A stretch of 33,037 nucleotides of DNA, from the NCBI GenBank assembly GCA_031288975.1, contig JAITQK010000189.1, positions 1-33,037 on the forward strand, written 5' to 3'. The first letter of the stretch is position 1; the number at the start of each line of letters is the position of its first letter. Of the stretch, positions 1 through 33,037 are shown in pieces. The position numbers and the translations under genes were made by a program. Source of the stretch: Treponema sp. (GTDB lineage Bacteria > Spirochaetota > Spirochaetia > Treponematales > Breznakiellaceae). A model generated the notes under the pieces. That model was not told the origin of the DNA, ran no database searches, and saw only the letters and a program-made list of their open reading frames with translations.

Positions 1-93
1 ACTTCGCATAACAGGACTGCATACGCATCGTCGCTTCGCTCCCCGGGGTTCCGTTTGCCTGGCTCAATCGCTACGCTCATTCACACGGCTCCC

Positions 94-161
94 TGCATCC
101 ACATTTTTGTGCGCCGCAATGCTACGCATTGCCTTATAGGTGCACAAAAACGTCGTATGCA
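94..161. repeat. Nested palindromic repeat unit
   Basis: The outer arms are TGCAT near 94 and ATGCA ending at 161. An imperfect middle pair (TTTTTGTGCgCC against GGtGCACAAAAA) lies inside them. The core is a perfect hairpin, GCAATGC-TAC-GCATTGC, at 116-132. The whole could fold into one long cruciform, as REP-like or MITE-like elements do. It directly abuts the truncated antitoxin fragment, so it may be an insertion that broke that gene. No second copy is visible in the window. Confidence 0.55.
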
Positions 162-170
162 GATGGAAAG

Positions 171-299
171 GAGATACAAGCCTATCTCTCTGATATTTTT
201 GAAAGCGGAGACCCTGACCTTATCATTGCCGCAATCGGGAACGTGTCCCGCGCTCATGGTATGTCAAACATTGCCGGTGATACTAACCTTGTGCGGTGA
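171..299 (+). pseudogene. Truncated HI1420-family antitoxin remnant (left end)
   Basis: The frame starting at 171 reads EIQAYLSDIFESGDPDL, then IIAAIGNVSRAHGMSNIAG, and stops at TGA 297-299. This matches the central part of HigA-like antidote proteins of the HI1420 type (YL..xxGDPxLIxxAIGxVSRAxGMxxIA). The N-terminus, the LYKSLS helix and the C-terminal NPSF segment are missing. No partner toxin is present. It closely resembles the second remnant at 31699-31920, and both break at the same homologous point near the N-terminus. It is presumably non-functional. Confidence 0.6.
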
Positions 300-329
300 A
301 AGTCCGCTTGTTCGCAGGTTTCTGCTGAA

Positions 330-776
330 TCAGGTCCCGCTTGCCAGCTTCCGTGCAGGAGCACCGCCGGAAATGTCGTCCAAGAATTTGATCTCTTCGG
401 CGTTCAGGTATTTCCGGTATTCTTCCTGCCGGTGTTCCTTAACTTTCACCAGAACCTTCCGCTCACGGGAGGCTTCGAGGTAGATTTCTCGGGCTTCTTC
501 GAGTTTACGCTTCGCTTTGGCAGCGTTTTCCAGAAGTTCGGCGCGGGTGTTGTCCAGCCGCTGGATGTACCGGTCAAAGGCCAGAATCTCCGTTGCACCG
601 TGACTTGGGGAAAAACGTGCTTGTGCTGTCTGGTCCCGTTCCACTTTCACAGCCTCGATGGTCTGTTCAAGCTGGGTAAGAACGCCTACTGCCCTGCCGA
701 GTTCAATCTTCGTTTCCTGTTCCCGGTATTTCCGGAGTTCCAGTACCTTTTCAAGACTGAAGGTAAACTGTTTCAT
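330..776 (-). CDS. fliJ: Flagellar export chaperone/ATPase stalk protein FliJ
   Basis: A protein of 148 residues beginning MKQFTFSLEKVLELRKYREQ, the typical FliJ opening. It is followed by almost continuous heptad-rich, charged helix. FliJ is a small antiparallel coiled coil that sits in the FliI hexamer as a rotor-like stalk and links it to FlhA in the flagellar type III export apparatus. Its sequence is poorly conserved, so the call rests on length, coiled coil and position. It starts one base after the fliI stop, with only a weak ribosome site, so coupling to fliI translation is likely. It is the last gene of the minus-strand run in this window. Confidence 0.88.
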   Translation of the reverse strand: MKQFTFSLEKVLELRKYREQETKIELGRAVGVLTQLEQTIEAVKVERDQTAQARFSPSHGATEILAFDRYIQRLDNTRAELLENAAKAKRKLEEAREIYLEASRERKVLVKVKEHRQEEYRKYLNAEEIKFLDDISGGAPARKLASGT

Positions 777-777
777 A

Positions 778-2130
778 TTAAGATTCGAGTGGAAGGTTCA
801 TTTCTTCTGCCGGTATTTCGGCGCCGGAAATGGCGGCCATGGCGGTGAGGGTTTCCTGAATCGTGGACTTTTCGCCTACTCCCTGGATGAGGAATTCGTC
901 GATGGCCCCGTGTTTTGCAATTGCTTCATCAATAGTGGTATTTGACCCGGTGTGGTAGGCCCCTACGTTGATGAGGTCCTCGTTCTCGGTGTATACCGCC
1001 ATGAGACGCCGTAAGTACCCCGCCGCTTTATTGGTAACAGGACCTGAAACAACTGGGGCTAAACGGGAAACACTGGCAAGTACATCAATAGCAGGATAAT
1101 GGTAGGCCTGGGCCAAGGACCGGGAAAGTACGATATGACCATCCAGGATGCCCCGGACCGTGTCGGCTACCGGTTCATCCAGATCATCCCCATCAACCAG
1201 GATGGTATAAAAACCGGTGATCGTTCCTTTTTCAGAGGAACCACAGCGTTCGAGCAATTTGGGCATGGTATCAAACATACTGGGGGTATAGCCCCTGGTC
1301 GCCGGAGGTTCCCCCACAGCAAGGCCGATTTCCCGTTGGGCACGGGCAAAGCGGGTAACCGAATCAAAGAGGAGCATCACATCCTGTCCCTGATCCCGGA
1401 AGTATTCTGCCACAGCAGTGGCCACATAGGCTCCTCTGAGGCGGGAGAGGGGGGGAGAATTGGAAGGGGTAACTATCAGGACGCTCCGGGCAAGCCCTTC
1501 TTTGCCCAGATCGTTTTCAATGAAGTCGTTCACTTCCCGGCCCCGCTCACCGATGAGGGCCACGACATTCACATCCGCATTGGTATTCCGGGCTATCATA
1601 CCCAGGAGGGTTGATTTTCCCACCCCAGAACCGGCGAAAATGCCCAGCCGCTGTCCTCTGCCGACCGCCAGTATCCCGTCGATGGCCCGCACGCCAGTAC
1701 TGATGCGTTCAGTTATCCGTCTGCGCTTTAAGGGGTCAGGAGCGCTTGCCATGGCCGGATAATGGAGACTCGATTCAATATCCCCTTTACCATCACTGGG
1801 GCGTCCCTGGGCATCCAACACCCGGCCCAGTAATTTCTCAGAAACCGCTATTTCAAGACAGCTCCCTGAAGCAACTACCCGGCTGCCAACTTCAATCCCG
1901 GTGGTTTCCTGGTATGCCATGAGCTGTACTGTTTCATCCCGAAGCCCCACGACCTCAGCCTGAATAAGACCAGGACCCTTCGGCGCTTCAATGCGGCATA
2001 CTTCCCCGATGATGGCGGTAGGGCCACGGCTTTCTATGAGCAGGCCCTGCACTTTAGAAATATGCCCAACACATTTGATAGGGTCTATCCGTTCTGCAGC
2101 GTGAAGGTATTTTTCAATAACCGTTTCCAC
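778..2130 (-). CDS. fliI: Flagellum-specific ATP synthase FliI
   Basis: A protein of 450 residues and the ATPase of the flagellar type III export apparatus, in the F1-beta/Rho-like family. Visible motifs are the Walker A loop AGSGVGKST (about 166-174), the ALIGERGREV segment that follows it, and the Walker B strand VMLLFDSVTRFARAQREIG. The protein acts as a hexamer on the cytoplasmic side, with FliH as regulator and FliJ as stalk. The start is GTG, overlapping the fliH stop by one base (TAGTG), which points to reinitiation. Length and motifs are normal for the family. Confidence 0.97.
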   Translation of the reverse strand: METVIEKYLHAAERIDPIKCVGHISKVQGLLIESRGPTAIIGEVCRIEAPKGPGLIQAEVVGLRDETVQLMAYQETTGIEVGSRVVASGSCLEIAVSEKLLGRVLDAQGRPSDGKGDIESSLHYPAMASAPDPLKRRRITERISTGVRAIDGILAVGRGQRLGIFAGSGVGKSTLLGMIARNTNADVNVVALIGERGREVNDFIENDLGKEGLARSVLIVTPSNSPPLSRLRGAYVATAVAEYFRDQGQDVMLLFDSVTRFARAQREIGLAVGEPPATRGYTPSMFDTMPKLLERCGSSEKGTITGFYTILVDGDDLDEPVADTVRGILDGHIVLSRSLAQAYHYPAIDVLASVSRLAPVVSGPVTNKAAGYLRRLMAVYTENEDLINVGAYHTGSNTTIDEAIAKHGAIDEFLIQGVGEKSTIQETLTAMAAISGAEIPAEEMNLPLES

Positions 2131-3092
2131 TAGGCTTGGGTTCCTTCGTTTTTCGGAGCCGGTTTAGGTTTAGAGGTGATCGGCACCATTTCCAGGATTT
2201 TTGCTTCCAATTCTGCAAGCTGACTGGAGATCCGTGCGTCAATCTCACCAAAATCGGTCTCAACGATACAACCTCCGGAATCCACTGAGGAATCTTCCTG
2301 GACCTGTATGGATTTAACCCCTTCCATCCGCTGGATAAAATCTTTGATATGCTCGGTGGTCAGTTTTACATCTGCCAGATTGACCCGGATGATGACATTC
2401 CCCCGTCCCTTTACCTTTTTCAGCGCCTGAACCACATTGGAAAGGATCACATTACGCTGATTCTCGGAAATGACCTTGATCACTTTCCGGGACATAAGGA
2501 TTACCAGGTCTATGATCTGCTGTTCCGTTTCCGCGAGAATCTCAGCCCGCTTTTCCTGTGCCCGTTCCAGCATGACCTGGGTTCTTTCAATGAGCCGCTC
2601 TACCTCGGCCTTGCCTTCGTTGAAACCTGCTTCCCGGCCTGCGAGCCGGCTCTGGGCTTCGGCATTTTTCCGTTCTCCTTCAATGGCGACCCGGGACGCG
2701 GCCTCAAACTCCGCCGCCTTTTGCCGGGCTTCCGCGAGGATCCCCTCGGCCTCATCTGCTGCCGCCTGCTTCAAGGACTGGGCTTCCCCGGTCTTCCGCT
2801 TGACTTCCTGAAACGCTGCGGATTCAGCGTCTGCAATGATCCGGTCCGCTTCTGCTTGAGCGGAACGAATCATAGTCTCTCGTTCAACGTCCCATTGGCT
2901 TTTAAAAAGTTCCGCTTCCTGACGAAGCTCCTCTGCGGTGGGGCCTTGATATTCCTCGACCTCTGTGGCTTCTTCGACTTCCTCTTCTCCCTGCACCGGA
3001 TGATCCAGCGCGGTAAAAGATTGGGGAGATTCAAGGAATACCGTATTATTATTGAGGGTGACCTCACCGGATCTGAAAACCGCTTTTACCAT
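2130..3092 (-). CDS. fliH: Flagellar assembly protein FliH
   Basis: A protein of 320 residues. The N-terminal region is acidic (EEEVEEATEVEEY). It is followed by a long Ala/Glu/Gln-rich helical stretch and then the conserved FliH/V-ATPase-E-like C-terminal domain (IIDLVILMSRKVIKVISENQ...). FliH binds FliI, holds it inactive until docked, and tethers it to the C-ring through FliN. The identification combines domain character with its place between fliG and fliI. It begins three bases after the fliG stop. The long coiled-coil middle makes it larger than the E. coli protein, which I understand is usual for spirochaetes. Confidence 0.92.
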   Translation of the reverse strand: MVKAVFRSGEVTLNNNTVFLESPQSFTALDHPVQGEEEVEEATEVEEYQGPTAEELRQEAELFKSQWDVERETMIRSAQAEADRIIADAESAAFQEVKRKTGEAQSLKQAAADEAEGILAEARQKAAEFEAASRVAIEGERKNAEAQSRLAGREAGFNEGKAEVERLIERTQVMLERAQEKRAEILAETEQQIIDLVILMSRKVIKVISENQRNVILSNVVQALKKVKGRGNVIIRVNLADVKLTTEHIKDFIQRMEGVKSIQVQEDSSVDSGGCIVETDFGEIDARISSQLAELEAKILEMVPITSKPKPAPKNEGTQA

Positions 3093-3095
3093 GTA

Positions 3096-4139
3096 TTATA
3101 CCACCAATTCATCCTCTCCAGCCCGTGCGATGACAATTTCACCGGCATCTTCAAGGCGCCGGATAATCGCCACAATCTTTTGCTGGGATTCTTCCACATC
3201 CTTTAAGCGGACCGGACCCATGTATTCCATATCTTCCTTCAGCATCTGGCCGGCGCGCTTACTCATGTTCCGGAAGATCTTATCCTGTACTTCGGTATCC
3301 ACGGATTTGAGGGCCTTGGCCAGTTCGCTGACATCCACTTCCCGCAGTACCTTCTGAATGGACTTGTCGTCGATCATGACAATATCCTCGAACACGAACA
3401 TCCGTTTCTTGATCTCTTCTGCCAGTTCCGGATCGTTTTCTTCCAGGGTTTCAATGATCTGCTTTTCCGATGCCCGGTCAACCATATTGAGGATCTCGAC
3501 GATGCTTTCCACCCCCCCTGCTGCGGTATAATCTTCACTGGACAGGGTGGACAGTTTCTTTTCCAAGACCCGCTCCACTTCCCGCAGGACTTCAGGACTG
3601 GTGCGGTCCATGGTAGCAATCCGCCGGGCCACATCGCTCTGTATCTCCTGGGGGAGGTTCTGGAGTATGACCGATGCCTTATTTGGCTCCAAATAGGCCA
3701 GGATAAGGGCCATGGTTTGGGGATGTTCTTGCTGAATGAAGTTGAGGAGGTGCGCCGGATCAGTACGGCGGATAAAATCAAAGGGCCTCACCTGAAGACT
3801 TGAGGTCAGACGGTTGATGATATCAATAGCCTTCTGGCTTCCCACGGATTTTTCCAGTACCTCTCGTGCATAATCAATACCACCAGTGGTGATAAATTGA
3901 TTTGCCATCATGAGTTCCTGGAACTCCTGCAGAATGCCGTCTTTCTGGCCAGGCTCTATGGTTTCAAGCCGGGCAATCTCAAAGGTAATGGTTTCTATTT
4001 CATCTTCCCGCAAATATTTAAATATTTCCGCAGATACTTCGGAACCCATAGTAACTAAAAAGGCCGCAGCCTTCTGGCGGCCACTGAGATCAGTATCGTC
4101 TTTTTTCCTGGCTCCGCCGGAGCCGGATAATTTTGCCAT
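3096..4139 (-). CDS. fliG: Flagellar motor switch protein FliG (FliG2 type by position)
   Basis: A protein of 347 residues, the rotor component that contacts the stator and converts ion flow into torque. The N-terminal domain (SGRQKAAAFLVTMGSEVSAEIF) binds FliF. The middle domain carries the EHPQT motif (about 138-142) and the PxxxxxVxxRIATMD region. The C-terminal domain has alternating charged residues in the torque helix (SIQKVLREVD, DKIFRNMSKRA). Spirochaetes commonly carry two fliG genes. The copy in the flgB operon is FliG2, the one needed for motor assembly in Borrelia. It starts two bases after the fliF stop. Confidence 0.97.
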   Translation of the reverse strand: MAKLSGSGGARKKDDTDLSGRQKAAAFLVTMGSEVSAEIFKYLREDEIETITFEIARLETIEPGQKDGILQEFQELMMANQFITTGGIDYAREVLEKSVGSQKAIDIINRLTSSLQVRPFDFIRRTDPAHLLNFIQQEHPQTMALILAYLEPNKASVILQNLPQEIQSDVARRIATMDRTSPEVLREVERVLEKKLSTLSSEDYTAAGGVESIVEILNMVDRASEKQIIETLEENDPELAEEIKKRMFVFEDIVMIDDKSIQKVLREVDVSELAKALKSVDTEVQDKIFRNMSKRAGQMLKEDMEYMGPVRLKDVEESQQKIVAIIRRLEDAGEIVIARAGEDELVV

Positions 4140-4141
4140 GC

Positions 4142-5845
4142 CTATTCCTCCAAAAGCCAGGTTCTGATGAGTTGTGCCACATCCTCAGGATGCTCCTTAG
4201 TCAATTTAATAATCCCCTCGTGGAGGTTCATGCGTTCCCGCTCTTCCACGGATATAGGTACTTCCTGATCTTCTTCCGCCTGCATAAGCGCACTTTCCCG
4301 GAGGGCCTGTTCCCGCCGTGAACGTTCATCTTCCGCTGCCCGCCGCCGCCTTTCCATTTCCCTCGAAATCGCCCGGAACAGAAAAAAGGCTACAATCAGG
4401 AAGACCAGTCCTCCAATGCCCCAAAAGAACAGGGTTTGTACCTGCTGGGTCTTGAAGTACTGAGCGTCTCTATCAGCATGCTCTTGGGTCCGGTCAAAGC
4501 GGATGTTCTGGACCGTTACCGAATCGCCCCGGGCGGCATTATACCCGATGGCATTTTGAATCCACTGCTGGGTTGCCCTGAGTTCCTCCGGAGGTATGGG
4601 GGTGTATTCCCGTTCTATTGAGCCATTGGGAAGCACCACGGGCTTCCGTTTTTCATCGTAATTCAGTTTCCAGGTACCATCGATATTGACGGACACCGTA
4701 ACCCGATCTATGGTCGGACTCCGTTCTTCCTGAATAGAACGCTTGTTGAGTTCTTCATTAACGGTCTGGGTTTCCTGACTCACCTTCCCGACAATATTGG
4801 ACATATCCCGGAATGCCGGCGCGGTCTGCCCTTCCCCTCCCGCAGGTCCTTCGGGGTTAATCCCCGTACCTTCCCAAGAGGTCTTCGAGGTGGTCTGAGA
4901 CCGGGGGATGGACTGGACTCGCAAGGAATCATCATAGGAAAGCCCCGGGGTCTGCTCCTTTAAGGTAATAGGGAAAAATTCTTCGGTACTGACGGCCTTT
5001 TTGGACAGATCCATATCTATCTTAATGTTGAGGTCCCGAACCCGATCCGCAGTAAAGGTCCCCTGGAGGTCCTTGAGGATCCGCGCACGGTACTGGGTTT
5101 CCAGGGTCTGGATCATCTTGTTGCCCCGCTCAATGAGGGCAAGGCGATCAGATTCGGCCATGCCTGCAAAGTCATTCAGAACCATACCATTCTCATCGGT
5201 GATGACGATATTTTCATCCGTGAGTCCCTCCACCGCAAACTTGAGGGTCTTCTGTATCCCCTCAATCTTCTTACGGTTTTGGGTGATATCACTCCCTGGC
5301 CGGGGGGTGATGATGACGCTGGCAGTTGTCGGGTTCTGGAGGGAACCGAAGAGTTCCCGTTTTGGAAACACGATCATAACATCGGCGTTATCCACATCAT
5401 CCAGGGCCTTCACATGGTCGTTTACCATCTGGGTGATCGCCCGCTGGAGGTTCACGTTCCGCTCCAAATCGGTGATGGTCCACCGTTCCCGGTCAAAGAT
5501 GGCCCAGGGGTCGGTCCTTGAGGGAACCAGGTCTTCACGAATAAGAATCGCCCGCATCCTGCGGGCAGTGATTTCATTAGGAACCATGATGACCCCTGTG
5601 GCGGATACGGAAGTTCTGATCCCTTCCGCGTTGATCCGGGTAACGATCCGATCCCGTGCGTCCTCGTCCTTGATGGCCGCGTCAATAACCGGCACCATCG
5701 TGGGGGCGGAAGAAACCGAAAAGAGGGCGATAAACCCTACGATCACTGCCACCCCAATCCCTATGAGGATGAGCTTCTGTACTAAGGACCATTTTCCCCA
5801 GAGTTTTTGTATTTGTCCTACAAGTTTCTTAAACCACTCATTCAT
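4142..5845 (-). CDS. fliF: Flagellar MS-ring protein FliF
   Basis: A protein of 567 residues that forms the membrane ring on which the motor is built. It has two membrane segments, one near the N-terminus (LILIGIGVAVIVGFIALF, about 25-42) and one near 450-475 (FFWGIGGLVFLIVAFFLF). Between them are the periplasmic ring-building motifs (MVPVIDAAIKDEDARDRIV) and a large periplasmic domain. The C-terminal tail (EHPEDVAQLIRTWLLEE) is the conserved FliG-binding peptide. The ATG is preceded by a strong GGGGAGGGG ribosome site. A gap of 76 bases separates it from fliE, with no clear promoter. Confidence 0.97.
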   Translation of the reverse strand: MNEWFKKLVGQIQKLWGKWSLVQKLILIGIGVAVIVGFIALFSVSSAPTMVPVIDAAIKDEDARDRIVTRINAEGIRTSVSATGVIMVPNEITARRMRAILIREDLVPSRTDPWAIFDRERWTITDLERNVNLQRAITQMVNDHVKALDDVDNADVMIVFPKRELFGSLQNPTTASVIITPRPGSDITQNRKKIEGIQKTLKFAVEGLTDENIVITDENGMVLNDFAGMAESDRLALIERGNKMIQTLETQYRARILKDLQGTFTADRVRDLNIKIDMDLSKKAVSTEEFFPITLKEQTPGLSYDDSLRVQSIPRSQTTSKTSWEGTGINPEGPAGGEGQTAPAFRDMSNIVGKVSQETQTVNEELNKRSIQEERSPTIDRVTVSVNIDGTWKLNYDEKRKPVVLPNGSIEREYTPIPPEELRATQQWIQNAIGYNAARGDSVTVQNIRFDRTQEHADRDAQYFKTQQVQTLFFWGIGGLVFLIVAFFLFRAISREMERRRRAAEDERSRREQALRESALMQAEEDQEVPISVEERERMNLHEGIIKLTKEHPEDVAQLIRTWLLEE

Positions 5846-5921
5846 ATTCCCCTCCCCAAAAGAACGTCATTCTGCAGGAATGTTATTCCCAGGGACGTAC
5901 CTCATCCTGTGTATCCCAATC

Positions 5922-6296
5922 TTACCGGGTATTGATAAGATCCTTCCAACTCTGTACCAAACGACTGAGTACCGTTCTCGTAATATTCAAAGACAGCGAC
6001 GCATTAGCCTGTGCAATGGTGATATCATGGACATCCACCGAACCAGGCTCGGTTATAGCAGCCTGTATCAGATTATTCGCAGTATGCTGTTGGGCACTCA
6101 CCTTATCCAGTGCCTGGAGCATCACATCCTCAAAGGTACCGGAACGGAGAGCCGCCTCGGCGCCTACCTTGTTTCCTAACTCTGACAAGGTCTGCCCCGC
6201 AGGGTTCACCGCAGCAGCAGAGGCGAAATGCTTGGGATTGGTCACCCTTAAAGGGACCTGACTTGCCGGAACCAGTTCAGGCCGGAAAACGGTCAT
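5922..6296 (-). CDS. fliE: Flagellar hook-basal body protein FliE
   Basis: A protein of 124 residues that joins the MS-ring to the proximal rod. The conserved C-terminal half is clear: FEDVMLQALDKVSAQQ, then NNLIQAAITEPGSVDVHDITIAQANASLSLN and a final helical TRTVLSRLVQSWKDLINTR. The N-terminal 40 residues are variable, as in other FliE proteins. It begins three bases after flgC, in the same order (flgB-flgC-fliE-fliF) found in Bacillus and other spirochaetes. The length is slightly above the usual 100-110. Confidence 0.95.
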   Translation of the reverse strand: MTVFRPELVPASQVPLRVTNPKHFASAAAVNPAGQTLSELGNKVGAEAALRSGTFEDVMLQALDKVSAQQHTANNLIQAAITEPGSVDVHDITIAQANASLSLNITRTVLSRLVQSWKDLINTR

Positions 6297-6299
6297 GTA

Positions 6300-6761
6300 T
6301 TACCTCCCGCCTATGTCCAAGGCCCGCTGGAACATACTCTTGGAACCGTCAATGATAGCCGCATTGGCCTCATACGCCCGGGAAGCGGAGATTATATCCA
6401 CCATTTCGGTGACGATATCCACATTGGGATATTCCACATACCCCTCATTAGGCCCTGAGAGTATGGCGTCAGGATGGGTCGGATCATAGACCAGCCGGTT
6501 CTTGGCGGCAGAATCCTTTTGTATTTCCGCAACCCGCACCCCTTTCCCCGGACCATTGTCCATGCCCTCGGGCAAAAAGGGGGAACGCCAATAAGGACCC
6601 TCCACCCGAGGCCGCATGATAACCCGGCTCCTCCGGTAAGGTCCCCCTTCCGCAGTACGGGTGGTAGAGACATTGGCGATATTGTCGGCAATTACCTCGG
6701 TACGGAGCCGTTCGGCACTCATCCCCGTGGCAGCTATGTTTATTGAATTGAAAATTCCCAT
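6300..6761 (-). CDS. flgC: Flagellar proximal rod protein FlgC
   Basis: A protein of 153 residues opening with the rod/hook N-terminal motif (MGIFNSINIAATGMSAERLR, then ADNIANVSTT). It ends with the matching C-terminal coil (VDIVTEMVDIISASRAYEAN, then MFQRALDIGG). Together these two coils form the coiled-coil shell of the axial rod. It is exported by the FliI/FlhA system without a cleaved signal. The gap to flgB is 11 bases. The length fits the family. Confidence 0.97.
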   Translation of the reverse strand: MGIFNSINIAATGMSAERLRTEVIADNIANVSTTRTAEGGPYRRSRVIMRPRVEGPYWRSPFLPEGMDNGPGKGVRVAEIQKDSAAKNRLVYDPTHPDAILSGPNEGYVEYPNVDIVTEMVDIISASRAYEANAAIIDGSKSMFQRALDIGGR

Positions 6762-6772
6762 ATACCCTTATC

Positions 6773-7192
6773 CTATCTTAATACCAGATTGACCTGGCTG
6801 AACTCGAAGGTCGCCGCCTGGGCCAAAAGGCTATACATCAGTTGATTTTGTAAGGCCCGCTGGAACTCCTGCTCCGCATCCACGTTGTTTCCGTTGTTTT
6901 TGGAAACCGAGAGATAATCCACCACCCGTCGCGGCTCCACATCCCGGTAATCCCGTTTCTGCCAATTAGAAATATGCCGAGAATCCGTCCGGGTCATTTC
7001 CAGGGCGGGCTGCTGTTTTTCCGTATCCAGTGCCCGTTTCAGTTCACTTTCAAAGTTCACCTCTGAACGTTTGAAATTCGGTACATTCGCGTTGCTGATA
7101 TTATTGGCAATCACCTCTCGCCGGAGGGCACTCACATCCAAAGCCCGGTGCACTAAATCGACTGTTCGAGAAAAGTCAGTATCAATACCCAT
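6773..7192 (-). CDS. flgB: Flagellar proximal rod protein FlgB
   Basis: A protein of 139 residues with the rod signature near the N-terminus (LDVSALRREVIANNISNANVPNFK) and a C-terminal helix (EFQRALQNQLMYSLLAQAATFEF). It forms the first ring of the proximal rod with FlgC and FlgF. A good ribosome site (GGGGAG at 7199-7204) lies upstream. It is the first flagellar gene after hslU, with a 58-base gap that may contain a promoter. The same hslU-flgB junction is known in Borrelia and, with codY in between, in Bacillus subtilis. Confidence 0.97.
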   Translation of the reverse strand: MGIDTDFSRTVDLVHRALDVSALRREVIANNISNANVPNFKRSEVNFESELKRALDTEKQQPALEMTRTDSRHISNWQKRDYRDVEPRRVVDYLSVSKNNGNNVDAEQEFQRALQNQLMYSLLAQAATFEFSQVNLVLR

Positions 7193-7210
7193 TATAGTCT
7201 CCCCATTTAT

Positions 7211-7238
7211 TCATCGGCAGCTTTAATTAGCGAGTTTA
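7211..7238 (-). promoter_or_regulatory. Possible sigma-28-like promoter before flgB
   Basis: On the minus strand the hslU-flgB gap reads TAAA (7238-7235), 16 bases, then GCCGATGA (7218-7211). The flagellar sigma-28 consensus is TAAA, 15 bases, GCCGATAA. The -10 box matches 7 of 8, but the spacing is one base long. A start about 7 bases downstream would fall at the edge of the flgB ribosome site, which is tight. flgB could equally be transcribed by readthrough from hslU. This is tentative. Confidence 0.3.
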
Positions 7239-7250
7239 GATAACATTTAG

Positions 7251-8918
7251 TTACAGAATGTAGCGCCCCAAATCCTGATCCATGACCAAATCGGTGAGCT
7301 TTTCATTGACATAGGCTTCGGTGATGGATACCTGGGTCGGGGCAATATCCGGGGCCTCAAAGGAAAGCTCTTCAAGGAGCGCTTCCATGATGGTATGGAG
7401 CCGCCGGGCGCCGATGTTTTCCAACCGGGAATTGACATCTGCCGCCAGGGCCGCCAGCCGATCTATTGCCTCGGGGGTAAACTCAATGGTCACCTCCTCA
7501 GTGGCTAAAAGCTCGATGTACTGCTTGGTCAGGGCGTTTTTCGGCTCCGTCAAAATCCGCAGGAAGTCATCCTTTCCCAGGGAATCCAGTTCCACCCGCA
7601 GGGGAAAGCGGCCCTGGAGTTCGGGGATCAGGTCCGAAGGCTTACTAACATTGAAGGCCCCAGCAGCCACAAAGAGGATGTGATCCGTGTTGACCGGGCC
7701 CCACTTGGTATTCACCGTGGCCCCTTCCACAATGGGAAGGATATCCCGCTGCACCCCCTCACGGGACACATCAGGACCGCCGCCGCCCCGTTCGCCCTTA
7801 ACCGCGATCTTGTCAATCTCGTCAATGAAGACGATCCCCGTCTCCTCAACCCGCTGCCGGGCCTCATCGCTTACCCGGTCCCGGTCTACGAGCTTTTCCA
7901 GTTCTTCCCCGATGAGGATCTCCCGTGCCCGGCTTACGGTTACCAGCTTCTTCTTCTTACCACCGCCGAAAAATCCGGCGATCCCCGAAAGGCTGGACTC
8001 AAGGTCCTCGAAACCGCCTCCCATCATTTCAAAAGAGGGGAACTGGGGATTCTGGTTGACCGTGATTTCCACCATCCGGTCTTCGAGCTTCCCTTCCCGG
8101 AGCATGGTCCTGAATTTTTCTCTGGTGGACGAATCCTTTACCGCTGCTTCTTCACTCTTATCTTCCTGGGTCTGCTTCTCCCCAGCCTCATGCTCCTCGT
8201 TTTCTTCCCTGGTCTCAGTGTCCTCATCATTACTTTTTTTACGGAACACGGGGATCCCCACCTGAATGGCCGTACCCATGAGGGCAGGACCAGAGCCGCT
8301 GGCATTATCGGAATTGATGGAAAAGGTCCCCATAGGCCGCACCACCGGTCCGGGCTGGGGCTTGGACTCCTTCCGTTTTTTTCCGGTTCCCGGGAGGAGC
8401 AGGTCAAGGAGCGCATCTTCGGCCCGCTTCTCCGCTTCGGTAGTAACGGTCTCCTGCATTTCCTGCTTCACCATCTGAATCCCCGCGGCCATGAGGTCCC
8501 GGATCATGGATTCCACATCCCTGCCCACATACCCCACTTCGGTGTACTTAGTCGCCTCCACCTTGATAAAGGGGGAACCTGCCAGCTTGGCAAGCCGCCG
8601 GGCAATCTCGGTCTTCCCCACCCCGGTGGGGCCTATCATCAGGATGTTCTTGGGGGCGATGTCTTCCCGCATATCGCTTTCCAGCTTGAGCCGGCGAATC
8701 CGGTTCCGCAGGGCCACTGCTACCGCCCGTTTGGCCTTTTTCTGCCCCACGATGTACTTATCCAGTTCTGCGACTATCTCCCGCGGGGTAAGTTCTTTTC
8801 CTGGGAAGGTTGCATTGACTAGGTCCTTCCCGCCGGCTATGGGTAAACCAGAGGACGGTCGTTTCCCCCCGGTTTTCTTCTTGTTTTCGGTTTTATCGAG
8901 TTCGTTTTTTGCACTCAT
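7251..8918 (-). CDS. hslU: ATP-dependent protease ATPase subunit HslU (ClpY)
   Basis: A protein of 555 residues, the unfoldase ring of the HslUV protease. Visible motifs are [17 protein letters not shown], Walker A GPTGVGKT (96-103), the pore loop GYVG (129-132), Walker [10 protein letters not shown] (362-370), [16 protein letters not shown], the sensor/arginine region [10 protein letters not shown], and the C-terminal tail LGRYIL that docks into HslV. It is about 110 residues longer than E. coli HslU. The excess is an N-terminal extension of about 40 residues and an acidic low-complexity insertion at roughly 178-265 in the intermediate (I) domain. The start overlaps the hslV stop (ATGA). Confidence 0.97.
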
Positions 8919-9466
8919 GATACCAGTTCCTCCAAGGTGATTTGTCCATTCGTATAAATACAGATATTTCCCGCAATCCGCAGGCTCTTCTCCGCAATCT
9001 CCGCAGCGGAAAAAGAACTCCCCTCAAGATATGCCAAGGCAGCCGCATACGCGTAATTACCCCCGGACCCAATGGCCAGGGCCTGCTCCGCAGGTTCTAT
9101 CACATCCCCGGTACCGGAGATGAGCAGGGTCTTGCTGAGGTCTGCCACCAGGAGCAGGGCTTCAAGCCGCCGCAAAGACCGGTCGGTACGCCAGTCCTTG
9201 GCGAGTTCCACTGCTGCCCGTGCAAGATCCCCGGAATATTCCTTGAGCTTGGCCTCGAACCGGTCAAAGAGGGTAAAGGCATCGGCAGTGGCACCGGCAA
9301 AGCCGCAGAGTACCTTGCCGTCCCTAAGGCGCCTGACCTTACGGGCATTGTTCTTCATCACCGTCTCACCCATGGTCACCTGTCCATCTCCGGCCATAGC
9401 AACCTTTCCGTCTTTGCGTACCGCGAGAACCGTGGTACTCCGTATTCTAGGATTTCCTTTTTTCAT
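8915..9466 (-). CDS. hslV: ATP-dependent protease peptidase subunit HslV (ClpQ)
   Basis: A protein of 183 residues, the proteasome-beta-like threonine peptidase of HslUV. The start [10 protein letters not shown] is followed by TTVLAV. The nucleophile is therefore Thr11, exposed after removal of a 10-residue propeptide, rather than directly after Met as in E. coli. Other family blocks are [50 protein letters not shown] and [14 protein letters not shown] strong ribosome site (GAAGGAAGGGG) precedes the ATG. It lies just upstream of hslU and 24 bases after the XerC-like gene, as codV-clpQ-clpY do in Bacillus. Confidence 0.97.
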
Positions 9467-9490
9467 AACCCCTTCCTTCTCGTGTTTCTG

Positions 9491-10420
9491 TCATAGATCC
9501 TTCCTCTGTTCCTTTAATAAGTATCGTCCTTCCCCCGCATGGGGATGGGCCGTGGCGTATGCCTGCTTTAAGCGCTCCATGTCCACATGGGTATACCGCT
9601 GGGTAGTGGAGATGCTGGCGTGGCCTAATAATTCCTGCACCACCCGGACATCGCAGCCTGCGTTTACCAGGTGAGTGGCAAAACTATGCCGAAGGGCATG
9701 GGGATGGATATGTTTTTCAATCCCTGAACATGCCGCATATTGAGCGATAATCCACCGCACCCCAGGCACAGAAATTCCCCTTCCCTTCCGGTTGATGAAG
9801 AGCCGGTCCGTGGGGTCTTCTGCGGGTATCCGCTCACCCCGTTCGGGAAGATACGCTGCCAGGGCTTGCACCGCTTCATCGGAAAAGAAGACGTATCGTT
9901 CCTTATCCCCCTTGCCCATGATCCGGGCTGCACTGAAGTCCTGGTCCATATCCGCCTGTGAAAGGGAAACCAATTCTGAGATCCGTAAGCCCCCGGAATA
10001 CATGGCCAGTATCAGGGCCTTATCCCGAAGGGGCCAGAGCATCTGCGCCTTGTCGGGGAGTTCTGCAAAGCGAGCCATTTCCCCTTCCCAGAGGAAGGCT
10101 GGTAAGGTGGTGGGGGTTTTAAGATTCTGGAGGGTCGCCGAAGGATCGTCCCGCCGGTGCCCCATACGCATGAGCCAGCGGTAAAAGCCCCGGATCGCGG
10201 ACAAGGCCCGGTTCATGCTCACTGCGGAAAACCCCTTGGTACTCAAATCGCCGATATATCCCTGTACCACCTGGAGAGACGCCCCTTCAGTCCCGGTATC
10301 GCGGCTTTCACAATAGGAATCAAAGCGCATGAGGTCCCCTGTATACGCCTCAAGGGTCCGCTCCGATACCCTTCGTACTGAAGCAAGATAGGTCAGGTAT
10401 GCCTCGATTTTACTCGACAT
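9491..10420 (-). CDS. xerC: Tyrosine recombinase, XerC (CodV) type
   Basis: A protein of 309 residues. The N-terminal core-binding domain (YLASVRRVSERTLEAYTGDL) is followed by a catalytic domain in which the full active site is present: Arg146 (GGLRISEL), Lys170 (MGKGDKER), His241 and Arg244 (HALRH), His267 (LLGHASISTT) and the nucleophile Tyr276 (RYTHVD). With a partner Xer it would resolve chromosome dimers at dif. The XerC label rests on the C-terminal AYATAHPHA and on its place between topA and hslV, matching codV. It overlaps the topA stop by 11 bases. A second Xer lies at 14484-15395. Confidence 0.85.
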   Translation of the reverse strand: MSSKIEAYLTYLASVRRVSERTLEAYTGDLMRFDSYCESRDTGTEGASLQVVQGYIGDLSTKGFSAVSMNRALSAIRGFYRWLMRMGHRRDDPSATLQNLKTPTTLPAFLWEGEMARFAELPDKAQMLWPLRDKALILAMYSGGLRISELVSLSQADMDQDFSAARIMGKGDKERYVFFSDEAVQALAAYLPERGERIPAEDPTDRLFINRKGRGISVPGVRWIIAQYAACSGIEKHIHPHALRHSFATHLVNAGCDVRVVQELLGHASISTTQRYTHVDMERLKQAYATAHPHAGEGRYLLKEQRKDL

Positions 10421-12680
10421 CTTCGATTGACGCCACCTGTTCGATTGACCGCTGTTCTGTACCTGCTAATCCGAGATCCTCATCATCGGGACTGTGGAGA
10501 TAATCACATTTCGGGTTGATACAAGTCTTATGAAACCCGTTTTTCTTGTCGTCTTTTTCTACCATGAAGTACCCACACTTGGGACACGTCTCGTTGATGG
10601 GCTTAAAATGACTGATGAAGTCACACTCAGGGTAATTGGTACATCCGTAGAATTCCTTGCCCCTACCCTTGGTCCGGCGGGCCACGATGTCCCCTCCACA
10701 TTTGGGACACTTTGCCAGGGGTATGGATCGGGTATTCCGGCATTCCGGGAAACCGGTACAGGCCAGGAAGTAGCCGAAACGGCCCAACTTTTTCACCAGC
10801 GGCCTTCCGCATTTCTCGCAGTGGTAGTCGGTCATTTCATCCAGGGAACCCTTGAAGGATTCCAGGGTTTTTCCCACTTCTTCCACCTGGTCCTTGAAGG
10901 GGTCGTAGAACTCCCGGATCATGTCGGGCCAGCGGAGCTGGCTTTCTTCAACCGCGTCGAGCTTACTTTCCATGGAAGCGGTGAAGGTCGTATCCACCAC
11001 ATGGGGGAAATATTCCACCAGCATATCGCAGATCAGCCGGCCTAAGAGGGTGGGGATGAGTTGTCGGCTTGACCGGGTTACATAGTACCGGTCCAGTAAG
11101 ACCGAAATGATCGGCGCGTAGGTTGAGGGGCGGCCTATGCCCTTTTCTTCCAGGATCTTGACAATGGACGCGTCGGTATACCGGGCAGACCCCTGGGTAA
11201 AATGCTGTTCCGGGTAGAATTTGTCCATCTGTACTGGGTCTCCGATTTTTAAAACCGGGTAGGGATTCCCCTTGTCCTCTTTAGTGGCCAGGAGTTTCAT
11301 CACCTTATAAAAGCCCTTCTCGATGATCCGAGTTCCGGCAATACGGAAGACCCCCGCTCCTGCCGTGATGTCAGTGCTCACGGTTTTGGTCTTTACTGGA
11401 TTCATCTGGCTGGCCACAAAGCGTTCCCAAATAATCGTATAGAGCCTCAGTTGATCCTTGGAAAGATGATCTTTGACCTCATCGGGGGTATAGGTGATAT
11501 AGGTGGGCCTGATGGCTTCATGGGCATCCTGCGCTTTCTTCCCCAAGGCGTATTCCACCGCCTTTTCAGGGAGTTCCGCGGGGTAGTGCTCCTTGATCCA
11601 GGTACGGACCTCATTGAGGGCGACCTGGGAAATCCGCACCGAGTCGGTACGCATATAGGTGATAAGCCCCACCCGGGCACTCCCGATGTTCACCCCTTCG
11701 TAGAGCTGCTGGGCCACCTGCATGGTTTTTTTGCTGGTGAAGCCCAGGCGATTCGCGGCGGTCTGCTGGAGCTGGGAGGTGGTAAAGGGGGGCCGGGACT
11801 TCACGGTCTTATCGGTTTCCCGGATATCCGACACCACGCACGCGACAGCGGCGATCTGGTCTATGATGGCCTTGACCGTGGCTTCGTTCCTGAGTTCCGG
11901 TTTATTCCCCTGCCAGGAGACGAGCTGGGCGGTAAAATGGGCCTTTCCCACCATAAAATCCGCTTCCAGGGTCCAGTATTCTTCGGGGATAAAGGATTCA
12001 ACCTCCTTTTCCCGTTCACAGATGAGACGCAGGGCCACAGACTGGACCCGTCCTGCAGAAAGGCCGTTCTTCACCTTTTTCCAGAGCAGAGGGGAAAGAT
12101 TATACCCCACCAGGCGATCCAAAACCCGCCGGGCTTTTTGGGCATTCACCTTGGCTTCGTCGATCATGCAGGGATGGGCCACCGCATCCTTAATCGCCAT
12201 GGGAGTTATCTCGTTAAAAGCAATCCGCTGAATGGGAACCTGGGCAGTTTTAGCCGTGATGGCATTCTTGAGATGCCACGCGATAGCCTCTCCTTCACGG
12301 TCATTATCACTGGCGAGGAGCACGGTATCCGATTTTTTCGCGTCTCCTTGCAGCTCCTTGAGGAGTTTTGCCCTCCCCCGAACCGTGATATACTCAGGCT
12401 CAAAATCGTGGATCACATCAATGGCCATTCTGGATTTGGGCAGATCGATAAGGTGCCCCATGGACGCCTTAACAATGTATGAGGGACCAAGGTATTTCTC
12501 AATAGTCTTCGCCTTAGCCGGAGATTCCACAATAACGAGGATTTTTTTATCCGTTTTTGCTTTTTTGGCCCCAGGTGGTTTTTCTGCTGCCGTTTCCCGG
12601 GGTGTTGTGGTCTGCGTTGTGTGCGTATCGAACACTTCGTTCTCTTTTGTCTCAGCCGTTTTTCGGCTCTTTACCGCCAT
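10410..12680 (-). CDS. topA: DNA topoisomerase I
   Basis: A protein of 756 residues, type IA topoisomerase, which relaxes negative supercoils. After a Lys/Thr-rich tail of about 45 residues comes the TOPRIM domain: ILVIVESPAKAKTI with Glu52, and the metal site SDNDREGEAIAWHL with Asp125, Asp127 and Glu129. The catalytic tyrosine is Tyr342 in SARVGLITYMRTDSVR. Three C4 zinc ribbons close the protein (CEKC...CxGFPEC, CPKCGG...CTNYPEC, CPKCGY...CINPKC). A GGAGG ribosome site precedes the ATG. It sits between dprA and xerC, as in many Firmicutes. Confidence 0.97.
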   Translation of the reverse strand: MAVKSRKTAETKENEVFDTHTTQTTTPRETAAEKPPGAKKAKTDKKILVIVESPAKAKTIEKYLGPSYIVKASMGHLIDLPKSRMAIDVIHDFEPEYITVRGRAKLLKELQGDAKKSDTVLLASDNDREGEAIAWHLKNAITAKTAQVPIQRIAFNEITPMAIKDAVAHPCMIDEAKVNAQKARRVLDRLVGYNLSPLLWKKVKNGLSAGRVQSVALRLICEREKEVESFIPEEYWTLEADFMVGKAHFTAQLVSWQGNKPELRNEATVKAIIDQIAAVACVVSDIRETDKTVKSRPPFTTSQLQQTAANRLGFTSKKTMQVAQQLYEGVNIGSARVGLITYMRTDSVRISQVALNEVRTWIKEHYPAELPEKAVEYALGKKAQDAHEAIRPTYITYTPDEVKDHLSKDQLRLYTIIWERFVASQMNPVKTKTVSTDITAGAGVFRIAGTRIIEKGFYKVMKLLATKEDKGNPYPVLKIGDPVQMDKFYPEQHFTQGSARYTDASIVKILEEKGIGRPSTYAPIISVLLDRYYVTRSSRQLIPTLLGRLICDMLVEYFPHVVDTTFTASMESKLDAVEESQLRWPDMIREFYDPFKDQVEEVGKTLESFKGSLDEMTDYHCEKCGRPLVKKLGRFGYFLACTGFPECRNTRSIPLAKCPKCGGDIVARRTKGRGKEFYGCTNYPECDFISHFKPINETCPKCGYFMVEKDDKKNGFHKTCINPKCDYLHSPDDEDLGLAGTEQRSIEQVASIEDVE

Positions 12681-12725
12681 GGTAACCTATTCCTCCGAAG
12701 CACCGCTCAAAACTAACCCGCGTTT

Positions 12726-13724
12726 TCAGCAATGCTCTATATTCAAAGATCGGGCCAGGGACGATGCCAAGGCGTATCCACACTCAGCCCCACCTGATTC
12801 CCCCCTGTCTCCAGGGTTCGTATCCCCTCGGTGCCTATCGGCCCCTGCTTGTACCACAATACCCCATTCATCAAGGATATCCGTCCCCGTGGAAATAACC
12901 CCCGCCCCCTCTTCTACGAGTTTTTTGGTTCCTTCCCCGCAAGGAGATCCCAGGCTCACCGAAGCAACCCAGAGGTCCCTGCCCTGCTCCAGGGCAAACC
13001 GGGCGGTGATAAGCGCTCCTGAAGTCTGGGGAGCCTCAACAATCAGGACCCCCCGGGACAGGGCGGAAATGATCCGGTTTCGAGCGGGAAAATGCCATTT
13101 CCGCGGTTGTATCCCTGGGGGATATTCACTCAGCAAGACACCCCCTGCTTCGATTGCACGCCGGGCAAGCGTGCGGTTGGCTGCAGGATAGACTTCGTCC
13201 AGGCCGGAACCGAGTACCGCCACGGTTGGGGCGCCACCTTCAATATTGCCTCTATGGGCCATAGCGTCAATACCCAGGGCAAGCCCTGAAACCACGGAGA
13301 TTCCCACTTCCCCCAGGGCTTTGGCTATCGTGTATGCCTGGGCCACCGCAGGACCTGATGGCCGCCGGGTTCCCACCATCGCAACGAGGGGCCTTTCGGG
13401 GTTTGGGAGCCTCCCCCGGTAAAAAAGCAGGACCGGCGGATCCCAGATCTCCCGGAGCAGGGGTGGGTACTCGTCTGCGGTATAGGAAACATACCCAATG
13501 CCCTGCAGACCTGCGGTAGCCGCGTCCTTTTCCGCCTGGGCCGTAATAGCATCCATGTCCCAGGGGCGGGTGAAACTATGGCCCAGAAACTGTTCCATAT
13601 CCCTTTTGGAAAGCCCCCGTACTTCAGCTTCCCCGTTGCATTGTTTACATAATAACACCCGTTCGGTAGCAGTGAGACCTGGAATACGTCCTATGATTAA
13701 ATCTAACAGGCCCCTGTCATTCAT
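12726..13724 (-). CDS. dprA: DNA processing protein DprA (Smf)
   Basis: A protein of 332 residues. DprA binds single-stranded DNA and loads RecA during transformation, and it is kept in many bacteria not known to be competent. The Rossmann-like core is clear: VAMVGTRRPSGPAVAQAY, SGLALGIDAMAHRG, VAVLGSGLDEVYPAANR, LSEYPPG...HFPARNRIISALSRGVLIVEA, then SGALITARFALEQGRDLWVA. The C-terminal 50 residues look unstructured (Gly/Asp-rich) rather than like the DML1 winged helix of longer homologues. It overlaps the preceding TPR gene by 8 bases and stands 45 bases before topA. Confidence 0.95.
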   Translation of the reverse strand: MNDRGLLDLIIGRIPGLTATERVLLCKQCNGEAEVRGLSKRDMEQFLGHSFTRPWDMDAITAQAEKDAATAGLQGIGYVSYTADEYPPLLREIWDPPVLLFYRGRLPNPERPLVAMVGTRRPSGPAVAQAYTIAKALGEVGISVVSGLALGIDAMAHRGNIEGGAPTVAVLGSGLDEVYPAANRTLARRAIEAGGVLLSEYPPGIQPRKWHFPARNRIISALSRGVLIVEAPQTSGALITARFALEQGRDLWVASVSLGSPCGEGTKKLVEEGAGVISTGTDILDEWGIVVQAGADRHRGDTNPGDRGESGGAECGYALASSLARSLNIEHC

Positions 13725-14487
13725 AGGATAACCCTAAAATATAGTCTTTGTTTCGTGCCGCCTCATCCCGTTTAGCCGTGTCTTTGGTAAGGCTTATGAT
13801 CCGGTCATACAAATCCACCGCAGACGAGTACAGACCGGTCATGTAATAGGCCCGCGCCAAAACAAACATGCCATCCACATCATTCCCGTTCAGGTCCAGA
13901 AACCGTATTAGATGGGGTATAGCTTCCTCTGGACGGTCAAGTTCAAAAACATACAAAATACTGAGACCGTAATGAGGCCGGGTATACCGGTCGTTGAGTT
14001 CAATGGCCCTGCGGTAGGCTGCCTCGGCTATGGCAAAGTACCGGTCCCGTTCAGAGTTCTGCCCGTAGGCATCTGATCCGGTTCCAGGGAAACCCAACGA
14101 GGACTTGGCGACAATGGCGGCGGAAAATCCGGTCAGATAAAAAACGGTCGCATCCTCCCCATTATAGAAGATGGCCTGTTGCAGGGCTTCCAGGGCTTCG
14201 TTATGCAGTCCTCGGTCCTGTAAACGAGTGGCCAGAATTTTCCAGTACACTCCGGTTTGAGCGGCATCCTTAACATGCTGCTCGATCTGCCGCTCATACT
14301 CTTTTATGGCTGCCCGTAGTCCATCAATCGTCGCAGGAGGTCCACCGGCGCTTATTGCCGCGATCCTGCGGGCGAGGTTATTCTGTATCACGTACTTCCG
14401 GTACGAATAGGCTCCCCCTGCTCCCAGGGCGATTACCGCGATTACCACGATGCCGATAAGCACTTCTTTTTTAATACGCATATTCAT
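13717..14487 (-). CDS. Membrane-anchored TPR-repeat protein
   Basis: About 256 residues if read from the ATG at 14487, which overlaps the xerD stop as ATGA. An in-frame ATG at 14499 would add four residues. One N-terminal membrane segment (VLIGIVVIAVIALGAGGAYSY) is followed by a soluble domain with tetratricopeptide-like repeats, for example LHNEALEALQQAIFYNG, AEAAYRRAIELNDRYTRPHYGLS and AVDLYDRIISLTKD. TPR proteins act as protein-binding scaffolds, and this one probably faces the periplasm. A TPR gene at the same place between ftsZ and dprA occurs in Borrelia, as I recall, so a division or envelope role is possible but not shown. Confidence 0.8.
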   Translation of the reverse strand: MNMRIKKEVLIGIVVIAVIALGAGGAYSYRKYVIQNNLARRIAAISAGGPPATIDGLRAAIKEYERQIEQHVKDAAQTGVYWKILATRLQDRGLHNEALEALQQAIFYNGEDATVFYLTGFSAAIVAKSSLGFPGTGSDAYGQNSERDRYFAIAEAAYRRAIELNDRYTRPHYGLSILYVFELDRPEEAIPHLIRFLDLNGNDVDGMFVLARAYYMTGLYSSAVDLYDRIISLTKDTAKRDEAARNKDYILGLSYE

Positions 14488-15395
14488 TGGTTCCCCCATC
14501 CCTGGAGTTTCGGCATATACCGCCGGTATTGTTCCCTGAGAAAAGAAACATCCACATGGGTATATATCTGGGTAGTAGCCAAATCAACATGACCCAGTAA
14601 GGCCTGTACAGACCTGAGATCCGCCCCTCCTGCCAATAGTTCGGTGGCAAAGCTGTGCCGTAAGGTGTGCAGCTTGGAACCGGTTCCCCCAGCGTGCGCT
14701 ACCCGGGCATACTGTTTCCATATTCCCTTCCGGGACAGCCGTTTTCCCGTCCTGCTGATAAACAGGGCAAGACTGTTCCTGTCCCCTGACAAGCAAGGTC
14801 GCGCCTCCTCAAGATACCGCTTGAGCCACAACGCAGCTTCACTGCCGAACACCACCAGCCGTTCCTTGCTTCCCTTGCCCCAGATCCGGGCAAGCCCTTC
14901 GGAAAACATGATATCCCGTACATTCAGGGAAACCACCTCCGAAACCCGTAACCCTGCGGAATAGAGCAGCTCGTAGATTGTCCGGTTCCGCACGCCCAGA
15001 GCGGACCTGGTATCAACCAAGCTGAACAGACGATCCACCTCTTCCCGGTTCAGTACCTCCGGCAGCCGCCTACCCCGCCGCGGGGGTTCCAGGATAAGAG
15101 CAGGGTTATTTCCTCTGATATGTTCATCCATGGTGAATCTGAAAAAAGAACGAAGGGCAGCTATTGCTTTAGCCGTGGATCGAGGCCCAATACCCCCCTG
15201 TATCCGGCGCCTTTCCAGATAATCAGTAAGCCCCTGGGTATCCACGGTTTCAACCGTCGCCCCTGCCACCTCAAGGCAGTTCAGAAAACGGCCCAACTCG
15301 TACCGGTAGGTTTCCACGGTCAGGAGAGACCGGCGTTCCTGGGCAATGAGCCGGGAATAGTACTGTTCCAAAAGCACCTGGTGATTCACCAACAA
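14484..15395 (-). CDS. xerD: Tyrosine recombinase, XerD-like
   Basis: A protein of 303 residues. The core-binding domain (RRSLLTVETYRYELGRFL) precedes a complete catalytic domain: Arg150 (SAGLRVSEVVSL), Lys174 (IWGKGSKERL), His243 and Arg246 (HTLRHSFATELL), His269 (LLGHVDLATTQ) and Tyr278 (IYTHVD). The segment GADLRSVQALLGHxDLATTQIYTHV is closer to XerD than to XerC. The reading frame opens with TTG, TTG, GTG immediately after the ftsZ stop and has no ATG nearby, so a non-ATG start is required. It is presumably the partner of the XerC-like protein at 9491-10420. The XerC/XerD naming is inference. Confidence 0.8.
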   Translation of the reverse strand: MLVNHQVLLEQYYSRLIAQERRSLLTVETYRYELGRFLNCLEVAGATVETVDTQGLTDYLERRRIQGGIGPRSTAKAIAALRSFFRFTMDEHIRGNNPALILEPPRRGRRLPEVLNREEVDRLFSLVDTRSALGVRNRTIYELLYSAGLRVSEVVSLNVRDIMFSEGLARIWGKGSKERLVVFGSEAALWLKRYLEEARPCLSGDRNSLALFISRTGKRLSRKGIWKQYARVAHAGGTGSKLHTLRHSFATELLAGGADLRSVQALLGHVDLATTQIYTHVDVSFLREQYRRYMPKLQGWGNQ

Positions 15396-16604
15396 TTATA
15401 CGTCCCTGCCCCCACCAGCGACCTTTCCTGGGGCATCCTTGTTGAGGCCGTACTTGCTCCGGAGTATCGCAGGAACCTCAATATCATCATCCGCATAGGT
15501 ATTCCGAGAAGCAAGGAAGTCCGGGCGGGTGCTTGACCGTGCCCTGATGCGCTGCCATTCGTCATAGGGGATAAAATCGCCAGACTTCTCCACTATCGGT
15601 TCATGGACATGTCCGGGCTGAACCGTTTTTACCGGTTCACTATGAAACCCCGTGGCGATCACCGTTACCCGGAGCTGCTCGCCTAGACTTTGATCCAAAT
15701 ACACCCCTGAAATAATAACCGCATCAGGATCCGCTTTTGCGGTGATGATACTGACCACTTCTTGAAATTCCGCCAGGGAAAAATCATCCCCTCCTGAAAC
15801 GCTGACCAGGATACGGGTGGCCCCTTCAATAGAGGTATCTTCCAGCAGGGGATTGTCCATCGCGATGGATGCAGCCTCAGATGCACGGTTATCCCCTTTG
15901 CCGTACCCGATGCCCATGAGGGCATCCCCCTGCTCCCGCATGATGGTTTCGGCATCCTCTAAATCAATATTAATAAGCCCGGTCTGACTCACGAGATCCG
16001 AAATGCCCTGCACCCCCTGGCGCAGTACATCATCGGCCTTGAGAAAGGCTTCCGTAATCGGGGTTCTCCGTTCAACAATGTTGAGGAGATGCTGGTTCGG
16101 GATGATGATGAGGGTATCCACCGCACTCCGCAGTTTGACGATCCCCTCCTCGGCCATGCGCATCCTGAAACGGCCCTCAAACTCAAAGGGCTTGGTCACC
16201 ACCCCCACGGTAAGAGCGCCACATTCCTTGGCAACCTGGGCAATCACCGGGGCTGATCCGGTACCCGTACCGCCCCCCATGCCGGCGGTTACAAACACCA
16301 TGTTGGCGCCCTTGAGGGCTTCGAGGATCTGTTCCCGGTCTTCATTGGCGGCCTTTTCACCTACCTCGGGCTTTCCACCTGCTCCCCGGCCTCCGGTAAA
16401 TTTTGCCCCGATTTGCAGTTTCCGGTTTGCCTTGCATTTGTTCAGATCCTGCGCGTCGGTGTTGACTGCGATGAATTCAATCCCCTGTAAACCACATGCA
16501 ATCATACGGTTTATCGCATTGCATCCACCTCCACCAGTACCGATAACTTTGATAAGCGCCGGACCCGGAGCCATTACCTTGTCTTCAAGTACTTCGATAT
16601 TCAT
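15396..16604 (-). CDS. ftsZ: Cell division protein FtsZ
   Basis: A protein of 402 residues from the ATG at 16604, which has a strong GGGGAGGGG ribosome site. An upstream in-frame start at 16655 lacks one and adds non-conserved residues. This is the tubulin-like GTPase of the Z-ring. Motifs are [15 protein letters not shown] (about 20-34), AVNTDAQDL, the tubulin signature [13 protein letters not shown] (107-119), the T7-loop segment [12 protein letters not shown] and the C-terminal FtsA/ZipA-type peptide [15 protein letters not shown]. It follows ftsA after 161 bases, the largest gap in the division cluster, so it may have its own promoter. Confidence 0.97.
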
Positions 16605-16765
16605 AAAACCCCTCCCCATAAAATTGATATCAATACCATCAAGGGCATGCATCAACGGTCTCTATATAAAGGTATCCATAACCTATAGCATGACAGCATC
16701 TACAAAAAACATCTATAGATCTTTATGCCCTTTAAGCCCTAATACCCTTCATAGTATAAAAAAAA
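16605..16765. promoter_or_regulatory. ftsA-ftsZ intergenic region with short palindromes
   Basis: This is the only sizeable gap inside the division cluster. It holds two perfect 10-base palindromes, TTGATATCAA at 16624-16633 and ATCTATAGAT at 16711-16720. The rest is A/T-rich sequence, in which several weak -35/-10 pairs can be drawn for ftsZ, for example TTGATG, 17 bases, TGATAT. None is close to consensus. The region is a reasonable site for ftsZ-specific transcription or a repressor operator, but the sequence alone does not prove either. Confidence 0.35.
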
Positions 16766-18028
16766 CTAAAAAAATTCTGTTTTAATCCAATCCACGATCT
16801 TACTGAAAAGCATCGGCTGCTGTCGTTTCTCCCGGGAACGGGGTTCTCCTCCCCGTTCAAGACCGCTTCGCCGTTCCCGGTCATCCCCTTCCAAAACCAA
16901 GCCCACCGCAGTGGCGTATATGGGATTACGGTATTCTTCAACCAGACCACCGACCGAAAAAGGCGTCCCTATCCTGACCGGCACCTTAAACAGTGCTGAA
17001 GCCAAGTCAATGGCCCCTAAAAGCTGGGCGCCCCCTCCGGTTAATACGATGCCGCCCCCTAGGGGCCGGGAAAGGGAAACTTTATCCAGCTTTTCTTTCA
17101 CCATTTTAAATATCTCCTCTATACGAGGCTCAATAATCATGAATAGCTGGGATTTCGGTATGGACAGGGGCGGCCTCCCCCCAACCCCGGATACGATAAC
17201 ATCATCATCACCATCAAGTAGTCCTTCCCAACAGCACCCTGCGCTCACCTTAATCTGCTCTGCGGTTTCCAGGGAGATATTCTTGACCTTTGATATATCG
17301 CTGGTGATCATCCCCCCTCCGGCGGGAATGGTCGTGGTTGAATAGGGGCTTCCGTCAGAATACACCAATACATCCGTGGTTCCCCCTCCCATGTCAATCA
17401 GCGCAACCCCCAGTTCTTTTTCCTCATCCGTCAATACCGACCGTCCTGCGGCCAGGGACTGGAGCACCAGGTCATTCACCATGAACCCCGCCCGGTTCAC
17501 ACATTTTATCAGGTTCTGGGCGCTGTTCACCGAACAGGTAATGATGTGGACCTCCGCTTCGAGGCGAACGCCAATCATATCCAGGGGATCCCGGATGCTC
17601 CGCTGATCATCCACAATATAGTTCTGGGGAATAACCTCCAGGACTTGACGATCCATGGGGATCACCACAGCCCGGGCCGCTTCCAGGACCCGGCTTATAT
17701 CATCTTCCCCGATTTCCCGGGTCTCCCGGTTTTTTCCGGTAACTGCCACGACCCCCCGGGAATTGATCCCGTCGATATGATTCCCCCCAATGCCGGTCCA
17801 GCAGGTATGTACCTCCCGTCCGCTCATCATCTCCGCCGCTTCAACGGCAGTCGCAATCGACCGCAGTGTAGCTTCAATATTGACCACTACGCCCTTTCGC
17901 AGTCCGGTAGAAGGACATACCCCTACGCCGGTAATTTCGAGAATCCCATTTTCATTGCGCTCGCCGATTATGGCGCAGACTTTAGTCGTCCCTATATCGA
18001 GGCCGACAACTAATCCGTCATTAGCCAG
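16766..18028 (-). CDS. ftsA: Cell division protein FtsA (probable CTG start)
   Basis: A protein of 420 residues if started at CTG 18028, and the actin-like anchor of the Z-ring. The conserved phosphate-1 block (GLVVGLDIGTTKVCAIIGE) lies upstream of the first ATG/GTG/TTG codon in frame (GTG at 17887), so starting there would delete an essential part of the fold. The frame is closed upstream by the ftsQ stop, and the only plausible initiator between is CTG, six bases after an AAAGGAGG ribosome site. Other blocks are GVALIDMGGGTTDVLVYSDG, VLTGGGAQLLGAIDLAS and the amphipathic C-terminal membrane helix (LFSKIVDWIKTEFF). It starts 12 bases after ftsQ. Confidence 0.93.
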   Translation of the reverse strand: MANDGLVVGLDIGTTKVCAIIGERNENGILEITGVGVCPSTGLRKGVVVNIEATLRSIATAVEAAEMMSGREVHTCWTGIGGNHIDGINSRGVVAVTGKNRETREIGEDDISRVLEAARAVVIPMDRQVLEVIPQNYIVDDQRSIRDPLDMIGVRLEAEVHIITCSVNSAQNLIKCVNRAGFMVNDLVLQSLAAGRSVLTDEEKELGVALIDMGGGTTDVLVYSDGSPYSTTTIPAGGGMITSDISKVKNISLETAEQIKVSAGCCWEGLLDGDDDVIVSGVGGRPPLSIPKSQLFMIIEPRIEEIFKMVKEKLDKVSLSRPLGGGIVLTGGGAQLLGAIDLASALFKVPVRIGTPFSVGGLVEEYRNPIYATAVGLVLEGDDRERRSGLERGGEPRSREKRQQPMLFSKIVDWIKTEFF

Positions 18029-18040
18029 AGGATGCCTCCT

Positions 18041-18856
18041 TTAGAGTATAGTATATGATGCCATACCGGTCCTGAAATCAATTTCCTCAACTTGAATGCC
18101 GTTTGAAACACATACGTCAAGTATCAACAATACGTATCGAAGCATATCTTCATTTAACTCCATACCCACATGGACCCGTATCCGGTTATGAACAGGATAA
18201 AGGATCAAATCATAAGCGTCAAATGCTTTTCGATTAACTCGAATCTCCGATATAGCTACCAAAAGTTCCGGAGCGGAAGCGTGTATCGCTTCGAGATCAG
18301 CAAGCAAACCATTAAAAACCGGCGAAAGCCGCATCCCCAGGAAGGGCGGTTCATCAATAACCCCTGATATTATCGGCACCGATTGGAAGGAAGCCTGGCG
18401 CTGACCTTCAGTTCCTATCATAAAAACGAGTCCCTGGCGATCAAACCATACAGGGCAGAGCTTGCCCTGTATCAGGATAACGGACTGAGCTGCTGCAATA
18501 CGTCCTTGCAGGTTTATCTGTACCGAATTGGGGAAGTGTTTAATCACCTGGACAGACTCTATCTCATACAGGGTCCTGATGCCCCGTTCTGCCCGCTGGG
18601 GGTCTACAGTCAGATACGAGGACCGGGGGCCGATCCCCGCCTTTTCGAGGATCATAGCCTGGTTCACGTCTGGGATGCCCGTTATTTCTATCTTTGATAA
18701 GGGAAGCCCCGGTATGATGATCAAAAGCCACAGGAGTTCTCCACCGAGGAGGGCCATGATGATAACGATGAGCCATTTGACCGCCTTTTCTATCCCCGAT
18801 GAAACCACCGGTTCGACAGGCAGGATCTCCTCGGCGAAGATATGCTCATCGGACAT
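18041..18856 (-). CDS. ftsQ: Cell division protein FtsQ/DivIB
   Basis: A protein of 271 residues from ATG 18856 (MSDEHIFAEE), preceded by a GGAGGGG ribosome site and overlapping the ftsW end by 11 bases. A longer frame opening at 18964 would lie within ftsW and is less likely. A short cytoplasmic tail is followed by one membrane segment (VKWLIVIIMALLGGELLWLLIII). A POTRA-type domain (LSKIEITGIPDVNQAMILEKAGI) and the FtsQ beta domain (IKHFPNSVQINLQGRIAAA) complete it. FtsQ links early and late divisome parts through FtsL/FtsB in the periplasm. The sequence is divergent, and position strongly supports the call. Confidence 0.9.
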   Translation of the reverse strand: MSDEHIFAEEILPVEPVVSSGIEKAVKWLIVIIMALLGGELLWLLIIIPGLPLSKIEITGIPDVNQAMILEKAGIGPRSSYLTVDPQRAERGIRTLYEIESVQVIKHFPNSVQINLQGRIAAAQSVILIQGKLCPVWFDRQGLVFMIGTEGQRQASFQSVPIISGVIDEPPFLGMRLSPVFNGLLADLEAIHASAPELLVAISEIRVNRKAFDAYDLILYPVHNRIRVHVGMELNEDMLRYVLLILDVCVSNGIQVEEIDFRTGMASYTIL

Positions 18857-20063
18857 GGTGCCCCTCCGTATCCGCGGCGTACCACCCGTCTGATTTTTGA
18901 GGACCCATTCCCTTGCCCCAGACAAAGAACACGCTTTTCTGAGGAGACCGGGAGATATTGACAATGAAACCTGATGCCATCAAGGTTGTTACCAGGGAAG
19001 AACCGCCGGCAGAGAAGAAGGGCAGGGGAATTCCCGTGGGTGGGAGGTTTCCAGAGGTTACCGCGATGTTTAGCAGGGTCTGGGATACAATCATCGACAC
19101 GAGACCAAAGGCAAAAAGTCGACGGAAGGTATCTGTCGCCCTTATGGCCGCCCGGTACCCCCTGACCGCAAAAACCCCAAAGAGGACAAAAAACAGCAGG
19201 ACCCCTAAAAAGCCAAAGGCTTCGGCAAAAGCGGAAAAAATAAAATCCGAATGAATCTCCGGCACCGCCGCAATCTTTATGATATTCTGCCCCATCCCCT
19301 TGCCCCAGAATCCGCCGGAGGCTATGGTCATGACCGAAGCGCGGACCTGGTACCCCGCTCCGTGGGGTTCCCATGCAGGGTTCATAAAACTGAGGAGCCG
19401 CCGCCATCGGTGGGGTTCGATCAACACCAGAAGGGCTGAAAAGGGCACGAATATGACCAGGGCGCTTAAAAAATACCGTATCCGCACCCCGGCCAGAAAA
19501 AAGATAAAAACCCCATTCACCGCGATAAACATGGCGGTAGAAAAATTATTCTGCAGATAGATTAATACGATAAAGATAAGGGTAATAAAAAAAGGAGGCA
19601 AGATGCTTTTCGTCAGCGAATCGAGGTGATCCTGTTTTTTATCAAAAATATGGGCCAGATACAGGGGCAGGATCAACTTCACAAATTCCGAAGGCTGGAA
19701 TCCCGGAAGGGAACCGATACTAACCCAGCGGCTGGCCCCATTCTTCGTCATACCGAGCCCTGGAATGAGGGGCAGCACACACAAGAACATCCCCCCAAGG
19801 ACCAGCAGCATGGGGAACTTCCCTTTGCGTAACCAATCCAGGTTCATGCGAGATGCCAGCAAGAACAGGAGCATCCCCACAAAGGCCAGGAAGATCTGTT
19901 TTGAAATAAAATAGAGACCTCCCCCGTAGTCCCGTTCCGCGAAGGCATAGGAAGAGGAATACAAGGTGACAAGGCCGATGCCGGTCAGGAGGAAGATTGC
20001 GGCAGTAAGCACCTGATCCGTGTGGAACCGCCAGCTCGCCTTTTCAACGTTAAATTTATACAT
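18846..20063 (-). CDS. ftsW: Septal peptidoglycan glycosyltransferase FtsW
   Basis: A protein of 405 residues and a SEDS-family membrane glycosyltransferase that polymerises lipid II at the septum with a class B PBP. About ten membrane segments can be seen, starting with VLTAAIFLLTGIGLVTLYSSS. Family motifs include GASRWVSIGSLPGFQPSEFVKL, the Asp-bearing cytoplasmic and periplasmic loops, and the late signature LPPTGIPLPFFSAGGSSLVTT. No FtsI-type PBP gene lies beside it in this window. It starts one base after the mraY stop. Confidence 0.95.
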   Translation of the reverse strand: MYKFNVEKASWRFHTDQVLTAAIFLLTGIGLVTLYSSSYAFAERDYGGGLYFISKQIFLAFVGMLLFLLASRMNLDWLRKGKFPMLLVLGGMFLCVLPLIPGLGMTKNGASRWVSIGSLPGFQPSEFVKLILPLYLAHIFDKKQDHLDSLTKSILPPFFITLIFIVLIYLQNNFSTAMFIAVNGVFIFFLAGVRIRYFLSALVIFVPFSALLVLIEPHRWRRLLSFMNPAWEPHGAGYQVRASVMTIASGGFWGKGMGQNIIKIAAVPEIHSDFIFSAFAEAFGFLGVLLFFVLFGVFAVRGYRAAIRATDTFRRLFAFGLVSMIVSQTLLNIAVTSGNLPPTGIPLPFFSAGGSSLVTTLMASGFIVNISRSPQKSVFFVWGKGMGPQKSDGWYAADTEGHHVR

Positions 20064-20064
20064 G

Positions 20065-21144
20065 TTATTGAATCTTTAAGGTTGAAAGGGCAATGATTGT
20101 GAACAAGCCCCCGAGGATCCAGAACCGGATAACCACTTTGGTTTCCGCCCATCCTGACAACTCGAAATGATGATGCAGGGGGGCCATCTTAAACACCCGC
20201 TTCTTCCGTGTTTTATAGCTCAATACCTGTATAATGACCGAAGCGGCCTCCAGCACAAAGACGCCGCCGATGATAAGGATGAGGATCTCCTTTTTAATGA
20301 TCAGGGATATGGTAGCGACTACTCCGCCCAGGGACAAGCTTCCTACATCCCCCATGAACACGTCTGCCGGATGGGCATTGAACCAGAGAAAGCCGACGCA
20401 GGCCCCCACCGCCGCAAGGCAGAAGACGGTGAGTTCCCCGGCGCCGGTAATATAGGAAATCCCCAGGTAGGAAGAATAATCGGCCCGGCCTGAGAGGTAG
20501 GTGAGGATCCCCAGAGTGATGAATACCAGGATGAGCAGCCCTGTGGCAAGACCGTCCAGGCCGTCGGACAAGTTGACTGCGTTGGATTCTCCCACGAGGA
20601 GCAGTACCGCAAAGGGGATCCACAGGACCCCCAGATCAATCACCGGGTTTTTAAAGAAGGGAATATACAGGACGGTGATTTCCGCTTCTCCGGAAAAATA
20701 GAGTACGAGGGTTATGATCAGGGCAACGATGCATTGCAAGACCAGTTTTGCCCAGGCCGGCAGTCCTTCAGAATTATGCCGCTTTACCTTAAGGTAATCA
20801 TCAAGGAAGCCGATAAAACCGAAGGCTATAAAAGCCCCCATGGTAAGCCATACCTTACTATTGCCAAAGTCCTGCCAGAGGAGCATGGAAAAAAGCACGG
20901 AAAGAATGATGAGCACCCCGCCCATGGTCGGGGTACCGTCTTTTTTCAGATGGGTCTCAGGGCCGTCTTCCCGAATCGATTGACCTATCCGAAACTTTCG
21001 GAGGGCTTCGATTATCGTGGGACCAAACATGAAGCAGATGAGCAGGGTGGTTAAGGCAGCATAGGCTCCCCGGAAGGTGAGATACTGGAATACATTGAGC
21101 GGTGTAAAATACTTTACGAGAGGATACATGAATTCCAGAAACAC
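20065..21144 (-). CDS. mraY: Phospho-N-acetylmuramoyl-pentapeptide transferase MraY
   Basis: A protein of 359 residues, the integral membrane enzyme that makes lipid I from UDP-MurNAc-pentapeptide and undecaprenyl phosphate. Motifs are HLKKDGTPTMGGVLII, the Asp pair in GFIGFLDDYLKVK, ESNAVNLSDGLDGLATG, NAHPADVFMGDVGSLSLGG and the C-terminal APLHHHFELSGWAETKVV. About ten membrane helices lie between them. The length equals the usual 320-360. It is contiguous with murF (no gap), so lipid I synthesis follows directly on completion of the pentapeptide precursor. Confidence 0.97.
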   Translation of the reverse strand: MFLEFMYPLVKYFTPLNVFQYLTFRGAYAALTTLLICFMFGPTIIEALRKFRIGQSIREDGPETHLKKDGTPTMGGVLIILSVLFSMLLWQDFGNSKVWLTMGAFIAFGFIGFLDDYLKVKRHNSEGLPAWAKLVLQCIVALIITLVLYFSGEAEITVLYIPFFKNPVIDLGVLWIPFAVLLLVGESNAVNLSDGLDGLATGLLILVFITLGILTYLSGRADYSSYLGISYITGAGELTVFCLAAVGACVGFLWFNAHPADVFMGDVGSLSLGGVVATISLIIKKEILILIIGGVFVLEAASVIIQVLSYKTRKKRVFKMAPLHHHFELSGWAETKVVIRFWILGGLFTIIALSTLKIQ

Positions 21145-22593
21145 CTACAACCATCCTCCCTGACCCGCCGTTTCAGCCAGGATCCTGTGCTCCATAAGCA
21201 CCTCGGTAAGCCGTTCCAAGGCACAGGCCCTGGAACCCTTTAATAACACCAAATCACCAGGACGAACAAACCTGGCAAGAAACGCCGATAATGCATCCAT
21301 ACTATTCGTATGAAAACAGGAAATGTGCAACACGCCTCCGCTTTCAACCACCCCCAAAGATGCCTGTGTTTCGGGGCCAAAAAAACACACCATATCCGCC
21401 TTGGAAGACAGGACATACCGGCCTATCTGTTCATGGGCTGCTTGAGATACCTCCCCCAATTCCAACATAGAACCGAGTACGTAAATCCGCCGACCTGCCC
21501 AGTCAAAATCATCGCACATCGCTATCGCCGCCATCGTTGATTCAGGGTTGGCGTTATAACAATCCCGGACCACGGTTACCGGACCGTGGAGTATCTCGCT
21601 CCGGCCAAAGAGTCCTGAAACTGATTCCAGCCCCCCCCGGATCGCAGCGGAACTGACCGGAACCTCCTGTGCTATGGCGATGGCGGCCAGGGCGTTCCAC
21701 AGGTTATGCTTCCCTGGAAGACCAAACCGAACCGGAACACCCTCCCAGAGGATTTCAGGCCCTGCTAAACTGGCGCCTGGTATGGTTGGGCCGTAAAAAA
21801 GAACCTTTCCCCTAACCCCTTGGGCAAGAAAAGCCCTGTACTCACGTTCATCCGTCGGGATGAGGGCGGTTTCAGTCCCTGAAAATTCGGAAAAAATCGC
21901 CTTTTTCTCTGCGGCAATGGCCTGTTTACTCCCAAGGATTCCGATATGAGCGGACCCAATGTTGGTAATCAGGGCAATATGGGGTTTGAGTATCCGTGCA
22001 AGCTCCCCTATTTCACCCTTCCGATTCATACCCAATTCAAAAATTCCCACCTCATGATCGGCACGAACCATAAAAACCGACAGGGGCAAGCCGGTCTCGG
22101 AATTCAGATTACCAGGATTCGCCACCACTGCCTTTTCCGTGCCTATTATGGCGGCGGCAAGCTCCTTGGTGGTGGTCTTGCCTGAGGAACCGGTGATGCC
22201 TATTCTGAGAAGCCGGGGAAACTTTTCAAGGTAGATCCGGGCAGCATCCTGCAAGCCTCTGAGGGTATCCTTCACCACGAGGAGCACGCCGTGATACGTC
22301 ATGGCCACATCTACAAGTCCCCAAGAAGGTTCCTCCAGCCGGGACCGGGCAACCATGGCCATCACCGCACCGGCCTTAAAAGCAGCTTCCACATACCGGT
22401 GTCCGTCCTGAACTGTACCGGTAAGGGCAACAAAGAGCGCACCAGGCAGCACCGTCCTGGAATCAATGCTTACCGATGAGCATCCCGGATCCCCCTGAGC
22501 AGCTTCGTAAAAAGAGATGAGCTGGGCATCAAGGGCCGACGATAAATCGGCCCCTTTCATAAGGAGCGTCCTGTCCGGAACCATCTTCTCCAT
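21145..22593 (-). CDS. murF: UDP-MurNAc-tripeptide--D-Ala-D-Ala ligase MurF
   Basis: About 482 residues from ATG 22593, which overlaps the ftsL stop by one base (TGATG). MurF adds D-Ala-D-Ala to the UDP-MurNAc-tripeptide in the cytoplasm. Mur ligase features are the N-terminal VSIDSRTVLPGALFVALTG, the ATP loop GITGSSGKTTTKELAA, NLNSETGLPLSVF, FELGMNRKGEIGELARI, ALITNIGSAHIG and the third-domain NANPESTMAAI. Other precursor-pathway genes (murC, murD, murE, murG, ddl) are absent here, as in the equivalent Borrelia cluster. Confidence 0.95.
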   Translation of the reverse strand: MEKMVPDRTLLMKGADLSSALDAQLISFYEAAQGDPGCSSVSIDSRTVLPGALFVALTGTVQDGHRYVEAAFKAGAVMAMVARSRLEEPSWGLVDVAMTYHGVLLVVKDTLRGLQDAARIYLEKFPRLLRIGITGSSGKTTTKELAAAIIGTEKAVVANPGNLNSETGLPLSVFMVRADHEVGIFELGMNRKGEIGELARILKPHIALITNIGSAHIGILGSKQAIAAEKKAIFSEFSGTETALIPTDEREYRAFLAQGVRGKVLFYGPTIPGASLAGPEILWEGVPVRFGLPGKHNLWNALAAIAIAQEVPVSSAAIRGGLESVSGLFGRSEILHGPVTVVRDCYNANPESTMAAIAMCDDFDWAGRRIYVLGSMLELGEVSQAAHEQIGRYVLSSKADMVCFFGPETQASLGVVESGGVLHISCFHTNSMDALSAFLARFVRPGDLVLLKGSRACALERLTEVLMEHRILAETAGQGGWL

Positions 22594-22877
22594 CAATGTC
22601 CCTCTCCCCCTTGTATCCGAATTTGCAACACATGCTCAGGCATTACCTTTGATAAGCCCAGTTCATATACGGCAATGTATTCGATCCGTTCCGCCGCGGA
22701 AAGCACGGCAATCCCCTCAATAAGGCTTTTATTACTTTTCACCCATTCCTTCTGCTGAATTTCAAGGCGCTCTACTTCCCTTTCTACATTTGCATACCGG
22801 ACAGACTGCCACACGACAAGCCCTAAAAAAAAAGGTATGGTGAGGGTCATAACATATAAAAACAGATACCGCCTCAT
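22593..22877 (-). CDS. ftsL: FtsL-like cell division protein
   Basis: A protein of 94 residues with one N-terminal membrane segment (FLYVMTLTIPFFLGLVVWQSV). A leucine-zipper-like coiled coil follows (ANVEREVERLEIQQKEWVKSNKSLIEGI) and then a short extracytoplasmic tail. That layout is typical of FtsL, which forms a trimeric bridge with FtsQ and FtsB. The sequence is not conserved enough to name by itself. The position between rsmH and murF is the standard place for ftsL. Both ends overlap neighbours (ATGA with rsmH, TGATG with murF). Confidence 0.8.
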   Translation of the reverse strand: MRRYLFLYVMTLTIPFFLGLVVWQSVRYANVEREVERLEIQQKEWVKSNKSLIEGIAVLSAAERIEYIAVYELGLSKVMPEHVLQIRIQGGEGH

Positions 22878-23818
22878 CTCCCCGCTCCATCCATTTCCTT
22901 TTCCACAACTCGCAGTCTGGCACTCCGAGAAGGGGGATTACTCCGTATTTCCACTTCATCTGGAACAACGCCCTTCCGGGTTAAAAGATTGACCCCTTTC
23001 TGTTCCCCACCGTGACCTCTCGGCTCATGAGGCGGATAATCCTTAGATCGCTCCCGGAACACATTTTTTACAATCCGATCCTCTAAGGAATGAAAGCTAA
23101 TGACCCCCATACGCCCCCCCGGTTTGAGGACCCCTAATGCGCCTTCCAGAAGTGCCGGAAGCCGGGCAAGTTCTCCGTTCACCGCGATACGCAGGGCCTG
23201 AAAGGTCCTGGTTGCCGGATGGATGGGGCCATGCCGGTAATGAGCCGGAACCGCCTGTGCCACAATCTCCGCCAGGGCAATAGAACTGCTTATGGTCCCC
23301 TGGGACCGGGCCTCCACAATACTCCGGGCTATACGCCGGGAATACCGTTCCTCAGCATTATAATACAAAAGATCTGCCAACCCTTTTTCGGGAAGACCGG
23401 CAATGATATCCGCCGCGCTCTGGCCCCTAGTCGTATCAAGGCGCATATCAAGGACTTCGTCTTTCGTAAAGCTAAAGCCCCGTTCCCCTTTCTCATAATG
23501 ATACCGACTCACCCCCAAATCGATGAGTATCGTATCCGGCCTGGTACCATCACGGGACAGCTCTGCAAAAAAATCACAGGCCCATCCTGGATAAAAACGA
23601 ACCCGGTCGCCAAACTCCTTAAGCCGTTCCCTAGCTACCTCCTGGATAAGCGGATCCGCATCAACACCAATGACCTGCAAATCCGGAAATCGTGATAAAA
23701 ATGCATAACTATGGCCTCCCTCCCCCAAGGTAGCATCTATCATCAATCCCTCCCCCTGACGAGGGGCAAGAAATCGAACTGTCTCTTCCAGTAAGACCGG
23801 CGTATGTACAATATTCAT
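22874..23818 (-). CDS. rsmH: 16S rRNA (cytosine1402-N4)-methyltransferase RsmH (MraW)
   Basis: About 314 residues from ATG 23818; a TTG directly upstream is also possible. It methylates N4 of C1402 in 16S rRNA using SAM. Motifs are HTPVLLEETVRFL, the SAM loop MIDATLGEGGHSYAFL, GVDADPLIQEVA, ILIDLGVSRYHYEKGERGFSF, MRLDTTRGQSAADI, the substrate region TFQALRIAVNGEL and GVISFHSLEDRIVKNVF. It is the first gene of the long division-to-flagella run. No clear Shine-Dalgarno sequence precedes the start. Confidence 0.96.
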   Translation of the reverse strand: MNIVHTPVLLEETVRFLAPRQGEGLMIDATLGEGGHSYAFLSRFPDLQVIGVDADPLIQEVARERLKEFGDRVRFYPGWACDFFAELSRDGTRPDTILIDLGVSRYHYEKGERGFSFTKDEVLDMRLDTTRGQSAADIIAGLPEKGLADLLYYNAEERYSRRIARSIVEARSQGTISSSIALAEIVAQAVPAHYRHGPIHPATRTFQALRIAVNGELARLPALLEGALGVLKPGGRMGVISFHSLEDRIVKNVFRERSKDYPPHEPRGHGGEQKGVNLLTRKGVVPDEVEIRSNPPSRSARLRVVEKEMDGAGR

Positions 23819-23839
23819 CAAAAATATTTCACTAAATTA

Positions 23840-23868
23840 CATTATTATACAGAAAATCATCCAGTCAA
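23840..23868 (-). promoter_or_regulatory. Probable promoter of the rsmH-division gene run
   Basis: On the minus strand TTGACT occurs at 23868-23863 and is followed by the AT-rich stretch TATAATAATG ending near 23840. The perfect TATAAT (23849-23844) is only 13 bases from the -35. A poorer ATAATG (23845-23840) gives 17 bases. The region lies between the flaA terminator and rsmH, so a promoter is expected here. Which -10 is used cannot be decided from sequence. Confidence 0.45.
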
Positions 23869-23890
23869 TACTCAAACCGGGAAATATCCT

Positions 23891-23943
23891 AAAAAGAAAA
23901 AAGGAGAGGGAAGCATCGCATACCGCAAACCTCCCTCTCCTTT
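23891..23943 (-). terminator. Rho-independent terminator of the flaA operon
   Basis: A perfect 12-base-pair stem is formed by 23900-23911 (AAAGGAGAGGGA) and 23932-23943 (TCCCTCTCCTTT) around a 20-base loop. Read on the minus strand the stem is followed by a T-rich run (TTTTTTCTTTTT), so it ends transcripts coming from the flaA genes before the rsmH promoter. Confidence 0.85.
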
Positions 23944-23966
23944 CTTTTACTTTAAACAACCCTTTT

Positions 23967-23985
23967 TTGGTAGCTAAACTACCAA
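23967..23985. repeat. Small perfect hairpin downstream of flaA
   Basis: TTGGTAG-ctaaa-CTACCAA forms a 7-base-pair stem with a 5-base loop, 25 bases after the flaA2 stop and upstream of the main terminator. It has no T-run on the minus strand, so it is more likely an mRNA 3'-end stabilising hairpin or a protein site than a terminator. Confidence 0.4.
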
Positions 23986-24009
23986 TCCAATCAAACCATT
24001 ATCGGGCTT

Positions 24010-24732
24010 CTACCACGAATCCAGCATATCATCGGGATCCCGGCTATCCTCGGCGAAAAGGTCCGTAACAGCCCGGAGATCGTCCAGGTAGAGGTAATAG
24101 GTCCCAACCGTTTCGGATGGATCACAATCGACCCGGAACCCGGCAACCTTAATACCCAACTGGTTATTGTAGTGATAATTCCGCTGAACAATCCCGTTCC
24201 GGCCATCTTCCGCCTGGGGAGGAATCGCAACGGTCAATTTTTTCCAGCCCTGGAAATTCAATTTTCCCAGCGAGAGTTCAAAGGAGCGGCCAAAATAATC
24301 CTGAACCAGTAATTTTAATTCATGGTTGTAATTACGGCCAACCACCCATACCGAAACGGTCTTGGTGATGCCCTCAATAGGAATAGGCCGGCGCGGAGTG
24401 AGAGTAAAGCTGCTATGGCCCCGATGGAGAAAATCCACCCGGGTACCCAGGACATACTTATCCGGGATATTAAGATCCGCCTCTTCCTCTATGGGCTGCT
24501 TCTCTGCAGGATTCCCCTCAAAGAGACGGCTCACCACATAACCGGCATTTGAAGACATGCTGGGAATCCAATACCCATCATGTTCAAATTTATCAACCGA
24601 AACTTCCTTGAGATTCTGTTGAGCAGCATCCAGTCCTATCCGGCTGGGGTCTGTGTCGCCAACCGCCGGATTTTGAGCAAACAAAATCCCGGTTACCAGC
24701 AATAAGGCTATACCAAAAATATATCGCTTCAT
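24010..24732 (-). CDS. Flagellar filament outer layer protein FlaA (second copy)
   Basis: A protein of 240 residues with a signal peptide (MKRYIFGIALLLVTGILFA, cleavage probably before QNP). The mature part shares the layout of the neighbouring gene. Shared features are a beta-rich domain with TKTVSVWVVGRNYNHELKLLVQDYFG, the block LNFQGWKKLTVAIP, and a C-terminal YYLYLDDLRAVTDLF. FlaA proteins coat the FlaB core of spirochaete periplasmic flagella and affect filament stiffness and curvature. It overlaps the upstream flaA by four bases (ATGA), so the two sheath proteins are made from one message. T. pallidum has a comparable flaA2/flaA3-like pair next to its aldolase gene, as I recall. Confidence 0.88.
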   Translation of the reverse strand: MKRYIFGIALLLVTGILFAQNPAVGDTDPSRIGLDAAQQNLKEVSVDKFEHDGYWIPSMSSNAGYVVSRLFEGNPAEKQPIEEEADLNIPDKYVLGTRVDFLHRGHSSFTLTPRRPIPIEGITKTVSVWVVGRNYNHELKLLVQDYFGRSFELSLGKLNFQGWKKLTVAIPPQAEDGRNGIVQRNYHYNNQLGIKVAGFRVDCDPSETVGTYYLYLDDLRAVTDLFAEDSRDPDDMLDSW

Positions 24733-25484
24733 TCAGCAGCCTCCTCTCCATTCCAGAGTTCTTGCACCCGCGCCGGATCCGCCAACTCTTTCCCATCATA
24801 GATGGATTCAAACACATCCGATACTACCCGGAATTGATCAAAATAGATGTAAAAGTTATTGACCTGCTCCTGGGGTTGCGTCCAAATCCGAAACTTAACA
24901 AAAGTTAAGGATTGTTTGGCAGGAAGAATCCGCTTTGCCTGGGAAATACTCCGCGGCACCGAAGCCCGCATGTTTTTCCATCCCTGGAAAGCAAGGGTTC
25001 CCATCTTTATCGTATGGATCACCCCTTGATAATCCCGAACATAGGCTTCGAGATCATACCGAAGGTTCGATCCCCATACCCACATATCCAAATACTGAAC
25101 CCGTCCCGGAATCGGAATCTCCGTCGGTCCAGCCTCATCTCCGTCGGCTACAAGCACCGGATAGATATCTATCCAATTATACCCGCGGCGATCAAATCGC
25201 CCCCAGATACCCAGGCTCTTCAGTTCCTCCCCTTCCGGGTTGTAACCAAAAACCGACGCAGGCCATACGGAAACATAACTCACTTTGGGAAATGTTTCCT
25301 CATCCGTTTTGGTGGCAAATTTGCTTGCGTCAAACCTCCAATCATACAGAGACTCATCAGTCTGATCAAAAGTCTCCAAAATAGTGGCTTGAAGATCGAG
25401 CATATACTCATCACCAAAAGCTGATACCACTGCTATACATGCCAAAAGAATAAGGCACATAGCCCTGAAACTACCATGTTTCAT
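24729..25484 (-). CDS. flaA: Flagellar filament outer layer protein FlaA (first copy)
   Basis: A protein of 251 residues with a signal peptide (MCLILLACIAVVSA region, cleavage near SAFG). The mature protein is beta-rich with RVQYLDMWVWGSNLRYDLEAYVRDYQG, the block LAFQGWKNMRASVPRSI and NNFYIYFDQFRVVSDVFE. These three blocks match the downstream paralogue in order. It is secreted by Sec to the periplasm and is a sheath component of the endoflagellum. It has a consensus vegetative promoter and an AAGGAG ribosome site. Numbering of treponemal FlaA proteins varies, so no paralogue number is assigned. Confidence 0.88.
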   Translation of the reverse strand: MKHGSFRAMCLILLACIAVVSAFGDEYMLDLQATILETFDQTDESLYDWRFDASKFATKTDEETFPKVSYVSVWPASVFGYNPEGEELKSLGIWGRFDRRGYNWIDIYPVLVADGDEAGPTEIPIPGRVQYLDMWVWGSNLRYDLEAYVRDYQGVIHTIKMGTLAFQGWKNMRASVPRSISQAKRILPAKQSLTFVKFRIWTQPQEQVNNFYIYFDQFRVVSDVFESIYDGKELADPARVQELWNGEEAAE

Positions 25485-25532
25485 CCCATACTCCTTTTCT
25501 ATATTAATCGTTGGGAAGTAAAGTCTAGTAGT

Positions 25533-25561
25533 AGTATATTATCTTGTTCAATCTTTGTCAA
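25533..25561 (-). promoter_or_regulatory. Near-consensus sigma-70 promoter of the flaA pair
   Basis: On the minus strand, TTGACA (25561-25556), 17 bases, TATACT (25538-25533). The start codon of the first flaA is about 50 bases downstream, with AAGGAG at 25496-25491. The quality suggests strong, housekeeping-sigma expression rather than sigma-28 control of the sheath proteins. Confidence 0.85.
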
Positions 25562-25637
25562 ACCCTTACAAGCAATATTACTAAAATTATGCAAATTCCT
25601 AACGATTTTTTTTCGGGCCTTAAAAGGCCACTCATAA

Positions 25638-26555
25638 TCAAAGCGTGCTATTATGTATCACATCCTTTAAATGCTCTAAAACCTCCTTATCCGATATTCT
25701 CCCTCCTGGAAACTGAATTCCCGAGGGAATAGACCCCACCGCCTTTTTTCCATCCACCAGGGCAACCGCCCTGGCAGCCAATGCCCAGGAGGAATCGTCA
25801 AACACCACCTTGACCCCTCTCGAAGTCAAATCCGGGTCTATCCAGGAAAAAAGAACAACCGGGGTCTTGAGATTCCGCTCAAGAAAAGCTGGCGCCCGAT
25901 CAAGCATAACCACACAGGCAATAGTTTGTATATCGGAATAATCCGAGGTACTATTTACATATATAGGCTCCCCCTCAAACCCCTGTTCCCGCAAGCCTGA
26001 ACGAAAGGCATCCTTATATACTCCCCCAAGCTCCCGGTTCCGGAAAAAGAGGATCCCACCGCCCTCTGGAGTATCCTGATCCTGATTAAGGCCCTGCCCG
26101 CGGGCAATGATCGCGGCGTACTGCCCTGCCCGGTGAAAATCCGCTTCTAAGTCGGTCTCGATAAAGACCGTCCCCGCCACCTGCGGGTCCTGGTTCCGCT
26201 CCCCCAGGATAAGCACCGGAACCCCAGGGGCTTGCTCCGCGTAGCGTCCGGCCCCCTCGTAATAACGATAGGGAAAGAGCACGCAATACGGGGAAGCCGC
26301 TTTTTCTTCCACCGCGAAGGCAACCATCTCAGGTTCGGCACTATCACCGATAAATACCAGCTTCACCTGCCGGAAAAGCTTACAAGCCGTTTCAATATGT
26401 TTTACCCGGCCCCTCCTGATTCCGTAGAGCGCATTAAATGAAGCATCGGTAACAACCAGCACCGGGGCACGAAGGAAAAATAGCCCTCCGCCCAGAGCGA
26501 CTATGATCACCAGTCCCAAAATAAGGTAGCTCTTTTTGCCTCTATGGATATCCAT
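25638..26555 (-). CDS. Membrane-anchored periplasmic-binding-like protein, unknown function
   Basis: About 305 residues from ATG 26555 (MDIHRGKKSYL). An upstream TTG at 26582 is in frame but would begin inside the promoter region. One N-terminal membrane segment (YLILGLVIIVALGGGLFFL) is not followed by a lipobox. The rest looks like a two-lobed substrate-binding or LacI-type sensor fold, for example VLVVTDASFNALYG, GGGILFFRNRELGGVYKDAFRSGLREQGFEG and CVVMLDRAPAFL. No transporter genes adjoin it. I do not recognise a specific ligand. It is divergent from fba and tandem with the flaA pair, similar to a conserved treponemal neighbourhood. Confidence 0.75.
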   Translation of the reverse strand: MDIHRGKKSYLILGLVIIVALGGGLFFLRAPVLVVTDASFNALYGIRRGRVKHIETACKLFRQVKLVFIGDSAEPEMVAFAVEEKAASPYCVLFPYRYYEGAGRYAEQAPGVPVLILGERNQDPQVAGTVFIETDLEADFHRAGQYAAIIARGQGLNQDQDTPEGGGILFFRNRELGGVYKDAFRSGLREQGFEGEPIYVNSTSDYSDIQTIACVVMLDRAPAFLERNLKTPVVLFSWIDPDLTSRGVKVVFDDSSWALAARAVALVDGKKAVGSIPSGIQFPGGRISDKEVLEHLKDVIHNSTL

Positions 26556-26573
26556 AATTATACCATACCAGTA

Positions 26574-26602
26574 TAGACACAAAGAATCAAGAGAGATATA
26601 AT
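26574..26602 (+). promoter_or_regulatory. Promoter of fba
   Basis: TAGACA (26574-26579), 17 bases, TATAAT (26597-26602). The fba ATG at 26633 follows with AAGGAG at 26622-26627. One mismatch to the -35 consensus and a perfect -10 predict strong expression, as expected for a glycolytic gene. Confidence 0.8.
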
Positions 26603-26623
26603 AGAAAACATCACATTATTCAA
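26595..26623 (-). promoter_or_regulatory. Divergent promoter of the unknown periplasmic-binding-like gene
   Basis: On the minus strand, TTGAAT (26623-26618), 17 bases, TATATC (26600-26595). Its -10 overlaps the -10 of the fba promoter, so both cannot be occupied at once. The predicted leader to ATG 26555 is about 33 bases and has no good Shine-Dalgarno sequence. Confidence 0.5.
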
Positions 26624-26632
26624 GGAGTTTAT

Positions 26633-27631
26633 ATGACTAGTTATACCGAATTGGGCCTTGTCAATACCGTCGCACTGTTTAAGAAGGCGGTAAGTGGCGG
26701 CTATGCGCTGCCGGCCTACAATTTTAATAACATGGAACAGATGCAGGCCATTATCCAGGCCTGTGTCGAGACCAAATCACCGGTGATCTTACAGGTTTCT
26801 GCGGGAGCCAGGAAATATGCTAATCAGAATCTCTTGAAGAACATGGCCAAGGGCGCCGTTGAATATGCCCACGAACTGGGATGCGACATCCCCATTGTGT
26901 TGCATCTGGATCATGGGGATAGCTTTGAGCTCTGCAAGGATTGCATCGAAACAGGATTTTCCTCGGTTATGATTGATGGGTCCCACCTTTCCTTTAATGA
27001 GAACATCGCCCTGACCAAAAAGGTCTGCGAATTCGCCCATTCCCGGAAGGATTATGTTTCGGTGGAAGGAGAACTGGGGGTGCTTGCAGGGGTTGAAGAT
27101 GAGGTCTCCGCTGAAAAAAGCCATTATACCCAGCCTGAAGAGGTGCAGAAATTCCTGGATGGAACCGGAGTCGATTCTCTGGCCATTTCCATCGGCACCA
27201 GTCACGGCCGGGCCAAATTCAAGCCCGAACAGTGCACCAGGGATGCCAACGGTATCCTTATCCCCCCTCCCCTCCGTTTCGACATCCTGCAAGAAATCGA
27301 GAAAAAGATACCCGGTTTCCCCATTGTCCTCCACGGTTCCTCATCGGTCCCGGTTGAATACGTGAAGATGATTGAACAATACGGCGGAAGCCTCTCCGAT
27401 TCGGTGGGTATCCCGGAGGAGCAGCTCCGCCGGGCTGCCAAGAGCGCGGTCTGCAAGATAAATATCGACTCCGATGGCCGGCTGGCCATGACCGCCCTCA
27501 TCAGAAAGGTCTTTGCGGAAAAGCCCGATGAGTTCGACCCCCGCAAATACCTGGGACCTGCCCGGGATGAGCTGAAAAAGCTCTATGCCCACAAGAACAT
27601 CAATGTCCTCGGCTCCGCAGGCAAGGCTTAG
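26633..27631 (+). CDS. fba: Class II fructose-bisphosphate aldolase
   Basis: A protein of 332 residues, a zinc-dependent aldolase cleaving fructose 1,6-bisphosphate to dihydroxyacetone phosphate and glyceraldehyde 3-phosphate. Motifs are ALPAYNFNNMEQMQAII, the catalytic and zinc-binding VLHLDHGDSFELCKD, SVMIDGSHLSFNENI, the VEGELGVLAGVED block, LAISIGTSHGRAKF, IVLHGSSSVP and the phosphate site KINIDSDGRLAMT. The length and an insertion before KINIDSD fit the class IIB, spirochaete-like form. It is monocistronic, with its own promoter. A GC-rich hairpin element downstream may end the transcript. Confidence 0.97.
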   Translation: MTSYTELGLVNTVALFKKAVSGGYALPAYNFNNMEQMQAIIQACVETKSPVILQVSAGARKYANQNLLKNMAKGAVEYAHELGCDIPIVLHLDHGDSFELCKDCIETGFSSVMIDGSHLSFNENIALTKKVCEFAHSRKDYVSVEGELGVLAGVEDEVSAEKSHYTQPEEVQKFLDGTGVDSLAISIGTSHGRAKFKPEQCTRDANGILIPPPLRFDILQEIEKKIPGFPIVLHGSSSVPVEYVKMIEQYGGSLSDSVGIPEEQLRRAAKSAVCKINIDSDGRLAMTALIRKVFAEKPDEFDPRKYLGPARDELKKLYAHKNINVLGSAGKA

Positions 27632-27638
27632 GGCGTAC

Positions 27639-28364
27639 TCAAGTTGAACAGCCGGTAGGAACGAGCCATACGTTTTTCGGCTTCGTCTGGCCAGGGGCGC
27701 TGCCCCCGGACCCCTGCTGGGAGGCCGGGGGCCTCCCAGACCCACCATTCTTATAGAAGGAATAGATGATTGACGTTGCTAGGGGAATCATCGTTATAGA
27801 AACCAGCACAAAGCCCAGGGATGATTTTTGGACAAAGAAGGCCCAATAGGTCGTGGTTGCCATAAGGGGTAAGAGCAGCATACCCAAAAGGATGGGAATG
27901 ATCAGGAGCGGTTTTCCGTGGGAAACCGAGGTAGCCATAAGGTGTATAAAAAAGGGGATTCCCACGGCAATAGCGGTCCAAAGTAGGGGCACCAATACGA
28001 GGAGGAGGGGATCCTTCTGGGTGATCCCGTCTATTGTTCGGATTACAGCTCCCGGAATAAGCCAGAGGAGGGCAAAATTCGTAAGCTCTGCGGAATCGGT
28101 GATAAGCCGAAAGGGTATTAAAATAAGGCAAAAAATCAAAGGAACCAGCGCTGGCGCTCCGACGATATCGATACCTGCGCTTATCCACCGGGATAACTCA
28201 AAGCCTCCAGGCTCGATAAAGGCTCCCCGGAAAAACTGAACCAGGGCTGTGATGCTTCCCAAAAGGAGCGCCCAAACACCGCCGGAACCGGAACCGGCTC
28301 CTGGGGACAAGGACAACCAAAAAAGATAAAACAAAGGCATCCAGAGGATACAGAAAAGGCTCAT
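27639..28364 (-). CDS. Polytopic membrane protein, unknown function, with repeat-encoded tail
   Basis: A protein of 241 residues with about six hydrophobic segments, for example LLLVLVPLLWTAIAVGIPFFIHLM and LLIIPILLGMLLLPLMATTTY. It may belong to the broad Yip1-like group of small multi-pass proteins, but I cannot show this. The hydrophobic part ends at SIIYSFYKN. The last 35 or so residues (GGSGRPPASQQGSGGSAPGQ...) are translated from the GC-rich hairpin repeat and look foreign. The original stop may have been lost when the repeat inserted. The gene converges on fba with only 7 bases between stops. No clear promoter is visible upstream. Confidence 0.65.
   Translation of the reverse strand: MSLFCILWMPLFYLFWLSLSPGAGSGSGGVWALLLGSITALVQFFRGAFIEPGGFELSRWISAGIDIVGAPALVPLIFCLILIPFRLITDSAELTNFALLWLIPGAVIRTIDGITQKDPLLLVLVPLLWTAIAVGIPFFIHLMATSVSHGKPLLIIPILLGMLLLPLMATTTYWAFFVQKSSLGFVLVSITMIPLATSIIYSFYKNGGSGRPPASQQGSGGSAPGQTKPKNVWLVPTGCST
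27691..27745. repeat. GC-rich double-hairpin element between convergent genes
   Basis: The first hairpin is GGGGC-gct-GCCCC (27694-27706). The second is a perfect 10-base-pair stem, CTGGGAGGCC-ggg-GGCCTCCCAG (27717-27739). The composition is far more G+C-rich than the surroundings. Similar GGGGGCAGCGCCCC-type elements are scattered repeats in many bacterial genomes. It could act as a bidirectional transcription stop for fba and the converging membrane-protein gene, although no T-run follows. It overlaps the 3' end of that gene. Confidence 0.65.
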
Positions 28365-28457
28365 GCCATAATCCTACCATGCCTGGCGAAGAGGCTGCAA
28401 GATGAGGGGTGCGGGATTGCCTGGGCGGATAGCGTTGTTCAGCGTATTTTTAGTGGA

Positions 28458-28486
28458 TTGACAGGATTACACAAAGCCGATATACT
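28458..28486 (+). promoter_or_regulatory. Consensus promoter of the cbiMQO operon
   Basis: TTGACA (28458-28463), 17 bases, TATACT (28481-28486). Transcription would start near 28493, leaving a leader of almost 150 bases before the cbiM ATG. The promoter is strong in form, so control is probably exerted afterwards in the leader. Confidence 0.85.
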
Positions 28487-28489
28487 TAA

Positions 28490-28639
28490 TCTAAATTTTT
28501 AAAACCTACCGGAGTGAATTCCGGTTGTATGTCCATCATGAAGATTGGGCATGAAAGAAGCCATGAAGGCTAATGCTTGTAGTAATATAGGCAGGAGCCT
28601 TTATGGCTTTTTTATTAAAACCTTTTCAGGAGGATAATT
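28490..28639 (+). promoter_or_regulatory. Structured leader RNA of cbiMQO, candidate riboswitch
   Basis: Three hairpins are visible between the promoter and cbiM. The first is ACCGGA-gtgaat-TCCGGT (28508-28525). The second is TGTCC...GGGCA (28530-28551, one G-U pair). The third is a long terminator stem at 28558-28609. The first hairpin recalls the CCGGTGAAAATCCGG element of cobalamin riboswitches, but the CCCCGCAACUG core and a proper B12 box are not seen and the leader is short. Cobalt, nickel or cobalamin are plausible ligands given the downstream importer. A protein-binding attenuator is the alternative. The ribosome site AGGAGGA (28628-28634) lies after the terminator. Confidence 0.55.
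28558..28616 (+). terminator. Intrinsic terminator inside the cbiM leader
   Basis: The left arm AAGCCATGAAGGCT (28558-28571) pairs with AGCCTTTATGGCTT (28596-28609) over 14 base pairs with one G-U pair. The loop is 24 bases, and a T-run follows (TTTTTT through 28613, then ATT). It stands 24 bases before the cbiM start and after the promoter, so it would stop transcription before cbiM unless an alternative fold forms. Confidence 0.8.
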
Positions 28640-29650
28640 ATGCACATGGCGGATGCTTTGCTTTCACCAGCAGTAGGAGGCGTGATGACCGTGGTCAGCG
28701 CCATTGGTATCGGATATGGGGTAAAAAAAATCGCCGGCAATGCGTTTGACGAAAAGAAAATTCCCATGATGGGGGTCATGGGGGCCTTTGTATTCGCAGG
28801 GCAGATGATCAACTTTACCATCCCCGGCACCGGTTCAAGTGGCCATATCGGAGGGGGCATACTTCTTGCCGCCCTCCTCGGTCCCTACCCGGCGCTCCTG
28901 ACCCTTGCGTCGGTTCTGCTCATCCAGTGCCTGTTCTTCGCCGACGGCGGGCTTTTGGCCTATGGGTGTAACGTGTTCAATATGGGGATAAGCGCCTGTT
29001 TCTTTGCCTATCATCTCATCTTTAAACCCATCGTTACCAAGGGGATGGATAACAAGCACATCACCATTGCCTCAATAGCGGCAGTGATTATCGGGTTACA
29101 GATCGGGGCCTTCTGCGTGGTTCTGGAAACCTTGTTTTCCGGGGTTACCGAATTGCCCTTTGGCGCCTTTGTCCTTTTGATGCAGCCCATTCATCTTGCC
29201 ATTGGCCTCGTGGAAGGGATCGTTACCGCCGCAGTCCTCTGTTATGTTCACCGGGTCCGGCCTGAACTGCTGGACAGTACCGTAGAGAACACCAAGCTCC
29301 CTGCCGGGGTTCCCATGAAAAACATCCTGATCAGTTTTCTGGTACTTACCGTTATTGTCGGCGGTGTCCTTTCACTCTTCGCCTCTGCATACCCCGATGG
29401 ACTTGAGTGGTCCATGGAAGGGGTGGCAGGTACCACTGAGCTTGAGCGGGAAGGTCCAGTGTATGAGGCGGTGAATTCCGTGGTAGAGACCACCGCTTTC
29501 ATGCCCGATTATGGCTTTGCAGGGGATGAAGAAGGCGCTCCCCTGGGGACTACGGCGGCGGGAATCATCGGTAGCAGCATCACGATCCTGCTTGCCGGGG
29601 GAGTCGGGTTTGTCATCCATGCGGTACGGAAGAGAAACGCCGTCGCATGA
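28640..29650 (+). CDS. cbiM: Cobalt/nickel ECF transporter S component CbiM with PDGLE domain
   Basis: A protein of 336 residues. The start MHMADALLSPAVGG carries the conserved N-terminal Met-His that enters the metal site of CbiM/NikM substrate-binding subunits. Seven or so membrane helices follow, with GSSGHIGGGILLAALLGPYPALL and NVFNMGI as family blocks. From about residue 230 comes a second module with two membrane helices around AYPDGLEWS and MPDYGF. This is the PDGLE domain that replaces a separate CbiN/NikN subunit. It imports Co2+ or Ni2+, and sequence alone does not tell which. It overlaps cbiQ by ATGA. Confidence 0.93.
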   Translation: MHMADALLSPAVGGVMTVVSAIGIGYGVKKIAGNAFDEKKIPMMGVMGAFVFAGQMINFTIPGTGSSGHIGGGILLAALLGPYPALLTLASVLLIQCLFFADGGLLAYGCNVFNMGISACFFAYHLIFKPIVTKGMDNKHITIASIAAVIIGLQIGAFCVVLETLFSGVTELPFGAFVLLMQPIHLAIGLVEGIVTAAVLCYVHRVRPELLDSTVENTKLPAGVPMKNILISFLVLTVIVGGVLSLFASAYPDGLEWSMEGVAGTTELEREGPVYEAVNSVVETTAFMPDYGFAGDEEGAPLGTTAAGIIGSSITILLAGGVGFVIHAVRKRNAVA

Positions 29651-30450
29651 GCCTTGGAAGCGCTCTTACGGATATTGATCACTTGGAAAGACTGGCCCTG
29701 GGAATCTCACCGGTTCACCGGCTTCATCCCCGGGCCAAGCTCCTTACCACCATCGCCTATATCATAACGGTCATATCCTTCCCTTCCTGGAATGTCTCAG
29801 GGGTGGTACCGTTTCTCTTTTATCCGGCCATCCTGATGTCCCTCTCTGGCACACCCTACAAGCCCCTCTTGACCCGGCTCCTTGGGGCGCTGCCCTTTTC
29901 GCTCATGGGAGGTCTCAGCAACATCGTGCTGCTCCGGGGAACCGCCTTTTCCCTGGGTTCCTTGACCGTAAGCCTCGGCATGGTTTCCTTTGTCTCGATC
30001 ATGCTGAAAACCCTGCTCACCGTGTTTGCAGTGCTTATCCTGATTGCGACCACCTCGTTTATTGAAATCAGCCGTCAGTTAAGCGTTTTGGGAATGCCGA
30101 AAATCCTGAGCCTCCAACTGGTTATGACCTATCGGTATCTATCGGTGCTCATCGGAGAGGCTGTTTCAATGTTCACCGCCTATATATTGCGTTCAGGGGG
30201 TCAAAAAGGCATCCGCATGCAGGATATGGGCAGCTTCCTGGGACAGCTCATACTCCGCAGTTTTGACCGGGCCGAGCGGGTATACCAGGCCATGAAGTGC
30301 CGGGGCTTTGAGGGCGCCTATCGGGGAAAGGCGAGCGCCGGTTTCAGTGCTTCCGATTATGGATATACCCTTGCCCTTATTGCTCTGATGATTTTTTTCC
30401 GGTTTTTCAACCTGAGCGTGTTCGCCGGGAACTTACTACAGGGGCGATAG
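29647..30450 (+). CDS. cbiQ: Cobalt/nickel ECF transporter transmembrane subunit CbiQ
   Basis: A protein of 267 residues and the T (EcfT-type) component that couples the substrate-binding subunit to the ATPase. Hydrophobic helices at the N-terminus (TTIAYIITVISF) and middle are followed by a cytoplasmic coupling region. That region contains the paired Ala-Arg-Gly-like motifs of EcfT, here FDRAERVYQAMKCRGFEG. The opening IDHLERLALGISPVHRLHPRAKLL is typical of CbiQ. The start overlaps the cbiM stop. It is followed by 99 bases before cbiO. Confidence 0.93.
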   Translation: MSLGSALTDIDHLERLALGISPVHRLHPRAKLLTTIAYIITVISFPSWNVSGVVPFLFYPAILMSLSGTPYKPLLTRLLGALPFSLMGGLSNIVLLRGTAFSLGSLTVSLGMVSFVSIMLKTLLTVFAVLILIATTSFIEISRQLSVLGMPKILSLQLVMTYRYLSVLIGEAVSMFTAYILRSGGQKGIRMQDMGSFLGQLILRSFDRAERVYQAMKCRGFEGAYRGKASAGFSASDYGYTLALIALMIFFRFFNLSVFAGNLLQGR

Positions 30451-30492
30451 CGGGACTTTACAGAGGAATCGGGTAGGAGGTATAGTTAAAGT

Positions 30493-30543
30493 ATGATTAA
30501 TTGCAGGTGTCGGGTCTTCCATGCCGGCATGATAAAGGTATAG
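30493..30543 (+). CDS. Possible 16-residue leader peptide ahead of cbiO
   Basis: The cbiQ-cbiO gap contains an ATG at 30493 with GGAGG at 30476-30480 (12 bases away, rather far). It opens a 16-codon frame, MINCRCRVFHAGMIKV, that ends in TAG at 30541-30543. It is in the same frame as cbiO, whose TTG start lies six bases beyond the TAG. Two cysteines and a histidine in so short a peptide could bind metal, but this may be chance. Coupling of cbiO translation to this frame is a possible role. Confidence 0.25.
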   Translation: MINCRCRVFHAGMIKV

Positions 30544-30549
30544 GATTTT

Positions 30550-31251
30550 TTGCTCCATGTAACAAACCTGACCGTGACCTATAAGGGAGCCGGTGACGCA
30601 GTTGTTTTAGGGGATATAACTTTTTCCCTGCGCTTAGGGGAACGACTTGCGCTGATAGGTGCCAACGGTGCCGGGAAGTCTACCCTCCTCCTCAGTTTGA
30701 TAGGCATTATGACCCCCAAAGCGGGGGAAATCATCGCGGGAGATATTCCAGTAACCCAGGAACGCCTACGGGATCTGCGGCAGCTCGTGGGGATGGTGTT
30801 TCAAAACCCCGATGATCAGCTTTTTATGCCCACAGTGCTGGAGGACATCGCCTTTGGGCTTCGTAATTACGGCTTTGATGAAAAGACCATTGAAACACGG
30901 ATCGATGCTATACTGGGGCGTCTGGGCATTGTTCACCTTAAAAATCGCATGTCCCACCGGCTTTCAGGGGGAGAGAAACGCCTTGTTGCCCTGGCGGGGG
31001 TACTCGTAATGGAACCCTCCCTGTTGCTCATGGATGAACCCTCTTCGTTCCTCGATCCCCGCGCCCGGCGGACCCTCATCACCATCCTCGATGACCTGCC
31101 CCAGACCATGGTGATAGCCACTCATGATCTCGACCTGGCCCTTACCCTCTGCCGCCGGACCATCCTATTGAAACAGGGCCATATTTTTGCCGATGCTTCG
31201 ACCACAGAACTGTTGCATGATCCAGTTCTGCTGGAACAGTGCGGCTTATAA
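30550..31251 (+). CDS. cbiO: Cobalt/nickel ECF transporter ATP-binding subunit CbiO
   Basis: A protein of 233 residues, the ABC ATPase that powers metal import with CbiM and CbiQ. Motifs are the A-loop region LTVTYKGAG, Walker A GANGAGKST, the Q-loop VGMVFQNPDDQLF, the signature LSGGEKRLVALAGVL, Walker B LLLMDEPSSFLD and the switch His in MVIATHDLDLAL. The only workable start is TTG 30550, because a TAG closes the frame upstream. AAAGG at 30534-30538 is the likely ribosome site. At 233 residues it lacks the longer C-terminal tail of some EcfA proteins. Confidence 0.95.
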   Translation: MLHVTNLTVTYKGAGDAVVLGDITFSLRLGERLALIGANGAGKSTLLLSLIGIMTPKAGEIIAGDIPVTQERLRDLRQLVGMVFQNPDDQLFMPTVLEDIAFGLRNYGFDEKTIETRIDAILGRLGIVHLKNRMSHRLSGGEKRLVALAGVLVMEPSLLLMDEPSSFLDPRARRTLITILDDLPQTMVIATHDLDLALTLCRRTILLKQGHIFADASTTELLHDPVLLEQCGL

Positions 31252-31288
31252 TATTTTTCTTTTTTCTCATTTTTTGTCTCAATACCAC

Positions 31289-31317
31289 TTGATTAAATAA
31301 GTGCCCTTAGATACAAT
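31289..31317 (+). promoter_or_regulatory. Promoter of tRNA-Gly
   Basis: TTGATT (31289-31294), 17 bases, TACAAT (31312-31317), with the mature tRNA 5' end 10 bases downstream at 31327. The T-rich stretch between cbiO and this promoter (31252-31280) has no hairpin. Confidence 0.7.
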
Positions 31318-31326
31318 AAATAAAAA

Positions 31327-31398
31327 GCGGCTGTCGTATAACGGCTATTACCCCAGCCTTCCAAGCTGGAGACGTGGGTTCGACTCCCATCAGCCGCT
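31327..31398 (+). tRNA. tRNA-Gly, anticodon UCC
   Basis: A 72-base cloverleaf. The acceptor GCGGCTG (31327-31333) pairs with CAGCCGC. The anticodon stem is CCAGC/GCTGG with loop CTTCCAA, giving anticodon TCC (reads GGA and GGG). The T-arm contains GGTTCGACTCC. The discriminator is T, as expected for glycine. The 3' CCA is not encoded. Accessory, degenerate DNA begins just downstream, so the gene may mark an old integration boundary. Confidence 0.95.
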
Positions 31399-31448
31399 TA
31401 TGTTAATTTTTGTAACTACTCAGCACCCCTCCCCTCTGTAAAAAAAGG

Positions 31449-31477
31449 TTACATAATAAAGATGCCTATGATATAAT
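31449..31477 (+). promoter_or_regulatory. Promoter-like sequence before the IS66 fragment
   Basis: TTACAT (31449-31454), 17 bases, TATAAT (31472-31477). The ATG of the broken transposase frame at 31484 is only seven bases beyond, so any transcript would be nearly leaderless. It may be a relic of the element's own promoter. Confidence 0.4.
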
Positions 31478-31483
31478 TTTCCT

Positions 31484-31699
31484 ATGGATGGAGGAACAAT
31501 AACCATACTCAAATCGCTGGTCCCTAAATAAAGCAAGCGGGTAGTAGAGATCGAAGAAACCATACGGTTATTGAAGAACGGACACAACAGCAAGACCAGT
31601 TCCACGCCACCATCCCAGGATATAGGACGGACTAATGCCAAAAGCTTGCGTCAAAAAAGCGGAAAATCATCCGGCGGGCATAAAGGCCATACCCTCAAG
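31484..31699 (+). pseudogene. IS66-family transposase N-terminal fragment
   Basis: Reading from ATG 31484, the frame gives an N-terminal helix (TILKSLVPK, TAA stop at 31529-31531, then VVEIEETIRLLKNGHNS). The characteristic IS66 zinc-ribbon-side block follows: SKTSSTPPSQD, then KSLRQKSGKSSGGHKGHTLK. Intact IS66 TnpC proteins have NSSNSSKPPSSD followed by GRKPGGQPGHKGHTLK at the same place. The frame is cut near 31699 and joins antitoxin-like sequence. The rest of the roughly 500-residue transposase and the terminal repeats are absent, so it is dead. Confidence 0.75.
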
Positions 31700-31920
31700 A
31701 GGACATTACTTTTTATCTGGAAGAGGTCTTTAATATCGGCGATCCCGATCTTATCATCGCGGCAATCGGGGACGTATCCCGCGCCCGCGGCATGTCTAGG
31801 ATCGCCGAGGATACCAGACTGGGCCGGGAAAGCCTCTACAAGTCTTTGTCGCAGGGGGCAATCCCTCATTCACCACCGTTATGAAAGTCATGGCCTCCCT
31901 GGGCTTCGGATTGATCCCCC
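31699..31920 (+). pseudogene. Broken HI1420-family antitoxin copy (right end)
   Basis: From 31699 the frame reads EDITFYLEEVFNIGDPDLI, then IAAIGDVSRARGMSRIAEDT and GRESLYKSLSQ. The match continues in another frame (NPSFTTVMKVMASLGFGL), so one base is missing in the G-run near 31853-31859. The N-terminal 25 or so residues are lost where the IS66 fragment begins. No toxin partner precedes it. It is related to the left-end remnant and to the intact antitoxin at 32498-32800. Confidence 0.75.
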
Positions 31921-31945
31921 GGCTAGTTTGTGAGGTCCACCCCAC

Positions 31946-31982
31946 GCCGCCCACGGGTGCATGAGGGCGAGGGGAAGCCGAA
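31946..31982 (+). repeat. Direct repeat copy A, after the broken antitoxin
   Basis: A 37-base segment beginning GCCGCCCACGGGTGC and ending GGGAAGCCGAA. It recurs with a few changes at 32879-32914. Each copy lies a short way downstream of an antitoxin gene or remnant. The stretch from here to about 32160 has no other gene that I can support. Confidence 0.6.
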
Positions 31983-32170
31983 ACGTTGACGGAAGGCCGG
32001 GGAAGCCCCAAAAATAACCCCTCAAAGTGGCCCTGGCAGGGGTCATTGAACTGCTGACCATCGTCAGGCCGAAGTAGACCGGGAAGGGGCGGCTTCCCAA
32101 TAAGCCGGACAGTAGCGCAAAGTAGCTCATCAACCTCGCGAAAATTCTTGAAAAAATGGTGCCTTTTCTC

Positions 32171-32199
32171 TTGAAATATTGTAATCTATAGTTTACTAT
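32171..32199 (+). promoter_or_regulatory. Toxin-antitoxin promoter with overlapping operator-like palindrome
   Basis: TTGAAA (32171-32176), 17 bases, TACTAT (32194-32199). An inverted repeat ATAGT-tt-ACTAT (32188-32199) covers the -10. The toxin ATG lies at 32206, where transcription would be expected to begin, and no ribosome site precedes it. Autorepression by the helix-turn-helix antitoxin at this palindrome is the usual arrangement. Confidence 0.55.
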
Positions 32200-32205
32200 G
32201 TCGTT

Positions 32206-32505
32206 ATGAATGAGATACGGAAAACGGAGACCTTCAAGAAATACATGAAAAACTTGAAGGACGCTGTTGGAAAGATGCACATTCTTCGCAGGGTTGACAG
32301 GCTCAGGAAGGGTGATGCCGGGGACTGCGGACCCATTGGCGAGGGCCTGTCTGAAATGCGTATCCATTTCGGCCCTGGCTATAGGGTTTATTTTAAGGAC
32401 ACCGGGAAAGAAATCATTATCCTGCTCTGCGGCGGCGATAAGTCCACCCAGGAACGCGATATAGAACGGGCCAAAAGACTTGCCAAGGAGGAAAGCGATG
32501 ACTAA
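32206..32505 (+). CDS. HigB/RelE-like toxin (HI1419 family)
   Basis: A protein of 99 residues matching the addiction-module killer family of the RelE/ParE superfamily. Diagnostic blocks are RVDRLRKGDAGDCGPIGEGLSEMRIHFGPGYRVYF and IILLCGGDKSTQERDIERAKRLA. Family members of this fold are generally ribosome-dependent mRNA interferases, although this one is untested. The toxin precedes the antitoxin, as in higBA. It overlaps the antitoxin start by 8 bases. No Shine-Dalgarno sequence precedes the ATG, so it may be translated from a leaderless message. Confidence 0.92.
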   Translation: MNEIRKTETFKKYMKNLKDAVGKMHILRRVDRLRKGDAGDCGPIGEGLSEMRIHFGPGYRVYFKDTGKEIIILLCGGDKSTQERDIERAKRLAKEESDD

Positions 32506-32800
32506 GACTAAAGAAAAAACAAGCGCATGGGACATGGCAGAATTCATTAATACTAAAGAGGATGTAATAGCCCTCTTTACCGTAGCCCTTGATGAAAACG
32601 ATATAGATTTCCTCAAATCAGGAATAAACGCCCTAGCCCGTTCCAAAGGCATGACAGCAATTGCACGGGAATTGGGCGTTACCCGGGAGGGACTGTACAA
32701 ATCCCTTTCCTTGAACGGAAATCCTTCATTTATAACCATGATTAAGCTCCTTGATAATCTTGGCTTCCGTCTCAAAATCGAACAGAAGGTGTCCGCATAA
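32498..32800 (+). CDS. HigA-like antitoxin (HI1420 family)
   Basis: A protein of 100 residues from ATG 32498, with a strong AAGGAGG site six bases upstream. A TTG at 32480 is in frame but poorer. The N-terminal toxin-binding part (SAWDMAEFINTKEDVIALFTVALDENDIDFL) is followed by a helix-turn-helix (ARSKGMTAIARELGVTREGLYKSLSLNGNPSF) and the closing MIKLLDNLGFRLKIE. It neutralises the overlapping toxin and probably represses their shared promoter. It is the intact relative of two broken copies in this window. Confidence 0.92.
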   Translation: MTKTKEKTSAWDMAEFINTKEDVIALFTVALDENDIDFLKSGINALARSKGMTAIARELGVTREGLYKSLSLNGNPSFITMIKLLDNLGFRLKIEQKVSA

Positions 32801-32878
32801 CACCCGGTTGTTGAAGCCATCTGCAACATGCCGAGGAAGAGGAAGATACCGCTGCCGAATTGAAGGAAATATCATAAT

Positions 32879-32914
32879 GCCGCCTGTGGGTGCGTGAGGG
32901 CGGGGAAAGCCGAA
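32879..32914 (+). repeat. Direct repeat copy B, after the intact antitoxin
   Basis: GCCGCCTGTGGGTGC through GGGAAAGCCGAA, a 36-base near-copy of 31946-31982. It sits 78 bases after the antitoxin stop. The remaining sequence to the window end (32915-33037) shows no supported gene. A TATAAA-like box near 33023 followed by ATG at 33032 may begin another gene that is cut off. Confidence 0.6.
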
Positions 32915-33037
32915 GGGGGTCTCCACCATATACCGAATCCGGCGCATCATCAGGCAAACAATAATAACGGGTAACGTTTGGGAATACCCGCAGAGGGGAA
33001 AGACTTCATAGCCCGTATCTGATATAAAATAATGGTG

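Follow-up and report, generated by a model that had tools for sequence, protein, structure and literature searches.

The ftsA start site

The window analysed here, a stretch of 33,037 nucleotides, holds a division-gene cluster from the assembly of a termite-gut Treponema-like spirochaete (genome G000, contig C110), in which ftsQ is followed by ftsA on the reverse strand (Table 1). A previous sequence-only reading had proposed that ftsA initiates at CTG 18028, six bases from a strong Shine-Dalgarno (SD) sequence, and that the phosphate-1 segment of the protein lies upstream of every in-frame ATG, GTG or TTG. Both the SD with its spacing and the position of the segment were confirmed. The first such codon downstream of the ftsQ stop is GTG 17887-17885, 47 codons past CTG 18028, and the other in-frame near-start codons up to 17887, five ATA, ATC or ATT and one CTG (17902), are all at or past the phosphate-1 motif. 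The mechanical list of open reading frames (ORFs) places the ftsA start at 17887, so that 47 residues are removed, as had been predicted for an automatic call. In the same list ftsZ begins at TTG 16655; its conserved start is ATG 16604 (window 16604-16655, reverse strand).

Table 1 Features of the ftsQ-ftsA junction and of ftsA in the window.
Feature	Position	Strand	Remarks
ftsQ, upstream partner, 3' end	18041..18859	-	start near 18859 judged by eye
ftsQ stop TAA	18041..18043	-	in the ftsA frame, overlaps the SD
SD AAGGAGG	18035..18041	-	six bases from CTG; A[AG]GG[AG]GG at the same place in 71/74 CTG genomes
Spacer CATCCT	18029..18034	-	variable in relatives, except that the last base is usually T
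CTG initiation codon	18026..18028	-	assigned from sequence; CTG in 74/88 sampled genomes of four families
ftsA	16766..18028	-	420 codons plus stop, CTG start; matches to TIGR01174 and to Pfam FtsA and SHS2_FTSA
Phosphate-1 segment GLDIGTTKV	17978..18004	-	lost with the GTG start
Internal GTG	17885..17887	-	mistaken start under ATG/GTG/TTG-only calling
ftsA stop TAG	16766-16768	-	from sequence

The product translated from CTG matched the NCBIfam ftsA profile TIGR01174 with 463.9 bits (cut-off 175.85 bits) over positions 1-370 of 371, and this full-length match identifies it as FtsA. Translation from GTG gave 401.3 bits over positions 44-370; the profile is thus matched from position 1 only with the CTG start, and the GTG start loses positions 1-43. 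An SHS2 (1C) domain is inserted in the actin fold, with PF02491 at residues 82-164 and PF14450 at residues 209-376, while the N-terminal phosphate-1 segment (18004-17978) is present only if translation begins at CTG. On inspection by eye, the C-terminal end (FSKIVDWIKTEFF) seems amphipathic; it is a putative membrane-targeting helix.

Distribution of the CTG start among relatives

The codon was compared in related genomes, a check that the sequence-only reading had suggested, and CTG was found to be kept. Among the best 80 of 152 confirmed loci in a protein-based set (L003-L082; the nearest fetched relative of the window is L003, with FtsA 98% identical), the codon aligned to residue 1 was CTG in 55, TTG in 6, ATG in 6 and GTG in 5, with seven further loci having a different codon but an NTG one or two codons off, and one locus being truncated. 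L082, ambiguous in that ATG is its next codon, was counted as CTG. A second sample comprised ftsA starts from 100 genomes of five families (f1-f5) of the order. CTG was found in 48/62 genomes of f1, 1/1 of f2, 12/12 of f4 and 13/13 of f5, giving 74/88 in these four families, and the 74 CTG genomes span 62 genera. In f3, which includes a 1.1-Mb genome taken here as a member of the T. pallidum group, none of 12 genomes had a CTG start; the tree bearing on whether this family lost CTG or never had it was built from 125 residues. Outside the order, 60 genomes were sampled, one or two per family, and CTG was absent from the 58 that were readable (TTG 24, ATG 22, GTG 12).

For these counts, each row was assigned as its start the NTG closest to where the start was expected. 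Six rows were set by eye (L104, L178, L184, L188, L194 and L211), including L188, in which CTG directly precedes ATG and which was entered by hand as ATG; L232, in which no motif was found, and L233, in which the wrong motif was picked up, were excluded. The count was repeated at a fixed codon position. Nine codons before LDIG, the 62 genomes of f1 had CTG in 47, TTG in 5, ATG in 3, GTG in 2 and another codon in 5, all five with an NTG nearby; eight codons before LDIG, CTG was present in 26/26 genomes of f2, f4 and f5. The position is therefore conserved as a start codon, CTG, TTG, ATG or GTG in 57/62 genomes of f1, and not as a leucine. On the tree of the 88 taxa, its first base required 9 parsimony steps, compared with 20-45 at 28 four-fold sites, and the third bases of four conserved leucine columns underwent 23-33 changes. 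Eight or so lineages have exchanged CTG for ATG, GTG or TTG. CTG is thus judged from these alignments to be the inherited and predominant ftsA start codon in all sampled families but f3, and CUG the ancestral-looking state of ftsA in the order.

The complete chromosome of Breznakiella homolactica (NZ_CP067089.2, L017) also has CTG, so that the codon is not the error of one metagenome assembly, and its recurrence in independent genomes excludes the sequencing error that had been raised as a possibility. In the window and in 31/74 CTG genomes (28 genera), no in-frame ATG, GTG or TTG occurs between the upstream stop and the LDIG/phosphate-1 motif, and no canonical start is compatible with the conserved N-terminus. 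In the remaining 43 an in-frame canonical codon is present, upstream of CTG in 25, between CTG and LDIG in 30 and at both places in 12; there, the SD position and kinship with the 31 unambiguous genomes favour the CTG start but do not prove it. One such relative (L089/L319, G011) has an ftsA frame open upstream with canonical codons, including an ATG 18 codons before CTG, and automatic ftsA calls in relatives of this kind could be too long. On frame geometry, profile match and conservation in relatives, ftsA of the window is assigned the proposed start at CTG 18028, a claim as good as comparative sequence allows.

Overlap of ftsQ and ftsA

In most relatives ftsQ, taken as the longest open frame, continues across the SD and initiation codon of ftsA in a different reading frame and typically ends 8 bases inside ftsA; counted from the first base of that codon, its stop is 5-8 bases downstream. 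The claim that the ftsQ stop closes the ftsA frame thus holds for the window but not for most relatives. The stop is at +5 in 26/26 genomes of f2, f4 and f5, and at +5 in 32 and +8 in 16 of the 61 readable genomes of f1; the upstream stop is therefore within reach of the downstream start, as in coupled pairs, in 26/26 and 48/61 genomes, respectively. In 44/58 readable genomes from outside the order, the ftsQ frame ends ahead of the ftsA start codon. The usual ftsQ tail is K-E-A-x-S-G-stop, coded AAG GAG GCN NNN TCT GGN and then the stop, so that K-E is read from the SD, and one ftsQ codon takes its middle base from the C of CTG and its last from the T. Across 69 genomes this codon specifies Ser in 57, Pro in 8, Ala in 3 and Thr in 1.

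Start codon and overlap go together. Leaving out f3, and with rows that are related by descent, CTG was present in 69/74 genomes with the overlap in that frame and in 5/14 without it, the exceptions being a changed codon despite the overlap (5/74) and a retained CTG despite its loss (5/14). Adding f3 gave a table of 69, 5, 7 and 19 (Fisher p 1.4e-10, the rows again being related by descent), and in an independent-pair test of codon against overlap only 1 pair on supported branches differed in start codon. Among the best 80 of 152 loci (L003-L082), in a count that partly repeats genomes of the 88-genome count, the overlap was found in 50/55 CTG loci and 5/22 non-CTG loci, with 3 skipped.

The window itself departs from this arrangement, its ftsQ stop being at -15 relative to the ftsA start. 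Compared with the same-genus loci L004 and L097, it carries five extra bases (CATATACGATAAAGGAGG vs CATATACTATACTCTAAAGGAGG), which shift ftsQ to the frame of ftsA, so that it runs at once into TAA and stops earlier. In the window, then, the overlap is lost and CTG is kept as a legacy, with the close spacing of stop and SD alone remaining. At 18041-18060 (reverse strand) the extra bases adjoin a TATAC repeat, and the usual ftsQ tail is absent.

Shine-Dalgarno strength and other possible determinants of initiation

The anti-SD binding energy of the CTG starts had a median of -11.6 kcal/mol (range -12.9 to -10.7, n=74), and medians for the other codons were -11.6 for GTG (n=16), -11.2 for TTG (n=34) and -7.8 kcal/mol for ATG (n=34). 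The SD is at an identical distance from the start in 71 of the 74 CTG genomes. The base immediately 5' of CTG is T in 62/74 and changed in 10 steps, compared with 20-23 at the free spacer bases -5 to -2. The energies fit compensation for weak codons. Such compensation is reported for prokaryotes generally in the accessible part of PMC5622118, so the SD trend alone is no sign of special regulation.

An initiator tRNA variant that loses discrimination against CUG in vitro is described in the accessible text of PMC11497404. An altered initiator tRNA as the reason for CUG tolerance was rejected: an ordinary initiator (pattern AGCTCGNNNNNCTCATNA) was present in 14/14 genomes, with a CAU anticodon and, in copies with a readable stem, the GGG/CCC stem. 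The copy of G195 was masked after the anticodon arm, and in the tRNA scan of B. homolactica the initiator was not among the best 30 of 48 tRNAs. Special decoding is thus neither needed nor seen, and the permissive variant, as far as it is described there, is not the reason. RNA folding around the ftsA start was no stronger than that of shuffled sequence (mean z -0.02) and gives no support to a role of RNA structure. A link to IF3 likewise found no support, as infC starts with TTG and not with AUU or CTG; TTG was the start in all 15 readable of 17 infC loci (L246 and others of L245-L259), that of the window's own genome included, and was usually preceded by a leader resembling GGAGGTCAG.

Starts at CTG seem to be uncommon in these genomes. 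Among 333 ORFs in 400 kb of B. homolactica, none had a convincing CTG start, the four SD-backed CTG codons all being 69-91 codons inside canonically started ORFs; a matching scan, over 400 kb of an f5 genome with 66% GC, placed ORFs on the wrong strands. Genome-wide, AAGGAGGN6CTG gave 31 hits in four genomes vs 36 for the reversed control, and in the 30 hits that were read ftsA alone occurred in all four genomes and alone opened more than 300 codons. A possible second CTG start was noticed in B. homolactica (L312:727-1503, reverse strand), where AAGGAGGTAGAAA precedes a 259-codon ORF that is polysaccharide deacetylase-like by eye and has its next in-frame TTG 18 codons on.

Proposed mechanism and alternative explanations

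The explanation that appears likely is SD-driven and probably ftsQ-coupled initiation at an inherited weak CTG, the C of which would be held in part by the overlap. The product from CTG 18028 would begin formyl-Met-Ala-Asn-Asp-Gly-Leu-Val-Val-Gly-Leu-Asp-Ile-Gly. The near-perfect SD six bases upstream is envisaged to keep the ribosome in place on a codon whose pairing with the initiator tRNA is poor, and ribosomes ending ftsQ would halt atop the ftsA SD and start codon and then re-initiate; ftsQ-terminating ribosomes and the strong SD together may thus make the weak CUG usable. Its place in the middle of the ftsQ Ser (or Pro, Ala or Thr) codon would be part of the reason why the C is kept. Counted against this explanation is that the link between overlap and codon is not independent of descent. 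CUG makes up 0.024% of bacterial start codons and yields about 0.86% of AUG expression in E. coli, according to the accessible text of PMC11497404, and this low output makes CUG in an essential gene surprising. It is conceivable, if speculative, that CUG works well only for ribosomes fresh from ftsQ, tying FtsA output to that of FtsQ; a stoichiometry lock would then be formed by the overlap, an SD of maximal strength and a start codon that is poor by design.

Among the alternatives, the one with the best claim, although doubtful, is that the ftsQ frame by itself, through the Ser codon in its tail, holds the C and that the unusual start codon itself has no function. The association of CTG with the overlap agrees with this, and the T before CTG is the first base of that ftsQ codon and favours Ser; however, this T could instead aid initiation, the encoded residue varies among Ser, Pro, Ala and Thr, and CTG persists without the overlap in five genomes, that of the window among them. 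The sequence-only reading had suggested that CTG may set a low FtsA:FtsZ ratio; selection of CTG for itself, to throttle FtsA far below FtsZ with SD strength tuned around the codon, seems unlikely. It would account for a C held over 62 CTG genera with so few changes relative to four-fold sites, and the SDs of lineages that start at ATG tend to be weaker, as though overall initiation were being kept constant. Yet the SDs are strongest at CTG starts, which runs counter to keeping output low, and CTG has been lost mostly where the ftsQ overlap was lost; the SD trend is also not specific, as AUG genes have weaker SDs in general in the accessible part of PMC5622118.

Neutral drift among tolerated NTG starts, already disfavoured, is very improbable: the eight or so replacements would suit it, but the first base is far more conserved than four-fold sites, ftsZ and ftsW in the same loci (from the best 80 of 152) start mostly with ATG (59/75 and 66/72, respectively), and CTG is absent outside the order. 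Hardly credible at all is a true start at GTG 17887, or a CTG produced by sequencing error. The GTG is the first ATG, GTG or TTG in the ftsA frame and the one that the ORF list picks, but with it the phosphate-1 motif and the first 43 profile positions are lost. In relatives, three adjoining Val columns of this region carry GTG in 49/83, 48/87 and 11/80, so the codon is not maintained as NTG; an error is opposed by the recurrence of CTG in independent genomes, among them a finished chromosome.

Significance and comparison with known systems

Non-canonical starts and overlapping coupled genes were already known; what is new, as read from the genomes, is an order-wide CUG start tied to the ftsQ/ftsA overlap. 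In the open-access literature searched, no earlier report of a CTG- or CUG-started ftsA in spirochaetes or with ftsQ coupling was found. With an essential gene that has stayed on CUG in 62 of the genera sampled, and an initiator tRNA of the ordinary kind, the order offers a natural system in which to study the bacterial use of CUG and the reasons for its usual avoidance. For annotation, gene callers limited to ATG, GTG and TTG would misplace the ftsA start, making the protein too short in genomes like that of the window and perhaps too long in those whose ftsA frame stays open farther upstream (a canonical codon upstream in 25/74).

E. coli infC starts with AUU and is autoregulated by IF3. It resembles ftsA of this order in being an essential gene with a conserved near-cognate start codon, and differs in the codon and in the IF3 autoregulation, the order's own infC starting with TTG. 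In Caulobacter, a CUG upstream of dnaA gave a toeprint, yet was shown to be unused in vivo (PMC8443254, in its accessible part); there too a cell-cycle gene is preceded by a CUG that has an SD, and the non-use of that CUG in vivo is a caution for ftsA. Weak start codons accompany strong SDs in prokaryotes, as they do here, according to the accessible part of PMC5622118, in which CUG genes are excluded from the SD analysis and only four switches to CUG are given (2 from 61,358 AUG, 1 from 5,080 GUG and 1 from 2,468 UUG); in the present order, CUG is instead the ancestral-looking state. For overlapping coupled pairs of E. coli, re-initiation by the 30S subunit with IF2 is described in the accessible part of PMC2268962. 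As in such operon pairs, the upstream stop in ftsQ/ftsA falls on the downstream SD and start region; unlike them, this putatively coupled pair, recognised from its sequence, has a CUG as the downstream start, in an arrangement kept across families.
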